Assembly: GCF_026230175.1 (NCBI RefSeq)
Contig: NZ_CP104208.1
Location: forward strand, 3,286,001-3,350,000
From: Desulfovibrio mangrovi
Lineage (GTDB): Bacteria > Desulfobacterota > Desulfovibrionia > Desulfovibrionales > Desulfovibrionaceae
Direction of reading: 5' to 3'
DNA: 64,000 bases
The notes under the pieces were generated by a model. The model ran no database searches, had not been told where the DNA came from, and saw nothing but the letters and a program-made list of their open reading frames with translations. The position numbers were made by a program, and so were the translations under genes. Shown here in pieces: positions 1 through 64,000 of the stretch. The stretch's first letter is position 1. Each line of letters opens with the position of its first letter.

Positions 1-759
1 GGCGGGGAATCGTGCGAGACGTTCGCTTTTCGTACCTCCACGAGCAGGGAAACGTCTTTCTCCATAGATTATGATACGCTGTACGATATTCTGCGCCACG
101 ACAGGGAAAACGGATTCATTCTCTGGGTGGGCGGCCCTGCGGTGATTTTTGATTCCGACGCGCGCAAGGCTTTTGCCTCGCTTGTGGACAAGGGGTACGT
201 GCACGGACTGTTGGCAGGCAATGCGCTGGCTACCCATGATCTTGAAGGTGCGCTGTATGAGACCGCGTTGGGGCAGGGCATCTATTCCAAGAAGCAGGCA
301 AGCATGGGGCATTATCACCATCTGGATGCCATAAACGCCATCAAGGGCTACGGCTCCATAGAGCAGGCCGTGCATCAGGGCGGCGTGCGCGATGGCGTGA
401 TGCGCGCCGTGGTGGAGAACAAGGTGGATTACGTGCTTGCCGGGTCCATACGCGACGATGGCCCCCTTCCCGGCGTGGTGGGTGACGTGTACGCCGCGCA
501 GGATTGCATGCGTGCGCTGGCCCGCAAGGCCACAACGGTCATTGCCATGGCCACGCAGCTGCACACCATTGCCACCGGCAACATGACGCCTTCCTATCAG
601 GTGCTGGAAGACGGCAGCGTACGCCCCGTCTATTTCTTCATTGTGGACATGTCCGAATTTGCGGCGGGCAAGCTGGCGGATCGCGGTTCGCTGACCGCCC
701 ATGCCATTCTGACCAACGTGCAGGACTTCATCGTGAACCTGAACAGGGCGTTGGACTGA
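1..759 (+). CDS. TIGR00300 (LOR/SDH-domain) family protein, 5'-truncated
   Basis: The frame is open from the first base of the window, so the start lies upstream; about 252 C-terminal residues are visible. The sequence resembles the TIGR00300 family, which includes the LOR/SDH conserved region and archaeal-type ornithine cyclodeaminases, and members are about 400 residues long. A VGGPAVIF segment near residue 42 and the run YSKKQASMGHYHHLDAINAI are the most recognisable parts. If the assignment holds, the protein acts in arginine/ornithine/lysine metabolism, but the exact substrate cannot be read here. The gene ends 28 bases before a perfect hairpin shared with the converging cheV gene. Confidence 0.72.
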   Translation, partial: GGESCETFAFRTSTSRETSFSIDYDTLYDILRHDRENGFILWVGGPAVIFDSDARKAFASLVDKGYVHGLLAGNALATHDLEGALYETALGQGIYSKKQASMGHYHHLDAINAIKGYGSIEQAVHQGGVRDGVMRAVVENKVDYVLAGSIRDDGPLPGVVGDVYAAQDCMRALARKATTVIAMATQLHTIATGNMTPSYQVLEDGSVRPVYFFIVDMSEFAAGKLADRGSLTAHAILTNVQDFIVNLNRALD

Positions 760-787
760 GAGCGCGGCGTTTTCGCATGACGCAAAA

Positions 788-815
788 AAGGGCGGAGTCT
801 TTCGACTCCGCCCTT
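788..815. terminator. bidirectional rho-independent terminator
   Basis: A perfect 12-bp inverted repeat (788-799 with 804-815) closes on a TTTC loop between two converging genes. A-rich bases precede it and T-rich bases follow, so it can terminate both the TIGR00300 gene (+) and cheV (-). Confidence 0.85.
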
Positions 816-825
816 ATCTTTTCCG

Positions 826-1773
826 TTATTCCTGCTGGGCGGCCTGTATCAGTGCCAGTGCCCGCTGCGCAAGGTGCGTGACCTCGGGTTTGGAAACCTG
901 ATCATCTGCGCCCACGGCATCGCCCTTGTGGCGCAGCTTGTCGGTGATGAGCGATGAGAACAGGATGACCGGCAATTTTTTGAGATGCGGATCTTCCTTG
1001 ATGCGTTTGCAGAGGTTGTGGCCGTCCATGCTGGGCATTTCGATGTCCGAAACCATGACCTGCACGAAGTCGGTAATGCTGCGGCCTTCTGCTTCCGCCT
1101 TGGCTTTGAGTTCGGAAATCCTGTCCCATGCCTCGCGGCCGTTGGTCATGGCTTCCACGTCAAAGTTGGCTTTTTCCATCAGGTCGCGCAGCATCTCGCG
1201 GATGAGGCCGGAGTCGTCCGCAATGATGGCGCGGTAGCGCGCATTGGCGGACCAGTCGATGGCTTCGTCAAGGCGCAGGCCGAGTGCGGGGTTCAAGTCA
1301 GCCACGATCTTTTCGAGGTCGAGCAGGAAGATGATGCGCTTGTCGATCTTCACCACGCCGGTGATGGAGTAGTTGCTGAGCGAGGCCACGTACTTGTTCG
1401 GGGGTTCCACTTCCTCCCAGCTGATGCGGTGGATGCGGTTGACGCCCGAAACAAGAAAGGCGGTGCAGACGTTGTTGAACTCCGTGACGATAACCTTGGG
1501 TGGTTCCACCTCGCCCCGGTTCTTGTTCAGCCATTTGGAAAGATCCACCAGCGGAATGATGTGGTTACGCAGGTTGAAGGCGCCAAGCACGCTTTTGTGC
1601 TGTCCTTCCGGCAGTTCGGTTACGGAGGGCATGCGGATGATTTCCAGTACCTTGGCCACGTTCACGCCGTAGTACCCGCGATAGGTTTCGTTGCCGACCT
1701 CAACCTCATCAAGGAAGAACTCGACTATTTCCAGTTCATTCGTGCCGGATTCCAGCAGAATGTTCGTCTGCAT
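826..1773 (-). CDS. cheV: chemotaxis coupling protein CheV (CheW + receiver)
   Basis: The 315-residue protein has a CheW-like domain at about residues 10-165 and a response-regulator receiver at about 180-310. The receiver keeps the acidic pair D186/D187, the phospho-acceptor D243 (VSDIEMP), S274 and K295. CheV proteins couple methyl-accepting chemoreceptors to the CheA kinase, and phosphorylation of the receiver is thought to tune adaptation. The gene is the last minus-strand gene of this block and lies 97 bp after ispH, far enough to have its own promoter. It ends in the shared hairpin at 788-815. Length and domain order are typical of the family. Confidence 0.95.
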   Translation of the reverse strand: MQTNILLESGTNELEIVEFFLDEVEVGNETYRGYYGVNVAKVLEIIRMPSVTELPEGQHKSVLGAFNLRNHIIPLVDLSKWLNKNRGEVEPPKVIVTEFNNVCTAFLVSGVNRIHRISWEEVEPPNKYVASLSNYSITGVVKIDKRIIFLLDLEKIVADLNPALGLRLDEAIDWSANARYRAIIADDSGLIREMLRDLMEKANFDVEAMTNGREAWDRISELKAKAEAEGRSITDFVQVMVSDIEMPSMDGHNLCKRIKEDPHLKKLPVILFSSLITDKLRHKGDAVGADDQVSKPEVTHLAQRALALIQAAQQE

Positions 1774-1870
1774 ATTCCCTCCCGTACCCTGAGATCAATG
1801 TGTCAAAACGGTTGTTACGGATTGCTCCGGTTGTGTCATCGACGTCGGATGCTTGTACGCCGTACTGTAA

Positions 1871-2716
1871 CTATAGTGCTTCCAGCTTTTTTTGCATAGC
1901 GTCAATTATGTGTTTTGGGGTGGAAGCTCCGGCCGTGAGGCCCACAACCTTGGCTCCCTTGAGCTGTTCGGGATCGAGTTCTTCCGGCGTTTCCACATGC
2001 ACGGTCAGGCAGCCCTGTGCCCGGGCAACGTCTGCAAGACGGCGTGTGTTGCCGCTGTTGTAACCGCCCACGACGACCATGGCATCCACTTCACGGGCCA
2101 GCGCAATGGCTTCTTCCTGCCGTTCGCGGGTGGCGTCGCAGATGGTTTCCAGTACGGGCAGGTCCTCTCCCAGCTTCTTACGAAGCCAATCGACTATTTC
2201 CGTAAAAACTTTACGGTCTTGAGTCGTCTGGGCGGCGACGCAGTACCGCTTTCCCTCCTCGAAGGGGTAGGCCTTGAGTTCATCGAACTCACCGAAAACA
2301 AAGGCGTCTTCACCGGCGTAGCTCATGAGGCCGCGCACTTCCGGATGGTCCTTTTCGCCAAAGAGCAGCAGGGTGCACCCTTCGCGCAGCTTGCGGGCAA
2401 TGCCAAGCTGGGCGCGCTTCACCTTGGGGCAGGTGGCGTCCACCACATCGCGTGCCGTGGACTGGAGAACGCCTTCCACCTTGTGCGGTATGCCGTGGGC
2501 GCGGATGATGACCCGCTCGTCCTTGCGGGCGTCTGCGGGGTCCTTGATGCAGCGCACGCCAAGCTTTTCATACTGCTCCAGCACCTGCGGGTTGTGGATG
2601 ATGGGGCCGAGCGTGGCAATGGCGCCGTCTTCTCTGGCAACTTCCGTATCCAGCTTCTGCAGGGCAAGGGAAACGCCCATGCAGAATCCTGCGGTTTCAG
2701 CTCTGCGAACTTTCAT
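1871..2716 (-). CDS. ispH: 4-hydroxy-3-methylbut-2-enyl diphosphate reductase
   Basis: IspH (LytB) catalyses the last step of the MEP isoprenoid pathway, reducing HMBPP to IPP and DMAPP with a [4Fe-4S] cluster. The three cluster cysteines are present at C12, C96 and C193, as are the substrate-binding H41 (HNPQV), H74 (RAHG), H124 and E126. At 281 residues it is a compact, complete member. The start MKVRRAETAGFCMG is the usual one. It follows the dus gene by 31 bp on the same strand and probably shares its transcript. Confidence 0.97.
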   Translation of the reverse strand: MKVRRAETAGFCMGVSLALQKLDTEVAREDGAIATLGPIIHNPQVLEQYEKLGVRCIKDPADARKDERVIIRAHGIPHKVEGVLQSTARDVVDATCPKVKRAQLGIARKLREGCTLLLFGEKDHPEVRGLMSYAGEDAFVFGEFDELKAYPFEEGKRYCVAAQTTQDRKVFTEIVDWLRKKLGEDLPVLETICDATRERQEEAIALAREVDAMVVVGGYNSGNTRRLADVARAQGCLTVHVETPEELDPEQLKGAKVVGLTAGASTPKHIIDAMQKKLEAL

Positions 2717-2747
2717 GGCTATCCTTCCGTATGGGGCCAGCCCGTGG

Positions 2748-3782
2748 CTAGGGCATGGTTATGTGTTGGGGCTCGAAGTCCGCCCCCTCTTCGTTCCAGC
2801 GTGTGAAAAAGGTTTCCAGCAGCATGTCCAGTGTTTCCCAAGTGGTGCATTCCGTCAACTGGTTGCGCATGTGGCGGGCACCGGGGAAGAGTTTGATGTA
2901 GCGCGGTACCAGCGAGCGCATCTTGAAAAGTGCGGTCTTGTCGGGGCAATGCTCGCGGGCCAGCGCCACATGCCGACGCAGAATGTTCATGGTCTTCACG
3001 GGATCGGGCCGGACAAAACCCCCGCCCTGCATGAGGGTGGAGAACTCTTCGAAGATGGCGGGATTGTTCAGGGCGCCCCGGGCGAACATGACGGCAGTGA
3101 CGCCGGTTTCCCGCACGCAACGTACACCGTCTTCCGCATGGAACAAGTCGCCGCTGGCGATGACGGGAATATCCACGGCCTCGACCAGTTCGCGTAACGC
3201 GCTCCAGCGCGCCTCGCCGGAAAAGCCCTGCTTCGCATAGCGGGGATGCAGGCTCACCCAGCCCGCCCCCACATCCTGCAGCCGCTTGGCAAGGTCGATG
3301 TACACTTCGCTTCCAGCTTCCCAGCCGAGGCGGAACTTGAACCCGACACGTCCTTCTCCGGCCATGCGGACCATGGTGCGGGCAACCTCCACGGCATTGG
3401 GCACATCGCAGAGCATGGCGGCACCGCAGCCGGTCTTCACCACCTTGCGGACGGAGCAGCCCATGTTCAGGTCGAACCACGTGTAGCCCGCAGCCATGAG
3501 CGGCTCCATGGCGCGTTCCATGATGTCCGTATCGTTGCCGAAGAGCTGCAGTACCATGGGAGCATCTTCAGGCGTGGTTTCCAGCAGCATTTCCGTGCCG
3601 GAACTCTTGTAGTAGAGCCCCTTGGCGCTGACCATTTCGGAACAGACCACCTTTGCGCCGAATTCACGGCTGAGCAGGCGGAATGCCAGATCGGAATACC
3701 CGGCGAGCGGAGCAAGCCATGAGTCTTGCGGGGCGATATTCAGGCCGCTCAGGTCGCGGCGGGGTGATGATTCAATAGTCAT
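2748..3782 (-). CDS. tRNA-dihydrouridine synthase (Dus family)
   Basis: This 344-residue FMN-dependent enzyme should reduce uridines in tRNA D-loops to dihydrouridine. It has the Dus TIM-barrel layout: LAPLAGYSDLAFR near the N-terminus, the QLFGND segment, the catalytic cysteine C109 in NMGCS followed by a Lys/Gly-rich FMN loop, HPRYAKQGFSG, and the FMN-binding VIASGDLF region. The family usually has Pro after the catalytic Cys (NxGCP), whereas here it is Ser. It is closest in style to DusB, but I would not assign the subtype firmly. The gene lies 31 bp upstream of ispH. Confidence 0.93.
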   Translation of the reverse strand: MTIESSPRRDLSGLNIAPQDSWLAPLAGYSDLAFRLLSREFGAKVVCSEMVSAKGLYYKSSGTEMLLETTPEDAPMVLQLFGNDTDIMERAMEPLMAAGYTWFDLNMGCSVRKVVKTGCGAAMLCDVPNAVEVARTMVRMAGEGRVGFKFRLGWEAGSEVYIDLAKRLQDVGAGWVSLHPRYAKQGFSGEARWSALRELVEAVDIPVIASGDLFHAEDGVRCVRETGVTAVMFARGALNNPAIFEEFSTLMQGGGFVRPDPVKTMNILRRHVALAREHCPDKTALFKMRSLVPRYIKLFPGARHMRNQLTECTTWETLDMLLETFFTRWNEEGADFEPQHITMP

Positions 3783-3834
3783 GATTGTGATGATTCCGGA
3801 AGGGCCGTGAGGCCGGGGGAAGTCGTGGCGCGCG

Positions 3835-4779
3835 TTATGCCCGCCGGTTCAGTGAGCCGGACGTGCTGCCGGAAAGTCCGGCCGGATGCAGTATGCTTGT
3901 GAGCACGTCATGGATACCTGCGGGGAGCGGGCCGCAGCCGAGGCAGCTGAGCTGTGTGGCGTGCTGCTGTCGTCTTGCATCCCGGACGCGGCAAACTGTT
4001 GCCGCGACCTTGGGAGCGGCGCGTTCCAGAAAGAGCCTGTAGGCCATCCTTTCGGTTCCTGCAAGACATTGTATGAGCACGTGGCCGCTGGCAGGGAAAA
4101 CGGCTCCGAAAGTGATTTTGGTCGTACCCTCTGTCCGGGGGGGCAGCAGCATCTCCACCCCACGGGCCTCCGGCAGCAGCCACGGCAGGTGGCAGAGCAC
4201 GCCCGAGCGGCTTGCGGCCAGCAGGGCATTTACCCGCAACAGGCTATGCTGAAGCGTGGTGAATAGCGCAAGGCCTTCTTCATGCTGGCTGATATGGGTG
4301 ATGAAAGCGTTTCGCGCGGGTGATGCGGCGCCTCCCTGCGGAGCCATGCCGTCGGTGGACACTGTATTGTCTTCGTCGAGGCTCAGAGTGGGCCAGAGGT
4401 GTTTGTGCAGGTGGGCATCAAGGGCATCCCGAGCCGCCAGATAGTCGCGGATGATGTCGGCAGGGGAAAGCGTGTGGCCTGTCGCATGGGTGCTGTCCTC
4501 GTCCACCTCTTTCAGGATGATCTCCGGCACCAGCTGTACCACCAGAAAGCGCAGGGCCACGCCAGCCTCAGGCGTAGTGTGCAGCTGTGCCAGCAGCTCT
4601 TGTCCGCCCACGTGCACCCATGCCATGCCTCCGCGCACCCAGCGCAGAATCTTGCCGTGCAGAATCTGGCCCACATGGTGGGACCGCCGGAAGGCGGCCG
4701 CCCTGCTGGCGGTTTCCTGACCGGTTGTGGTGCCTTGGCCTTGCCAGTTGACTGGCGTTGTGCGGTTGAGGGGCTTCAT
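3835..4779 (-). CDS. uncharacterised protein at the end of the flagellar gene block
   Basis: This is a 314-residue protein that I do not recognise. The first third contains a small beta-rich stretch (about residues 35-90: GQILHGKILRWVRGGMAW, then a VVQLVPEIILKEV run) reminiscent of the RNA/ligand-binding region seen around flagellar hook-length control proteins, but the match is weak. The rest is rich in Ala, His and Leu without transmembrane segments. It sits between the DUF2802 gene and dus on the same strand, so co-transcription with the flagellar block is plausible but unproven. GC content and codon use resemble its neighbours. Confidence 0.6.
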   Translation of the reverse strand: MKPLNRTTPVNWQGQGTTTGQETASRAAAFRRSHHVGQILHGKILRWVRGGMAWVHVGGQELLAQLHTTPEAGVALRFLVVQLVPEIILKEVDEDSTHATGHTLSPADIIRDYLAARDALDAHLHKHLWPTLSLDEDNTVSTDGMAPQGGAASPARNAFITHISQHEEGLALFTTLQHSLLRVNALLAASRSGVLCHLPWLLPEARGVEMLLPPRTEGTTKITFGAVFPASGHVLIQCLAGTERMAYRLFLERAAPKVAATVCRVRDARRQQHATQLSCLGCGPLPAGIHDVLTSILHPAGLSGSTSGSLNRRA

Positions 4780-4910
4780 GACATTTGGGAGGTGCTAGGC
4801 TGCCTGTACCGGCGTTTGGGGTGGAAAGCCGCAAGACGGCATCGGATTGAAGGGGTGTCCGGTATCATGCCCCGTCGTGCTGTCGTCGTTATGGGGCCGT
4901 AGTCCCGCAG

Positions 4911-5330
4911 CTATCTTCCCGCCTTCATGAGAATGAGTTCGACTTCGTCCACGGAAAGTCCTGTGGCGCGGGCGAGCTGCTGGGGTGAGTGCCCTTTGCG
5001 GTTGCCGTCCAGAATCATTTCCCGCAAAAACTGGGGGGAGCGGCTCATGCTCTCGGCCTGCCTGATGAGTTTTTCCAGTCCGGCGGCACGGGCCTCCAGC
5101 TGAATGTCCAGCTGCCTGAGCTGTTCCTGCCGTTCGCTGAAGGATTCCACCAGTTCCTGCTCCAACTGTGCGTTGAAGTGCATTCTGGCGAGCAAGGCTT
5201 CCTGCTTGGCCTGCATGTCGTTGAGCAGGGATTCCGAGCGCTTGAGGCGTATAAAGAAGACGAACAGGAGGATGAGCAGAAGCAGCTCGGTGAGGCTCAG
5301 GGCAAGAAGCATCCAGTGGGAGAATTGCAT
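4911..5330 (-). CDS. membrane-anchored coiled-coil DUF2802 protein
   Basis: The 139-residue protein has one N-terminal transmembrane helix (about residues 6-26), a long acidic coiled coil (about 30-95), and a C-terminal segment with a helix-turn-helix-like run QLARATGLSVDEVELIL, as seen in DUF2802. DUF2802 proteins occur in flagellar and chemotaxis loci of proteobacteria, and their role is not known to me. The gene lies in the minus-strand motility block between two uncharacterised genes, with a gap of about 96 bp to the gene on its 5' side. Confidence 0.78.
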   Translation of the reverse strand: MQFSHWMLLALSLTELLLLILLFVFFIRLKRSESLLNDMQAKQEALLARMHFNAQLEQELVESFSERQEQLRQLDIQLEARAAGLEKLIRQAESMSRSPQFLREMILDGNRKGHSPQQLARATGLSVDEVELILMKAGR

Positions 5331-5426
5331 GGCGTCTCAGGCGTGTCCGTTAGTGACGGTAGAAGGTTGTGTGTTGCTGAGGCGGGACCGGGCAGCAAGG
5401 GGCACCCGTAACGGGCCGCATGCCTG

Positions 5427-5762
5427 TCAGACCTTGACGTTGAGAATATTTCCCTGCCATGGGCTGCGGGCTTCCTGCGTGGCCTGTTCGTCCTCTCCTC
5501 CGGTGTCAGGCTTGGGCTTGGCCTTGCGCTTGCGCGCATATCTGCGGCCGCCCGCCCCACGGCCATCCTGGTCCACAATAGCCTGAGAGTCCTTGGACTG
5601 CTGGGTTTTTTCCACAGCACTTTGCTCACGCTTCAGCGTCTCCGCGGCATTCTGCTTGGCGGCTGCTTGCTGCGCCTCTGGATGGACCGTTTCGTTGTGG
5701 GCTAATTTCTCCACATGACCCATCTGCGCGAGAAGAACAGGCAGGCTGGCGTCCAACGACAT
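5427..5762 (-). CDS. small basic protein downstream of fliL-like gene
   Basis: This 111-residue protein is unrecognised. It starts one base after the stop of the fliL-like gene, so it is almost certainly translated from the same message. The N-terminal half is Ala/Gln/Glu-rich and probably helical, the middle is very basic (GGRRYARKRKAKPKP), and the C-terminus ends in SPWQGNILNVKV. The conserved-looking C-terminal tag and the position suggest a small flagellar accessory protein, but that is inference. Confidence 0.65.
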   Translation of the reverse strand: MSLDASLPVLLAQMGHVEKLAHNETVHPEAQQAAAKQNAAETLKREQSAVEKTQQSKDSQAIVDQDGRGAGGRRYARKRKAKPKPDTGGEDEQATQEARSPWQGNILNVKV

Positions 5763-5763
5763 C

Positions 5764-6489
5764 TTACTTCACCAGATAGTTTTCTATGAGCAGATCCTCG
5801 AACTGGCCGTTGTTCATGTATTGGTTGATCACGGCCAGCAAGTCGGCCTTAAGCACATCCACATTAGTCTTATCGGACAGAAAGACCAGATTCTTGTTAC
5901 GCAGATAATAGAAAATGGCATCGCGCAGAATGGTCTTCTTGCTCCCCGCTTCCCATGAAAGTTTTTCGTTGTTCGTGGGTGCTGCAAATTTGCATACGAG
6001 GAAGCGGGTGTGGCCTTCCTTATCCTTCATCTCCACCCAGAAAGGTTCCCATGACACCACAAAGGCATCCTGAGGTTCCGGCTCCGGTTCGGGGGCCTGG
6101 TCGGGCTGAATAGTCACGACCTCAGGCTCAGGCGGCAGCTCCGGACGGGGCGCGGGCTTGAGCACCAGCCATGCGAGAAGGACGAGCAACAGCACGCCCG
6201 CACCTGCAAGAGAGATAACTATCTTTTTGTTGCCGAGCAACGCCTTCAGGGCGTTGGGCTTTGCTTCCGTGGAGAGTTCAAGGCTGACCGGTTCCGAAGC
6301 GGTCGGCGGTGGGGGAGCCGCCTCTTCCTCTTCATCGTCATCGTCAAGGAAGGGGGCATCTTCAAGGTCCAGCTCGACCTTGTCTTCGCTAGGCGCGCTT
6401 CCGCCATTATCCGGCACGCTCAGCTCTTCGGTGTCGAGCTGCGCTTTCTCAGAAAAGAGGCCGTCTAATGAAAGATCTTCATCTGCCAT
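5764..6489 (-). CDS. fliL: FliL-family flagellar basal-body-associated protein
   Basis: The 241-residue protein has an acidic cytoplasmic N-terminus (about residues 1-80) with a DDDEEEE run, one transmembrane helix (about 89-110), a Pro/Glu-rich linker, and a periplasmic FliL-like domain (about 140-241). FliL surrounds the stator units at the flagellar base and supports motor function. The long acidic extension before the membrane helix is larger than in enterobacterial FliL (about 154 residues). It is 51 bp downstream of cheY and one base upstream of the next small gene. I see no clear Shine-Dalgarno sequence before the start. Confidence 0.82.
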   Translation of the reverse strand: MADEDLSLDGLFSEKAQLDTEELSVPDNGGSAPSEDKVELDLEDAPFLDDDDEEEEAAPPPPTASEPVSLELSTEAKPNALKALLGNKKIVISLAGAGVLLLVLLAWLVLKPAPRPELPPEPEVVTIQPDQAPEPEPEPQDAFVVSWEPFWVEMKDKEGHTRFLVCKFAAPTNNEKLSWEAGSKKTILRDAIFYYLRNKNLVFLSDKTNVDVLKADLLAVINQYMNNGQFEDLLIENYLVK

Positions 6490-6540
6490 GGGCGAATATG
6501 GTCACAGGGCAGCCCTCCGCCGGAGCGGAGGGCATTTGGC

Positions 6541-6921
6541 CTAGGGGAAAATCTTGTCGATTTTCTGCTTCATGGTTTCGGCGGTGAAAGGTTTGACGAT
6601 GTAGTTCGAAACCTTTGCCTGCACCGCTTCAATGATGTTTTCCTGCTGGGCTTCCGCCGTGACCATGAGGAACGGCAGGTCGCCGAATTCTTCGCTGGCG
6701 CGGACCTTGCGAAGCAGTTCGATGCCGGTCATGTTCGGCATGTTCCAGTCGGAAATGATGAAGTCGATCTTATCCTTGTTGAGGGTCTCCCACGCGGTGG
6801 TGCCGTCGTCGGCCTCAACAATGTTGGTGAAGCCGAGCTGGCGCAGGATGTTCTTTACGATTCTGCGCATGGTGGAGAAGTCGTCAACGACAAGAACACG
6901 CATATTGGGATCGAAAGCCAT
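6541..6921 (-). CDS. cheY: chemotaxis response regulator CheY
   Basis: This single receiver domain of 126 residues binds the flagellar switch FliM when phosphorylated by CheA. The acid pocket D13/D14, phospho-acceptor D58 (ISDWNMP), T88 and K110 are all present, and the sequence is close to classic CheY (LRQLGFTNIVEADDG). An AAGGAG ribosome-binding site lies 7 bases before the ATG. It sits 20 bp after fliA within the motility operon. Confidence 0.96.
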   Translation of the reverse strand: MAFDPNMRVLVVDDFSTMRRIVKNILRQLGFTNIVEADDGTTAWETLNKDKIDFIISDWNMPNMTGIELLRKVRASEEFGDLPFLMVTAEAQQENIIEAVQAKVSNYIVKPFTAETMKQKIDKIFP

Positions 6922-6941
6922 GCGGAACTCCTTAAAAAACG

Positions 6942-7757
6942 TTAGATGCTCTCGGTGGTGCCATACGATGTATGGAATTCCCGGCGCAACCGCTGCAGGG
7001 CCTGAGTATGCAACTGCGATACACGACCTTCGGTTATGCCCATAACTTCGGCGGTTTCACGCATATTTAATTCGTCACTATAATAGAGTGACAATACCAG
7101 CTTTTCCCTAGGTGTCAATTGATCGATAAGTGATGCAACCCTTTCAATCAGTTCCTGTAGTGCAGTAGCCTGAAAAGGTTCTCCGTCAATGGAGTCGCGT
7201 CCTTCAGTGGAAAAGGTCTCCTGAATGGCGTCAAGGCTCAGGCAAAGCTGATTCTGTAGGGCCTCAAGCCCTATACGGACTTCTTTTTCATCAAGTCCGG
7301 TGGCCTGTTGCAGTTCCTCTTCCGTGGGAACGCGGCCCTTGTCGCTTTCTATTTTGTGTATGGCTTCTTCCAGTTGCCGCACTCTGTGGCGCAGGCTGCG
7401 GGGGAACCAGTCCAGCCTTCGCAATTCGTCAAGCATGGCGCCACGTATGCGGCTTTCCGCATAGGTGTCGAACTTGATGCCCATCTTGGGATCGAATTTG
7501 CCAAGCGATTCCATGAGGCCGAGCGTGCCTGCGCTGATGAGTTCGCCAAGCTCCACGTTCTTGGGTAGTTTGGCTTTCAGGCGCAGGGCAAGGAACTTGA
7601 TCTTGGGCGCATAGTGCCGGACAACGGACTCCTGCTGGCGGGGAGACATGTCCGGCCAGGCAACGGCACCAGATTCAAGCAGTTCCCACGGCTCTTTGCC
7701 GCCTGCAGGACTATTGCCTGAAGAGGAGCTTTTTCCAGAAGAACTTGATATTTCCAT
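6942..7757 (-). CDS. fliA: flagellar sigma factor FliA (sigma-28)
   Basis: FliA directs transcription of late flagellar and chemotaxis genes. The protein (about 271 residues) has sigma region 2 (GTLGLMESLGKFDP, RIRGAMLDELRRLDW), region 3, and region 4 with the ERVASLIDQLTPREKLVLSL and GRVSQLHTQALQRLR helix-turn-helix. The start overlaps the 3' end of flhG by 47 bp. The ATG at 7757 follows an in-frame TTG at 7760, and neither has a strong ribosome-binding site, so translation is probably coupled to flhG. The Ser-rich N-terminus (residues 3-18) is a short variable extension. Confidence 0.94.
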   Translation of the reverse strand: MEISSSSGKSSSSGNSPAGGKEPWELLESGAVAWPDMSPRQQESVVRHYAPKIKFLALRLKAKLPKNVELGELISAGTLGLMESLGKFDPKMGIKFDTYAESRIRGAMLDELRRLDWFPRSLRHRVRQLEEAIHKIESDKGRVPTEEELQQATGLDEKEVRIGLEALQNQLCLSLDAIQETFSTEGRDSIDGEPFQATALQELIERVASLIDQLTPREKLVLSLYYSDELNMRETAEVMGITEGRVSQLHTQALQRLRREFHTSYGTTESI

Positions 7758-8526
7758 CAAGGTTGGCCGATACTTCCCAGTTTTGAATTGTCTTCGCCAC
7801 CTGCTGCACTGCGGTGCAGGCTGGGCCTCCGTTCGGGTTGGCGCAGAAGGGGCGCTGGTTCACCACTGCCTTGCGGACTTCCGGGTCACGGGGGATGAAG
7901 CCCAGCAGATCCAGCGAAACGCCGGAGAGGAAATGGTCGCAGGCTGCATAGAGCCGCGTGTACATTTCCTTGGCGGTCTTGGGATCGGGGGCCATGTTCA
8001 CCAGCACCTTGAAGTGTTCCACGCCGTGGTTCAGCTTCATCACCTTGATGAGGGCGTAAGCATCCGTCAGCGAGGTGGGTTCCGGCGTGAGAACGACAAT
8101 GCGTTCCTGCACTGCAAGGTTGAAATATAATACGTTGTCGTTGATGCCTGCGCCGGTGTCAACGATCAGGTAATCTACCTTGTCCTCCAGCGCGTCCATG
8201 GCTTCCAGCAGTTCCAGCTTCTGTCCGGTGCTGAGAGAAAGCATTTCGCTCATGCCGGAAGAAGCGGGCAGGATTTTGAAACCGTAGGGCGTGTCAAAGA
8301 GGATGTCGTCGAGTTTGGCACCTTCGTGGAACAGATGGAAGAGGTTCTTGCTCGGGGTCATGCCCAGAAGGACATCCACGTTGGCAAGGCCCAGGTCGGC
8401 ATCAAGCAGCACCACGTTCTTTCCGGAACGGGCGAGGCTGCAGGCAAGGTTGACAGAAAGGTTTGTCTTGCCCACGCCTCCCTTGCCGGAGGTAATCGAA
8501 AAAACCAGAGGAAAGTCGCCCTTCAT
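7711..8526 (-). CDS. flhG: flagellar number regulator FlhG/FleN (MinD-like ATPase)
   Basis: This 271-residue MinD/ParA-family ATPase controls flagellar number and placement with FlhF and, in several species, the sigma-54 activator of flagellar genes. It has the deviant Walker A motif GKGGVGKT (residues 14-21), the switch segment DADLGLANVDVLLG, and VDTGAGINDNVLYF. The gene lies 20 bp after flhF, and its 3' end overlaps fliA. A polar flagellum is the usual context for an FlhF/FlhG pair. Confidence 0.95.
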   Translation of the reverse strand: MKGDFPLVFSITSGKGGVGKTNLSVNLACSLARSGKNVVLLDADLGLANVDVLLGMTPSKNLFHLFHEGAKLDDILFDTPYGFKILPASSGMSEMLSLSTGQKLELLEAMDALEDKVDYLIVDTGAGINDNVLYFNLAVQERIVVLTPEPTSLTDAYALIKVMKLNHGVEHFKVLVNMAPDPKTAKEMYTRLYAACDHFLSGVSLDLLGFIPRDPEVRKAVVNQRPFCANPNGGPACTAVQQVAKTIQNWEVSANLDGNIKFFWKKLLFRQ

Positions 8527-8546
8527 TGTGCGTGAACTCCGTAAGA

Positions 8547-9629
8547 TTACAAGCCGTTGCGGGTGTCTGCGTCACAGGGGAGCTGATGCTTGAACAAAAG
8601 CCTCCAGAGCATGACGTCGCGTGCGGCAGTAAGCGTATTCTTCAAACCCGGCCCGAACGAGAGAGCGGAAACCGGCAATCCGGACGATGCTGCTAACGAT
8701 ACCAATGCACCAAAAGTACAGGCTTCGTCCAGTTTCGTCCAGATAATGCTTCCCGGACAGTCGGTTACATATTGACGTACAAAGGTTGAAAGCTGGGCGG
8801 GCGCATACGAGGGTGCCAGTACCAGATGCACGGCAAGGTCGCGTGCGGTGCGCAGTCCCAGTTTTTCTTCAAGCTTGGCAAAGGTGTCGTTTCTGCCCAG
8901 TCCGGGCAGGTCGATGAGTACCTTGTCGTATTCGCGGGTTTCCCGCAGTGCGTTGGCAAAGCTGACCGGGTCGCCCGCTTCCAGATAGGACATGTCGGAA
9001 AGCTCGGCGTAGTGCTTGAGCAGCAGACGGCCGTTGCCGCGTTCGCAGTCGGCGTTGATGATGCAGATGCGCATGTCGGGACGGCGGCTGCGCAGGCTGA
9101 TGGCCATGCGGATGAGGGTGCTGGTCTTGCCTGCGCCGAACGGGCCGGACACGGCGTGGCATTGCCCGCGCCACTGCTCTTCACCCCACGGACGAACGGG
9201 GAGCATCTCGGAAAGCGGGACCAGTACGGAAAGATCGGGGTTCTTGTGCATGCGGCGGAACAGGGAGAGCAGAACGCTGTTGTCCACCCCTTCGCGCTCA
9301 AGGTACTCAAGGGCTACCCGCTGCCGCGGGGCCAGTTCATCCAGCTGGATGCCCGGCTTCATGAGGGCCAGAAGGTGCTCGCGGATTTCGCTCCACTCCC
9401 TGTGCCACTCGCCCCATCCGGCAGGGGCGCCATTGCCGTTGCCATTGCCGGAATCCATTTTTTTGACAGCCGATGCCGGACGTTCCAGACCGGCAGTCAT
9501 TTCGCACCACGGGCCGCTTTCGTCGCATCCCTCATGCTTGGAGAGAATGACTGCCTCAAGCCCCATCTCCTGCTTGATGCGGGCAAGTACCGTCTTGGTG
9601 TCCGGGCCTGTGAATGTCTTGACCTGCAT
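8547..9629 (-). CDS. flhF: flagellar GTPase FlhF (SRP-type)
   Basis: FlhF is an SRP-family GTPase that marks the pole for flagellar assembly. The 360-residue protein has a short basic N-terminal region, a Gly/Asn-rich linker (about residues 60-75), and an NG domain with P-loop GPFGAGKT (162-169) and IDLPGLGRND as the G3-like motif. TKLDEACTFG matches the TKLDE motif of the family. The ATG shares one base with the flhA stop codon, so translation is likely coupled. Confidence 0.95.
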   Translation of the reverse strand: MQVKTFTGPDTKTVLARIKQEMGLEAVILSKHEGCDESGPWCEMTAGLERPASAVKKMDSGNGNGNGAPAGWGEWHREWSEIREHLLALMKPGIQLDELAPRQRVALEYLEREGVDNSVLLSLFRRMHKNPDLSVLVPLSEMLPVRPWGEEQWRGQCHAVSGPFGAGKTSTLIRMAISLRSRRPDMRICIINADCERGNGRLLLKHYAELSDMSYLEAGDPVSFANALRETREYDKVLIDLPGLGRNDTFAKLEEKLGLRTARDLAVHLVLAPSYAPAQLSTFVRQYVTDCPGSIIWTKLDEACTFGALVSLAASSGLPVSALSFGPGLKNTLTAARDVMLWRLLFKHQLPCDADTRNGL

Positions 9630-11743
9630 TACTTCAATCCTACGCTGCCCACGGAAGTGAGCCTGATGTCAGAGGGAATTTCCGCCTGCGAAATGACGGG
9701 TACCGTCGGCAGGAAGCGGATGAGCAGCTGCGCCAGATGCGGTCGGGCCACCGGAGAGGTCAGCAGTACGGGCTGGCCGTCCGTGCCCACGGCATTTTCC
9801 ACGCTCTGGTTGACGGCCTGAATGAGGCGTTGTGCCGTTGCCGGATCAAGCGCCAGATACGAGCCGCCGTCGGAACGCCGGATGGCCTCTTGTACGGTCT
9901 TTTCCACCGAGGGGTCCAGCGTAATGATGGGCAGAACGCTGTTGCTGTCCATGTAGGGTTTGACGATGGTACGGGCGAGGCGTTCGCGCGTGTATTCCGT
10001 AAGCGTGTCGGGATCCTTTATGCCGGGGCCGTAGTCCGCCAGCGTTTCGACGATGGAGAGCAGGTCGCGGATGGACACGTTCTCGCGCACCAGATTCTGC
10101 AGCACCTTCTGCACCACGCCAAGGGAAAGGATGCCGGGAACCAGCTCTTCCACAGCCTTGGGGGCGTGCTTGGCAAGGTTGTCGAGCAGACTCTGCACTT
10201 CCTGTCTGCCGAGGAAGTCGGACAGGTGGCGCTTGAACACTTCCGTAAGGTGGGTGGCGATGACCGTTGAGGGGTCCACCACCGTATAGCCTGCGAGCAT
10301 GGCCTCTTCCTTCTGGCTCTGCGGAATCCACAGGGCCGGCAGGTTGAAGGCGGGTTCGCGGGTTTCTATGCCCTTGATATGGTGCTTTGCATCGCCCGGG
10401 TCCATGGCGAGGTAGTGGTCGATGAGGATTTCCGCTCCGGCCACGACGTTGCCCTTCACCAGTACGGAATACTGGCCGGGTTTGAGTTGCAGGTTGTCGC
10501 GCAGGTGCAGGGAGGGAACCACCACGCCCACATCCAGGGCAAACTGCCTGCGGATGGAACGGATGCGGGAAAGCAGGTTGCCGTCCTGTTCTTCGTCCAC
10601 CAGCGGGATGAGGCCGTAGCCCACTTCCAGCTCCAGAGCGTCCAGCGGCAGCAGGGCCTGCACTTCTTCAGGCGTGTCGAGGCTTGCGGAATCAGCCTTG
10701 GAGCCGCTCTTGCCGCCCTTCTTGGCACCGGTGCGTTCGGCGACGCCGTCGCTGGAGTCGCTGACCAGCTTGGAGATGAAGAAGAGACCGGCTGCGAACA
10801 GCATGAAGGGCAGGAAGGGCATGCCGGGAACCAGTGCGAAGACGATAAGCACAAATGCCACCAGCTTGAGTGCGCGGGAGTTGAAGGTCAACTGGCCGAT
10901 GAATTCTTCACCCATCTTGGCTTCTGCGGCGGCGCGGGACACGATGATACCCGCCGAGGTGGAGATGATGAGCGAGGGGATGGTGGCTACAAGACCGTCG
11001 CCGATGGTGAGCAGGGTGTAGGTGGTGAGCGCGTCCTGCCACGGCATGTCCTTCTGCACGATGCCGATGAGGATGCCGCCGATGATGTTCACCAGCGTGA
11101 TGAGCAGGCCTGCGGTCACGTCCCCTTGAACGAATTTGCCCGCACCGTCCATGGCGCCGTAGAAGTCGGCTTCGCGGCGGATGATGTCGCGTTTGTTGTT
11201 GGCGGTTTCTTCGTCGATGAGGCCGGCGTTCAGGTCGGCTTCAATGGCCATCTGTTTGCCGGGCATGGCGTCAAGGGTGAAGCGGGCTGCCACTTCCGCG
11301 ATACGCGTGGTACCCGCCGTGATGACCATCTTGTTGAGAATGAAGAGAATCCAGAAAATTACCGCGCCGATGACGTAGTTGCCGCCCACCACGAACTCAC
11401 CGAAGGATTGGATGACCGAACCGGCGGCGCTTGTGCCCTCATCACCGTGCAGCAGAATGAGTCTTGTGGAGGCCACGTTGAGCGCAAGGCGGAGCAGGGT
11501 GCTCACCAGGAGCAGGGAGGGGAAGATGGAAAATTCCAGCGGCGAGAGCATGAACATGGAGGTCACCAGAATGATGAGCGCCAGCGAAATGCTCAGGCTG
11601 AGCATGATGTCCAGAAAGAAGGTGGGCAGGGGCACGAGCATCACGAACAGAATGGTGACCACGCCACCTGCCAGCAGTATGTCGCCGTGCTTGGCAAACC
11701 GTTCGTAATTGATTTTCGGTGCTGTGATTTCTGCTTTAGCCAT
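9629..11743 (-). CDS. flhA: flagellar export gate protein FlhA
   Basis: FlhA is the major component of the flagellar type III export gate. The 704-residue protein has eight predicted transmembrane helices in the first 340 residues, the conserved FHIPEP-type cytoplasmic loop (RIAEVAARFTLDAMPGKQMA) and a large cytosolic domain that docks chaperone-substrate complexes. Length is typical. It lies 58 bp after flhB and overlaps flhF by one base. Confidence 0.98.
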   Translation of the reverse strand: MAKAEITAPKINYERFAKHGDILLAGGVVTILFVMLVPLPTFFLDIMLSLSISLALIILVTSMFMLSPLEFSIFPSLLLVSTLLRLALNVASTRLILLHGDEGTSAAGSVIQSFGEFVVGGNYVIGAVIFWILFILNKMVITAGTTRIAEVAARFTLDAMPGKQMAIEADLNAGLIDEETANNKRDIIRREADFYGAMDGAGKFVQGDVTAGLLITLVNIIGGILIGIVQKDMPWQDALTTYTLLTIGDGLVATIPSLIISTSAGIIVSRAAAEAKMGEEFIGQLTFNSRALKLVAFVLIVFALVPGMPFLPFMLFAAGLFFISKLVSDSSDGVAERTGAKKGGKSGSKADSASLDTPEEVQALLPLDALELEVGYGLIPLVDEEQDGNLLSRIRSIRRQFALDVGVVVPSLHLRDNLQLKPGQYSVLVKGNVVAGAEILIDHYLAMDPGDAKHHIKGIETREPAFNLPALWIPQSQKEEAMLAGYTVVDPSTVIATHLTEVFKRHLSDFLGRQEVQSLLDNLAKHAPKAVEELVPGILSLGVVQKVLQNLVRENVSIRDLLSIVETLADYGPGIKDPDTLTEYTRERLARTIVKPYMDSNSVLPIITLDPSVEKTVQEAIRRSDGGSYLALDPATAQRLIQAVNQSVENAVGTDGQPVLLTSPVARPHLAQLLIRFLPTVPVISQAEIPSDIRLTSVGSVGLK

Positions 11744-11801
11744 TTTTCCGACACCTTCCGTGGATAGCGAGTGTGTTCCGTGCAGGAGCAGTCATGCGCT
11801 C

Positions 11802-12872
11802 TTAACTGCTTCTTTTTCCTTTGAATTTGTGCAGGCTGGCGAGGATGGATGCCACGGCCTTGTACAGATCCTCGGGAATCATGTCCCCTACTTCCACCGA
11901 CTTATACAAGGCACGTGCCAGCGGGACGTTTTCCCGGAGCGGAATGCCGTGTTCGCGAGCGATTTCCTTGATTTTCTCCGCGACGTGATCGGCACCCTTG
12001 GCCAGAACGCGGGGGGCAGGGGCTTCCAGAGCGTCGTATCGTATGGCTATGGCAATATGCGTGGGGTTGGTGATGACAACGTCGGCCTTGGGAACGTCCT
12101 GCATCATGCGGCGCATCATGACCTGCATCATCTTCTTGCGCTGTTCGGCCTTGATCTTGGGGTCGCCTTCCGCCTGCTTGCGTTCGTCCTTGACTTCATC
12201 CTTGGTCATCTTGAGGTTTTCTTCATAATCCCAGCGGCTATACCAGAGGTCGCCAAAGGCGATGAGGACCATGGGAACGAGGGCATACAGCACCATGCGG
12301 TGGCTGGTTTCCAGCATGTACACGCTGAGCCCCATGGCATCCTTGTAATAGAGCGGGAGAAAATTATGCATCTCCGCCTTGAGCACGAGATAGGGAGCAA
12401 TGCCGATGGCGGCGGCCTGCAGTATGCTCTTTCCCAGCCTGATAAGCGTCTGGGGCGATGCGAACATACGCTTGAGGCCTTTTATGATGTTGAATTGCAG
12501 GCCCTTGAATTTGAATACTTCCGTGGTCCAGAGTTTGCCCACCTGCAGGCGCATGTTCAGGTAGGCCAGAAAGGCGATGAAGATGAGCAGCGGCAGCAGC
12601 ATTTTGGCCAGTTCGATGGAAAGCCACTGCATGAGTCCGTAGATGCTTTCCGGCGTGACGTTGAAAGTTATGCTGTCCCGCATGAAGCGGACCATGATCT
12701 TGTGCATGCTGTCATAGATGACGCCCAGCCATGCATACAGTCCGTACATGCCCGCAACAACGGAGACCACCTTGCCCAATTCCTGTGATTTTGGAACATT
12801 GCCTTTGTTTCTGGCTTTCTTGCGACGTTTGTGTGTCGCTGTTTCTGTTCTGCTCGGGTCTTTTTGCGGCAT
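11802..12872 (-). CDS. flhB: flagellar export switch protein FlhB
   Basis: FlhB controls substrate specificity of the flagellar export apparatus. The 356-residue protein has a basic N-terminus, four transmembrane helices, and the autocleavage motif NPTH at residues 269-272, which is needed for the switch from hook to filament export. It starts 14 bp after fliR on the same strand and is followed by flhA. Confidence 0.98.
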   Translation of the reverse strand: MPQKDPSRTETATHKRRKKARNKGNVPKSQELGKVVSVVAGMYGLYAWLGVIYDSMHKIMVRFMRDSITFNVTPESIYGLMQWLSIELAKMLLPLLIFIAFLAYLNMRLQVGKLWTTEVFKFKGLQFNIIKGLKRMFASPQTLIRLGKSILQAAAIGIAPYLVLKAEMHNFLPLYYKDAMGLSVYMLETSHRMVLYALVPMVLIAFGDLWYSRWDYEENLKMTKDEVKDERKQAEGDPKIKAEQRKKMMQVMMRRMMQDVPKADVVITNPTHIAIAIRYDALEAPAPRVLAKGADHVAEKIKEIAREHGIPLRENVPLARALYKSVEVGDMIPEDLYKAVASILASLHKFKGKRSS

Positions 12873-12886
12873 GGTGCCCAGCCTCC

Positions 12887-13678
12887 CTATCTGGCGAGCG
12901 GTGACATGGCGTCAATGAGATGGCCGAACAGCGGGCCTATCTCAATGATGAAGTCGCCGATGCGTCGCGACATGATGGTGAAGAGAAGGCCCATGAAGAA
13001 GAAGCCCACGCCGATCTTCAGGGGAAAGCCGAGTTGCAGCAGGTTCATCTGGGGGGCAGCGCGCCCCATGAGGGCAAGGGCCAGTTCGACCAGGAAGAGC
13101 GCAGCCATGACCGGCGCGGCGATCTTGACCGCCAGCGAGAACATGATGCCGGAAAGGTCGAGGATCTGGTGCACGATGGCGGGACCGATGACAAGCTGTC
13201 CCGGGGGGATTGCCTCAAAGGTCTGGGCCAGCGCGCTCAGCATGTACAGGTGGCCGTTCAGGGTCATGAAGGTGAGCAGGGAAACGAGGTAGAGAAAATG
13301 CGAGGTGATGGAAACCGTGGTCCCTGTCAGCGGGTCGGCCACGTTGATCATGGTAAAGCCCATCTGGAAGCCGAGAATCTGCCCGCCGGTCTGGATGCCC
13401 GCAAAGATGAACTCCACCGCAAGGGCAAGCACCAGTCCGAGAACCGCCTCGGAAGCCATGATTCTGATGAGGTCGAAGGGGTGTTCGGGCATGGCCTGTC
13501 CCTTGACGGCAAGCGAAGGAAAGAGCGCCAGCGTCAGCACGATGCAGAGTGCCGCCTTGACTGTCTTGGGGGCGCTTTCTCCGCCGAAGACGGGGAGCAT
13601 GAACACCACAAGGCTGAGGCGCATGAAGGTCAGCACGAAGCTGAAAAATTCTGTCGTATTGAAGTTGAACAGGTCCAT
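12887..13678 (-). CDS. fliR: flagellar export gate protein FliR
   Basis: FliR is an integral membrane component of the flagellar export gate. The 263-residue protein has six hydrophobic helices and the usual GGESAPKTVKAALCI segment after the first. MDLFNF is a typical family start. It is the first gene of the fliR-flhB-flhA-flhF-flhG run. No Shine-Dalgarno sequence precedes the ATG, and a sigma-54-like promoter at 13690-13705 would put the transcript start about one base before it. Confidence 0.96.
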   Translation of the reverse strand: MDLFNFNTTEFFSFVLTFMRLSLVVFMLPVFGGESAPKTVKAALCIVLTLALFPSLAVKGQAMPEHPFDLIRIMASEAVLGLVLALAVEFIFAGIQTGGQILGFQMGFTMINVADPLTGTTVSITSHFLYLVSLLTFMTLNGHLYMLSALAQTFEAIPPGQLVIGPAIVHQILDLSGIMFSLAVKIAAPVMAALFLVELALALMGRAAPQMNLLQLGFPLKIGVGFFFMGLLFTIMSRRIGDFIIEIGPLFGHLIDAMSPLAR

Positions 13679-13689
13679 GCCAGCCGGTT

Positions 13690-13705
13690 TGCAAAGCCCG
13701 AGCCA
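13690..13705 (-). promoter_or_regulatory. sigma-54-type promoter upstream of fliR
   Basis: The minus strand reads TGGCTCG-GGCT-TTGCA, matching TGGCACG-N4-TTGCW with exact GG-N10-GC spacing. Sigma-54 control of early flagellar operons is known in polar flagellates and in Desulfovibrio. The predicted transcript start is near 13679, next to the fliR ATG. Confidence 0.6.
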
Positions 13706-13966
13706 GAGATGATTTGCTGCTGTGCGCCAAGCAATTCCGGTGGGTTGATGTCTGTTGTGGTGGTTTGCCGCCGCAGGTGAGTCAGCCTTTTGGCGGTAGC
13801 CTGTCCGTGTGCTTTTGTCTCGTCACGGTGTGCCCGCTGTGGTACAGAAGAGGGGGAGGCTGGTTCGAACGCCGGTTTTCTCCCGGCGCAACGGGCGGGC
13901 TTGCCATCGGCCCTGTATTCTGGCAAGCCACGGATACCATTGAACTGTGCATATATGGAGGACGCA

Positions 13967-14566
13967 ATGGACCTTTTGCCCATTAAACGAGCATTGCTCA
14001 GCGTTACCGACAAGTCCGGGCTGGTGGAGTTTGCCACCTTCCTGCACGAGAACGGCGTTGAGCTGGTATCCACCGGCGGCACGGCACGCATGCTTACCGA
14101 GGCGGGGCTGAAGGTCACGCCCGTGAGCAAGGTGACCGGTTTCCCGGAAATCCTTGGCGGACGCGTCAAGACGCTGCACCCGCACATTCATGCGGGTATC
14201 CTTGCCGACAAGGACAACCCCGAGCATCTTTCCACGCTGAAGGAACTTGGCATCGTCGCCTTTGATCTCATCGTGGTGAACCTCTACAACTTTGCCGAGG
14301 CTGCCCGTAAGGGGCTGGACCTCAAGGCTGCCATCGAGGAAATCGATATCGGCGGTCCCTGCATGCTCCGCGCTACGGCCAAGAACTTCCACAGCATGCT
14401 GGTGCTGCCCGATCCGGCAGACTATGCCGAGGTATCCGCCGAACTCAAGGCCAACGAAATGCGTGTGGGGCTGGAATTCCGCCGCCGCATGGCCGCCAAG
14501 ACCTTTGAGCGCACCTCGACCTACGACCGCATGATCACCGACTACCTGTCTTCCAAGACGGCGTAG
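13967..14566 (+). CDS. purH: IMP cyclohydrolase (PurH N-terminal domain, stand-alone)
   Basis: The product is 199 residues and corresponds to the MGS-like IMP cyclohydrolase half of bifunctional PurH (SVTDKSGLVEFA, VSTGGTARML, FPEILGGRVKTLHPHIHAGIL). It closes the IMP ring in the last step of purine synthesis. The AICAR formyltransferase half is absent here and must be encoded elsewhere or replaced, which is common in Desulfovibrio relatives. I chose the ATG at 13967 because GGAGGA lies 4-9 bases upstream; the longer open frame before it lacks such a signal. A hairpin at 14613-14644 follows. Confidence 0.93.
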   Translation: MDLLPIKRALLSVTDKSGLVEFATFLHENGVELVSTGGTARMLTEAGLKVTPVSKVTGFPEILGGRVKTLHPHIHAGILADKDNPEHLSTLKELGIVAFDLIVVNLYNFAEAARKGLDLKAAIEEIDIGGPCMLRATAKNFHSMLVLPDPADYAEVSAELKANEMRVGLEFRRRMAAKTFERTSTYDRMITDYLSSKTA

Positions 14567-14612
14567 CGGCAATCCGGCCATGCCGGAATTGCAAAGGCAT
14601 TGACGTAACCGT

Positions 14613-14644
14613 CTCCGCAGGCAGGGATATCCCCGCCTGCGGAG
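14613..14644 (+). terminator. hairpin between purH and hflX
   Basis: A perfect 10-bp inverted repeat (14613-14622 with 14635-14644) has further pairing in the loop (GGG/CCC). There is no T-run, so it may be a weak terminator or an mRNA-processing hairpin rather than a classic terminator. Confidence 0.5.
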
Positions 14645-14714
14645 CGTTCGTGCATTTCAGGAGCAACGGACTCGTTTCTCCATTATCCGCAACACGTTCC
14701 AGAAGGAGCACGCC

Positions 14715-16535
14715 ATAGCTTCCGTTCTCGGCAACACGCAAGGGCTCAAGCCCAGTCAGCTCAAGGCGCTGCAGCGTCTGTACACCCGTCGCTATCCGGC
14801 TCAGGGCGGCTACACACCCGAACAGGCACGCGAGCTTGCCGCGCTGTCCGCCAGCGTCGCCCGGCAGATAGGTCTGCTCATCGACCGCCAGGGCAGGCCG
14901 CAACTGGTCATCGTGGGTGATACCGGCGCCATCTATATTCCCGAGCTGCCGCGCGCCCGTCTGGGTACGGGGCGTCTGCGCGGCCTGCGCCTCATGCATA
15001 CCCACCTGACGGACACTGCGCTTTCTCAGGAAGACCTGATGGATATGCTGTTCCTGCGTCTCGACTCCGTGGGCGTGCTCACGTTGGACGAATTCGGCTC
15101 GCCCGCGCACTTTCAGTATGCCCACCTTGTGCCCACCCGTTCGGAAGAAGGCGAGACTGCCGATGCCGAGGCGGATATGTCTTCCGTCAGCCGCCGCGCG
15201 CCGCGCAAGGGCGAGGTGCTTCCCGACGGGCCCAAGCCCTACACCGTGCACGATATGGTGGCGTGGGATCGCGTTGAGGTGGACTTCAACGCCCAGACCG
15301 AAGCGCTGGAAGATGAAATGGCCCGTGCCCTTACCGATGCCCGTGTGGCAGACGGGGATGGTGAACGTGCCGTGCTGGTGAGCGTGAGCACCCAGCCGCG
15401 CAACGTGCAGGAATCGTATCTGGACGAGTTGCGCGAACTGGCCCGCACCGCAGGCATTGCCGTGGTTGGGCAGATCATCCAGCGTGTGCCGCAGGTGAAC
15501 CCAAAGTTCATCATGGGCAAGGGCAAGCTGGCAGAGCTTGAAGTGCTGTGCTTGCAGGGTAATGCGGGGCTTGTCGTGTTTGACGGAGAGCTTTCGCCCG
15601 CCCAGTTGCGCAACCTGACGGATGCCACAGAGCGCAAGGTGCTGGACCGCACCCAGCTCATTCTTGATATTTTCGCCCAGCACGCCACTTCGCGCGCGGG
15701 CAAGCTGCAGGTGGAAATGGCCCAGCTGCAGTACACCATGCCCCGTCTGGTGGGGAAAAACCGCGCCATGGACAGGCTTATGGGCGGCATCGGCGGACGC
15801 GGTCCCGGTGAAACCAAGCTGGAAACCGACCGCCGCAAGATTCGTGACCGAATCGCCCGTATCAAGGGTGAATTGAAGACGCTCAGCAAGCAGCGTTCCT
15901 ACGCCCGCGACCGCCGCGCCAAGGCTCGCGTGCCCGTGGCCGCGCTGGTGGGCTACACCAACGCGGGCAAGTCCACCACCCTGAACACGCTGACCAACTC
16001 CGACGTGCTGGCGGAGAACAAGCTCTTCGCCACGCTGGACCCGACCACGCGCAGGCTCCGCTTTCCGCAGGAGCGCGAGCTTATCCTTACCGACACCGTG
16101 GGCTTCATCCGCAGCCTGCCTAAGGAACTCAAGGAAGCGTTCGAGGCGACCCTTGAGGAATTGGAAGCCGCAGACCTGCTGCTGCATGTGGCCGATGCCG
16201 GACATCCCGAAGTGGACAAGCAGATTGCCGCGGTGGAATCCATTCTGAACGAACTGGGCCTGCACGACATTCCCTCCATTCTCATCCTGAACAAGTGGGA
16301 TACGCTGGATGAGGAGGCCCGTCAGGCCATGCGCTATTCCTATCCGCAGGCCATTCCCATCAGTGCCCGCAGCGGCGACGGGCTGGACGAGCTGTCCAAG
16401 GCCATCATCTCCCGCGTGGACTGGGAGCGCGGGCTTGTGCAGTATCAGGGCATCATGGCCGAAGAGGTTGTGGAAGACGCCCCCCGCGATGACTGGGACG
16501 CCTGGGACGGCGACGGCAAGGGGATTCTGCAGTAG
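14715..16535 (+). CDS. hflX: ribosome-associated GTPase HflX, probable ATA start
   Basis: HflX splits and rescues stalled ribosomes. The protein shows the glycine-rich HflX signature GGIGGRGPGETKLETDRR and the GTPase motifs GYTNAGKST (G1), DTVGFIRSLP (G3) and NKWD (G4). The first in-frame GTG is at 14913, but conserved-looking coding sequence continues upstream (ASVLGNTQGLKPSQLKALQR). The best-placed start is an ATA at 14715, six bases after AGAAGGAG. No ATG, GTG or TTG occurs between that ribosome-binding site and 14913. From the ATA the protein has 606 residues, with an N-terminal extra domain of about 150 residues before the standard HflX fold. A CTG at 14637 or ATT/ATC at 14682-14687 are less likely alternatives. 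Confidence 0.9.
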   Translation: MASVLGNTQGLKPSQLKALQRLYTRRYPAQGGYTPEQARELAALSASVARQIGLLIDRQGRPQLVIVGDTGAIYIPELPRARLGTGRLRGLRLMHTHLTDTALSQEDLMDMLFLRLDSVGVLTLDEFGSPAHFQYAHLVPTRSEEGETADAEADMSSVSRRAPRKGEVLPDGPKPYTVHDMVAWDRVEVDFNAQTEALEDEMARALTDARVADGDGERAVLVSVSTQPRNVQESYLDELRELARTAGIAVVGQIIQRVPQVNPKFIMGKGKLAELEVLCLQGNAGLVVFDGELSPAQLRNLTDATERKVLDRTQLILDIFAQHATSRAGKLQVEMAQLQYTMPRLVGKNRAMDRLMGGIGGRGPGETKLETDRRKIRDRIARIKGELKTLSKQRSYARDRRAKARVPVAALVGYTNAGKSTTLNTLTNSDVLAENKLFATLDPTTRRLRFPQERELILTDTVGFIRSLPKELKEAFEATLEELEAADLLLHVADAGHPEVDKQIAAVESILNELGLHDIPSILILNKWDTLDEEARQAMRYSYPQAIPISARSGDGLDELSKAIISRVDWERGLVQYQGIMAEEVVEDAPRDDWDAWDGDGKGILQ

Positions 16536-16562
16536 CGGGCGATTGTATTTGCAATGTGAAAG

Positions 16563-16587
16563 GGCCGGAGCGGTTAACGCTCCGGCC
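16563..16587 (+). terminator. rho-independent terminator after hflX
   Basis: The 10-bp stem GGCCGGAGCG/CGCTCCGGCC has a GTTAA loop and is followed by a T-rich tail (TTCTTTTGTTTC). Nearly the same stem is used after eno at 20147-20176. Confidence 0.9.
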
Positions 16588-16773
16588 TTCTTTTGTTTCT
16601 GTGCTTTTCCTTCCGGAACTACAGCGCCAGTTTAAGTATGGTGCGACAGTCTTAGGGGGTGAGGGTGATGGCTTTCTGTTTTGAAAGGGAATTGAGCTGT
16701 ATTGTATTGAATGTGCTGTACGTGGTTGTGTATTGGTGCTTCGGGACGCTGCAAGGCGAACCGGTGAAACCAT

Positions 16774-18363
16774 ATGCAAGGGAAGCGAGATATGCACACG
16801 ACACGACAGAATCAGGTACAGGCGTTCAGGGGCAACCCTGCCGTTCTCATGTCCGGAGGGCAGACCGGACAGCGGGGAGGGTGGCAGACGGCAGGCTGGG
16901 AGGTAGGGAATTGGGCGGATCAGCGACGGGCGTGCGCTACGCCTCCGCAATGCGGACCTTCCGTACGCCTGACCATGGGCGAAAACGGGAAGCTGCGGGA
17001 AAAGCTGGAAACAATGGGGGGCATGTCGTGCCATTACGCCTACGCCTATGATGCGGACGGCAGGCTGGTGAGCGTGCATCGCAACGGCAGGTTGACGGAG
17101 TCGTATCAGTACAACGGGGCGGGCCAGCGCGTACGCGACAGACTGGCATGGGGTGGGGGCGAACGCCGGTTCGTGTACGGTTCCGACGGCAGGCTGCTCT
17201 CAGCGGGCGATGTCCGTTTCTATTACGATGCCGCGGGGGCGTTGCGCTGTCGTCAGCGGGGCAGGAAGAACCTGTACTGCTTTTACGGCAACGACACCCG
17301 TCTGGATTCCGTCCGCCTGCCTGACGGTTCGCAGGTGGATTACCGTTACGGCACTGCGCTCGGCCCCGTGGCGAGTTTCCTCACCGGCGAGAGTTCCGAG
17401 AGCTTCGTCTGGCTCGATGCCATCCGGCTTGCGACATACCACGACCACATTCGCGGGCTTTCATACCACTTCCATTACGGAGCAGGGCGGCTCCCCGAGG
17501 CGGTAACGCTGGTGGACAGCCACGCCGGAACGGTCATGGGTAGAGGGACCAGCGAGGCGGCAACCTATCAGCTCGGCTACGATCAGGTGGGCTCCCTCAG
17601 GGCGGTTTGGTCGCAAAGCGGGTAATTGATAAAGGAAATCGTGTATGATAGCTTCGGCAACGTCTTAAGCGACTCCAACGAGTGGCTTTACATGCCCATC
17701 GGCTTCGCCGGAGGCCTGCCGGATCGCTACACCGGTTTTGTCCGTTTCGGCTACCGCGATTACGACCCCTTCGTGGGCCGTTTCACCGCCCGCGATCCGT
17801 TGGGCGACACGGGTGGCGATCATGACCTGTGGGACTACTGCGTTGATGATCCGGTGAATGCAAATGACCCGCTGGGGCTGTTCGTGTTTCTTCTCCCCTT
17901 TGTCGGCGGTATGGCGGGGGCGACCATGCTTGGCTACGGCGGCACAAAGGTGGCCGCCGCTGCTGCGGATGCGTTGAACAAGTCCGGCACTAAGGCGCAG
18001 GCTGCAGTGGATAAGCCGCTTGATACCGTGGCGAACATCAACAGCGCCATGGTTGAGATTGCCGCATTGCCGGAGGTTGGAGCCGCTGGGGTACAATACG
18101 CCCCTCAGGCCGCCAAGATGGCAACTCAGGCAGGGAAGGCGGCTGCTCAAGCCGTGCGTAACAAAGGTATTGATGTGGCAAACAAGGTCATGGGGAATCC
18201 GGCGGGGCTGGCTAGTGGCATTACTGCAGGTAGTGACTTTGTTAGCAGTTATCTTGTCGAGGGGCCATATGAGCCCAGTAAGGCCGGTGTGATTGGGGCT
18301 GGATTAAGTAAATTGCAAGAGTATACTCCTGAATTACGCGAAACGTTTTCAAGGAGGCAATAA
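16774..18363 (+). pseudogene. RHS-repeat polymorphic toxin gene, interrupted by an in-frame stop
   Basis: Two segments in the same frame (16774-17625 and 17626-18363) form one RHS protein broken by TAA at 17623-17625. The first carries YD-repeat strands (YAYDADGRLVSV, YQYNGAGQRVRDRL, YGSDGRLLS). The second resumes with IKEIVYDSFGNVLSDSNEW and continues to the RHS-associated core (GFRDYDPFVGRFTARDPLG-like, then NANDPLGL) that marks the boundary of the variable tip. The tip (about 160 residues) is Ala/Val-rich and hydrophobic, and I do not recognise it. At 529 codons in total it is far shorter than a full RHS shell (over 1000), so it is either a short RHS cassette or 5'-truncated. The last seven bases of an AAGGAGG ribosome-binding site lie inside its 3' end, serving the next gene. 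It is likely non-functional unless the stop is read through. Confidence 0.8.
17781..18144 (+). repeat. RHS core/tip segment, copy A
   Basis: This stretch of the RHS gene is nearly identical to 18815-19126, but contains about 50-70 extra bases around 17911-17970. Similarity stops abruptly after GGAAGGCGGCT. Confidence 0.85.
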
Positions 18364-18552
18364 ATGAGGAGAGTTAAACTCTCTGAGTGGATTATATGCG
18401 GCATCCTGATTGTTTTGGGATTGATGGGGTCTTTAACAGGGCGCATGTACACCAGAACGGGTATTCCGATCCCATTGTGGGCAAGTCATATTTTCATTGC
18501 CGCAGGCGTTTGTTTGCTGGCGTACATCTGGCTGGCTAGAAGCAAGAAGTGA
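18364..18552 (+). CDS. small two-helix membrane protein, candidate RHS immunity protein
   Basis: The 62-residue protein has two hydrophobic helices (about residues 9-25 and 38-57) joined by a polar loop with a Pro pair, and a basic tail LARSKK. The ATG follows the RHS stop codon with no gap and has an AAGGAGG ribosome-binding site 6 bases upstream, inside the RHS gene. Immunity genes of polymorphic toxins sit exactly here and are often small membrane proteins when the toxin acts on membranes. The immunity role is inferred only from position; no family is recognised. Confidence 0.7.
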   Translation: MRRVKLSEWIICGILIVLGLMGSLTGRMYTRTGIPIPLWASHIFIAAGVCLLAYIWLARSKK

Positions 18553-18562
18553 GTTCGGTTTT

Positions 18563-18748
18563 GTGAAAGCGCAGTTCGAATTGAGAGTTGTTGGGGTATT
18601 ATTGGTTGTGGAGGGAGTGAGACAGAGCCTGGCCGAGCACCCTTATCATATAAACATGCCCTTAGAGCCTTGGGTTCCTTATGCATTTATAACAGTTGGG
18701 GTATTCCTGCTTGTTATGACGCTAGGCAGAAAGGGGAACAAGAAATAA
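18563..18748 (+). CDS. small two-helix membrane protein, tandem paralogue
   Basis: From a GTG at 18563 this gives 61 residues with the same plan as the preceding gene: helix, short polar loop with an aromatic-rich PLEPWVPY segment, second helix, and basic tail RKGNKK. Identity is low but length, helix spacing and tail match, so it is probably a diverged duplicate. No good ribosome-binding site precedes the GTG, so expression would rely on coupling to the gene 10 bp upstream. The stop codon lies at the base of the following 19-bp hairpin. It may be a second immunity variant or a remnant. Confidence 0.55.
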   Translation: MKAQFELRVVGVLLVVEGVRQSLAEHPYHINMPLEPWVPYAFITVGVFLLVMTLGRKGNKK

Positions 18749-18794
18749 AAATCATGAAAAGAGGCCTCTTCCCGTGGCCTCTTTTCATGATTTT
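18748..18794 (+). terminator. long perfect hairpin terminator of the RHS operon
   Basis: A perfect 19-bp stem (18748-18766 with 18776-18794) has a 9-base loop, with A-runs on the left and T-runs on the right. It separates the RHS/membrane-protein operon from the orphan RHS tip that follows. Confidence 0.85.
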
Positions 18795-18814
18795 ACATCT
18801 CTGCACTGATGCGC

Positions 18815-19126
18815 TTTCACCGCCCGCGATCCGTTGGGCGACACGGGTGGCGATCATGATCTGTGGGACTACTGCGTTGATGATCCGGTGAATGCAAATG
18901 ACCCGCTGGGGCTGTTCGTGTTTCTTCTCCCCTTTGCCGCCGCTGCGTATGGGTTGAACAAGTCCGGCACTAAGGCGCAGGCTGCAGTGGATAACCCGCT
19001 GGATACCGTGGCGAACATCAATAGCGCCATGGTTGAGATTGCCGCATTGCCGGAGGTTGGAGCCGCTGGGGTACAATACGCCCCTCAGGCCGCCAAGATG
19101 GCAAATCAGGCTGGGAAGGCGGCTAA
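18815..19126 (+). repeat. RHS core/tip segment, copy B (orphan)
   Basis: This is a near-exact duplicate of 17781-18144, missing a block of about 50-70 bases after the CTTCTCCCCTTTG run. It starts at TTTCACCGCC, in the middle of the RHS core, directly after the terminator hairpin. Confidence 0.88.
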
Positions 19127-19259
19127 CCTTTACGCACACATAGACAAATATCTTTTGGTGAGCGAAGATGTAAACGGCAACACCCAGTTGAACATCTCCA
19201 CTAACGGTAATTTAACTGCAAGCGGAGAGGGCGCCGCCGATCGTATGATAGCGCTCTAG
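18815..19259 (+). pseudogene. orphan RHS C-terminal tip cassette
   Basis: The frame encodes the end of the RHS core (FTARDPLGDTGGDHDLWDYC, NANDPLGLFVFLLPF), the shared Ala-rich linker, and then a tip different from copy A (DKYLLVSEDVNGNTQLNIS, ending ADRMIAL). It has no YD-repeat shell, no promoter signal and no ribosome-binding site of its own. It fits the orphan toxin tips stored downstream of RHS genes, which can recombine into the upstream gene through the shared core. The first in-frame start codon gives a 141-residue product from 18834, but translation is doubtful. The tip fold is unknown to me. Confidence 0.75.
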
Positions 19260-19314
19260 TAGATCTCTCACTCACATGAGGCACAGATGCACCGAAACGG
19301 AAAGTTACTCGTCA

Positions 19315-19800
19315 ATGGCTAGCCAGACTCCAAAAATCGCACCTCGCACGGGAGGCGCTTATCCTACTCCACATACCGACTCGAAGCCCTGGCCCCTACG
19401 CATCCCAAGGGCTGCAGTGACTTTGTTAGCAATCCTTTCACTAACAACACTCTGCTTTCTATATCTTAACCCAAGCACAACTCCCGGCTCGGAACTCAAC
19501 CAAGACAAAGGCTACCACGCCATTGCGTTCGGATGGGTTACCTTTGTACTCAACGCAAGCGTAACCGGCCGAAACAGGAGACTCCTGATTCCGGTTGTCG
19601 TCATGATTCTCGGCCTTTGTCTTGAAGGGCTTCAGTCCATTATACCGGGGCGCCTTGCTTCATGGGCAGACGTTCTTGCCAATGTCATCGGCGTGATGCT
19701 GGGCCAGTATTTGTGGTCCCGTTTTTACTTGGTTATTGAGGCTAACGTGATTCCGGGAAAAAGCAGACAAAACGAGAGCGACAACAAGCGCAAACCCTAG
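19315..19800 (+). CDS. VanZ-like membrane protein
   Basis: About 161 residues from the ATG at 19315 (an in-frame ATG at 19276 would add 13). Four hydrophobic helices carry VanZ-like features: DKGYHAIAFGWVTFVL, then GLCLEGLQSIIPGR, then a D-x3-N-x2-G element ADVLANVIGVMLGQYL. VanZ-like proteins are widespread small membrane proteins; one confers teicoplanin resistance, but the general role is unclear. It follows the orphan RHS tip by about 55 bp. It might be that tip's immunity gene or simply a neighbour, and base composition is slightly lower in GC than the flanks. Confidence 0.75.
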   Translation: MASQTPKIAPRTGGAYPTPHTDSKPWPLRIPRAAVTLLAILSLTTLCFLYLNPSTTPGSELNQDKGYHAIAFGWVTFVLNASVTGRNRRLLIPVVVMILGLCLEGLQSIIPGRLASWADVLANVIGVMLGQYLWSRFYLVIEANVIPGKSRQNESDNKRKP

Positions 19801-20146
19801 GGACTGCAGTCGCGAGAAGGTCTGGTCTTGTTGTTATGCCATACTTCGTTCAGCATATCTGCCAGCGAGGTCTTCATGGCAATGCCAGCACGTAGGCTTG
19901 TAATGTTTCAGATGAAGTTTGGAAAAAACTTGAAACGTCTTTGCTTGGTGGGTGAGAAGTTGGGGCGGCATTACTTAGGGCAATCGTCTGTTTGTTAGGG
20001 GCTGAAGCCCAAAAACAGAATAGCCTTGCTTGCGCCGGGGGGCTTCCGTCGTTAGCCGAGTCCGGGGGGCTTACGGATGATGAGAGCGAAGCGGGGTAAA
20101 CTCTCTGCCCGTCGGAGAGAAAAACTTAAAAAGCTTTGTCAGTAGC
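19801..20146. other. 346-bp stretch without a recognised gene
   Basis: I find no convincing gene. There is a 40-codon open frame from 19876 with no family resemblance. A GC-rich patch at 20035-20072 holds two copies of CCGGGGGGCTT, 27 bases apart. The region may be the decayed end of the RHS island. Confidence 0.5.
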
Positions 20147-20176
20147 AAAGGCCGGAGCGTAACCGCTCCGGCCTTT
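20147..20176. terminator. terminator downstream of eno
   Basis: A 13-bp perfect stem (20147-20159 with 20164-20176) with a TAAC loop; the core sequence nearly equals the hflX terminator. It lies 26 bp beyond the eno stop codon, with T-rich flanks on both sides. Confidence 0.85.
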
Positions 20177-20201
20177 TGTATTCTGTCGTATCCTGTCCGG
20201 C

Positions 20202-21572
<1,371 letters not shown>

Positions 21573-22364
21573 TTATTCCTTGATGCCGCTTTCCATGTAT
21601 AAAAGGCGCAGGCCCTCCAGCAGAAGGTCGGGCCTGACATGGTCAAAACACGAGGCAACGCGTGCGATGGACTGGGCGAACCCGCCCGTGGCCACCACCT
21701 GCATGGGACCCTGCAGCACGTTGCCGAGCCGCTGACAGATTCCCTCCGTCATGGCGGCAAAGCCGAAGATGAAGCCGTGGTTCAGGCTGGTGGACGTATC
21801 TCTGCCCACCACGGGCATGTCGCCGGAAATTTCCAGACTGATGCGCGGCAGTTTTGCCGTGCGCGAGGCAAGAGCGCCTGCGGACGACTTGACGCCGGGG
21901 CAGATCAGGCCGCCGAGGTAGGCGTTGTCTTCCACGCAGTCGAAGGTGGTGGCGGTGCCGTAGTCCACGGAAACAAGCGAGCGGGGTTCGGGATAGAGTC
22001 TGCGCGCGGCAAATGCCGCCACAAGTCTGTCCGCTCCCACCTGCTCGGGATGAGTATACCTGTTTTCCAGCGGTACGGGAATATCTCCCGGTGCCAGAAG
22101 CAGTCTTTTGCCGAAATATCTTGCCAGCGCGTCGCGGATGATGGGGTCGAAGCTGGGGACGACGGAACTGCCTACGCAGGCTTCGATTTCGTCAGGCGCG
22201 AATCCCGCGTGGCGGACAATATCCATCAGGCGCAGGCCAATGGAATCAGGGGTTTGGTGCTGGTCTGTGGGCAAGACGTACGAGGTTGTCAGGCCGGTCT
22301 GGTCTGCCATACCTATTTTGACGTTGGTGTTGCCTATGTCGAACAGAAGCAGGGTTTTCTTCAT
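21573..22364 (-). CDS. coaX: type III pantothenate kinase
   Basis: CoaX phosphorylates pantothenate in the first step of coenzyme A synthesis and is insensitive to CoA feedback. The 263-residue protein has the phosphate loop DIGNTNVKIG near the N-terminus, GADRLVAAFAAR and the VDYGTATTFDC motif. The ATG at 22364 has AAGGA 10 bases upstream; the longer open frame upstream is not family-like. It is immediately upstream of eno and downstream of an SRPBCC-domain gene, all on the minus strand. Confidence 0.94.
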   Translation of the reverse strand: MKKTLLLFDIGNTNVKIGMADQTGLTTSYVLPTDQHQTPDSIGLRLMDIVRHAGFAPDEIEACVGSSVVPSFDPIIRDALARYFGKRLLLAPGDIPVPLENRYTHPEQVGADRLVAAFAARRLYPEPRSLVSVDYGTATTFDCVEDNAYLGGLICPGVKSSAGALASRTAKLPRISLEISGDMPVVGRDTSTSLNHGFIFGFAAMTEGICQRLGNVLQGPMQVVATGGFAQSIARVASCFDHVRPDLLLEGLRLLYMESGIKE

Positions 22365-22464
22365 TCGCGCAAAATCCTTGTGGGCGAATAGGGGCCATGA
22401 GGGGCCGTGTTCTGTGGCGCACACTGCCGTTCCGCCGGGGAAAGGGCAGGTGGCGGGGGGCCCG

Positions 22465-22917
22465 TTATCTGCGGGCTTCCGCTCGGGCTTTCAGGGTTGC
22501 CGTCATGCGGTCCAGATTGGGTTCCGCCACATTGCGCAGGGCTTTGGCATACAGTGGCGTGAGAATGCCGCTGACACGGATGCCGTGCGTCAAGCGTGAA
22601 CCGTAACGGTCAACAGGCGCAATGATAAAGCAGTGCGTCATATCAAGAAAGCCGGGAAATGCGTAGCTTGCCGTCCACGCCAGTTCCTTGCTGTGTTCCA
22701 CAACAGCTACGCGCAACGTTGTCCGCATGGGCTTGTCGCTGACAAGTCGCATGGAGGCCGTGATGTCTTCTCCGGTACGGACTGTGCCCGCGGCTTCCGG
22801 ATACAGGGCGTTCCATGTGCCGTACTCGGAAAGGTCTGTAAGAACCTTCCAGAGCGTCCACGGAGTAGCTTCTACAAGGACCGTGCGTTCCATGATGTGG
22901 GAAAACAAGCCGGACAT
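22465..22917 (-). CDS. SRPBCC (START-like) domain protein
   Basis: About 150 residues in the polyketide cyclase/dehydrase-like SRPBCC fold: an N-terminal strand MERTVLVEATPWTLWKVLTD, a central WNALYPEA segment and a C-terminal amphipathic helix (NVAEPNLDRMTATLKARAE). Such proteins bind hydrophobic ligands, but the ligand is unknown. Three starts are possible (TTG 22953, ATG 22917, ATG 22893), none with a clear ribosome-binding site; I kept the middle one. The gene is about 100 bp upstream of coaX. Confidence 0.75.
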   Translation of the reverse strand: MSGLFSHIMERTVLVEATPWTLWKVLTDLSEYGTWNALYPEAAGTVRTGEDITASMRLVSDKPMRTTLRVAVVEHSKELAWTASYAFPGFLDMTHCFIIAPVDRYGSRLTHGIRVSGILTPLYAKALRNVAEPNLDRMTATLKARAEARR

Positions 22918-23204
22918 GCAGCGGCACCTACCCTGTTTACTGAAAAATAACAAGCTGCTGTGCTACTGTGGCAGCCGGAGGCGGGCACTGAGGCGGGTTG
23001 CGGTGCGGGCGGCGTTGCAGTCGGCAGGAACGTGGCGAGGCGGGCTCTGTAATGATGTTCACCAAAGCACAATTGAGTATGGGGAAATAGTGTACTCGAA
23101 GGGCATGTTCGGTTTATAGACGGCCAAGACGATACAACGCCATGAATCAGGCGGCTGCGCCGGTGCGGGCGAAGGCATGCCGGATGCAATGCAAGGAGAG
23201 TTTG

Positions 23205-24293
23205 ATGGTTGCTGCAGATCTGATACCTGCTCCGGACGCAATTCCGGTTGCGTGGGGCTGGCTGGAGGTGCTTCTGATAGTCACCTTTGCCGCGCATATT
23301 TTATTGATGAATGCCGTCGTAGGCGGTGCCCTGCTGTGTCTTGTCCGGTCCGTATCCTTTCGCAGCGATGCTGCAGTGCGGACGCTTTCCCGTTCGCTTC
23401 CCACACTGTTCGCTCTGACAGTGAACTTCGGCGTTGCGCCGCTGTTGTTTGCGCAGATGCTCTACGGACAATTTTTCTATACCAGCTCCGTCCTCATGGG
23501 GAGCTACTGGCTCTCGGTGGTATTTCTCGCCATCATCGCCTATTCCGGGTTGTACACCTTCAGATATAAATATGAGGTGTGGCGGCACAGCAGGCTCGTT
23601 CTGGCCATGGTCTGCGCCGTGCTGCTGTTCATGGGGTTCCTCTTCGCCAACAACATGACCATGATGCTGCAGCCAGAAGCGTGGTTGGCGTATTTTGCGG
23701 ACGCCGGCAACGGAGGCGGCAGCATGAAGGGGCTGCTGCTGAACACAGGCGATCCTTCGCTGTTGCCCCGGTACATGCATTTCATGCTGGCTGCGGCGGC
23801 CGTGGGCGGCCTGACGCTGGCCCTGCTGTTCGAGCATCGGCTCGCCAAGGGGACTGTGAGCGAATCCGAAGCTGCGTCGCATATCCGGTTCGGCATGATG
23901 TGGTTTTCGGTCTGCACCGGCATGCAGGTGCTGGTCGGCGGAGCCTTCCTCGGTTCTCAGCCCGCTGGTATCCGTGCGCTCTTTCTTGGCGGCTCTGACC
24001 TCTACACCGGCGCACTGGCGATAGCACTGGCCTGCGTGGCCGTGGTGCTGCATTACGCGGCGCGCTTCCGCGTGAAGGCCACGGCCGTGGCGCTGACGGC
24101 AACCGTGCTGGCCATGTCGCTTGTGCGGGCCCTGTTACGCTCGGCATACCTTGAGCCCTATTTCAGCGTACGCGACCTGCCCGTGCATGCTGATTACTCG
24201 CCGATGATTCTCTTTTTCGTGAGCCTGCTCGGCGGGCTCTGGTGCATCTTCTACATGGTCCGGCTGGCGTTCCGCCCGGGCAGGGAGGGCTAG
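23205..24293 (+). CDS. polytopic membrane subunit paired with cytochrome bd-like/multiheme protein
   Basis: The 362-residue protein has about nine hydrophobic helices and no heme c motif. Segments such as NFGVAPLLFAQMLYGQFFYTS and PRYMHFMLAAAAVGGL resemble the membrane domain of cytochrome bd-type subunit I relatives, and several histidines (for example H in PRYMHF) could bind heme b. The ATG at 23205 has AAGGAGAG 5 bases upstream. It ends 2 bp before the multiheme gene, so the two surely form one complex. The role is probably in quinol oxidation or reduction, but the electron acceptor is unknown. Confidence 0.7.
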   Translation: MVAADLIPAPDAIPVAWGWLEVLLIVTFAAHILLMNAVVGGALLCLVRSVSFRSDAAVRTLSRSLPTLFALTVNFGVAPLLFAQMLYGQFFYTSSVLMGSYWLSVVFLAIIAYSGLYTFRYKYEVWRHSRLVLAMVCAVLLFMGFLFANNMTMMLQPEAWLAYFADAGNGGGSMKGLLLNTGDPSLLPRYMHFMLAAAAVGGLTLALLFEHRLAKGTVSESEAASHIRFGMMWFSVCTGMQVLVGGAFLGSQPAGIRALFLGGSDLYTGALAIALACVAVVLHYAARFRVKATAVALTATVLAMSLVRALLRSAYLEPYFSVRDLPVHADYSPMILFFVSLLGGLWCIFYMVRLAFRPGREG

Positions 24294-24295
24294 TC

Positions 24296-26947
24296 ATGGA
24301 ATATCCGGTCTGGTGGATTCCCGAACTTTCCGGCGGCTTCATCATCGCCTGCATGGCGGTGTTTCACGTGTTCATTGCCCATTTTGCCGTGGGCGGGGGC
24401 CTGTTCCTTGTCCTGACCGAACGCAAGGCTGTGCGTGAGAACGACAACCGCATTCTCGAATATGTGCAGGCGCACACCAAATTCTTCCTGCTGTTGACCA
24501 TGGTGGCCGGCGGTATGACCGGCGTGGGCATCTGGTTCACCATCGGCCTGCTTTCGCCTGCGGCCACATCCACGCTGGTGCACAGCTACGGCTTCGGCTG
24601 GGCCATCGAGTGGGTGGCCTTTCTGTGCGAAATAGTAGCCCTGCTGCTGTATCATTACCGCTTCAAGCAGATGTCGCGCCGTGACCACATGGTTCTCGGC
24701 TGGTTCTATTTCTTCTTCGCCTACATGTCCCTGTTCGTCATAAACGGTATCATCACCTCCATGCTGACGCCCGGTGACTGGCTGCAGACGCAGCGCTTCT
24801 GGGACGGCTTCTTCAACCCCACCTTCTGGCCCTCGCTGGCGCTGCGCACCTCCATCTGCTTCATGGCCGCGGGACTCTTTGCGCTGGTAACGGCCATACG
24901 CATCAAGGAAGAAGGCACCCGCGAGCGCATGGTGCGTTATGCCGTGCGCTGGGTGGGCATTCCGTTTCTGCTCATGCTGCCTGCGGGCCTCTGGTATCTG
25001 TTTTCGCTGCCCGAACCGCAGTTTTCCATGGTGCTGCAGAAGTCTGCCCAGACCCCGCAGCTGGTGCGCGTGTTCTATCCTCTGACGGTGGCCATCATTC
25101 TGGGCGGCCTGGCTGTGGCCCATATCCGCACCACGGCCTGCCGTGCCGCGCTGGTCGGCGTGCTCGTTCTGGCGGGGGTGGGACACATGGGCACCTTTGA
25201 ATGGATACGCGAGGCAGGGCGTCGTCCCTACCTCATCCACGGGCATACATGGTCCAATTCCGTGAAGGTGTCCGAGACTGCGACTATCCGGCAGGAAGGA
25301 GCCTTGCAGCATGCAAAATGGGTGAAGCTGCGCGAGGTGACCCCGCAGAATTTGCTCGCAGCAGGTGAGGAACTCTATCGTCTGCAGTGTCTGGCCTGTC
25401 ACAGTATAGGCGGGCCCATGCTTTCTGCCGAAACACGGACCGCCGCCCTGACCCGTACGGGCCTTGAGGCCCAGCTTTCCGGTCAGGGCAGACTGCGTAA
25501 CTTCATGCCACCCTTCCTCGGTACCGAGGGGGAACGACTGGCCCTTGCCGCCTATATTGCCGACGTGATCCAGAAGCGTGAGCCGGACGCAGCCCCGGTT
25601 TCGCCGCAGGCGCTGGCGACCATCATTCCTGCGTTTAACAGGCATGAAGCGGAATATGTGCTGGTTGCGTGGGCGACCATGGGCATGACGACCATTTCAG
25701 ACAATAATGACCGTTTCACCATGCAGCCCCCCGGGGTGACGGTTCGGGCCCAGTTGCTGCGGCGTGATGATACGCCGGAACTGCTGACCGAAGGCGTTTC
25801 CCTGAGCTATCGCATGGAGAAGGGATTTGAGACCCCCTCCAAACACGTGACCTTCTGGGACCATGCTGCAAGCCTGTTCGGCATTGATCTTCCCGAGAAT
25901 GCGGGGATTGGTCCGGACGGCCTTGCCGGAGCCCCCATGGAGGGACAGTTCGCACCGGATGAGGATCACAGGGCCTTTGTGGTGCACGGGCTGGCGGCCA
26001 TGCCCTACAACAATGACGGCTCGGTCAATCCGTATCCGCTGCTGACGGTGGAGGCGCGTGACGAATCCGGCGAGCTTCTGGCCGAAACGCAGGTGGCCGT
26101 GCCTGTTTCCACGGAGTGGGGCTGCCGGAACTGCCATGACGGCGGCTGGCGGGTGGCTGACAGGACCGGCATGTCGGATGAGACGGCCGGGAACATTCTG
26201 GCTGCTCATGACAAGATCAACAAAACGGATCTGGTGGAGCGTGCTGCCAAGGGCAATCCCGTTCTCTGTCAGAGTTGTCATGGCTCAGCCAAGCTGGGCA
26301 CCGAAGGGCAGGAAGGGCTTATCGGCTTCTCTGCCGCTGTGCACGGCTGGCACGCCAACTATCTTGGCGAGAAGGACGATCGCAGTTGCAAGAGCTGTCA
26401 TCCGGCCGCGCGGGCCAGTTTTACGCAGGGGTTGCGTGGCGTGCATGCCTCCAAGGGGCTTACCTGCATGAACTGTCACGGCACGTTGGAAGATCACGCC
26501 CTTGGCCTGCTCAAGAAGGAAAAGGAGCTTGGCAAGCGTGGTGTGGACAAGCTGATGACCTATCTCTCCCCCCGCGTGGCAGAGTCCTATGAGGATGTGC
26601 AGGCCCGCTCTCCCTGGGTGAGCGAACCGGATTGCACCGTCTGCCATGACTTCTTCTCCACGCCGCCTGCGGATGCCTCTGCCGCACACAAGTGGACATC
26701 GGGCGATCCCGCAGAGCTGTACAGTGAGAGGCAGGACGACATGGGGGCCATCATGTGTCAGGCCTGCCATGGTTCCACACACGCCCTGTATCCGGCGGAG
26801 AACGCCTACGGGCTGCTGCGGAATAACATTATCCCGATGCAATATCAGCAGCTTGCCGGGCCGTTGGGCCGCGGAAACAACTGCATATGCCACACCCGCG
26901 AACTGACTGTGTATGAATCGGCCCACCACCCCATCATCCCCAAATAG
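24296..26947 (+). CDS. cytochrome bd subunit I-like / multiheme cytochrome c fusion protein
   Basis: The 883-residue protein starts with about eight transmembrane helices (residues 10-300) similar to cytochrome bd oxidase subunit I-like proteins (SGGFIIACMAVFHVFIAHF, GFGWAIEWVAFLCEI). A monoheme cytochrome c domain follows (CLACH 365-369), then a periplasmic multiheme domain with CRNCH 610, CQSCH 658, CKSCH 698, CMNCH 724, CTVCH 780 and CQACH 821, giving seven canonical heme c sites. An eighth site, CICH at 863-866, lacks one residue and is probably not a normal heme site. The protein likely links the quinone pool to periplasmic multiheme electron carriers. AGGGAGGG lies just before the start, and a strong terminator follows. 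Confidence 0.85.
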   Translation: MEYPVWWIPELSGGFIIACMAVFHVFIAHFAVGGGLFLVLTERKAVRENDNRILEYVQAHTKFFLLLTMVAGGMTGVGIWFTIGLLSPAATSTLVHSYGFGWAIEWVAFLCEIVALLLYHYRFKQMSRRDHMVLGWFYFFFAYMSLFVINGIITSMLTPGDWLQTQRFWDGFFNPTFWPSLALRTSICFMAAGLFALVTAIRIKEEGTRERMVRYAVRWVGIPFLLMLPAGLWYLFSLPEPQFSMVLQKSAQTPQLVRVFYPLTVAIILGGLAVAHIRTTACRAALVGVLVLAGVGHMGTFEWIREAGRRPYLIHGHTWSNSVKVSETATIRQEGALQHAKWVKLREVTPQNLLAAGEELYRLQCLACHSIGGPMLSAETRTAALTRTGLEAQLSGQGRLRNFMPPFLGTEGERLALAAYIADVIQKREPDAAPVSPQALATIIPAFNRHEAEYVLVAWATMGMTTISDNNDRFTMQPPGVTVRAQLLRRDDTPELLTEGVSLSYRMEKGFETPSKHVTFWDHAASLFGIDLPENAGIGPDGLAGAPMEGQFAPDEDHRAFVVHGLAAMPYNNDGSVNPYPLLTVEARDESGELLAETQVAVPVSTEWGCRNCHDGGWRVADRTGMSDETAGNILAAHDKINKTDLVERAAKGNPVLCQSCHGSAKLGTEGQEGLIGFSAAVHGWHANYLGEKDDRSCKSCHPAARASFTQGLRGVHASKGLTCMNCHGTLEDHALGLLKKEKELGKRGVDKLMTYLSPRVAESYEDVQARSPWVSEPDCTVCHDFFSTPPADASAAHKWTSGDPAELYSERQDDMGAIMCQACHGSTHALYPAENAYGLLRNNIIPMQYQQLAGPLGRGNNCICHTRELTVYESAHHPIIPK

Positions 26948-26981
26948 GGCGGCGGTGGTGAACTGCTGATGACTGACAAGG

Positions 26982-27018
26982 AAAAAGAGATTGTTCCAGT
27001 TTGGAACAATCTCTTTTT
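26982..27018 (+). terminator. strong terminator after the cytochrome operon
   Basis: A 17-bp perfect stem (26982-26998 with 27002-27018) with a 3-base loop, followed by further T residues. Confidence 0.93.
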
Positions 27019-27355
27019 TTTCTTCAAACTGACGAAGGGTTTTCTTTCGAGCGCTGGGCCCCAATCTATTAAAGGGGGCGGGAAAGTTTTTTCCGTTGAG
27101 TGGTAGATAGAGCGTGTAAGTATGTGCTAACTCTCATTCAATGGTAAATGCAGGGGTTATGGTATTTGCATAAAATGCTGTTTTAGTTCTGTATTTCATA
27201 ATGTGGCAACGTGGTGAAACATAGCTATAGATAATATCTATCGATGCTATTTGTTATGCCTGTTTCATATTGACATATTTTTCACATTCTACTAGGTCGG
27301 ACAAACGTAGTAAGTGACTTGGGTTAGAGGTCAACTTAGTCATGTGAGGAAATCA
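27019..27355 (+). other. AT-rich control region upstream of the TauE/SafE operon
   Basis: There is no gene in this 337-bp stretch, which is much richer in AT than its surroundings. TTGACA at 27270-27275 could be a -35 element, but the best -10 candidate (TACTAG at 27290) is only 14 bases away. A nested palindrome lies at 27221-27250. A long leader before the exporter gene suggests regulated expression. Confidence 0.5.
27221..27250. promoter_or_regulatory. nested palindrome, possible operator
   Basis: ATAGATAATATCTAT (27227-27241) is a perfect 6-bp-arm palindrome, and ATAGC/GCTAT at 27221-27225 and 27246-27250 add outer arms. It lies about 105-135 bp before the exporter start and just upstream of the TTGACA element, a fitting place for a regulator site. 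The regulator is unknown. Confidence 0.45.
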
Positions 27356-28345
27356 ATGCTGAAAACTGTTCTGAATCTCTTTACCAACCTGTGCCTCTGG
27401 GTGAGCGCGATTGTCTTCGCCTCTCCCGTGGCGGCTATGGCGTCCGCTGCCGCTGATGCGGGCGTTGTACCTGGTGCAGACGGCAAGCCGTGGTGGTTCT
27501 GGCCTGTCGTGCTGCTGTTCTTCTGTTTCGTCCTCGGCATCATTGCGGTGCTCGCGGGCGTGGGTGGCGGCGTGCTGTTCGTGCCGCTTGTCTCGGGCTT
27601 CTTCCCGTTCCACATCGACTTCGTGCGCGGTGCCGGCCTTATGGTTGCACTGGCGGGCGCTCTGGCTGCCGGTCCCGGTCTGCTCAAGCGTAACCTCGCC
27701 AGTTTGCGGCTAGCCTTGCCGGTGGCGCTTATCGCGTCTTCCTGTGCCATTGTCGGCGCCATGCTCGGTCTGTATCTGTCCGCGCTTGATCCGCGTTACA
27801 TCCAGACCGCTCTGGGCGCCACCATCATGGGTATTGCAGTGCTGCTGCTTTGCTCCAAGAACTCCGAATACCCCGTCGTGACCAAGCAGGACGCCATCGG
27901 CCTCGCACTCGGCATCGAAGGCATCTACAAGGATCAGGGCACGGGCAAGGAATTCCACTGGAAGACCCATCGCACGCTTCCCGGTCTGCTGCTCTTCATC
28001 GTCATCGGTCTGATGGCCGGTATGTTCGGTCTGGGCGCCGGTTGGGCGAACATCCCCGTTCTGAACCTGCTCATGGGCGCTCCGCTGAAGGTGTCCGTGG
28101 CAACCTCCAAGTTCCTGCTGTCCATCACGGATACCTCCGCTGCATGGATTTACCTGAACCAGGGTTGCGTTATCCCGCTGATGGCCATTCCTTCCATCAT
28201 CGGTCTGATGGGCGGTTCCTTCGTGGGTGTACGTCTGCTTGCCATCGCAAAGCCGACCTTCATCCGCTACATGGTTATCGGCGTTCTCTTCTTTGCCGGT
28301 TTCAAGGCTCTTGATAAGGGTCTTGGCCTCGGTATTCTGGGCTAA
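27356..28345 (+). CDS. TauE/SafE family sulfite/anion exporter
   Basis: The 329-residue membrane protein has about eight to nine helices. It shows the two TauE/SafE repeats, each with a Gly-rich start: LAGVGGGVLFVPLVSGFFP and LMAGMFGLGAGWANIPVLNLL. Family members export or import sulfur oxyanions such as sulfite, sulfate or sulfoacetate, so a role in sulfur anion transport fits a sulfate reducer. The ATG at 27356 follows GAGGA by 5 bases. It is 12 bp upstream of a DUF1634 gene, a recurrent partner. Confidence 0.88.
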   Translation: MLKTVLNLFTNLCLWVSAIVFASPVAAMASAAADAGVVPGADGKPWWFWPVVLLFFCFVLGIIAVLAGVGGGVLFVPLVSGFFPFHIDFVRGAGLMVALAGALAAGPGLLKRNLASLRLALPVALIASSCAIVGAMLGLYLSALDPRYIQTALGATIMGIAVLLLCSKNSEYPVVTKQDAIGLALGIEGIYKDQGTGKEFHWKTHRTLPGLLLFIVIGLMAGMFGLGAGWANIPVLNLLMGAPLKVSVATSKFLLSITDTSAAWIYLNQGCVIPLMAIPSIIGLMGGSFVGVRLLAIAKPTFIRYMVIGVLFFAGFKALDKGLGLGILG

Positions 28346-28357
28346 CGGGAGGATATT

Positions 28358-28792
28358 ATGAGCAAAGAACAAGCTTGCAACGTTTCCACCGAGGCCACTC
28401 CGGAGCAGTTGCTCTACGCCAGCATTCTTGAAAAGGGTGCTAATGCCGGCCTGTTGATGATGATCATCTCCTACCTTCTGTACGTGTTGGGTGTATTTGA
28501 GCCCCACGTGCCGATCGAGACCGTGGTTGCCAACTGGCACCTCGGCATCAACGACTACCTTGCCGCCACCAATTCGCCTCAGGGCTGGAACTGGGTGGCT
28601 CTGCTGGGCAAGGGCGACTTCATGAACTTCATCGGTCTCGCCCTGCTGGCACTGCTGACTATCGTCTGTTACGCAGTGCTCATTCCCGGCTACCTGCGCT
28701 GCAAGGACAAGGCGTACACCTTCTTCGTCATTGCTGAAATTCTTGTACTTTCCCTCGCTGCCTCCGGTCTGGTTGGCGGCGGCGGTCACTAG
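28358..28792 (+). CDS. DUF1634 membrane protein, TauE/SafE partner
   Basis: The 144-residue protein has three hydrophobic helices (about residues 26-44, 83-107 and 114-138). DUF1634 genes are typically found directly after TauE/SafE exporters, and the product is probably a subunit or regulator of the transporter. GGGAGG lies 8-9 bases before the ATG. The operon ends in the hairpin at 28818-28844. Confidence 0.83.
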   Translation: MSKEQACNVSTEATPEQLLYASILEKGANAGLLMMIISYLLYVLGVFEPHVPIETVVANWHLGINDYLAATNSPQGWNWVALLGKGDFMNFIGLALLALLTIVCYAVLIPGYLRCKDKAYTFFVIAEILVLSLAASGLVGGGGH

Positions 28793-28817
28793 GTCATACG
28801 CTACTACTGTACAATTC

Positions 28818-28844
28818 GCCCCCGGAGCTTATTGCTCCGGGGGC
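28818..28844 (+). terminator. terminator after the TauE/DUF1634 operon
   Basis: An 11-bp stem GCCCCCGGAGC/GCTCCGGGGGC with a TTATT loop and a T-rich tail (TTTGTTTTTT). Confidence 0.94.
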
Positions 28845-29038
28845 TTTGTTTTTTATATGTCAGTAAATACTGTATGTCGCAGGAGTGTGATTTGCGTTTG
28901 GTTGACTGGGGCCGGAAACCCGCTATATTACCCAATTGACCGATGGCACTGGCTTTGCCCTGCATGGCTCTGTGCCTTATTCACAGCGTTTGCTCCCCCT
29001 CTGGCCGACGCAATGCCGAAAGGAGTTGTAAGCAACCC

Positions 29039-30466
29039 ATGAAATTGTTCGCTTTATTACTCGACCGCATTATTGACCGGGTAAACGTGAACCTGCGCGG
29101 CCTCGGTTTTGACGTGCGCCCCTATGTGCGGGTTATGGCGGAATACCGTTACGGCGGTTGTTCTTTTGCCTGTTACGGTCTGAGCACCTATCACCCCATC
29201 CATCTGCAGTTCAATAACTCCAGCCTGTCGGGAAGTTACTTCCTCGGACGCTGCAAGGTGCGCCATTCGGTGCTCATGCGAAGCGACATCCGCGGGGATG
29301 AACTCAAGAAAAAGGGGCAGCTCTGGCAAAGCGGCGATGTGGCCATTCCGCTCTATCACGATGAGATCATCACCATCCGGAACAGCTTTCTGGATACCAC
29401 GCTCGTGCACAGCAATTCCCATTCACCGGAATCGCCGGAAGAGTTCCATATCCGCAATACCGTTGCCATGCCCTATGCAAACATCCATGGTGCACCTACA
29501 GAAGGCAGTTTCATCGGCACCTTTGGTACTGTTGACCTGACCACGGTGCACAACTGCGTGATCGGGCATTTTGCCTATATTCAGGCCGGTGAGGTGCGGC
29601 ATGAAAAGTTCGAGCCCGGCACCATCTTCCTGCGTTCACCCGGCAGTTGGGAGTTCCACTATCAGTATGATCTCAGTGTGTTGGATAAGTATATCCGCCA
29701 TGAGGAAGGCGAAGCGCCGGAAGGCCTGTTCATCGATTTTGCGGAACCCTATGAAGATGCCTTTGCAGGCTTGTTCGGTTCCGCCAGAGGCGGCCTGTAT
29801 CCTGCGGGTACCGGTTCCTTTGTCTCCCGTTATGCGGTGAAGCGCGGTGATACCGTCATCGGCGATAACGTGCTTGTGGCCCAGCGTTCCTATCTGGAGA
29901 ACGCGACCATGAGCAGGGGCTCCAACGCACAGGAAAAATGTTATGTCATCGATTCCGTGCTCGGTCCCTGCTGCGTTGCTGCCCATGGTGCCAAGATCGT
30001 GGGGGCAAAGCTGGACGAAAAGGTTTTCATCGGCTTCAACAGTTTCCTGCGTGGTACGGAAGAAGCACCGCTCTCCATCGGCAAGGGCTGCATCATCATG
30101 CCGCATACCATTATCGACCTTGAAGAGGCCCTGCACATTCCGGCCAACAGGTTGATCTGGGGCCATATCCGCAGTGCGGCAGACCTTGAGACGCATACCG
30201 TGGATCTTGATGAATTTGCGTCCGGCAGCGGCGATGTGCATATGGGCCGCATGTGCTTCCGTGGCGACACGGGCGATTTTGTCAGGGGCTTCCGTGACCG
30301 CATCGAGCATATTCTGCTGGAAAACGGCGCATACTGGGACGGCCACGAAAAGGACAAGGGCCACGCCCAGAACATGAAGTACCTTACCTTCAACATCATT
30401 CAGCCCTATGCGGACGGTGAGGCCGAAGGGTTGTATCCCACCATCGACATCCGGCCCATCAGCTAG
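29039..30466 (+). CDS. left-handed beta-helix (LbetaH) transferase-like protein
   Basis: The 475-residue protein shows hexapeptide-type repeats characteristic of left-handed beta-helix acyl/nucleotidyltransferases (AAHGAKIVGAKLDEKVFIGF, IGKGCIIMPHTIIDLE), with a long preceding region rich in aromatic residues. Its substrate is not evident. Desulfovibrio relatives carry similar proteins annotated only as transferase. The ATG at 29039 is preceded by AAGGAG 13 bases upstream, a rather long spacing. It stands alone between two terminators, so it is probably monocistronic. Confidence 0.75.
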   Translation: MKLFALLLDRIIDRVNVNLRGLGFDVRPYVRVMAEYRYGGCSFACYGLSTYHPIHLQFNNSSLSGSYFLGRCKVRHSVLMRSDIRGDELKKKGQLWQSGDVAIPLYHDEIITIRNSFLDTTLVHSNSHSPESPEEFHIRNTVAMPYANIHGAPTEGSFIGTFGTVDLTTVHNCVIGHFAYIQAGEVRHEKFEPGTIFLRSPGSWEFHYQYDLSVLDKYIRHEEGEAPEGLFIDFAEPYEDAFAGLFGSARGGLYPAGTGSFVSRYAVKRGDTVIGDNVLVAQRSYLENATMSRGSNAQEKCYVIDSVLGPCCVAAHGAKIVGAKLDEKVFIGFNSFLRGTEEAPLSIGKGCIIMPHTIIDLEEALHIPANRLIWGHIRSAADLETHTVDLDEFASGSGDVHMGRMCFRGDTGDFVRGFRDRIEHILLENGAYWDGHEKDKGHAQNMKYLTFNIIQPYADGEAEGLYPTIDIRPIS

Positions 30467-30524
30467 GGGGGATGGCGGTACCCTTCAAGGGCATCGCAGT
30501 TCTCACCCCTGCCTTGCAACGTAT

Positions 30525-30558
30525 ACGGGGCAGCGCGACCAAGATCGCGCTGCCCCGT
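30525..30558. terminator. bidirectional terminator between LbetaH gene and mutY
   Basis: A 14-bp stem (30525-30538 with 30545-30558) with a 6-base loop and TTTTT on the plus strand. It is placed between converging genes. Confidence 0.9.
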
Positions 30559-30587
30559 TTTTGTGTAAGGCATGTTGCGGCTGCAGG

Positions 30588-31694
30588 CTATTCCTCCAGC
30601 AGTCCGGCAAGCCGCAGGTCGGTTGCCAGAAAGTCTGCCAGTTTGCGGTGGCCCGCGGGCAGGGTGTACCGGTCAAGCTCGTCGAAGCGTACCCAGCGAT
30701 GGTCGGTTGCGGCGTGCAGTACGGGCGTGCCGTCGCCCGCCTTCAGCTTGAGGAAATAACAGTGCAGTGAGACGCGGTAGGTGGTGTAGCCGTGGTTGAT
30801 GACGGTGATCTTGTCTACCGGAGTCACGGCGAATTCCATTTCTTCCATGTATTCGCGCACCACGGTTTCATGCGGCTGTTCGCCCTGTTCCACGCAGCCA
30901 CCGGGAAATTCCCAGAATCCGGCCCACACGCCGTGTTCGGGGCGCTTCTGGATGAAGATGCGGCCATTGTGGATGAGCAGGCCCGTGCCCACGTCGAGGT
31001 GGGTGATGGGTTTTTTGGGCGTGGGGACAGGGCGTTCATGTACTATGCCCAGATGCAGGGCCTCGCACCACCGGCTCACAGGGCACACCCCGCAACGCGC
31101 CTTCTTGGAGCAGACCAGCGCCCCCAGCTCCATCATGGCCTGATTGAACTCGCGCGCCTGCCCCGAAGGCAGCAGGGAACGGGCCGTCTTTCGGACAAAG
31201 GCCATGTTCTCCTTCTGTTTCACGGGCGAGTCGATGTCGCAGACCCGGGCAATAACGCGTTCCACATTGGCGTCGATACAAACGGCATCCTGCCCGAAAG
31301 CGATGGAGGCTATGGCTCCGGCAGTGTAATCGCCGATGCCGGGCAGGGCGCGGATGCTGGCGATATCTTCGGGGAAGCAGCCGCTGTGGCGGTCCATGAT
31401 GATGCGGGCGGCTTTGTGCAGGTTGCGTACGCGGGAGTAGTAGCCAAGACCCTCCCAGAGTTTGAGCACGGTGTCTTCGTCTGCGGCGGCCACGGAGGCG
31501 ATGTCCGGCAGGTGCTCGATCCAGCGAAGAAAGTAGTCCACGCCCCGTTCCATCTGGGTCTGCTGGAGCATTATCTCCGATATCCAGACGTGATATGGCT
31601 GATAGTCCGTTCGCCACGGAAGCGGGCGTTTGTTCTGGTCGAACCAGTCGAGCAGGGCCGATGAGAAGGCGGAATGGTCTTGCGGGTGCAGCAT
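30588..31694 (-). CDS. mutY: A/G-specific adenine glycosylase MutY
   Basis: MutY removes adenine mispaired with 8-oxoguanine. The 368-residue protein has the HhH-GPD fold (WISEIMLQQTQMERGV, LPGIGDYTAGAI, catalytic D in CIDANVERV), an iron-sulfur loop CSKKARCGVCPVSRWC, and a C-terminal NUDIX-like domain that recognises the oxidised G (FQKRPEHGVWAGFWEFPGG-like run). The first Cys spacing of the cluster motif is five residues rather than the usual six. The open frame runs upstream to 32453 across the divergent PilZ gene, but the family start is the ATG at 31694. Confidence 0.95.
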   Translation of the reverse strand: MLHPQDHSAFSSALLDWFDQNKRPLPWRTDYQPYHVWISEIMLQQTQMERGVDYFLRWIEHLPDIASVAAADEDTVLKLWEGLGYYSRVRNLHKAARIIMDRHSGCFPEDIASIRALPGIGDYTAGAIASIAFGQDAVCIDANVERVIARVCDIDSPVKQKENMAFVRKTARSLLPSGQAREFNQAMMELGALVCSKKARCGVCPVSRWCEALHLGIVHERPVPTPKKPITHLDVGTGLLIHNGRIFIQKRPEHGVWAGFWEFPGGCVEQGEQPHETVVREYMEEMEFAVTPVDKITVINHGYTTYRVSLHCYFLKLKAGDGTPVLHAATDHRWVRFDELDRYTLPAGHRKLADFLATDLRLAGLLEE

Positions 31695-31832
31695 GACCGC
31701 CTTGTAGCCATTCGCAAGGCAAAGTACAAGGCGTGCATTATTATAGTGGAAAGTACCTGAACTTATGCTTACTATGATAGCTTGATATCTGTTTGAAGCG
31801 AAATGGATCGTTTTTCCGGAGGGATGGAGCTT

Positions 31833-32450
31833 ATGGAACTGCCAAAGCCGTGTACCGGATGCGGGGGCAGGGTTGTGCTGTTGCAACATGACGGTGTGTA
31901 TCACTTCGTCTCCTGCGAGCAGTGCGAAAAGGTGGGGCCCCGAACCGATTCGCCCGAGGATGCCCTTGAGATGTGGAACCGGAGCAGCAGCACCATGTTT
32001 GTGTATGGTGAGGATTTGCGAAAAAGCCGTATAATCAAGCGCCTTGAGTGTCAGGACAGGCGCGATGACCGTTTTGTGGTGCAGATTCCCGTTGTGCTTG
32101 CCCTGGGAGGGGTTCGCGGGAAAAGGGTGACGGGATTCATGCGTAACGTCTCGCATTTCGGAGCTTTTCTGGAGTTGACGGGCGGCGATGTAAGTGCTGT
32201 GCCGGTCGGCATTGAGGAATTCCGGCACATGGACACCTTTTTGTTTTTCAAGTGTCCCAAGGAGATGAGCAAGTCTGACGGGGCATTCCCCGCCAGTGTT
32301 CAGGCTTTCCGTTTCAGTCCGCGTCATCTGCACCAGCGACGCGAGGTCGTTGGCATCGGAGGCTGCTTTGTCCAGCTGAAAGGGGAACAGACCGACCTGC
32401 TTGATGCGCTGGTCAGGTATTCGACAGATGTTCTTGCCGAGAACATGTAG
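31833..32450 (+). CDS. zinc-ribbon plus PilZ-domain protein
   Basis: About 205 residues. The N-terminus (PCTGCGGR ... CEQCEKVGP ... ALEMWN) looks like a Lar-type zinc ribbon. The C-terminal half has the PilZ signature: a DRRDDRF basic segment and NVSHFGAFLE (the N/DxSxxG motif), which bind cyclic di-GMP in the family. The protein may tie c-di-GMP to a nucleic-acid or protein partner, though no function is established. I favour the ATG at 31833 because GGAGG lies 10 bases upstream; ATGs at 31803 and 31824 are alternatives. It is divergent from mutY. Confidence 0.78.
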   Translation: MELPKPCTGCGGRVVLLQHDGVYHFVSCEQCEKVGPRTDSPEDALEMWNRSSSTMFVYGEDLRKSRIIKRLECQDRRDDRFVVQIPVVLALGGVRGKRVTGFMRNVSHFGAFLELTGGDVSAVPVGIEEFRHMDTFLFFKCPKEMSKSDGAFPASVQAFRFSPRHLHQRREVVGIGGCFVQLKGEQTDLLDALVRYSTDVLAENM

Positions 32451-32473
32451 CAACCGCCGATTATGACATTTAT

Positions 32474-32503
32474 CAGGCCCCTTCTCTTCGGAGAGGGGGC
32501 CTG
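32474..32503. terminator. UUCG-loop terminator between PilZ gene and lysR-like gene
   Basis: A 13-bp stem (32474-32486 with 32491-32503, one G-T pair) is closed by a TTCG tetraloop between two converging genes. Confidence 0.88.
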
Positions 32504-32543
32504 TTCAGTTGTATGGGATGTCTGTGTCCTGAACCCAGCCTGT

Positions 32544-33431
32544 TCAGCTTGCCAGAATATGATTTCGTGTCAGGGAAAGGAATTCGGACAGCAGTGGTGA
32601 GCACCATTTGTCCACGTGACGGATCATGAGCAGGGCAGTTTCATGTGGGGCGGGGGGCCAGTCCAGCGTAACCAGTGCGCCCCGTTGCAGGTCACCGGTA
32701 ATGCTGGTGAGCGGACACAGCGCAATGCCTGTCCCGCGCAGCAGGCTCTTCCTGTGTCCGCGGCCGCTGGCGAATACCAGTGGATTGCGTTGGATGCCTT
32801 CTTCGTCGAGCGACCGCTCGAACGCTTTGCGGTAACTTCAGTCTACGCGCATGTGCAGAATGGTCTGGCTCTGCATGGCGTCCGTTGTGACCTGTTTCTT
32901 CTGTGCCAGCGGGTGGTGCGGTGCCGCAGCCAATGCCAGAGGTTCTGTCCTGAGCGCTTCCACGGTCACATTGGGTATGGAGATATCGTCCGTCAGCAGA
33001 AAGGCGAGGTCTATGCGGCCGGAATTCAGTTCTTCCCTGAGGCGGGCGTCGCCGCAGTTGATGAAGTTCAGAACGGCCTTGGGGTGGCGTTGGTGAAACT
33101 CTTCGATAATTGGGGGCATATACTCTGCGGCAACCGTTTCGGGAATGCGTATGGTCAGAGCGCCTGCCTTTTCACTGCCTGCGGCCATCTCATGGCGGAT
33201 CTCTTCGGACATGGCCTCCATTCGCCGGGCGTAGTGCAGGAGTGTCTCCCCTGCATCAGTGAGCAGGATGCGGCGTCCGATGCGGTCGAACAGGGAGACA
33301 CCCAGATCGTCTTCCAGTTGTCGAATCTGCGCTGAAACGGATGATTGTGCGAGGAAAAGATCTTCCGCTGCACGGGTGAAGTTGAGCCTCTCTGCCACGG
33401 CTCTGAATGTTCTGAGCAGTCGTAATTCCAT
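32544..33431 (-). CDS. LysR-family regulator with in-frame TGA, candidate selenoprotein
   Basis: Codons 1-197 encode a LysR winged helix (MELRLLRTFRAVAERLNFT) and the first part of the effector domain. TGA follows at 32838-32840, and the same frame continues without another stop for 97 residues to TGA at 32544. The continuation SYRKAFERSLDEEGI ... RGTGIALCPLTSITGDL ... LDWPPAPHETALLMIRHVDKW is unmistakable LysR C-terminal domain, and the total of 295 residues is the normal family length. In many LysR proteins this position reads C-S-Y-R, so the TGA replaces a Cys. An SECIS-like hairpin (32804-32824) follows. I therefore interpret residue 198 as selenocysteine; a nonsense mutation is the alternative. 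It is divergent from a Cys-rich redox gene that it may control. Confidence 0.8.
32804..32824 (-). promoter_or_regulatory. SECIS-like hairpin downstream of the in-frame TGA
   Basis: On the minus strand, eight base pairs with a single bulged U on the 5' side close on the loop GGUC; the loop starts 22 nt after the UGA. Bacterial SECIS elements (for example in fdhF) also have a 5' bulged U and a GGUC loop at a similar distance. Here the U lies six pairs below the loop instead of three. Confidence 0.5.
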
Positions 33432-33506
33432 GATGGCTCCTCTTTCAGCCTTGTATGCAAAGGGATAACGGCGTGATCGGAAATGGCGATTGCTGTCATC
33501 GGATTA

Positions 33507-33523
33507 AATCGTTGGATACGATT
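33507..33523. promoter_or_regulatory. inverted repeat, probable LysR operator
   Basis: AATCGT-TGGAT-ACGATT is a perfect 6-bp-arm palindrome with T-N11-A geometry, lying in the divergent intergenic region between the LysR gene and the C_GCAxxG_C_C gene. This is the expected place for an autoregulatory LysR box. Confidence 0.6.
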
Positions 33524-33574
33524 GTCGCGGTTCGATAATAGGCATGACAGATTGTTTATGACAAGGAGGCTGTC

Positions 33575-34039
33575 ATGGAAAACAGGAATTCGGGGAGGCC
33601 GTCGACGGGCGACGTAGCCGCAGGATATTTTGCGGATCAGTTTCATTGTGCAGAGGCCGTGGCCAAGGCCGTGCTGAATGCCAAGGGTGAGTGCGCCAAA
33701 AGCGCTGTTGCGTGCGCAACGGCCTTTGGCGGCGGTTTTGGCAGATGTTTTGAGGAGGCATGTGGTGCCCTGAGCGGAGGGCTGGTTGCCATCGGTCAGT
33801 TGCATGGCAGGCGCGGCCCCGGTGAAAGCTGGGATTATCCCGCATCATTGGGCGCCATGTTGCGTGAAGCCTTTGTAGAGGAGTTTGGCACAACCCGTTG
33901 CGGGGAATTGCGTCAACGTTTCGGTGACGCGCAGGAGGTGGAGTGCCGTAAGCTTGTACGGTTTACGGCAGACACCCTCGCGGAAATGCTGGAGACTCCT
34001 GTATCATGTCAGGGCAAGGTTTCCTGCGGATGCCGGTAG
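33575..34039 (+). CDS. C_GCAxxG_C_C family redox protein
   Basis: The 154-residue protein matches the C_GCAxxG_C_C family: a FHCAEAV motif near residue 24, then FGGGFGRCFEEACGALSGG with the ACGALSG core, and later conserved cysteines (TTRCGEL, EVECRKL). The family is predicted to be redox-active. An extra Cys cluster closes the protein (VSCQGKVSCGCR). The ATG at 33575 has AAGGAGG 5 bases upstream. Divergent placement from the LysR gene and the palindrome between them suggest regulation by that protein. Confidence 0.87.
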   Translation: MENRNSGRPSTGDVAAGYFADQFHCAEAVAKAVLNAKGECAKSAVACATAFGGGFGRCFEEACGALSGGLVAIGQLHGRRGPGESWDYPASLGAMLREAFVEEFGTTRCGELRQRFGDAQEVECRKLVRFTADTLAEMLETPVSCQGKVSCGCR

Positions 34040-34080
34040 CGCCTTTTTGCAAGGCGGACAGGAGTGGATTCGTAAAATAA

Positions 34081-34103
34081 GGGCCGGAGGAATACTCCGG
34101 CCC
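34081..34103. terminator. bidirectional terminator between redox gene and dacA-like gene
   Basis: A 9-bp stem GGGCCGGAG/CTCCGGCCC with a GAATA loop and A/T-rich flanks on both sides, between converging genes. Confidence 0.9.
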
Positions 34104-34142
34104 TTTGAATATCTTTGTTCATCAACCTTGATGAACGGTGCG

Positions 34143-35498
34143 CTATGGCTTTGCGGCGGGGGTGGATATGGACGCCACGGGCTTCCGGTTCTTTTTCTGT
34201 ATTTCCACAAGCTTGAATCCGTAGTCCAGCAGCTTTGCTGTTTCAACCTGTCTTATTATGGGCGTCTGTGCTCCCAGAACGACAGCCAGCAGGCGGGTGC
34301 CGTCGCGTTTGGCGGTTGCGGAAATGTTGAATCCCGAGGCGCAGACAAAGCCGGTTTTCAGGCCATCCGCTCCTTCGTATTTACCCAGCAGGGAGTTGGC
34401 GTTTCTGTGGCTTCTCCCGTTGTAGCTGTAGTCCGTCATGGAGTGGATGCTCAGGGATTCGGGGAACGCCTTTAGGTAGCTTATCGAAAGCTTGGCGATA
34501 TCTCGCGCCGTAGAATATTGCCCCTTTGCAGGCAGCCCGTTGGGATTCTTGAACACGCTTTTGGTCATGCCCATCTTGTGCGCTTTTGCGTTCATTTCCC
34601 GCACGAACCGGGAGGCGTCGCCTTTGCCCATATATTCGGCAACAGCTACGCAGGCATCGTTGGCGGAAACAACGCTGATGCCTTTAATGAGTTCATTCAC
34701 GGCCACTTCCTGACCCTTTCTGAGCTTCATGCTCGAGCCGGAAGTCCTTGCGGCACGGGCGCTTACAGGAATGGGTTTCAGCGCAGAGAGCTTGCCCTTC
34801 TCCATGGCCTCACGAACAATATAGAGTGTAAGCAGCTTGGTGATTGAGGCAGGCGGAATGGGCTTGTCCGCGTTCTGCTCGTAATAGACCTGACCCGTGG
34901 TCATGTTGACGAGATAGGCGGCCTTTACGTTCAGGTGCGGGCGCTTGGGCTGCTTGAGGTCCCGTGCCAATTTTATCGGTTCCGGGGCTCGTTCGATGCT
35001 GGCAGTCTCTGCCGGAAGGGGCGATTGGTCTGCACCCTGTCTTGCCACTTGCTCTGCAAGGGCGTCGACGGCAGCGTGAGAATTGTCCTGAGGGAAAGGG
35101 GCCGGAGACGTTTGGGACTTCTGGATGATGCAGAAGCGGGGATCGCCTGGCTCGGCAACGGGAATGACGGCAGCGGCTGCCGCGGTCACGGCGGCTGCGG
35201 TCTTGACTGTGGCTGTGCTTTTCTTGTTCTTCCGGCTGCCTTTTTTCTTCTTCGTAGCCTTTTTGGCAGGCTTTTTCTTTGCAGGTTGGACCTGCTTGGC
35301 AGTAGTCGGATGGGTAGATGCGGTTCTGTCGCTTGTGGTGCTGGCGGCTTCAGCATGTCCGCTTTGCAGCAGGGGTGTGGCAAAGCCCCCCAGCCAGAGG
35401 GCCAGAGCCAGCACAACCGCAAGGACCTTGCCTGCGACAGTACGATGCGACATGTCTGCCATGGGCGATGGCTTACGAGGCAACCGGTCGCGCGTCAA
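34143..35498 (-). CDS. D-alanyl-D-alanine carboxypeptidase (S11 family)
   Basis: The enzyme trims D-Ala from peptidoglycan stem peptides in the periplasm. The three penicillin-binding motifs are present: SxxK in ASITKLLTLY, SxN in VVSANDACVA, and KTG in GLKTGFVCASGF. An N-terminal hydrophobic segment (VLAVVLALALWLGGFA) is the signal anchor. A very Lys-rich stretch (about residues 65-100, KKKPAKKATKKKKG) and an Ala run precede the catalytic domain, which is unusual. The TTG at 35498 has GGGAG nine bases upstream; an ATG at 35462 is the alternative. Confidence 0.9.
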   Translation of the reverse strand: MTRDRLPRKPSPMADMSHRTVAGKVLAVVLALALWLGGFATPLLQSGHAEAASTTSDRTASTHPTTAKQVQPAKKKPAKKATKKKKGSRKNKKSTATVKTAAAVTAAAAAVIPVAEPGDPRFCIIQKSQTSPAPFPQDNSHAAVDALAEQVARQGADQSPLPAETASIERAPEPIKLARDLKQPKRPHLNVKAAYLVNMTTGQVYYEQNADKPIPPASITKLLTLYIVREAMEKGKLSALKPIPVSARAARTSGSSMKLRKGQEVAVNELIKGISVVSANDACVAVAEYMGKGDASRFVREMNAKAHKMGMTKSVFKNPNGLPAKGQYSTARDIAKLSISYLKAFPESLSIHSMTDYSYNGRSHRNANSLLGKYEGADGLKTGFVCASGFNISATAKRDGTRLLAVVLGAQTPIIRQVETAKLLDYGFKLVEIQKKNRKPVASISTPAAKP

Positions 35499-35611
35499 GA
35501 GAATTTTCTCCCAAAAAGCAGTTACTTAGAGGTCGCTTGCAGATGCAGAAAACTGTTCTTCTGTCAACGCCAGAGATGTGTTGTTCCGGATCGCTCGCGT
35601 CCGGGATCTCG

Positions 35612-36232
35612 TCATAACGCTACATTGAGTTCAATGTCGGATAGCAGGCCCTTCTCGCAACGCAAGCGGTGCAGAATATACTTACCCGTAAGTTCAGGTT
35701 CCTTCACGGGCTGGGCGCATCCCGTGCGCAGTTCCGTGAAGTGGTCGGATATCGCCTTCAAACATCCCAGATGGGTGACAACAAGAATGCGTTCTCCGGG
35801 ATGTCTTCCTGCACAGTCCCTGAGGGCGTCCATGGCCCTGTGCAGCAACGTCAGCCGGCTTTCTCCCCCTGCGGGGGTGAACTGCCAGCCGGCTGCCTCC
35901 TGTCTTTCCATCTCGCCTTGCTCTTCTGTGCGCAATTGCGTCAGGGTGCGACCTGCCCAGTTGCCCCAATCCTGTTCGCGGAGCCGGGAGTCCGTGCTCA
36001 AAGGCAGTGTGCCGAGTCGCTTGTTGATGATGGAGGCTGTCTGCATGGCGCGGTTCAGGTCGCTGCAGAGAACGCGGTCCCATTTATGATTAGCCAGCGA
36101 AACGCCCCAGCCTTCGGCCTGAGATATGCCGATGTCGGAAAGAGAGGTGTTCGTCTGGCCCTGAATGCGTTTTTCCACATTCCAGAAAGTCTGTCCGTGG
36201 CGAATGAGGCCGAATTCGGTTTCGTGTTTCAT
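35612..36232 (-). CDS. histidine phosphatase family protein
   Basis: The 206-residue protein has the phosphoglycerate mutase-like RHG motif near the N-terminus (GLIRHGQTFWNVEKR), the downstream catalytic His in LVVTHLG, and E/R residues of the branch. It resembles alpha-ribazole phosphatase or general cofactor-independent phosphatases; the substrate cannot be set from sequence. It lies about 110 bp upstream of the carboxypeptidase gene on the same strand. Confidence 0.9.
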   Translation of the reverse strand: MKHETEFGLIRHGQTFWNVEKRIQGQTNTSLSDIGISQAEGWGVSLANHKWDRVLCSDLNRAMQTASIINKRLGTLPLSTDSRLREQDWGNWAGRTLTQLRTEEQGEMERQEAAGWQFTPAGGESRLTLLHRAMDALRDCAGRHPGERILVVTHLGCLKAISDHFTELRTGCAQPVKEPELTGKYILHRLRCEKGLLSDIELNVAL

Positions 36233-37029
36233 TGATGCTTTGCCCTGACGGTGGGCCGACTGATCATCCGGGAGTTGTGCTGCCTATGCGGGCGCTCCTG
36301 GTTTCGGGGCCGGCCCTCGTTGTTTTCGGCAATATATGCTTTCGGCAGTTCGTCTGTCCATATGCTCAGACGGGGGGGCTGGGGTATTCGTGAGCGTAGC
36401 GGAGGGGCAATGTTGTGGCGGGCCTTCGTAAAGCTGGTCTGGAGTCGGTAAGGCTATCTTGGTAAGTCCATGACGGTGTTGATATTATCTTTCCGATTTT
36501 TCTGCTCTTATTGGGGAAGCACCTGAAGGGGCTCTCTGTTGGCGTGAGGTGGCGCAAGAGGAGGTGTGGCGGTGAAACATTTTGCCCGGGGTGTTTGTCG
36601 AGACGAAGTTTTGACGGCATGGGGGGGGCCATTGTTCCAAGGAGACGCGGATTGGTCTTTATGCCGATATGTATATGTTGTTAAAAATCAATAATTATAG
36701 TTTGTTGTTCTGTCACTGCGGAGGAGGGGCTGTGGTGCTGGGAGCGAGTGAGTTGGGCTGGAAAGGAGGGCGGGTCCCGTTTGGGGCAAGAGGTGTCGTG
36801 GTTGGTTTCTGGAGATAACTCTCTTGATATTAAAAGAATAATCTTGTTGCAGAGCGGAGCCATTTTATACGTTTTTTCGTGGTATGTTTTTTGCTTTTGT
36901 CTGCTGCAGGTCATGACTGCCAGCCGCGAGGCAGGGGGGCATGCTGAGGTTGTTTGCTGTATCACCAAGAAGAGCGGGGCAGGCTGGTCCCGCCATAACG
37001 CTGCAGGGCAGCGCAATGCCGAGGTTGTA
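36233..37029. other. 797-bp stretch without a recognised gene, upstream of gmd
   Basis: No convincing gene is seen. The open frame of gmd extends upstream to 36748, but the extension has no family similarity. The middle (36660-36720) is AT-rich. A sigma-54-like promoter lies at 36880-36895, leaving a leader of about 125 bases before gmd. Confidence 0.6.
36880..36895 (+). promoter_or_regulatory. sigma-54-type promoter upstream of gmd
   Basis: TGGTATG-TTTT-TTGCT fits TGGYRNR-N4-TTGCW with exact GG-N10-GC spacing. The predicted start is near 36906, giving a leader of about 125 bases before the gmd ATG. Confidence 0.5.
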
Positions 37030-38121
37030 ATGGCTAATAAAAAGGCACTGATAACGGGTATAACCGGTCAGGACGGATCATATCTTGCCCGGTTCCTGCT
37101 GGAAAAGGGGTATGAGGTTCATGGCGTCAAGCGTCGTGCTTCGTCGTTCAATACGCAGCGCATAGACGACCTGTATCAGGACCCGCATGAACGCGACCGC
37201 CATTTTTTCCTACACTACGGTGACCTTTCCGATTCCACCAATCTCATTCGCCTGATGCAGGAAGTCCAGCCAGACGAAGTGTACAACCTTGCCGCGCAAA
37301 GCCATGTGGCCGTGTCTTTCGAGAGTCCAGAGTATACTGCCAATGTTACGGGCTTGGGAACGCTACGCTTGCTTGAGGCCATCCGCATTCTGGGGCTTGA
37401 GAGTAAAACGCGTTTCTATCAAGCCTCTACATCGGAACTTTTTGGCTTGGTGCAGGAAATACCCCAGAAGGAAACCACGCCGTTCTATCCTCGCTCTCCC
37501 TATGCCGTGGCCAAGCTGTACGGCTACTGGATATGCGTCAATTATCGTGAAGCGTACAATATGTACGCCTGCAACGGCATTCTGTTCAACCATGAGTCGC
37601 CGGTCCGGGGGGAAACCTTTGTGACCAGAAAGATTACACGTGCGTTGGCCCGCATAAAGCTGGGAATGCAGGACTGTCTCTATCTCGGCAACATGGATGC
37701 CAAGCGCGACTGGGGACACGCCAAAGATTTCGTGCGGATGCAGTGGTTGATGCTGCAGCAGGATGCACCGAAGGATTACGTGATTGCAACAGGCGAGCAG
37801 TATTCCGTGAGAGATTTTGTCGAAGCGGCAGCCGAAGAGCTGGGCATGTCGATCGAGTGGAGAGGCTCCGGCGAAAACGAACAGGGCATAAACACCGCGA
37901 ACGGAAAGTGCATAGTGGCGGTGGACCCCAGATACTATCGTCCTACCGAGGTCATGACGTTGCTGGGGGATCCCGGCAAGGCCAAAAAGGAGTTGGGCTG
38001 GGAGCCGGAAGTAACGTTCAGGGAGCTCGTTCGCGAAATGGTTCAGTCAGATCTGCTTGAGGCACGGCGGGAGGATTTGTGTCGCCGCCACGGATATGAT
38101 GTTTTTCTGCCTCAGGAATAG
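37030..38121 (+). CDS. gmd: GDP-mannose 4,6-dehydratase
   Basis: Gmd converts GDP-mannose to GDP-4-keto-6-deoxymannose, precursor of GDP-L-fucose. The 363-residue protein has the NAD(P) motif [14 protein letters not shown], the STSELFG element, and the catalytic YAVAK (Y-x3-K) within [12 protein letters not shown]. The ATG at 37030 has GAGG 5 bases upstream. The partner fcl is 10 kb downstream. It is the first gene of the glycan cluster. Confidence 0.97.
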
Positions 38122-38197
38122 TGAGTGCAGAGCACGGAGTCTTTTTGCGGCCCGGATTTGCTGTCAGACCATGGCTGTTTGAAGGAAGGTTTTTTAT

Positions 38198-39058
38198 ATG
38201 ATTCAGGATTCGGCAATAGAACAATACGTTCAGCGTTCAAAACAGTTTGAAGATCAGACGATCATTCTTGATTCCATAAGGAAGTCGGGAACAAACTATC
38301 TCAGGATCATTGTCGCGAACTATTTGTCGCTGATTTATTCCAGTAATGAGGGAAGAGTGTCGTATTCAGAGCTGAAAGACATGTTTCCCAATCAGCGTGA
38401 TTTTGTGATGTTTCCTGAAAAATATTCTGATTTCAAGGTGCATAGAGAGTATGTCCCTGCATGTAAAGATCATGTCATAAGACAGTCAGGATACAGCGAT
38501 TTTATTTTTGGTCATGACGATTATGAATATCTTAAATATTCGTCTGCGAGCAAGATTGTTCATTTGTATAGAAATCCTCTCGATATGGCTGTGAGTTACT
38601 ACTATTTTGCATTTAAGAACAGAATTGGGTCAGAGAATAAGAAAGAAAGCAAAATAGACTTGGCAGTTAATCATCTCATGAAGTTTTATATAGAGCACTA
38701 TAGATTTGCCAGAGATTTTTCTAGAAAAAGCGATAAGGTTATACGAATTGCATATGAAAGTCTATTTACGAATCCATTTGATGTCGTTTTGATGCTGTTC
38801 CAATGGCTTAATTTTAAGATTGATACGAATAAGCTTCGCGTTGCAATAGAGAATTCTTCAATAAACAAAGCGCGGCAGGAAGAAAAAGATACGGGTCGGG
38901 CAGTGGTGATGCCTGAGAGCAGCACCTTTACAGGTAGTTTCGTCCGTAGCGGTGCAATTGGGCAGTGGAGGGAGCATTTCAATACAGTGGAAGCTCAAAT
39001 GCTCATACGGCTGCTGGAAAAGCACGATATCTCTGTGGATGAGTTTGTCATGGGCTAA
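38198..39058 (+). CDS. sulfotransferase-domain protein
   Basis: The 286-residue protein has the PAPS-binding features of sulfotransferases: the 5'-phosphosulfate loop SIRKSGTNYLRII, the 3'-phosphate motif YRNPLDMAVSYY, and the C-terminal RSGAIGQWREHF (RKGxxGDWKxxF-like). It probably sulfates a sugar or glycan made by this cluster. Its GC content is visibly lower than both neighbours and it uses many AAA/ATA/AAT codons, suggesting recent acquisition. AAGGAAGG lies about 8 bases before the ATG. Confidence 0.9.
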   Translation: MIQDSAIEQYVQRSKQFEDQTIILDSIRKSGTNYLRIIVANYLSLIYSSNEGRVSYSELKDMFPNQRDFVMFPEKYSDFKVHREYVPACKDHVIRQSGYSDFIFGHDDYEYLKYSSASKIVHLYRNPLDMAVSYYYFAFKNRIGSENKKESKIDLAVNHLMKFYIEHYRFARDFSRKSDKVIRIAYESLFTNPFDVVLMLFQWLNFKIDTNKLRVAIENSSINKARQEEKDTGRAVVMPESSTFTGSFVRSGAIGQWREHFNTVEAQMLIRLLEKHDISVDEFVMG

Positions 39059-39109
39059 GCCCGTGTTTGCGATTGTCTAAATGTCCTTGGGGCAGAGCGA
39101 GGAGACATT

Positions 39110-39808
39110 GTGCGATTGTTAGGTCTGATAACAGCCCGGGGCGGCTCCAAACGAATTCCCGGCAAGAACCTGAAGAGCGTCGGGGGCAAGCCTCTTATTG
39201 CCTGGACTATCGAAGAAGCCTGCAAAAGCAGAATGCTGGATGAGGTGGTCATGTCCACCGATGATGAAGGAATAGCCGAAGTTGCCCGTAGCTATGGGGC
39301 TTCTGTTCCGTTCATGCGCCCCGCAGCCCTTGCCGGCGACAGTTCGCCGCATATCGACTGTGTCTTTCATGCCCTGGAGACTCTTGGAGAGCTTGGATTC
39401 GAACCTTTTGACGCGGTGGTTTTGCTGCAGCCCACATCGCCGCTGCGTCTGGCGGAAGATATTGACGGATTCGCCCGCGAGGCGATCGCGAGGCATGCCG
39501 AGGCAATGGTATCGGTGTGTGAATCTGTGGAGCATCCCTACTTTATCAGATGTTTTGATTCGCAAGGGTTGTTGCATCCTTTTGTCCCGCAGGATGTGGT
39601 TTATCCGAGGAAGCAGGATTTGCAGCAAACGTACTATATCAACGGCTCGCTATACTTCAACACGGTCAGCTCACTGTACCGGGATCGTTCCTTTTATCCC
39701 GACAGGCTGTATGGGTATGAAATACCCGTGGAACGGTCGTTGCAAGTAGATAATGAGTATGAACTCAACATTGCGGATCTGCTGTTGAAGCAGCGCGATG
39801 GCAATTGA
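39110..39808 (+). CDS. neuA: CMP-nonulosonate cytidylyltransferase (NeuA-like)
   Basis: The enzyme activates a nonulosonic acid (sialic-acid-like sugar) with CTP. The 232-residue protein has the family start LITARGGSKRIPGKNLK, the LLQPTSPLR motif and a C-terminal PVERSLQVDNEYELNIADLL segment. The GTG start at 39110 follows GAGGAGA by 4 bases. The neuB gene follows by 16 bp and neuC overlaps neuB, so the three form one unit. Confidence 0.93.
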   Translation: MRLLGLITARGGSKRIPGKNLKSVGGKPLIAWTIEEACKSRMLDEVVMSTDDEGIAEVARSYGASVPFMRPAALAGDSSPHIDCVFHALETLGELGFEPFDAVVLLQPTSPLRLAEDIDGFAREAIARHAEAMVSVCESVEHPYFIRCFDSQGLLHPFVPQDVVYPRKQDLQQTYYINGSLYFNTVSSLYRDRSFYPDRLYGYEIPVERSLQVDNEYELNIADLLLKQRDGN

Positions 39809-39824
39809 TGTCCTGGAGGTCGCT

Positions 39825-40859
39825 GTGTCTGAGATAATGATTGCTGGAAGAAGAATTGGTCCCGACCATGCTCCTTTTGTCATTGCGGAAATCGGAATCA
39901 ACCATGAAGGCGATTTCGGGAAGGCCATACAAATGGTGGAGGCGGCGGCCAAGGCTGGGTGCGAGTGCGTCAAGATTCAGACTCACATCCTTGAAGATGA
40001 GATGGTTCCCAATGAGGTCGTGCCCGGAAATGCGAAGGAAGGCATATGGGATATTATTTCCCGTTGCGTGCTGACCGAGGATGAAGAACGGCGCATCAAG
40101 GCGCGGGTTGAAGAGTTGGGCATGATCTTTCTTTCCACTCCGTTTTCGAGGGCGGCAGCGAACCAGCTCGAATCCTTGGGTGTGTGCGCGTACAAGATTG
40201 GCTCTGGCGAGTGCAACAATTATCCGCTGATCCGTCACGTGGCATCGTTCGGCAAGCCCGTCATACTGAGCACCGGCATGAATGACATTGCTTCGATCGA
40301 ACCTGCCGTGGCCATTCTGCGCGAGGCTGGAACGCCGCACGCGATACTGCACTGCACCTCCCTGTACCCCACTCCGTATGACAAGGTCAGGCTGGGAGCC
40401 CTGAAGGATCTGGCCGAGGCGTTTCCTGATGCAGTGCTGGGCCTTTCGGATCATTCGCTGGGCAACTATACATGCTACGGCGCGGTCACACTTGGGGCAT
40501 CCATTCTGGAAAAGCATTTTACCTGCGACAAATCGTGGCCCGGTCCTGATGTACCTATTTCCATTGATCCCGAGGAGCTGCGTCAACTGATTGAAGGCTC
40601 ACGCGCGCTACATCAGGCCATGGGCGGCAAAAAGGATATTCTGCCGGACGAGCAGCCCACAATCGATTTTGCATACGCCTGTGTGGTCGCCATTAAGAAT
40701 ATTCAGGCCGGAGACGTGCTCAGCAGGGAGAATCTCTGGGTCAAGCGTCCCGGCACCGGCGACATTCTGGCCAAGGATTTTGAAGGAATACTGGGACGGG
40801 TTGCGACTCGCCCCGTGAAGAAGAATGCCCAGTTGGCATGGGGAGATTTCGATGGCTAA
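39825..40859 (+). CDS. neuB: N-acetylneuraminate/nonulosonate synthase (NeuB-like)
   Basis: NeuB condenses an N-acyl hexosamine with phosphoenolpyruvate. The 344-residue protein has the TIM barrel segments FVIAEIGINHEGDFGKAI, CVKIQTH, ILSTGMND, LHCTSLYP and GLSDHSLG, followed by a C-terminal SAF antifreeze-like domain (about residues 285-344). I prefer the GTG at 39825 with GGAGG 5 bases upstream; an ATG at 39798 would overlap neuA by 11 bp. The stop overlaps the start of neuC by 8 bases. Confidence 0.93.
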   Translation: MSEIMIAGRRIGPDHAPFVIAEIGINHEGDFGKAIQMVEAAAKAGCECVKIQTHILEDEMVPNEVVPGNAKEGIWDIISRCVLTEDEERRIKARVEELGMIFLSTPFSRAAANQLESLGVCAYKIGSGECNNYPLIRHVASFGKPVILSTGMNDIASIEPAVAILREAGTPHAILHCTSLYPTPYDKVRLGALKDLAEAFPDAVLGLSDHSLGNYTCYGAVTLGASILEKHFTCDKSWPGPDVPISIDPEELRQLIEGSRALHQAMGGKKDILPDEQPTIDFAYACVVAIKNIQAGDVLSRENLWVKRPGTGDILAKDFEGILGRVATRPVKKNAQLAWGDFDG

Positions 40860-42021
40860 AAAGAAATTGCTCTTCATTACCGGCACCCGGGCCGACTTTG
40901 GAAAGTTGTGCAGCCTCATCGACAAGGTGAGCGAGCATGATCAGTTCGAATACTGCATTTTCATCACCGGCATGCATACGCTCTCGCGCTATGGCTACAC
41001 GGTGGATGAGGTGATGAAGAAGTATGATTCGTTCCGTCTGGAAGGTGGGTTCCGCAATGTGCACGTCTACATGAATCAGGTGCATGGGGAATCCATGGAT
41101 ATGGTGCTCGGCAATACCATTTTCGGGCTGTCCCGTTATGTAAGCCAGTATCAGCCGGATATGATCGTGGTGCACGGTGACCGGGTGGAGGCGCTGGCCG
41201 GCTCCATTGTAGGATCCCTGCGTAATATTCTTGTGGCCCATATCGAAGGCGGCGAGCTTTCCGGCACCATTGACGAGCTTATCCGTCATGCCGTCTCCAA
41301 GCTCGCCCATCTTCATTTCGTGGCAAACGGCGAATCCCGCAAGCGGCTGATGCAGATGGGGGAATCATCTGAGGCCATCTATTCCATCGGTTCTCCCGAT
41401 GTGGACTTGATGCTTTCTGCCGATTTGCCCGCAAAGGAACAGGCGCTGGCGCACTACAACATTCCCTTTGAGGAGTATGCCATTACCCTGCTGCATCCCG
41501 TAACCACAGATGGGGATCAGACAAAGAGAATAGCAAGGCACGTTGTGGATGCGATGCTTCAGTCCAAGGACAACTATATCGTTATCTATCCAAACAACGA
41601 TCATGGCAGCGACATCATTCTTGATGAATATGAACGCCTGAAGAACAACCCGAGAATCGTCATCTATCCCTCGTTGCGAATAGACTATTTCCTCGTGCTG
41701 CTGCGTGATGCGCAATATCTGCTTGGCAACTCCAGTGCCGGAATTCGTGAAACGCCGGTCTATGGTGTGCCTTCCGTCAACATCGGAAGCCGGCAGGACG
41801 GGCGCTTCAGCTGTTCTTCCATAGTCAATGTGGACGGTGATTCCGAAGCGATTCTGCAAGCGATCGGCAAGGCGCGGGACATGGTTCCCCATAAGCCCCG
41901 TTTTGATTTCGGAAAGGGGAACAGCGCGGAAAAATTTATCAATATTCTCATGGATGAAAATATCTGGCTCACAAAGCCGCAGAAGCAGTTTGTCGATCAC
42001 CAGTTTAATCTTTGTCAGTAA
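40852..42021 (+). CDS. neuC: UDP-N-acetylglucosamine 2-epimerase, hydrolysing (NeuC-like)
   Basis: NeuC releases ManNAc (or a related sugar) from a UDP-sugar, feeding NeuB. The 389-residue GT-B-fold protein shows FITGTRADFGKL, VVHGDRVEALAGSIVG, HIEGGELSGTIDELIRHAVSKL, and the NSSAGIRETPVYGVPSVNIG loop. The ATG at 40852 overlaps the neuB stop, with GGGGAG 6 bases upstream. Confidence 0.92.
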   Translation: MAKKKLLFITGTRADFGKLCSLIDKVSEHDQFEYCIFITGMHTLSRYGYTVDEVMKKYDSFRLEGGFRNVHVYMNQVHGESMDMVLGNTIFGLSRYVSQYQPDMIVVHGDRVEALAGSIVGSLRNILVAHIEGGELSGTIDELIRHAVSKLAHLHFVANGESRKRLMQMGESSEAIYSIGSPDVDLMLSADLPAKEQALAHYNIPFEEYAITLLHPVTTDGDQTKRIARHVVDAMLQSKDNYIVIYPNNDHGSDIILDEYERLKNNPRIVIYPSLRIDYFLVLLRDAQYLLGNSSAGIRETPVYGVPSVNIGSRQDGRFSCSSIVNVDGDSEAILQAIGKARDMVPHKPRFDFGKGNSAEKFINILMDENIWLTKPQKQFVDHQFNLCQ

Positions 42022-42116
42022 CATGAGGCGGTTCTCCGCCATTGGGGCTGGCCGGTGGCTGGCGTAAGCATGCCCGTGCAGGGCTGAACCGTTGTACCAT
42101 TTGGGAGCAACATACC

Positions 42117-42827
42117 ATGTCAAATCTGGATCGGGACCGGGACATCTACCTTCAGGAGAACCGTTACAAGGAGCCCAAGGAAATTTTCAAACACCTTGCG
42201 GCATTGCTGGAAGAACGGGTAGGCGTGCGTCCCGGGCTCAAGGTTTGTGACATTGGCTGTGCTGCAGGAGAGTTCCTGTATCACGTGCGGGACCGCTGGA
42301 GTCAGTTGGAGTTATGCGGATTCGATCCCTCGCGGGAGCTTGTTGAGAAAGCCCGGAGCGTGATGCCCGGAGAGACTTTTTTTGTGGGGTCGGTGATGGA
42401 GACGCAGACGCTTGCTCCGGCTTCGCAGGATGTGGTTTTCATGAGCGGGGTTCATTCCGGCATACGGGATATGAAACAATGCCTCGCAAATATCCTGTCC
42501 TGGCTGAAGCCGGGAGGAACTGCGTATCTGTTCGGCATCTTCAACCCCTACCCCATTGATGTACAGGCCTCGTATGTTATGTCCGGCGACGAGGGAGAGC
42601 CCACGTTGTTTTACGTCCATTCCTGCAAAAGCGTCTCCGGATATCTTGATGCGATTGATGGCGTTACGGCGTATTCCTTCACAAAGTTCCATCCCCCGGT
42701 TGATATCGCGTATCGGGAGAGCAACCCCTTCAGGGCATGGACGATCCGCGATGATCAGGGTGAAGGCATGCTCGTGAACGGCCTTTCCATGGTGGTACAT
42801 TGTTTTGTCATGGAAATAGTAAAGTAG
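42117..42827 (+). CDS. class I SAM-dependent methyltransferase
   Basis: The 236-residue protein has SAM motif I (VCDIGCAAGEFLYHV), an acidic residue after the next strand (CGFDPSRELVEKAR), and a motif at DVVFMSGVHSGIRDM followed by LKPGGTAYLFG. It probably methylates a sugar or an intermediate of the cluster, but the acceptor cannot be told. The ATG at 42117 has GGGAG 10 bases upstream. Confidence 0.88.
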   Translation: MSNLDRDRDIYLQENRYKEPKEIFKHLAALLEERVGVRPGLKVCDIGCAAGEFLYHVRDRWSQLELCGFDPSRELVEKARSVMPGETFFVGSVMETQTLAPASQDVVFMSGVHSGIRDMKQCLANILSWLKPGGTAYLFGIFNPYPIDVQASYVMSGDEGEPTLFYVHSCKSVSGYLDAIDGVTAYSFTKFHPPVDIAYRESNPFRAWTIRDDQGEGMLVNGLSMVVHCFVMEIVK

Positions 42828-42841
42828 CCGGAGAAGATGCC

Positions 42842-44335
42842 ATGACCATGCCCATCAGACAGTTACAGGAGTTCATCAAGGATGACATGCGATCCCCCGG
42901 ACCACGTTCGCGCGGAGAAGAGATTGCCATCTACATCTCAACATGGTTGAGCACTCCTGTGCCATGGTACAGCATTGTTCTCGGGCTGTTGCTGTACAGG
43001 CGTGGTTATGCGGTCCACTTCGTGTGGGATGATCTTCCGGATCCGTTCCAGCCAGCCGAAGAGCGGCAGATGCATGAAATCGCCGAAGCACTTTTGTTGC
43101 TTTCCAAACGGGGGCTGCGATTTTACAGAATTTCCGAGATGCAGGGCGTGGCTCCTGACGGGGATTATCTTGAGGAGGCCTTGAGGCTTGCATCCCTGAA
43201 TGCGGTTTGGTGGCATAAGACACCGGTGCCGGAACCGGGGCTCCATACCCGCCGGTACGATTGTCTGAAAACGTTGCTTGGCGGCCTGCCGCAGATATTG
43301 GGTTACTTCTCGTCCGCTTCTCCTCGCAGTTTTCTTTTGCCCGGAGGGATTGTCGCTAATTCCGGGCTGTTCCTGCATGCATGCAAGAGAAATGGCGTGC
43401 GGGTGACAACCTATGACAGCGGAGTTTCCTCAATTTCAACGGGGATAGATTCCGTGGCCGCCCATCTGGATGATATTCCTCACGTGATGTTCCAGCTGCT
43501 TGAAGACAGGGATGTCATTGCTTACGCCAAGAAGGTTGGCGAGGTTGAACTGCAGAAGCGATTTGACGGCGTGGACAAGTATCTATTTCAGCCTGTCAAA
43601 CGAAGCTCGGATACCGGCAGGCAATATGATGTCCTGTTTCCCCTGAATATCGAGAACGACTCGTCCGCGCTGGGCAAGCATGTTCTTTTCGAGGATTCCC
43701 TCGCCTGGCTTGAGGAAACGCTGGACTACATCCTTGCGGAAACCCAGGCCAGCGTGGCTGTGCGCCAGCATCCGTATGAAAAGCGTATCCCGTGGAGAAA
43801 CGACGCGTTGGTGCACAGGCTGGTGAAGCGTTACGCCGGTTCCGACCGTGTAACCATCTTCGATTGCAACGCCCCGGTAAATACGTACGATCTCATTACG
43901 TCGAGTAGGGTTGTTCTGCCTTTTGTTTCTTCCATCGCAGTGGAAGCCGCCATTATGGGCAAGACGGTAATTCCCGTGGCTCCTGCGTTTTATGCAGGCT
44001 TTTTCTTTGCGGAAATGCCGGTAAGCAAGAACGGATATTTTGAGGCGATACGGAACGCGCTGACGGATGATGTCGTGCCGAACCCAAGGGCCGTGGATGA
44101 AGCCTGGCTCTCGTATTACCTTTCGCAGATATGCGGACGGATTTGGACGGACTTCACGCCGCAGCCCAGCGACTATGCCCTGTGGGGAAAAAGGTCGCTG
44201 AAGGACTTGGAAGCGGATCCCGAAGTCGGAGCGGTGCTCAGGTGTCTGGGGGATGGTGATTACATTTCCATGGTCCAGCATGAGCGTATTCAACGTGAAG
44301 GTCTTGAACGTGTGTACCGGGGGGCCAAGGCTTAG
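42842..44335 (+). CDS. uncharacterised glycan protein, GT-B/capsule-export-like
   Basis: The 497-residue protein is not firmly assigned. The C-terminal half has a GT-B-like look: VAVRQHPYEKRIPWR, then VTIFDCNAPVNTYDLI, then a nucleotide-sugar-binding-like segment (SRVVLPFVSSIAVEAAIMGK). It recalls KpsC/KpsS-type capsular polysaccharide proteins or surface-carbohydrate glycosyltransferases. The ATG at 42842 has CCGGAG 9 bases upstream. It lies between the methyltransferase and the radical SAM gene on one strand. Confidence 0.6.
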   Translation: MTMPIRQLQEFIKDDMRSPGPRSRGEEIAIYISTWLSTPVPWYSIVLGLLLYRRGYAVHFVWDDLPDPFQPAEERQMHEIAEALLLLSKRGLRFYRISEMQGVAPDGDYLEEALRLASLNAVWWHKTPVPEPGLHTRRYDCLKTLLGGLPQILGYFSSASPRSFLLPGGIVANSGLFLHACKRNGVRVTTYDSGVSSISTGIDSVAAHLDDIPHVMFQLLEDRDVIAYAKKVGEVELQKRFDGVDKYLFQPVKRSSDTGRQYDVLFPLNIENDSSALGKHVLFEDSLAWLEETLDYILAETQASVAVRQHPYEKRIPWRNDALVHRLVKRYAGSDRVTIFDCNAPVNTYDLITSSRVVLPFVSSIAVEAAIMGKTVIPVAPAFYAGFFFAEMPVSKNGYFEAIRNALTDDVVPNPRAVDEAWLSYYLSQICGRIWTDFTPQPSDYALWGKRSLKDLEADPEVGAVLRCLGDGDYISMVQHERIQREGLERVYRGAKA

Positions 44336-44382
44336 CTTGAAGAAGCTTCGGAGCTGCCGGTGCACATCAACAGGAGGGCATT

Positions 44383-45324
44383 ATGTCCATCACAAAGCGT
44401 ATCAAGGAAAACGGAAAGAACATCTCCCTGAATCCTGTTCCGGGATTCCCTAAGGTCATGATGCTGGAGCCGAGCAATGCCTGCAATCATGCCTGCAAAT
44501 TTTGCGGCAACCACAGCTTTGGCATCAGGAAGATGAACATGCCGCTCCCGTTTGCCAAGGACATTCTGGAGCAGGCTGCCGCACTGGGGGTTCAGGAGGT
44601 AGGGTTGTACCTTCGCGGAGAACCGTTTCTGCATCCTCAGCTTGTAGATATCGTCAGGCACGCCAAGGCAGTGGGCATAGGCTATATCTATCTTTCCTCG
44701 AACGGCGGCGTTGGCAAGACCGGTGACTACGAGGCCGTGTTGAATGCGGGGCTCGATTCCTTCAAGTTCTCCATCAATGCTGGCTGCAAGGCTGACTACA
44801 AAGCCATTCACGGCAAGGACGATTTCGAGAAGGTCGTGGAAAGGTTGCGCTGGCTTATCGATTATCGGAAGAAATCGCAGCTGAATTTCAAGATTTATGT
44901 TTCTTCCACATACGTTGCCGAGACTCGTGAAGCCATTTTTGCGATGCGTGACGAGTTCGCATCGCAAATCGACGAATATTATGTGCACGGGACGTGTCCT
45001 GTTCCCGGAGTGGAAAGCGCGGAACTGGACCACGGTTTCAGTCTGCCTTGTCCCATGGTGTTCAACCGGGTGCATGTGACGGCAGAGGGGTATATGAACG
45101 TCTGCTGTTTTGACTTCGAGAACGCGCTGGCAGTGGCAGACCTCACAAAGGTCTCGCTTGCTGAAGCCTGGGCAAGCCCCATGTTCGTGTCGGTGCGGGA
45201 ACGCCATCTCGCGGGGAATGCAAAGGGCATCATGTGCGGCAATTGTGTTGCCGGCGGCGGGGTTGCCTATGAACCGGTTGACAAGGAGCTCATGCTCAGG
45301 AGCAAGCGTAATGCGAAAGATTAG
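44383..45324 (+). CDS. radical SAM protein with SPASM-like C-terminal cysteines
   Basis: The 313-residue enzyme has the radical SAM cluster motif CNHACKFC (CxxxCxxC) after PSNACNHA, a GEPFLHP segment typical of the fold, and C-terminal cysteines (CPMVFNRV, NVCCFDF, MCGNC) in SPASM-like spacing for additional iron-sulfur clusters. Such enzymes do radical chemistry, often on peptides or sugars. In a glycan cluster it may dehydrogenate, epimerise or decarboxylate a sugar. The start has GGAGG at about 7 bases. The stop overlaps the next gene by 14 bases. Confidence 0.86.
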   Translation: MSITKRIKENGKNISLNPVPGFPKVMMLEPSNACNHACKFCGNHSFGIRKMNMPLPFAKDILEQAAALGVQEVGLYLRGEPFLHPQLVDIVRHAKAVGIGYIYLSSNGGVGKTGDYEAVLNAGLDSFKFSINAGCKADYKAIHGKDDFEKVVERLRWLIDYRKKSQLNFKIYVSSTYVAETREAIFAMRDEFASQIDEYYVHGTCPVPGVESAELDHGFSLPCPMVFNRVHVTAEGYMNVCCFDFENALAVADLTKVSLAEAWASPMFVSVRERHLAGNAKGIMCGNCVAGGGVAYEPVDKELMLRSKRNAKD

Positions 45325-46465
45325 TGTTCTGCATTTGGCCAGCTTTGATGGCAACATCGGCGACAATGCGAACCATAGCGGGGTGAGCTATCTCTGGAAG
45401 AAGTACCTGCCGGAGTATGAGTTCGATATTACCCCTCTGGAGATGCGGGAATATTTCTGGAAGTGGCGGCAGTTTGATGATGATTTCGCAGAACTGGTCA
45501 ACAAATATGACCTGTTTGTGTGCGGTGGCGGCAACTATTTCGAGCTGTGGGTTGAAAGCTCCCCGACCGGAACCAGTGTGGCCATTCCGCCGGAAGTGCT
45601 CCGCAAGATCAATACCCCTTGTCTTTTCTATGCCTTGGGCTTGGACCCGTACATGGGAGCGCCGGATGTCTGTGTAGATCGTTTCAAGCAGTTTCTTGAC
45701 TACACCCTTGCCTCTCCGCAGTTTTTGGTCTCCGTCAGAAATGATGGCTCTCCCGGTTCGGCCCGCAGGGTGCTTGGCGACGAATATGCGGACAGGATTC
45801 ACCTGATGCCGGATGGTGGGCACTTTGTTCAGCCCGAGGATCATTTTCATCCGGAGCTGGCTCCCGGTTCCCGAACCATCGGGGTGAATCTCGCAGGGGA
45901 TATGCTGGATTTTCGGTTTGCATCTTCAAACGGTGTTACACTGGAAGATTTCAAGCAGACGTTTGCGGACGTGCTTAGCAACGTCATGCGGCGTCTGCCC
46001 GATGTGAATCTGGTTTTCTATCCGCATATCCATAAGGATTTCGCCTTCATTTCAGACTTCATTCGTCAGTTCGAAGACCATTTCCTGCGCAGGCGTGTAA
46101 CCGTGGCCCCCTACCTGCACGGACAGGGAGCGGAAAAGTACTTTTTCGACCTGTACAGAAAGTGCGCCCTGAACATTGGCACACGGCTGCACACGAATAT
46201 TTGCAGTGTCGGGCTGAATGTTCCTTCCGTGGGGATTGTCACGCATCCCCAGATTCGCGAACTCTATTCGTATTTCGGAATGCCGGACCGGGCACTTGGT
46301 TTTGCGGAGGAGGCCTTTGCCGAACGGCTGGAGACGCTTGTCGTGGATTCGCTAGAAAAGGGTGAAGAAGTCTCCGCGCGGTATGCAAAGGTCATGGAAG
46401 GTGTTCGCAGTGATGCCGAAGCTTTTCTTGGAACGATGAAGGGCTGGTTGGATTCGGTGTTATGA
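45311..46465 (+). CDS. polysaccharide pyruvyl transferase family protein
   Basis: The 384-residue protein matches the polysaccharide pyruvyl transferase (CsaB/WcaK-like) pattern: an N-terminal FDGNIGDNANHSGVS segment, FVCGGGNYFELW, and a C-terminal GTRLHTNICSVGLNVPSVGI element. Such enzymes add ketal pyruvate to surface sugars from phosphoenolpyruvate. The ATG at 45311 lies inside the end of the radical SAM gene, so the two are co-translated. It shares four bases (ATGA) with the deacetylase gene that follows. Confidence 0.85.
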   Translation: MRKISVLHLASFDGNIGDNANHSGVSYLWKKYLPEYEFDITPLEMREYFWKWRQFDDDFAELVNKYDLFVCGGGNYFELWVESSPTGTSVAIPPEVLRKINTPCLFYALGLDPYMGAPDVCVDRFKQFLDYTLASPQFLVSVRNDGSPGSARRVLGDEYADRIHLMPDGGHFVQPEDHFHPELAPGSRTIGVNLAGDMLDFRFASSNGVTLEDFKQTFADVLSNVMRRLPDVNLVFYPHIHKDFAFISDFIRQFEDHFLRRRVTVAPYLHGQGAEKYFFDLYRKCALNIGTRLHTNICSVGLNVPSVGIVTHPQIRELYSYFGMPDRALGFAEEAFAERLETLVVDSLEKGEEVSARYAKVMEGVRSDAEAFLGTMKGWLDSVL

Positions 46466-47388
46466 AAATCATAATGTATCACTATGTCAGAAAGCCGGAT
46501 GCGGCGTTTCCGTATCTGCGTTTTCTGCACATTGATGATTTTCGTCGCCAACTGGACTTCTTCCAGAGGGACGGGCGAATCCTGACGCGCATGGAACTGG
46601 ACGCCGCCCTGCGCGACAAAAAACCGTTGGGTGAAAATGATTATCTGCTGACCTTTGATGACGGGCTGCGCGACCATTATGAATACGTTCTGCCCGAATT
46701 GCAGGAGCGGGGCGTTACCGGAGTGTTTCTGCATTGCACGGATGGCTCGGACAAGCCGGGGACGCTGGATGTCCATATGGTCCATGCCCTTCTTGGCGCG
46801 TACGGCGGTGCAACAATGTTGAAGCGCTGTCAGGAGCTGATCGAATCCGCCGGTATCGACCTGCAGGCCAACGGATTCTGTTCTCCGGTTTACACGCTTC
46901 AGCCGCAGAGCGAGGAAACGGAATTCAAGCGCATTATGAATTACTGCCTCGACAAACAGGCCAGGCGCCATGTGCTGGAACGGCTTCATGACCTGTATCT
47001 TCCTGAGTTCAACGCCGAGGGCGAATTCTATCTCGGAAGCGGGGAGCTGAGGCTGATGGATGAGGCGGGGATGGTCATTGGCGGCCATACGGTTTCTCAT
47101 CCATTGCTTTCGAGCCTTGATGCGGAGGAGCAGCGTAAGGAAGTTGCATCCAACGTGGACGCATTGGCGCAGATTCTGGGGCATCCTGTTTCGTGGTTTT
47201 GTTTTCCGTACGGGGGAGATATCAGCTATAACGACGAAACGTTACGAATTCTCAGGGACCATGGCGTGCAGTATTGCCTTTCCGTTGAGTCACGTGATGT
47301 CTCGGCTGCTGACCTTGATGTGCCGCTGACGTTGCCCCGGTACGACTGCATGGAGTTCCCGTTCGGAAAAAGCTATGTTGCGGCGTAG
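46462..47388 (+). CDS. polysaccharide deacetylase (NodB-type)
   Basis: The 308-residue protein has the metal-dependent deacetylase motifs: TFDDG near residue 64 and the HxxxH element GGHTVSHP, with FCFPYGG as the downstream motif. It removes acetyl groups from N-acetyl sugars, probably on the cluster's glycan. The start overlaps the pyruvyl transferase stop. Confidence 0.93.
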   Translation: MKIIMYHYVRKPDAAFPYLRFLHIDDFRRQLDFFQRDGRILTRMELDAALRDKKPLGENDYLLTFDDGLRDHYEYVLPELQERGVTGVFLHCTDGSDKPGTLDVHMVHALLGAYGGATMLKRCQELIESAGIDLQANGFCSPVYTLQPQSEETEFKRIMNYCLDKQARRHVLERLHDLYLPEFNAEGEFYLGSGELRLMDEAGMVIGGHTVSHPLLSSLDAEEQRKEVASNVDALAQILGHPVSWFCFPYGGDISYNDETLRILRDHGVQYCLSVESRDVSAADLDVPLTLPRYDCMEFPFGKSYVAA

Positions 47389-47441
47389 CATGTGCTGTGT
47401 GTGGCAGCGTGCAATGAATCTTTTGCGTATTGGAGAAGTAC

Positions 47442-48104
47442 GTGCATACCAAATTTGAGGATATGTATCCTGGCGTCAGTTTCGGTAATGATGTCCAGAT
47501 AATTGGTATGGCGAATATTGATATCGGCCGCGGATCCTGTATCGGCGATAACTCCTGGCTCAATGTCTGCCACAGGGATCAGGGAAAGCGCATGAAGATA
47601 GGGTCGTGCGTTCTGATCGGGCGGGGATCGATGATATCCGCCGGTGGCTTTCTGGAGATAGGCGACTACTGCCTTTTTGCACCGCGCGTTTTTGTTGCCG
47701 ATGCGGACCACGTGTATAGCAATATCATGCGCCCCTATATGGATCAGGGAGCCACGGCAGGAAAGGTGGTTGTGGAGGAGAACTGCTGGTTGGGCATCAA
47801 TGCCGTTGTTTCGGGCAATGTGGTGGTCGGCAGGGGCAGTGTGGTCGGAGCCAACTCGGTTGTCACCAGAGATGTTCCTCCCTTTGCCGTGGTGGCAGGT
47901 TCGCCGGCGCGAATAATACGGTTGTTCGATTTCGGATCAGGAACCTGGGTCAAGGTGAGGGATGCCCAGCATCTTGAAGAGCTGCTTGCCGCACGGGAGG
48001 CGGTTCCGGTCCCCTCGCGTGAAATGTATGTCAGAATGCTGCACAAGAATGCCGTGACAAAAACCGTCAATCCCATTGTCGGCGGCGGGGGCGTTTCAAT
48101 CTGA
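47442..48104 (+). CDS. hexapeptide-repeat acyltransferase
   Basis: The 220-residue protein is a left-handed beta-helix acyltransferase: repeats such as VQIIGMANIDIGRGSCIG, IGDYCLFAPRVFVAD and ENCWLGINAVVSGNVVVGRG, ending in PPFAVVAGSPARIIR. It likely acetylates or acylates a sugar. The GTG at 47442 has GGAG 5 bases upstream; a longer start at 47430 is possible. It lies 53 bp after the deacetylase. Confidence 0.88.
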   Translation: MHTKFEDMYPGVSFGNDVQIIGMANIDIGRGSCIGDNSWLNVCHRDQGKRMKIGSCVLIGRGSMISAGGFLEIGDYCLFAPRVFVADADHVYSNIMRPYMDQGATAGKVVVEENCWLGINAVVSGNVVVGRGSVVGANSVVTRDVPPFAVVAGSPARIIRLFDFGSGTWVKVRDAQHLEELLAAREAVPVPSREMYVRMLHKNAVTKTVNPIVGGGGVSI

Positions 48105-48292
48105 CCCCGGTGTTGCCGCAGCCGGAATAGAATGAGTGGCGGCTGCCGCCAGATGGAAGGCGCCAACTGGAACAGCTTGTGCATTCATTTTTGAAAACCG
48201 TGCGGAACTGCTGCCGTTTGACGGGATTGCACGGTACTTATGCGCCTGTTTTTGTATGGGCATAACGCAACTGTTTTCGAACGGATGTATCC

Positions 48293-49339
48293 ATGAAATT
48301 ACCTCAGAGTTTCGATCCGGAGACTTCCATATACGTGGCCGGACACCGGGGGCTGGTGGGCGGAGCGATAGTACGCTGCCTTCAGGCCGGAGGCGCTCGT
48401 AACCTCCTGCTGAGAACCCATGCCGAGCTGGATCTGACCGACCAGCACGCTGTTGAGGCGTTTTTTGCAGAGTATACGCCGCAGGTGGTATTCCTTGCCG
48501 CTGCGAGGGTCGGCGGAATTTTGGCAAACAGCACCTATCCGGCAGATTTTATCTACAACAATCTGACTATTCAGAACAATGTTCTGCATCAGGCGTACAA
48601 GCACGGGGTCAGGCGGCTTCTGTTTCTCGGAAGTTCATGCATCTATCCTAAGATGGCTCCCCAGCCCATTCGCGAGGAGAGCCTTCTGACCGGGCCGCTG
48701 GAACCGACCAACTCAGCCTATGCCGTTGCCAAGATCGCCGGCATAGAGATGTGCCGAGCATACAACAGGCAGTACGGAACATCCTTCGTGCCCGTCATGC
48801 CCACCAACCTCTACGGGCCGGGAGACTCCTTCAGTCTGGAGACCTCGCACGTGTTGCCCGCGCTGCTCCGCAAGTGCCATCTGGCAAGGATGATTGCGCA
48901 AGGGGATATGGAGGCCGTAACGAGGGATGAGGCGGTTTTCGGCCCTGTTCCCGACGATGTCCGCAGGAGTTTGGGGCTGGAAGGTGCCGCAGGCAGGCCG
49001 GAAATTGTGGTCTGGGGCACGGGCACTGCGCGACGTGAATTTCTGCATGTGGATGATCTTGCCAAAGCCTGCGTCCACCTTGTGTTCAAGACGGACGAGA
49101 CGGAGTTGCTGAATATCGGCACTGGTGAGGATATTACCATCAGGGAGCTTGCCCTACTGGTTCGCGACGTGGTGGGAGTGGATGTTCCGCTGGTGTTTGA
49201 TACGGAAAAGCCGGACGGCACTCCCCGCAAGGTCTTGGATGTATCCCGTATCAAGGCGTTGGGCTGGGAGCCCAGCATCGGATTGCGGGAGGGCGTGGCT
49301 GCAGTGTACCGCTGGTATATGGAGCGGCTGAAGTCCTGA
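48293..49339 (+). CDS. fcl: GDP-L-fucose synthase
   Basis: Fcl epimerises and reduces GDP-4-keto-6-deoxymannose to GDP-L-fucose, completing the pathway started by Gmd at 37030. The 348-residue protein has the NADP motif GHRGLVGGAI, the FLGSSCIYPK serine element and catalytic SAYAVAKIAG. A moderate ribosome-binding site precedes the ATG; the gap before it is about 190 bp, so it may have its own promoter. Confidence 0.95.
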   Translation: MKLPQSFDPETSIYVAGHRGLVGGAIVRCLQAGGARNLLLRTHAELDLTDQHAVEAFFAEYTPQVVFLAAARVGGILANSTYPADFIYNNLTIQNNVLHQAYKHGVRRLLFLGSSCIYPKMAPQPIREESLLTGPLEPTNSAYAVAKIAGIEMCRAYNRQYGTSFVPVMPTNLYGPGDSFSLETSHVLPALLRKCHLARMIAQGDMEAVTRDEAVFGPVPDDVRRSLGLEGAAGRPEIVVWGTGTARREFLHVDDLAKACVHLVFKTDETELLNIGTGEDITIRELALLVRDVVGVDVPLVFDTEKPDGTPRKVLDVSRIKALGWEPSIGLREGVAAVYRWYMERLKS

Positions 49340-49434
49340 CCCCGTTGAGGGGGCTGCGGCGTTGCGGCATCCGTGCAAGTCTGGACGGATACGTGCCGAC
49401 GGCCAAGGAATAACGGGGGGTAAACGGAGAGCGA

Positions 49435-50376
49435 ATGAAGAAGACTGTTCTGGTAACAGGAGTAAACGGTTTCATCGGCAGCAATGTCGCCCGGGTACTG
49501 GGCGCGGACTGCCGGGTTGTCGGCATCGGGCGTTCCGCCGGGAAGCCGGATGACTCCCTTGATGGTTATCGACAGATGGCGCTGCCGGACCCCGGGCTGG
49601 CCGATCTGCTTCGTGATCTGCGTCCTGACGCCGTCATCCACTGCGCCGGGCGCGGTTCCGTTCCATTTTCCATAAATAATCCCGCAGCGGATTTTGATGC
49701 CGGTCCCAGGCTTGTGACGCATGTTCTCGATGCAATGCGTCTGGCGGGGATACGCGCACGGTTCTTTTTTCCTTCCAGCGCGGCCGTATACGGCAACCCC
49801 AAGTCGCTTCCGGTTGCGGAGACAAGTCCTCTGCAGCCAATTTCACCGTACGGCTATCATAAGGTGCTCAGCGAAAGCATCATTCAGCAATACTGCCAAC
49901 TTTATGGGCAGGAGTATGTCATCCTGCGTGTTTTTTCCTGCTATGGCGAAGGACTTGCCAAACAGCTGTTGTGGGATGCCGCAGTCAAAGCGACAGAGGG
50001 GACCCTGGAACTGTTCGGCACTGGTGAAGAGACGCGGGACTTCATCCATGTGCACGACTTGGCGCATGTCGTGTCATTGCTGATTGCACAGGAAACCGCC
50101 AATGCCGTGCTGAACGTGGCCGGAGGAAGGCAGGTTTCGGTGCGGGAGATTGTCGAACTCCTTGTGCGGAAACTTGAGCTTGATGTTCCCGTGCATTTCA
50201 ACGGGCAGGTGCGAACCGGAGATCCTTTGCGCTGGCAGGCAGATATTTCACGCCTCAAGTCGCTGGGAGGTGGCACGAGTCTTTCCCTTGAAGAAGGGGT
50301 GCAGCGTTTTGCCGAGTGGTTTTGGGCTGTCAGAAATACGCAGGGCCAAGGCGGACTCCGCCTTGTAGGTCGGTAA
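49435..50376 (+). CDS. NAD-dependent epimerase/dehydratase
   Basis: The 313-residue short-chain extended dehydrogenase has GVNGFIGSNVARVL, FPSSAAVYG and YGYHK (Y-x3-K). It resembles UDP- or GDP-sugar epimerases/reductases, but the substrate is not clear from sequence. It follows fcl by about 95 bp. The ATG at 49435 has GGAGAG at about 4 bases. Confidence 0.9.
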   Translation: MKKTVLVTGVNGFIGSNVARVLGADCRVVGIGRSAGKPDDSLDGYRQMALPDPGLADLLRDLRPDAVIHCAGRGSVPFSINNPAADFDAGPRLVTHVLDAMRLAGIRARFFFPSSAAVYGNPKSLPVAETSPLQPISPYGYHKVLSESIIQQYCQLYGQEYVILRVFSCYGEGLAKQLLWDAAVKATEGTLELFGTGEETRDFIHVHDLAHVVSLLIAQETANAVLNVAGGRQVSVREIVELLVRKLELDVPVHFNGQVRTGDPLRWQADISRLKSLGGGTSLSLEEGVQRFAEWFWAVRNTQGQGGLRLVGR

Positions 50377-50415
50377 TATGCATTGTAACGGAAGCACAGG
50401 CAAAAGGAGAGGGCT

Positions 50416-52338
50416 GTGGCCAGTCTCGGATTAGTCATTCAGTGGGGAAGCGATGGTTGGCAGGGCGGGCCGAATTATCTGAAGAATCTGGCGCTGGCCG
50501 TTGCCTCTGTTCAAGAGGAACAGGGCCTTGGCATGGTATTCTTTGTCAGCCCTGATCAGGTGGATCATCTTGCCCAGTACAGGAATATTCTTCCGTTAGC
50601 CGATGACATCCGCGTGTTTGATCCGTCGGTAAAGATGGACGACATAGACGTCCTCTATCCGTTTCCCGGCAAAGGCAAGGCACCCGAAGGGATCGCCCGG
50701 GTTCATTGGATACCGGATTTTCAGCATTGCCACCTGCCGCACCTGTTCTCGAAAGAGGATCTTGATTGGCGCAATACGTTTTTTGCAAAGCTTGCGAAGG
50801 GCGACGAAATGGTCGTGCTCAGCAGTCAGGCTGCGTTGAACGACTTTCGACGATTCTTTGATGTCAAATGTCCGACGCATGTTCTGCGCTTCGCAACCTC
50901 GCCGGAGCCGGACTGGCTGCAGGGCGATGCCGCGGCAGTGAAAGCAACATACGGCATATCGGGCGACTACCTGATGTGTTGCAATCAGTTCTGGGTACAC
51001 AAGGATCACAAGACGCTTTTCAACGCGCTTGCCTTGTTGCGCGACCGGGGAATTCGCCCGCAGCTTGTCTGTACCGGATCTGCCGAGGACGCCAGACATC
51101 CGGACTACTTTGATTCCCTTACTCGTTTTCTGGCAGAGCACGATCTTGCCGGACAGGTAACCATTCTCGGCCTGATTCCCCGCTCTGACCAGATTCAGTT
51201 GCTGCGCGGCGCATCAGGCGTAATACAGCCCTCACTATTTGAAGGGTGGAGCACTGTCATTGAAGACTGCCGCCTGCTTGGCAAAAGCGTGGTGTATTCT
51301 GATATTCCGGTTCATCTGGAACAGAATATTGCCGGTGGGGCACCGTTCGAGGCCGGCAATGCAGAGTCTCTGGCGAGGGTTCTTGCCGACAAGCTTCCGG
51401 CAATGCTGCCCACAGCGGATACTCCGGTAGAGGAACAGGCATTGCATGCCGCCTATCAGACCAGACGGCTCTTCGGTCTGGAAATCTCAAATATGGTCAG
51501 GCTCGCTATGGATACGAACAATCTCCGGAAACAATCCGCCACTCCCGCTGCTCCCGTCCGTGTGACAGACGGCAGCGTATCGGCAACCTCAGACCTGACT
51601 GGCAGAAACAGCTACAAGGTCAAAGGGGTGCAGTGGTATGCCCCCCCGTTGGCTGGCGCCTCCACCCTGTCAGCTCCGCTTTTTGAGACCGAAACCTATC
51701 AGAGTACGTTGGATATCCTAAAAAAGCTCAAGGATGACGATTATCTGCGCTATCTGCGCGGGTTCATGTCCAGCGGCATGCGTCGTTTCGGGCAGCGGTG
51801 GCGTTATGCGGATATCTGCACGGTGCTTTATACCTTGTCCGGTCTGCTCGGCGTCACCCGTTATCTTGAGATCGGGGTGCGCCAAGGACGCAGCATGGCA
51901 ATGGTTGTTTCCCAGCAGCCGCAGGTTCATGTAACGGCCTTTGATATGTGGCTTGCCGATTACGCCGGAATGGAAAACCCCGGGCCGGATTTCGTGCGCG
52001 CACAAATGCAGGCGCTGGGGCATGCTGGTTCGCTCGAATTTGTGGACGGCAACTCGCACGAGACGCTGCCTGCCTACTTTGCGCAGAATCCTGCTGCAAG
52101 CTTTGATCTCATCACGGTGGACGGCGACCACAGTCCCGAAGGGGCCGTTCAGGATTTGGAAGATGTGTTGCCGCACCTGAGGATCGGCGGGGCAGTGGTC
52201 TTTGACGACATAGCACATCCTGCGCACCCGGAACTGGGGCAGGTCTGGCGCGATGTCGTCCTCTCCCGACCGGAAATGAGCGGGTTTGAATACACGGAGC
52301 TGGGGTACGGGGTAGCCTTTGCCGTGCGCATGCGCTAG
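50416..52338 (+). CDS. GT4 glycosyltransferase fused to methyltransferase
   Basis: The 640-residue protein has an N-terminal GT-B glycosyltransferase (GGPNYLKNLALAVASV, DKLPAMLPTADT and the LFEGWSTVIEDCRLLGKSVVYSD acceptor/donor loop at about 275-300). A class I SAM methyltransferase follows (about 480-640: YLEIGVRQGRSM, VDGDHSPEGAVQDLEDV). It could transfer and methylate the same sugar. The start has AGGAGAG at about 6 bases. The next gene begins 28 bp later. Confidence 0.85.
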   Translation: MASLGLVIQWGSDGWQGGPNYLKNLALAVASVQEEQGLGMVFFVSPDQVDHLAQYRNILPLADDIRVFDPSVKMDDIDVLYPFPGKGKAPEGIARVHWIPDFQHCHLPHLFSKEDLDWRNTFFAKLAKGDEMVVLSSQAALNDFRRFFDVKCPTHVLRFATSPEPDWLQGDAAAVKATYGISGDYLMCCNQFWVHKDHKTLFNALALLRDRGIRPQLVCTGSAEDARHPDYFDSLTRFLAEHDLAGQVTILGLIPRSDQIQLLRGASGVIQPSLFEGWSTVIEDCRLLGKSVVYSDIPVHLEQNIAGGAPFEAGNAESLARVLADKLPAMLPTADTPVEEQALHAAYQTRRLFGLEISNMVRLAMDTNNLRKQSATPAAPVRVTDGSVSATSDLTGRNSYKVKGVQWYAPPLAGASTLSAPLFETETYQSTLDILKKLKDDDYLRYLRGFMSSGMRRFGQRWRYADICTVLYTLSGLLGVTRYLEIGVRQGRSMAMVVSQQPQVHVTAFDMWLADYAGMENPGPDFVRAQMQALGHAGSLEFVDGNSHETLPAYFAQNPAASFDLITVDGDHSPEGAVQDLEDVLPHLRIGGAVVFDDIAHPAHPELGQVWRDVVLSRPEMSGFEYTELGYGVAFAVRMR

Positions 52339-52366
52339 CTGTCTCCAAACATAAAGCCGAGGAAAT

Positions 52367-54652
52367 ATGACAATTCTTTCTCCTGAGATATCTTCTGCGG
52401 ATGCCCCTGTGTTTTCCTTGTTTCTTCCCACCAAGGACCGGCACGACATGCTCGTCAGAATGCTTGACTCAGTGGAAGCCGCCGCTGGCGGAATTCCATG
52501 GGAGGCGAGGGTGCTGTATGCTGATCCGGGTGACAAGGCGTCCGATTTGAAGCGGCGTTTTCCTCAGGTGGTTGTGTATGACCAGAGCGAACATTTTCCT
52601 CCCGGACGACCGACCTGGCCAGCCATGATGCGTTTTCTGTTGGGGCAGACTTCAGCCCCGTGGTTCATGTATGCATCGGACGATATCGTCTTTTATCCCG
52701 GCTCCATAGCTCTCGCGTTTCGTGCCTTGAAACAGCGGGCGGGGCTGGCTGGCGGTGTGGCCATGGCCTATCGCAATGTTCATGCCCACCAGCAGGAATG
52801 GGCTGACTTCGGTGTGGACCTGACGTTGGGAGATCAGGTGCTCATCAACTACGGCTTTCTCAATACCGCATTGGTCAGGCACGTGGGGGGCTTTTCCGAC
52901 GAGTACAAATTCTATTGTGCTGACGGGGATGTCTGTTTGCGTATGCTCAAGGCGGGGTATCCAATCGTGCCGTGTACTGAAGCGCATGTTCTGCACGACA
53001 ACGTCCATGACGAGCTCAAGAAGTCCAGCAACGATCTTGCCGAGACAGATATCGCCACATATCGTCGCATCTGGACTCCCACATATTACGACGTAACTCG
53101 GGTGAAGCGTCTTTCCGCCGGCAAGTTGGAGGCTGATCCCCTGCTGCCTCAGGGCAATATCGTCGCACTCAAGCGGTCTGCAAGCGGCGGCCCCGCAATC
53201 GGTGTCGGCGATGATGCTCTCTGGGCATTGAAGCAGGCGGGCCTGCATACCCCGGGTGAGCCGTTGCGGTTGCATCTCGGATGCGGGGAGAACCATCTGG
53301 GCGGGTATGTCAACATAGACTACCCCCCGGCACATCATGCGGTAATGCGCCCCAAGGCGGATATTTTTGCCGACATCAAGACGCTGCATTTCCCGGACAA
53401 CAGTCTGGATGAAATCCGTCTTCATCATGTTTTCGAGCACTTCAATCGAGTGGAGGCGCTGGGGCTTCTGATACGTTGGCACCGCTGGCTCAAGGTCGGC
53501 GGCAGGCTGCATATCGAAACTCCCGACCTTGCCGGAAGCGCCCAGACGCTGCTGTCTGCCGTACCCTTCAAGGAAAAGACTGCTGCGGTACGTCATCTTG
53601 CCGGTGACCAGACGGAGACATGGGCCTATCACATCGATCACTGGTTCCCGGAAAGGTTCCGCGTCACCTATAGTCACATGGGCTTCGGCGATCCGGAAAT
53701 ACGCACCCAGACGTGGCAGAAACCGCCGCATCTGGCCAATGTCACTGCAGTTGGGACAAAGGTTGCCGATATCCCGACAGAGCAGTTGTTGCAGGCCGCG
53801 GAGGAACTGCTCTGGCTGAGCACCGTGGCTCCTTCCGAGATTCCCACATACGAAGTTTGGAAACGGCAGTTGCGCGTGTTTCTGGCATATCAGCCTGTAC
53901 ATCCTGCGACTGAGGCAGCGCCTCCTGCTGCCGAAGTGGCATTCCCGGTGCAGTCTGACCTGCCTCTGGAAGCCATTCACGACTTCAACCAGCGGGAACG
54001 TGATCACTGGATGGCCGCCAAGGCCTCCGCGATCCGTGCAGGCAGCAGGGTGCTGGATGTCGGTGCCGGAACCTGTCCGTATCGGCCGCTGTTCAACCAT
54101 TGCGAATATGTTGCCCACGACTTCAAGGGCTATCACGGTGAAAAGCTCGGGGGCGGCACGTCATACGGCAACATTGATCTTGTGGGCGATATAACCCAGA
54201 TCCCTGCGCCCGATGCCTCGTTTGATGTGGTGCTCTGCACGGAAGTGCTGGAACACGTGCCGGATCCGGTAGCCGCACTCAGGGAAATGGTTCGCCTGCT
54301 CAGGCCCGGCGGTAGGTTGTTGCTTACCGCACCTCTGGGTTCGGGGCTGCATCAGGAGCCTTTCCACTATTACGGCGGTTTTACGCGGCACTTTTATGAA
54401 AAGTTCCTGCCTTCGTTCGGGGTCCGCATTAACGAGCTCCGTTCCAACGGGGGCTTTTTCCGGCATCTGGCGCAGGAATGCGCGCGAGTTTCGTGGATAT
54501 TCGATAAGAAACCGGAACTGCTTGATGGTGCCGGAGACGAGTTGAGGACCCTGTTCCGCGAAAAGCTGCCCCGATACCTCTACGCCATGGACGACCGATA
54601 TATGCTGGAGGACTTCACGGTGGGCTACTTTGTTGAAGGGGTCAAATCGTGA
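52367..54652 (+). CDS. glycosyltransferase fused to two methyltransferase domains
   Basis: The 761-residue protein has an N-terminal GT-A glycosyltransferase (SLFLPTKDRHDMLVRM, the YASDDIVFY acidic motif, GFSDEYKFYCADGDV), a first SAM-dependent methyltransferase at about residue 300-500 (LHLGCGENHLGGYVNIDY), and a second at about 555-740 (VLDVGAGTCPYRPLF, CTEVLEHVPDP). Tandem methyltransferase domains may add two methyl groups or one may be degenerate. The end overlaps the following gene in a GTGA pair. Confidence 0.83.
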   Translation: MTILSPEISSADAPVFSLFLPTKDRHDMLVRMLDSVEAAAGGIPWEARVLYADPGDKASDLKRRFPQVVVYDQSEHFPPGRPTWPAMMRFLLGQTSAPWFMYASDDIVFYPGSIALAFRALKQRAGLAGGVAMAYRNVHAHQQEWADFGVDLTLGDQVLINYGFLNTALVRHVGGFSDEYKFYCADGDVCLRMLKAGYPIVPCTEAHVLHDNVHDELKKSSNDLAETDIATYRRIWTPTYYDVTRVKRLSAGKLEADPLLPQGNIVALKRSASGGPAIGVGDDALWALKQAGLHTPGEPLRLHLGCGENHLGGYVNIDYPPAHHAVMRPKADIFADIKTLHFPDNSLDEIRLHHVFEHFNRVEALGLLIRWHRWLKVGGRLHIETPDLAGSAQTLLSAVPFKEKTAAVRHLAGDQTETWAYHIDHWFPERFRVTYSHMGFGDPEIRTQTWQKPPHLANVTAVGTKVADIPTEQLLQAAEELLWLSTVAPSEIPTYEVWKRQLRVFLAYQPVHPATEAAPPAAEVAFPVQSDLPLEAIHDFNQRERDHWMAAKASAIRAGSRVLDVGAGTCPYRPLFNHCEYVAHDFKGYHGEKLGGGTSYGNIDLVGDITQIPAPDASFDVVLCTEVLEHVPDPVAALREMVRLLRPGGRLLLTAPLGSGLHQEPFHYYGGFTRHFYEKFLPSFGVRINELRSNGGFFRHLAQECARVSWIFDKKPELLDGAGDELRTLFREKLPRYLYAMDDRYMLEDFTVGYFVEGVKS

Positions 54653-56553
54653 GGACTCAGGCGATTATTTTCAGCAAGGACAGGGCGCTGCAGCTTCGGG
54701 CCACTCTGGACTCTCTGCTTATGCGCTGTGTCGAGCCGGATTCGTTGCTTATCCGGGTTTTGTACAAGGCATCGGATGCCCGTCATGAAAAGCAGTATGC
54801 TCTGCTGCGGAGGCTGTTCCCCCGTGTGGATTTTGTGGCGGAAGTCGATTTCCGTCTGCAGCTCCTGCGGTTGATTGCCGAGACGCCCTTCGTTCTCTTT
54901 CTGGTGGACGACAATATCTTCTATCGGGATTTTTCCCTGCAAGAGGTGTTGGGCTTTCTGGAAGCCCAGCCCGAGGCGCTAGGTTTTTCCCTTCGTCTTG
55001 GCCGGAATACCACGTACTGCCACACACAGGATGCTCCCCAGACAATGCCTCTTCATGAGGCATTGGACAAAAAGGTTCTGCGGTGCCGGTGGAAGGGGGC
55101 TGACTTTGATTTCGGCTACCCGCTGGAAGTTTCCAGTTCCGTATACCGGTCCGGGCACATCCTTGCGCTCCTTCACGATATGCCGTTCTCGAATCCCAAC
55201 CTGCTGGAAGCTGGCCTTTCCAGGCGAACTAGCTTGGTGGAACAGTTCGGGTGGCTGCTGTTCTTCGAGCAGTCGGTCACTTTCTGCAATCCGCTCAACC
55301 GGGTGCAGAGCATTTACGAGAACAGGGTTGCGGCGGATTCCGTGGATGCGAATGCGCTGGCGGAGATGTTTGAACAGGGGCAGGTTGTTGATGTGGCCCT
55401 GTATGGGGACGCGCAACCCAATGCCGCACATTTCGAAATGCCGTTGCGCCTCCGGAAGGTGACACCGATTCAGGACGCGGGGGATGGATCGGCATTGCCG
55501 TTCATTTCTGTGATCATCCCCGTGTATAACGGCGCCACATTTCTTCCGGAAGCCGTGAAGAGCATCGCCGCGCAGCAGTATGAGCCGGTAGAAATCATCA
55601 TCGTCAACGACGGCAGTCAGGACGATTCCTCTGCTGTGGGCAGGCAGCTTGCCGAACAGTATCCGGCCCTCCGCATTCAGGTGGTGGACAAGGAAAACGG
55701 CGGACTCGCCTCTGCCAGAAATGCCGGTATTCAGCGAGCCTCGGGACAGTGGATTCTGCCCCTGGATTGCGACGACTGTTTTGCGGAAGGGTTTCTTCAC
55801 AGAGCCGTGCAGGCGATTACGACCCGTCCCGAGATCAATCTGGTCTTTGCGAACATGCAGGAGTTCGGTGTTCTTGACGGGCAGTGGATTCCCCGGGACT
55901 ACTCGCTCTCCGAGCTGATGCAGCGCAATACGTTTCCCTATGCCTCATTGTACCGCCGCGAACTGTGGGAGCAGGCCGGAGGCTATGAACCGAGCATGCC
56001 ATGGGGAGCGGAAGATTGGCTCTTCTGGCTTTCCTGCTCCGCATTCGGCATCAGGCCGTACAGAGTGGAGGAGCCCATGTTCCTGTATCGTACGCATCCG
56101 GAAGGCTCCATGTATACGAACATGATGAAGCGTTGGGATGTGGTGAAGGCCTGCCTCAGGACGTTGCAACCGGCCTTGTTTACAGTGCCCGTGCTGCTGG
56201 CGGATCATTCCGTGGTGGCGGGCATGGATAAGGAAACGAAGGAGCGCATTGCGGGCATTTACACAAAGTACCCGGAAGCGCCCATGCCCCACTTCTGGCA
56301 GGGGCTGGTGCACGAAGGAGCCGGTCGGCTGGCCGAGGCTGTGGGGGAATATTTACAGGCTGCGGCGCTTGCTCCGTATCCTCAATGGCAGCCTCATTTC
56401 CGTCTTTGCCTGCTCAACCTCAGGCTGGGCAGGAAGAGCGTGGCGCTTGCCAATGCCACGGAAGTTCTTGCCCGCAGGCCGGAACTGGCACAACTCCTGA
56501 GGGGCTTGCCCGATCTGGATCAGCGTCGGCTGGTTCCGCTCAACGTGCTGTAG
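54649..56553 (+). CDS. tandem GT-A glycosyltransferase with TPR-like tail
   Basis: The 634-residue protein has an N-terminal GT-A-like domain (IIFSKDRALQLRATLDSL, with VLFLVDDNIFY), a second classic GT2 domain from about residue 285 (FISVIIPVYNGATFLPEAV, IIVNDGSQDDS, DCDDCF, GAEDWLFW), and a helical C-terminal tail of about 100 residues resembling TPR repeats. The start is a GTG overlapping the stop of the preceding gene. It probably makes two glycosidic linkages. Confidence 0.85.
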   Translation: MRTQAIIFSKDRALQLRATLDSLLMRCVEPDSLLIRVLYKASDARHEKQYALLRRLFPRVDFVAEVDFRLQLLRLIAETPFVLFLVDDNIFYRDFSLQEVLGFLEAQPEALGFSLRLGRNTTYCHTQDAPQTMPLHEALDKKVLRCRWKGADFDFGYPLEVSSSVYRSGHILALLHDMPFSNPNLLEAGLSRRTSLVEQFGWLLFFEQSVTFCNPLNRVQSIYENRVAADSVDANALAEMFEQGQVVDVALYGDAQPNAAHFEMPLRLRKVTPIQDAGDGSALPFISVIIPVYNGATFLPEAVKSIAAQQYEPVEIIIVNDGSQDDSSAVGRQLAEQYPALRIQVVDKENGGLASARNAGIQRASGQWILPLDCDDCFAEGFLHRAVQAITTRPEINLVFANMQEFGVLDGQWIPRDYSLSELMQRNTFPYASLYRRELWEQAGGYEPSMPWGAEDWLFWLSCSAFGIRPYRVEEPMFLYRTHPEGSMYTNMMKRWDVVKACLRTLQPALFTVPVLLADHSVVAGMDKETKERIAGIYTKYPEAPMPHFWQGLVHEGAGRLAEAVGEYLQAAALAPYPQWQPHFRLCLLNLRLGRKSVALANATEVLARRPELAQLLRGLPDLDQRRLVPLNVL

Positions 56554-56728
56554 ACCGTAGCGGGGCTCTCCTGCGTTGAAGAGAGGAAGGACGGTAACCC
56601 GTTGGGACTGTTTTCCTCGTATTGCCATTTGCCTTGTGCATGCACGCGGGCTACAATTCTTTGCATTGTCAGTTGCGGCGCCCCCCTGTTTTCCACCACG
56701 GAAGTTACATAGTGCCTAATCTCGAATC

Positions 56729-59329
56729 ATGGTGAGCGGAATGAGCGACATGGATGATATCAAGGCGGAGGCCATGGCCCGCGAGGCGGCCCGGCTGTTG
56801 GCGCAAAAAGATCTGCGCATGGCGGAGACTCTTGTCGCAAAGGCTCTTACCTTTGCTCCGCAGCACCCCGAAGCTCTGAAGATGCAGCAAGCGGTACTTT
56901 CGCTGCGTTCTCCGGGGTATTCCGTCATCATTCCCACCTGCAACAGGCTGGATATTCTCAAGCAGTGTCTGCGGTGCCTTGAAGAGCAGACCATGCCGCA
57001 TGCGGACTTCGAAGTGGTGGTGGTGGATGATGCTTCCACCGACGGCACTGCAGAATTTCTGGCGGAATATCGTCCTCCCTTTGCCTTTCGTTCCATCATC
57101 CAGCCCCGACGAGGGGGGCCTGCGAAGGCGCGCAATGCCGGAATCCGGGTCGCCCGTGGTGAGTTTGTTCATTTTCTCAACGACGATGCCATGATCGAGC
57201 CTCATGTGCTGCAGCTGCACAGCATGTTGCACAGCGCTCTGCCGGACAAGTCTGTCTCTATTCTCGGTGGATTCAGCTTCGGCCCTCCCTTTACGGAAAC
57301 GCTGTGGGGATACGCGCTGGAGCATGGCGATCTGCTGTTCCGGTATCCCACCTTTGCGCATAACGGGCTGCACGGGCACCGCTCGTATTATTCCTGCAAC
57401 ATCAGCACGCCCCGCCGTTCTCTCATTCAGGTAGGGTTGTTCGATGAAGAGATTGCCGGAAATCTGTGGGGAGCGGAGGACATGGAACTCGGCAAGCGTC
57501 TGGAAGCCTCGTCCGTTCCCGTGCTGTATCGTGAAGACAGCCGTTCCACGCATGTGCATGACGTGGGGGTTGAGGGGCTTGCCCGCACGGCCTATGTCCG
57601 TGGCGGCGGAGCGGTCTGGATGTTTGCAAAGCACGGTGAACGTCCGCACTATGCCCGGCTTGGGGCGCACGATATAGCCTTTTGGCGCAATTTGCCGCCG
57701 CGTCTGGTACGGCGTATGGGACAACTGCACGAGGTTCTGGCCAGAACGGAGCATGTTCGTCCGGTTCCGGATGATAATCCGGCACCCTATCTGCGGCGTG
57801 AGAATTATGCGGCCATGCTCGCGGTGTGCCGGTCTCTCTGGCACATGCGAACCCGGGAGTTGCTGCTGCTTATTGACGAGGTGGAGAAGCTGGCTCTGCA
57901 GGTTCTGGAGGATGTGGCTCAGGGCAAAAGCATGCAGTTTTGTGCTGCCCGGTTGTATCCGGCCATGCTGTTCATCCGTTTTTACCATGACACGATTGGC
58001 GTATGTGCCTCTGATGCCATTCGGCATTACTGTCCGGAAGCACCGCCGATCGAGGCGGAGAATGCGACTGCCGAGCCTGTTCCTTTCGAAGGCGAGTCAG
58101 GCGATGGCGCAACAGATGCGGGGGCTTTTGCCGGACAGAAGGTACTGCTGGCCTGCAATTTCTTCTGGCCTTCGGTGGGGGGCACTGAGCTTTTGATTGA
58201 AGAGCTCGGGCTGCAGTTGCAACAACTCGGCTACCATGTGGAAGTGGCGTGCAGATGGTTGGAAAACCGCAGTGCATCCACCCGGCTGGGCATGCCGATT
58301 CACTCCTTCCGGTGCCACGGAAAGTTTACCGATTCCCACATGGGGCCCGATACGGAAAAATATCGTACCTTGGTCTGCAAAGGGGGGTACGATGCCATTA
58401 TCGTGCTAGCCCATCCGGACAACTGGACGTGCCATCTGCTCCGCGACCTGCCTTCTCCGCACCCGCGCATCATCATGATGCCGAGCATCAATTCCGACAA
58501 TATCGAGCATTGGAAGGGCATGGGCGTGATGGATACCATTGCGGGGACGTTGCGAGCCGCTGGCATGTGCGTGGCTGTTTCGGAACAGGGATACGACAGG
58601 CGGCTGTTCGCAGAGCTGGGCGTGCCACATGTGTTCATTCCCCACGCCGTGAACCCCGATCCTGATACCCGGGATATGCGTACATTGCTGGAGGTGCCGT
58701 CCGGGTCGCCCCTGCTCGCGTGTGTGGGAAATTTCTGGCCGGTGAAGAATCAGCTGGAGTTGGTGAAGCGGTTTGCCGCAGAACCGCTGGATGTTGCCCG
58801 GAACTGGCGTCTGGTGTTGGCCGGGGCTGCGTTGCCCTGGGAGAGGGAATCGCGCTATTTTGAAGAATGCTGGGCAATAGCCGACAGTGATCCGCGTATT
58901 CGCATTCTTGGCCCCCTGCCGCCCCGGCAGGCCACGGCCCTTATCAGGGATGCCGACATGCTGCTGGTGCCCTCTCTGGGGGAAAGTGCAGGGCCGCTGG
59001 TTGTTCTGGAGGCCATGGCGTTGTCTGTGCCGTGGATAGCCACGCCGCAGTGCAATGCCGTGTACGATGAGGGCGGAGGCATCATAACCGAGCTGGATTC
59101 CTTCCCGCAGGCAGTGCAACGCCTGTTGGAGCAGCCCGATTTGGCACGGGAGCTGGGAAGGAACGGTAGGGAACACTGGGAGCGCTGTTTCCGGTGGGAC
59201 TCCGTTGCGCCTGTTTTTGATGCATTGCTCAAGGGCGTTCCCGTTGCGGGAAGTGCAATGCCCGAAGTCTTGCGGGTGCAGCAGGCAGAGCTGGTGCGGC
59301 GGCTGCTGCCGGAGTCGGGGCGCGGCTAG
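56729..59329 (+). CDS. GT2-GT4 bifunctional glycosyltransferase
   Basis: The 866-residue protein begins with a short helical repeat (about 10-55: REAARLLAQKDLRMAETLV), then a GT2 domain (YSVIIPTCNRLDILKQC at about 64, VVVVDDASTDGTAEF, LNDDAM, WGAEDMELGKRLE), a linker, and a GT4 domain from about 470 (LLACNFFWPSVGGTELLIEEL, VVLEAMALSVPWIA at about 750). Such fusions assemble two sugars in sequence. The ATG at 56729 or 56741 could be the start; neither has a strong ribosome-binding site. It is the last plus-strand gene of the main run. Confidence 0.85.
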   Translation: MVSGMSDMDDIKAEAMAREAARLLAQKDLRMAETLVAKALTFAPQHPEALKMQQAVLSLRSPGYSVIIPTCNRLDILKQCLRCLEEQTMPHADFEVVVVDDASTDGTAEFLAEYRPPFAFRSIIQPRRGGPAKARNAGIRVARGEFVHFLNDDAMIEPHVLQLHSMLHSALPDKSVSILGGFSFGPPFTETLWGYALEHGDLLFRYPTFAHNGLHGHRSYYSCNISTPRRSLIQVGLFDEEIAGNLWGAEDMELGKRLEASSVPVLYREDSRSTHVHDVGVEGLARTAYVRGGGAVWMFAKHGERPHYARLGAHDIAFWRNLPPRLVRRMGQLHEVLARTEHVRPVPDDNPAPYLRRENYAAMLAVCRSLWHMRTRELLLLIDEVEKLALQVLEDVAQGKSMQFCAARLYPAMLFIRFYHDTIGVCASDAIRHYCPEAPPIEAENATAEPVPFEGESGDGATDAGAFAGQKVLLACNFFWPSVGGTELLIEELGLQLQQLGYHVEVACRWLENRSASTRLGMPIHSFRCHGKFTDSHMGPDTEKYRTLVCKGGYDAIIVLAHPDNWTCHLLRDLPSPHPRIIMMPSINSDNIEHWKGMGVMDTIAGTLRAAGMCVAVSEQGYDRRLFAELGVPHVFIPHAVNPDPDTRDMRTLLEVPSGSPLLACVGNFWPVKNQLELVKRFAAEPLDVARNWRLVLAGAALPWERESRYFEECWAIADSDPRIRILGPLPPRQATALIRDADMLLVPSLGESAGPLVVLEAMALSVPWIATPQCNAVYDEGGGIITELDSFPQAVQRLLEQPDLARELGRNGREHWERCFRWDSVAPVFDALLKGVPVAGSAMPEVLRVQQAELVRRLLPESGRG

Positions 59330-59482
59330 CGGGAGACCGGCGAAGACCGGAGCAAGCCCTTGCCGCGGCCTGAATCGGCCTCCAACGGAACATGCCGTTC
59401 AGGGTTGCAAAAACGGCACAATCCGGCACCGCCTGCCAGACAGGCACATGCCGGAAAGACCGGAAGGGGGGGCTGCTCCTGA

Positions 59483-60163
59483 TTACCCTGCAGTTCTGAA
59501 GCTGTTCTGGGCAGATACCCAATCTTCTTCAAAATCCACTTCAATGCATTTGTGCATCGAGATGTCGACGGGCCGGAACTTGATATTGTCGGCTATGATG
59601 ATCTCCATGCCTTTTTCGAAATAATCGTTTTCTTCACACGTACGCAGGCCTTCCACAAAACGCGGCAGGTCATCTTTGCGAATGAAGTTGATGCCTACGG
59701 CTTCGCCTGCGGCATCCTCCACCTGTTTGGAGATGGCGGATATGAAGCCCTGATCGTTCAGGGTGTATTTCACCTCTTCCTCTCCGCACTTCTTGGTGTC
59801 CACGCAGATGAGGTTGTGTGCGGTGGCTCCAAGCACCTCTTTCAGGATGACCTTGTCGAAAACTACGTCTCCGTTCATCCAGAGAATGTCGTCATCCAGA
59901 TTCTCAATGGCGCAGAGCAGGCTTTTGGACGTGTTGGTCAGGTAATAGTTGGGATTGTACTTGTAGTATACTTCGGGAAAGTGCTCCATGATCAACGTCA
60001 TCTTGAAGCCTACAACGATAACTATCTCGTGTATTCCCAGTTCCTTGAGGATGCGTATCTGCCTGCCCAGAATGGTTTCCCCGTAAGGCAGTACAGAGAG
60101 TGATTTCGGAAAGGGCCTGCTGAGCCTGCTGCCAATTCCTGCTGCAAGAATGACTGCTTTCAT
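59483..60163 (-). CDS. sugar/choline-phosphate nucleotidyltransferase
   Basis: The 226-residue protein has the NTP-transferase motif AVILAAGIGSRLSRPFPKSL at the N-terminus and EIVIVVGFK, LWMNGDVVFD (metal-binding Asp) and EEEVKYTLND. It looks like a phosphocholine/ethanolamine or sugar-1-phosphate cytidylyltransferase. The start at 60163 is chosen because the family begins MKAVILAAG; an ATG at 60172 adds three residues. It lies 15 bp after the glycerophosphotransferase gene on the minus strand, the two forming an operon that converges on the main cluster. Confidence 0.87.
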   Translation of the reverse strand: MKAVILAAGIGSRLSRPFPKSLSVLPYGETILGRQIRILKELGIHEIVIVVGFKMTLIMEHFPEVYYKYNPNYYLTNTSKSLLCAIENLDDDILWMNGDVVFDKVILKEVLGATAHNLICVDTKKCGEEEVKYTLNDQGFISAISKQVEDAAGEAVGINFIRKDDLPRFVEGLRTCEENDYFEKGMEIIIADNIKFRPVDISMHKCIEVDFEEDWVSAQNSFRTAG

Positions 60164-60178
60164 GGTGCACATCCATTG

Positions 60179-61363
60179 TTAAAGGTATGTGGAAATGATG
60201 TGTTCCGCCAGCCTCTTTGCAGAATTTCCATCAATGTTGCTGAACGACAATTCTTTCAGCTTATTTCGGTCATTTGCAAAGGAATCGTTGTTGTTTACTA
60301 CGATGTTTTCAATTGCGCTGTACAGTTCATCCTGGGTCGTTGCCTTGTGTCCAGGGGTCATTGTGTCAAAGTCGAACAGCAGCTCCCTGTTTACCGCCAT
60401 GTACTTGGCAAGGTCATACGCATAGAAGATTATTGGCCTGTCAACATGCAGGAAGTCGAAGTAGATGGAAGAGTAGTCGGTGATCAAGGCGTCGCAGAGA
60501 GGGAGCAGGGGGTATGCGTCGCTTTGCGGTGAAACCATGATGACATTGGGTGGCAGCGTTCCGGTTTTGACGGGAATGTACGGGTGGAACTTGCACAGGA
60601 AGGCAACGTTGTGTTGCTGGCAGAAATGCGAAAGCCGCATGATGTCTATTGCGCCGTCCTCAAACGGACCGCCGCCATTGTCCCTGAATGTGGGCATGTA
60701 GAACACTGTCTTGCCGCCCTGTTTGCGGAAGCGGACCAGCTCACCGTACAGGTTGCTGTCGGTGTTGATCATATCAAGCTTGGAAGGGCGTCTGTGCAGC
60801 ACATCATTGCGGGGGTAGCCGGATTCAACGAACGCATCGGCCTTGAATGCCCGTGCAAAGGCGTTTTCGGTAAAAAAGGGCGATGTGGAAACGACCGTAT
60901 CGTATCCTGAATAGGAAAAGGTAAGGTGCGCTGCCTTGGCGGGATTCATGTTCACCGTGGATTCGATTTCCGGGAACCCGATGGCCTTCAGCGGTATGCC
61001 GTGCCACAGCTGAATGGATACGGCCTGCTCCGTGAGCGCCCAGAGAAATTCCTGATTCTTCCAACTGAAATCGTCACATATGACAAGGCCTGCTTTGGCC
61101 ATGAGCGCGGGCGCTTCCGGTTCATTCACCCAAACGGCGGGCAACCCTTGCGCGTGTAGGGAGGCAGCTTCCTTTTTATCAAAGGAAATAAAGTAGCATT
61201 CCAACTGGGGCTGGTGCTGAACGCAGTGCAGGAAGAAGTATTTGACGTTGTCGATGAACGAGCCGCCAGCCCGGCCAAAGAAGATCGCAAGATTCTTCTG
61301 CTTGGGGATGGAAGCCACCACTTCCTTCAGTCTGGTAATTTCGTGTTGTTCCATTGCAGGCAT
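60179..61363 (-). CDS. CDP-glycerol glycerophosphotransferase family protein
   Basis: The 394-residue protein matches the Glyphos_transf (TagB/TagF) family: IQLWHGIPLKAIGFPE, CKFHPYIPVKTG, and ALITDYSSIYFDFLHVDRPIIFY. Members transfer glycerol- or ribitol-phosphate from a CDP-polyol onto a glycan. With the adjacent nucleotidyltransferase it may decorate the glycan with a phosphate-linked alcohol; the substrate is uncertain. Confidence 0.88.
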   Translation of the reverse strand: MPAMEQHEITRLKEVVASIPKQKNLAIFFGRAGGSFIDNVKYFFLHCVQHQPQLECYFISFDKKEAASLHAQGLPAVWVNEPEAPALMAKAGLVICDDFSWKNQEFLWALTEQAVSIQLWHGIPLKAIGFPEIESTVNMNPAKAAHLTFSYSGYDTVVSTSPFFTENAFARAFKADAFVESGYPRNDVLHRRPSKLDMINTDSNLYGELVRFRKQGGKTVFYMPTFRDNGGGPFEDGAIDIMRLSHFCQQHNVAFLCKFHPYIPVKTGTLPPNVIMVSPQSDAYPLLPLCDALITDYSSIYFDFLHVDRPIIFYAYDLAKYMAVNRELLFDFDTMTPGHKATTQDELYSAIENIVVNNNDSFANDRNKLKELSFSNIDGNSAKRLAEHIISTYL

Positions 61364-62058
61364 TGTCCAGTCGTAAAATGAATGGGAACTGTTTTCTGAC
61401 TTGTACTGGGGTATTCAAATTGGATGCCAACTGCAAGGCGTAAGGCATATGCAGTTTAAAAAGGAGAAAAAGGAAGAGGGGACGCATGGTTGCGCTAGTC
61501 CTTAGTGGGGCGTGCTTCTCTGTACTATGGCTGTGAGGGGATTTGCAGGGGCTCAGAAGTGGTGCGGTTCATTTTTTTGACGGCACGTTGGGGAGGCTGT
61601 TTTGACGGCAAGGCCTCCATTTATGCACCGAAAGCACTTGTTTTCAATTTGGTGATGTATTTTCGTCTTCCTTCAGCTCGGTTTTAACCAGGCACAATCT
61701 TTGCAAATGTTTTCGTCTGGAGGACGGAGAGCCAAAATAACGTATGCTCCCCGCAGCCTTGTATTTAGTAAAGTCTTGATGGTTTGTAATTGTACCGTCT
61801 TGTTTTTGGGGAAGATGCTATGGGTAGATCATGTATTCTCCCCCATATCTTCTGATGGTATTTGCAAAAATGCATTGTCTGTCCTTAATGCATTAAGAGC
61901 TAAGTTAGAAGGTGGGCGTATGACAGCGTGATGACGCAAACGTGATCGTTTGTGATGTTGATGGCAACATGGTGCTTGCGCGTTGGGAATTTTGCACCCA
62001 GTGTTGTCGCCCATGTCAGAGTACGCTGTAATGTTAATTTAACAGACCGGAGAAATGT
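61364..62058 (+). other. 695-bp stretch without a recognised gene
   Basis: No supported gene is seen; open frames here (for example 61701-61931) have no family features. A sigma-54-like promoter lies at 61690-61705, and an AT-rich region runs from about 61690 to 62045 before the methyltransferase gene. The leader of about 340 bases could hold a small RNA or a regulatory element. Confidence 0.55.
61690..61705 (+). promoter_or_regulatory. sigma-54-type promoter upstream of the methyltransferase
   Basis: AGGCACA-ATCT-TTGCA has the exact GG-N10-GC spacing and only two deviations from TGGCACG-N4-TTGCW. The predicted start is near 61716. Confidence 0.5.
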
Positions 62059-62916
62059 ATGAAGAGTGTCCCCATAGAGCGTATTGCGGCATTGCAGGAA
62101 CGGGGCGCATTGCTTTTGGTTGATGATCCTTATCCCATCCGGCCAGCAGCTCGCTGGGGCCATGGCAAGCCCCCTCACCCGTTTCTCGATCAGCTATTTG
62201 CTACAAACCGCGATTCATACACCCCTTTCCTCAAGGATATTGTATCCATGAGGGACTGTTTTTCCGCTATACCTTTTGATGCGCCAGAAGATTCCCCCGA
62301 GCCTCGCTGGAATCAGCCTTGGCTGCCTATTTTGGATGGAATGAGCATATATACGGCACTAGCTGTGCATGCCCCCAAAAGGTTCATTGAAGTGGGGTCG
62401 GGAAATTCTACCAAGTTTGCGGCAAAGGCCATTTCTGACCACAAGCTCTCTACGCAGATATTTTCCATTGATCCACAGCCAAGAAGTGAGGTTGACGGCC
62501 TTTGTCACCGTGCGTTGCGTTTTTCGCTTGAAACGCTGGACCTCTCATTCTTCAATCAAGTTGGTGAAGGGGATGTCGTTTTTGTTGACTGTAGCCATCG
62601 GGCCTTACAGAATTCCGATGTTACGGTGTTCTTTCTGGAAGTGCTTCCTGCTCTTCCTGCAGGGTGCTATGTTGGTATCCACGATATATGTCTGCCCATG
62701 GACTACCCTCCCGGGTGGGAAAGCAGGTACTACAGTGAACAGTATCTTCTGGCGTGCTCTTTGCTTTTCGGATCAGGGGCGTTCGAGATTCTGTTGCCGT
62801 CATACTATGTTTCCACCACGCCTGATTTGAGTCAGGCTTTAAGCCCGCTGCAGGAGCTTCCTAATCTGAACGGACGGCCTCCCGTAGGGAGTATTTTTTG
62901 GATGCGGAAAAAGTAG
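62059..62916 (+). CDS. class I SAM-dependent methyltransferase
   Basis: The 285-residue protein has the SAM motif FIEVGSGNSTKFAAKAI, followed by IFSIDPQPRSEVD and VVFVDCSHRALQNSDV. It is similar to methyltransferases found in surface-polysaccharide loci that act on sugars. CCGGAGAA lies about 5 bases before the ATG. It stands alone after a long leader and is the last gene of the glycan region. Confidence 0.87.
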   Translation: MKSVPIERIAALQERGALLLVDDPYPIRPAARWGHGKPPHPFLDQLFATNRDSYTPFLKDIVSMRDCFSAIPFDAPEDSPEPRWNQPWLPILDGMSIYTALAVHAPKRFIEVGSGNSTKFAAKAISDHKLSTQIFSIDPQPRSEVDGLCHRALRFSLETLDLSFFNQVGEGDVVFVDCSHRALQNSDVTVFFLEVLPALPAGCYVGIHDICLPMDYPPGWESRYYSEQYLLACSLLFGSGAFEILLPSYYVSTTPDLSQALSPLQELPNLNGRPPVGSIFWMRKK

Positions 62917-63034
62917 CCGCAGTCTTCGGTTGTGGCAGAATGGGGCAGAAGATGGTGCTGCCCTTTGTTCTTCCAGAAGGGGATGGGGGGGCAGACCTGT
63001 AAGGGCGCGTGGGGGGATGCTTTGAAATGCGAAA

Positions 63035-63067
63035 AAAGGACTTATGCCTTTCGGGCATAAGTCCTTT
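63035..63067 (-). terminator. terminator downstream of tRNA-Arg
   Basis: A 14-bp stem (63035-63048 with 63054-63067) has a T-run on the minus strand (plus-strand AAAAAA at 63032-63037). It lies 9 bases past the tRNA 3' end. Confidence 0.88.
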
Positions 63068-63075
63068 GTTTTCCA

Positions 63076-63152
<77 letters not shown>

Positions 63153-63642
63153 ATGGGGAAAGTTGTAGTAAGCGGCACGCCATGCGTTGTCAAGGCAAAT
63201 CAATGCGCTGGGAATGGCGGGCATTGCGGCCGTCTGATCTGGTGGAGCGGGGGCCGGTTGCAGTGTTCCCTGTGCTGAATAATGACCAGCCGTCTTCCCC
63301 TCTCAGCGCCTTTCTCTGTATGTGGGCGTGCCTTCAATGAGACAACCTATCATGTTCTTCAGGGGGTTGTCAGTATATGTACTGAAATATGGAGACATGG
63401 CTGAATGATGTGTTTGCAGAATTGTTAAAATTGTAAAAAATTTTGTCTTCATGCATGGAGGTTCTGGCGCTTTGTAAACAATTCTGTTAAAAGCGCCGCA
63501 TCGCACGGCACGGCAAAGGGGATACGCAGGCTGTTGAAACAGGGTCCTTGCGTGGCGTGTGGCATCTTTTTTCTATTTCCACGGGCAGTTGCGGTATGGG
63601 CACATGTTAGCCGCAGAAGCACTGTCCGGGAACCGGGGACGT
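63153..63642. other. 490-bp stretch without a recognised gene, upstream of ubiX-like gene
   Basis: No supported gene is seen. The 63340-63500 part is AT-rich and probably holds promoters for the tRNA (leftward) and the ubiX-like gene (rightward). An inverted repeat GGCGCTTT/AAAGCGCC lies at 63466-63473 and 63490-63497. Confidence 0.5.

Positions 63643-64000
<358 letters not shown>

Follow-up and report, generated by a model that had tools for sequence, protein, structure and literature searches.

Which electrons reach the cytochrome bd-like protein encoded at this locus of Desulfovibrio mangrovi, and which reaction do they serve? The window, that is, the whole stretch of 64,000 nucleotides analyzed here, contains two genes, A' and A, that form a unit on the + strand with 2 bp between them. 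The sequence-only reading placed them at positions 23205–26947 and saw a bd-like membrane domain fused to a multiheme cytochrome c. These coordinates hold, with both ATG starts, the stops at 24293 and 26947, and the Shine–Dalgarno sites located, and the fusion is borne out by Pfam matches, a model with the CydA fold, and the heme motifs. The unit is composed of the following features:

23193–23198, + strand: Shine–Dalgarno sequence AAGGAG of gene A' (sequence)
23205–24293, + strand: gene A', CydA-fold paralog of 362 amino acids (ATG at 23205; model, hhalign, conservation)
24283–24289, + strand: Shine–Dalgarno sequence GGGAGGG of gene A (sequence)
24296–26947, + strand: gene A, CydA-like domain with fused c-type cytochromes, 883 amino acids (ATG at 24296; Pfam, model)
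24296–25264, + strand: CydA-like domain, A residues 1–323 (VIA, hhalign, columns of 86 sequences)
25340–25570, + strand: class I monoheme cytochrome c, A residues 349–425 (Pfam, conservation, fold)
25652–26119, + strand: Ig-like beta domain, A residues 453–608 (secondary structure of the model; weak fold matches only)
26111–26944, + strand: seven-heme domain with six CxxCH and CICH, A residues 606–883 (Pfam, motifs)
26882–26893, + strand: CICH, last heme site of A, one residue short of CxxCH (motif comparison, 86 sequences)
26979–27021, + strand: hairpin with a run of T, probably the unit's intrinsic terminator (−27 kcal/mol, z −6.1; absent from the list of the consensus terminator scan)

Architecture and distribution of the two-gene unit

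The membrane domain of A matches the Pfam family Cyt_bd_oxida_I above the cut-off (E 4e-12) and aligns globally with 30 canonical CydA sequences (hhalign E 1.1e-7), while residues 7–323 of the AlphaFold2 model (pLDDT 92.2) adopt the CydA fold with a VIA Z score of 32.0 over 314 residues. The partner A', whose model reaches a pLDDT of 93.7, shows nine long predicted helices and not a single CxxCH. VIA matches its model best to chains of cytochrome bd subunit I, with a Z of 26.5 over 324 residues, and for neither A nor A' does Z exceed 18.2 with alternative complex III or PsrC. The first Foldseek match to the A' model is 9r2g_D, a chain of 330 residues, whereas VIA puts subunit I chains first. 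At the sequence level, Cyt_bd_oxida_I is not matched by A' in Pfam and only by two of the 54 members of its alignment, at E up to 1; the A' profile retrieves chance matches only among PDB sequences, the direct comparison with canonical CydA is weak (hhalign E 0.052 over 32 columns, with four CydA rows), and a forced global hhalign run against the 30 CydA rows yielded no alignment. The CydA kinship of A' is derived through A as a linking relative (A' versus A, hhalign E 7.9e-9) together with the fold of the model. A' is a CydA-fold paralog of A, and the unit is a CydA–CydA' pair; the possibility that A' is an unrelated membrane protein is ruled out by the profile and fold comparisons. The partner is therefore polytopic, as first described, but rather than an extra protein it is a second CydA-like subunit.

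The soluble part of A carries seven CxxCH motifs, at residues 365, 610, 658, 698, 724, 780, and 821, plus CICH at residue 863, all of which had been counted correctly from the sequence. The first seven motifs are invariant in the 86 distinct sequences of A collected, including that of the window, and this heme architecture is therefore not a product of chance. At the CICH position, the family shows CxxCH in 72 of the 86 sequences and CxCH in 13, while the site is lost at a contig end in the remaining one. A sequencing slip as the origin of this eighth site is ruled out, since the CxCH form is in frame and recurs in those 13 sequences; CXCH also figures among several heme motifs in the search pipeline of PMC11218250, in its available part. 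Of the monoheme and six-heme domains proposed earlier, the first stands, and the second is better described as a seven-heme domain, with one residue fewer than CxxCH at its last site. Above the Pfam cut-offs, A matches the multiheme families MtrC/MtrF II–IV, Cytochrome_C7, and Cytochrom_c3_2, while a CBB3-type cytochrome c stretch falls slightly below (25 versus 27 bits). In the monoheme domain, both CLACH (365–369) and M404 are invariant, and M404 is a candidate for the distal heme ligand. The segment between the two heme domains (453–608) resembles Ig folds with a Z of about 5 in VIA comparisons of the model. In the seven-heme domain, the non-motif histidines H638, H683, H686, H717, H829, H877, and H878 are conserved at 0.97 or more and H734 at 0.93; these eight residues for seven heme sites fit predicted bis-His hemes that transfer electrons.

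Besides Desulfobacterota, several further phyla contain the A'–A unit, and relatives of A, counting sister forms and partial relatives, are present in 91 of the 149 Desulfovibrionaceae genomes sampled. The genes A' and A adjoin on one strand in all 74 loci in which both are full-length, and the distances within the two families correlate with r 0.84, the best of 1000 permutations reaching 0.14; this agreement is consistent with a heterodimer. The sequence-only reading had overlooked both the CydA paralogy of the partner gene and the wide spread of the family. Moreover, a standalone relative with eight CxxCH and no bd domain is present in a sibling genome. A quick tree clusters the unit with two other cytochrome-c-bearing CydA–CydA' modules and apart from quinol-oxidizing CydA; it included 25 of the 86 sequences of A, 25 of the 83 of A', 14 of the 30 CydA, and, from the sister module, 10 of the 13 A-type and 8 of the 11 A'-type sequences.

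Oxygen-site and quinol-side residues

The residues H19, E99, E107, H186, M393, E445, and R448 are named here in what we take to be the numbering of E. coli CydA, a protein outside the alignments used. Judging by the aligned columns, A keeps the oxygen-site residues of CydA and is without its quinol-side features. The counterparts of the two-heme oxygen site of cytochrome bd are retained, H19 in 85 of the 85 sequences with a residue there and E107, E445, and R448 in 86 of 86 each. In the numbering of A, H24 is present in 85 of the 85 sequences with a residue at that position, and E105, E112, R184, E302, R305, E306, and R309 are invariant in all 86, although E105 pairs with E99 only via a one-residue gap, its ungapped partner being Ala. 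On the quinol side, all 86 sequences have F, L, or Y, and never His, where CydA has the b558 ligand H186, the column aligned to M393 (A266) contains Met in one of 86, and the Q-loop between helices 6 and 7 is missing, with about 80 residues absent relative to CydA and a short loop in the model. The structure alignment of A comprised 52 of the 86 rows after a 72% identity filter, and that of A' 54 of 83 rows after the same filter. A total of 68 invariant columns are scattered through all domains of A.

In A', both H19 and H186 have a His counterpart in all 83 sequences (its own included), and H31, R189, H192, M304, R308, and R312 are invariant. From these residues, A' may bind a b heme, with M304 as a tentatively suggested ligand. 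Structure prediction, a check named by the sequence-only reading, gives the CydA fold for both proteins and a short loop at the Q-loop position of A.

Electron supply and substrate

With a probability of roughly 0.6, we propose that A'–A is an oxygen reductase of the bd superfamily, of the CydA–CydA' kind, fed by a periplasmic c-type cytochrome instead of quinol. A low-potential periplasmic cytochrome, e.g., tetraheme c3 after its reduction by a hydrogenase or a formate dehydrogenase, would deliver electrons to the seven-heme domain. These electrons would pass on to the monoheme domain, which lies on the periplasmic side after membrane helix 8, and would finally arrive at the two hemes of the oxygen site within the membrane part of A. 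There, O2 would be reduced to water, and the protons would probably come from the cytoplasm. A' would take the place of CydB and complete the heterodimer, probably with its own b heme. In anaerobes, such an enzyme would serve to scavenge oxygen or to support microaerobic respiration.

The genomic neighborhood contributes to this proposal in some loci, where flavodiiron, desulfoferrodoxin, rubrerythrin, or cydAB genes are found nearby. Of 80 named loci, 14 contain oxygen-defense genes, where chance would account for about 2.3, an expectation based on the gene density of one genome, and the 14 loci are not independent, given that six represent one shared gene cluster and four belong to Nitrospirota, leaving perhaps three independent arrangements. 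ODP/flavodiiron genes are the commonest of these neighbors, found in 10 of the 80 loci versus about 0.5 expected. The cydAB neighbors were recognized by eye, and the others were named from one Pfam-scanned representative per cluster (two for ODP/flavodiiron). Neighboring genes were called as the longest frame, so that some are on the wrong strand (e.g., clusters 5 and 7) and neighbors were possibly missed; at least three further stretches (L149, L152, and L155) are likewise miscalled. Against the proposal, the locus in the window itself lies between housekeeping genes and TauE, and the host already possesses a canonical cydA as well as a COX1 of the heme-copper type.

The earlier suggestion had been either electron exchange between menaquinol and periplasmic cytochromes or oxygen detoxification. 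Taking together the invariant oxygen-site residues, the loss of the quinol-side features, and the oxygen-defense neighbors of some loci, oxygen reduction is the better supported of the two roles. Because A' may carry a b heme, menaquinol retains a share of the probability, and the unit might, although this is unlikely, be a menaquinol:cytochrome c oxidoreductase, in which the b heme of A' would oxidize menaquinol and electrons would leave through the membrane domain and c hemes of A toward periplasmic carriers or extracellular acceptors, with no reduction of O2. Such an enzyme would accord with the retention of H192 at the b558 ligand position of A', with its invariant methionine and arginines, with the MtrC/MtrF profile matches of A, and with the bd-free eight-heme-motif relative of the sibling genome; however, A is without the Q-loop, the model of A' has only short loops at that place, the invariant oxygen-site residues of A would be left without obvious reason, and oxygen-defense genes are recurrent neighbors.

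Conservation of the residues used for oxygen chemistry in the superfamily is no proof of the substrate. The ODP/flavodiiron family is also known for NO reduction, and its standing as the commonest neighbor would suit a protective, non-respiratory enzyme reducing NO, peroxide, or a similar small molecule at the same site with periplasmic electrons, an alternative that we regard as improbable, since desulfoferrodoxin, rubrerythrin, and cydAB are also among the neighbors and suggest oxygen and the products formed from it. It is very improbable that the unit is a structural relic or a redox sensor devoid of turnover, given the invariant columns throughout A and the retention of its relatives in most of the family genomes, even though in four of four Nitrospirota loci an ODP gene and then a methyl-accepting-type gene cluster (Pfam names taken from locus L063 only) follow the module downstream.

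Known systems and biological meaning

Like canonical CydAB (qOR), A has the CydA fold and counterparts of H19, E107, E445, and R448, but it lacks those of the Q-loop, H186, and M393 and bears eight fused heme c sites, and the second subunit, A', is CydA-like by profile and by its best VIA matches. Qrc, Tmc, Hmc, Nhc, and Ohc have further subunits beside the cytochrome, and the unit here has two genes only; the HmcA profile, the only one searched by name, scores 9.1 bits against A with a cut-off of 400 (NCBIfam). In line with the earlier view that this is not one of the well-known complexes, no Pfam, NCBIfam, or PDB-sequence match places A'–A in a characterized complex.

Non-quinol bd families, namely OR-C and OR-N, have already been described. 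The OR-C family carries heme c. A'–A may belong to the OR-C family of Murali et al. 2021, which is listed as a non-qOR family in the available part of PMC13189123. The OR-N proteins of Nitrospinota and Nitrospirota pair two CydA-type subunits, CydA and CydA', and likely use cytochrome c instead of quinol, a function still lacking experimental confirmation according to the accessible text of PMC10839748; they are also treated in that of PMC12342949. Eleven Nitrospirota proteins, called OR-N by inference from phylum, length, and pairing, share with A the Arg at positions 184 and 305, which 14 CydA do not, but they still have a His aligned with H186 and are themselves free of CxxCH motifs. In the quick tree, A and its sister forms make up one branch (SH-aLRT 98) and the OR-N-like rows another (71), with long branches meeting. 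A three-gene sister module of other Desulfovibrionaceae consists of a diheme cytochrome c, a CydA-like protein with a monoheme c, and a CydA'-like protein with two CxxCH. In hhalign comparisons with 13 sequences of each type, its A-type subunit is homologous to A (E 1.1e-52) and its A'-type subunit to A' (E 1.1e-29), and the former has lost and kept the same residues as A; the sister module differs in the absence of a seven-heme domain, the extra diheme gene, and the heme sites on its A'-type subunit.

The cc(o/b)o3 cytochrome c oxidase belongs to the heme-copper superfamily, the fold of which is unrelated to bd. In Desulfovibrio vulgaris it is likewise a cytochrome-c-fed oxygen reductase of a sulfate reducer, with c553 as donor, according to the available part of PMC4383621. 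The fusion of a CydA-like domain to a multiheme cytochrome was found described nowhere in the literature searched, among the matches listed, most subscription papers lying outside that literature, nor in the accessible portions of PMC10839748, PMC12342949, PMC13189123, PMC11707229, PMC11434368, PMC5492636, PMC4383621, and PMC5317091.

A broader and more tentative proposal, which we hold somewhat less probable than not, is that this bd-type cytochrome c oxidase adds a third terminal oxidase, so far overlooked, to those of sulfate reducers and other anaerobes, with its three hemes split between the oxygen site in A and a low-spin heme in A' and with its own eight-heme wire, through which periplasmic H2 or formate oxidation would be coupled directly to O2, bypassing the quinone pool. 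In D. vulgaris, H2 oxidation is reportedly linked to the bd-quinol oxidase (PMC4383621, in part available), and thus a cytochrome-fed bd enzyme is not needed for H2-driven O2 uptake there. The same source reports that O2 uptake is fastest with H2 in several Desulfovibrio species, for which hydrogenases and c-type cytochromes were proposed to be responsible. The A'–A module is a concrete, conserved candidate for the enzyme at the end of such an H2–cytochrome oxygen route. In addition, it illustrates a way in which a bd enzyme may have been rebuilt toward cytochrome electrons, as proposed for OR-N, and, if this reading is true, it would represent a hitherto unstudied means by which oxygen-sensitive bacteria consume oxygen.

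The gene pair and its distribution

Both reading frames proposed by the sequence-only reading are present, and they encode a 362-aa polytopic partner with a CydA fold (A') and an 883-aa protein (A) in which a CydA-like membrane domain is followed by a monoheme cytochrome c, an Ig-like domain, and a seven-heme domain:

23205-24293, A', 362 aa, with a good ribosome site upstream and a stop 2 bp ahead of A
24296-26947, A, 883 aa, with seven CxxCH motifs and one CICH
26979-27021, stem-loop and T-run downstream of A

The neighbours of the pair are genes for a type III pantothenate kinase, a cyclase-like protein, a TauE-type transporter, and a hexapeptide-repeat protein; past the TauE-type gene lies a 144-aa protein (28358-28792, +) that has no Pfam family at E 0.001. 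A is present once in the host genome, a single contig of 3.95 Mb that also contains one canonical cydA and one heme-copper COX1, and the closest named relatives are from Halodesulfovibrio (81% and 62% identity).

Relatives of A (E ≤1e-10) occur in 91 of the 149 family genomes and those of A' (E ≤1e-5) in 86, all within the 91, both counts taking in sister forms, multiheme-only relatives, and split genes; a single alignment to A spanning at least 847 residues is found in 38 of the 149. In all 74 loci with both genes at full length, A' and A adjoin on one strand with a median gap of 1 bp. Their distances correlate (r 0.84 versus at most 0.14 in 1000 permutations), with common genome descent adding to r. 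Beyond the family, named relatives (from the best 80 of 173) include records, mostly metagenome bins, of Desulfobacterales, Desulfobulbaceae, Desulfuromusa, Thermodesulfovibrio, KSB1, Bacteroidetes, Verrucomicrobia, Gemmatimonadales, and Krumholzibacteriia. A search for canonical CydA came up empty in three of the eight genomes reached via relatives in other phyla, these genomes being partly incomplete bins.

Fold and conserved residues

Pfam assigns A to Cyt_bd_oxida_I (E 4e-12) and to families of multiheme cytochromes. A' has no match in Pfam or NCBIfam, and profile comparison shows it to be homologous to the membrane domain of A over 271 columns (E 7.9e-9). AlphaFold2 models built from 52 sequences for A and 54 for A' are of high confidence (pLDDT 92.2 and 93.7, respectively). 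Of the solved structures they were compared with, cytochrome bd subunit I resembles each of them most (for A, Z 32.0 across 314 residues; for A', Z 26.5 across 324), followed by alternative complex III and PsrC (Z ≤18.2). The CydA-like part of A stops after the eighth helix; since the topology of CydA, with its periplasmic Q-loop, is established, the cytochrome c domains of A would lie in the periplasm, a predicted placing that agrees with the requirement for heme attachment.

A was aligned globally by profile to 30 canonical CydA sequences (E 1.1e-7), and the positions H19, H186, M393, E107, E445, and R448 are given in E. coli CydA numbering. H24 of A corresponds to H19, E112 to E107, E306 to E445, and R309 to R448; H24 is kept in all 85 A sequences with a residue there and the other three in 86 of 86 each. 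At the position of H186, which is one of the ligands of heme b558 on the quinol side, A has F in 63 sequences, L in 22, and Y in 1; the column aligned to M393 has Met in one of 86 sequences, and A lacks some 80 residues of Q-loop. Across the 86, 68 columns are invariant. In the A' family, all 83 sequences have His at the H19 (H31) and H186 (H192) positions and also keep M304, R189, R308, and R312, while the E107 position holds A, G, or S and the E445 position varies, with D or E in 43/83. Thus, A retains H19, E107, E445, and R448 without H186, whereas A' retains both histidines with E107 replaced, making the two subunits complementary.

For its seven heme sites, the seven-heme domain has eight histidines outside the motifs with a conservation of at least 0.93, which suggests bis-His, electron-transferring hemes. 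In 13 of 86 sequences the final site lacks one residue of CxxCH and reads CxCH; ten of them are from Halodesulfovibrio, the window included (CICH, 26882-26893, +), and three from one other genus, those besides the window being loci L004-L011, L016, L017, L019, and L035. The two cysteines and the histidine persist in these sequences, as does a His-His pair further downstream; the site may carry a heme. CXCH is counted among heme motifs in one search pipeline (PMC11218250).

Related architectures

Two more architectures contain a CydA/CydA' pair:

L206 2896-5434 (-) and L207 2907-5442 (-), a minimal form of two genes, seen in two Nitrospirota genomes: a CydA-like protein with a monoheme c and an A' partner, in reversed gene order and without the seven-heme domain
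L146 4192-7997 (+), L147 4394-8189 (-), and L155-L165, a sister module of three genes: a diheme c with a membrane anchor; CydA-like plus monoheme c; CydA'-like with two CxxCH

A quickly built tree of 97 sequences, where several long branches meet and deeper joins are unsure, puts A-type subunits from all three forms on one branch (SH-aLRT 98), A'-type subunits on a separate one, and canonical CydA on a third (SH-aLRT 100 each). His at the H186 position is absent in all three A-type groups; it is kept in OR-N-like Nitrospirota proteins (n = 11). A standalone eight-CxxCH protein without a bd domain, homologous to residues 352-874 of A, is encoded in the same genus as the window (L148 5600-7522, -), and frames of ~580-650 aa resembling it occur in other family genomes.

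Neighbourhoods and a proposed electron route

Neighbours were clustered in 80 named loci, with ten representatives named by Pfam and cydAB recognised by eye. Flavodiiron genes lie in 6 loci, ODP in 4, rubrerythrin in 4, desulfoferrodoxin in 3, and cydAB in 3. At least one oxygen-related neighbour is found in 14 loci and none in 66; the window's own locus has none. Chance alone would give about 2.3 such loci (for flavodiiron/ODP genes 0.5, against 10 observed). This estimate takes the nine oxygen-related genes of the window's genome and loci averaging 13 kb; it uses the gene density of one genome and loci that are not independent. Six loci (L041, L042, L045, L047, L091, L094) share the one-strand order flavodiiron protein, HEAT protein, A', A, with cydAB additionally upstream in the last three. 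Directly downstream of A in a Nitrospirota locus (L063 10703-15531, +) lie genes for ODP, methyl-accepting, and PAS/GGDEF/EAL proteins, possibly an oxygen-sensing set; similar clusters occur in L079, L099, and L113, the Pfam names coming from L063 only.

The most likely route runs from periplasmic cytochromes through A to O2, and its steps beyond gene and fold level are those we infer. The seven-heme domain would take up the electrons and hand them on to the monoheme c after helix 8, from which they would arrive at the two-heme site kept in A and reduce O2 there. With its Q-loop and b558 ligands gone, A would be unable to admit quinol as canonical bd does. A' would replace CydB and may hold the low-spin heme. 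The chief alternative, a less probable one, has the pair working in the opposite direction, with menaquinol feeding periplasmic cytochromes via A'. For D. vulgaris, H2 oxidation is reported to be coupled to the ordinary bd-quinol oxidase (PMC4383621), which would count against A'-A being needed for H2-driven oxygen uptake. The bd family is split into qOR, OR-C, and OR-N, the quinol site belonging to qOR (PMC13189123); OR-N enzymes likely use cytochrome c, and their function has yet to be confirmed by experiment (PMC10839748). The eight-heme, two-paralog A'-A may be a variant among bd families already described, and OR-C could cover it.
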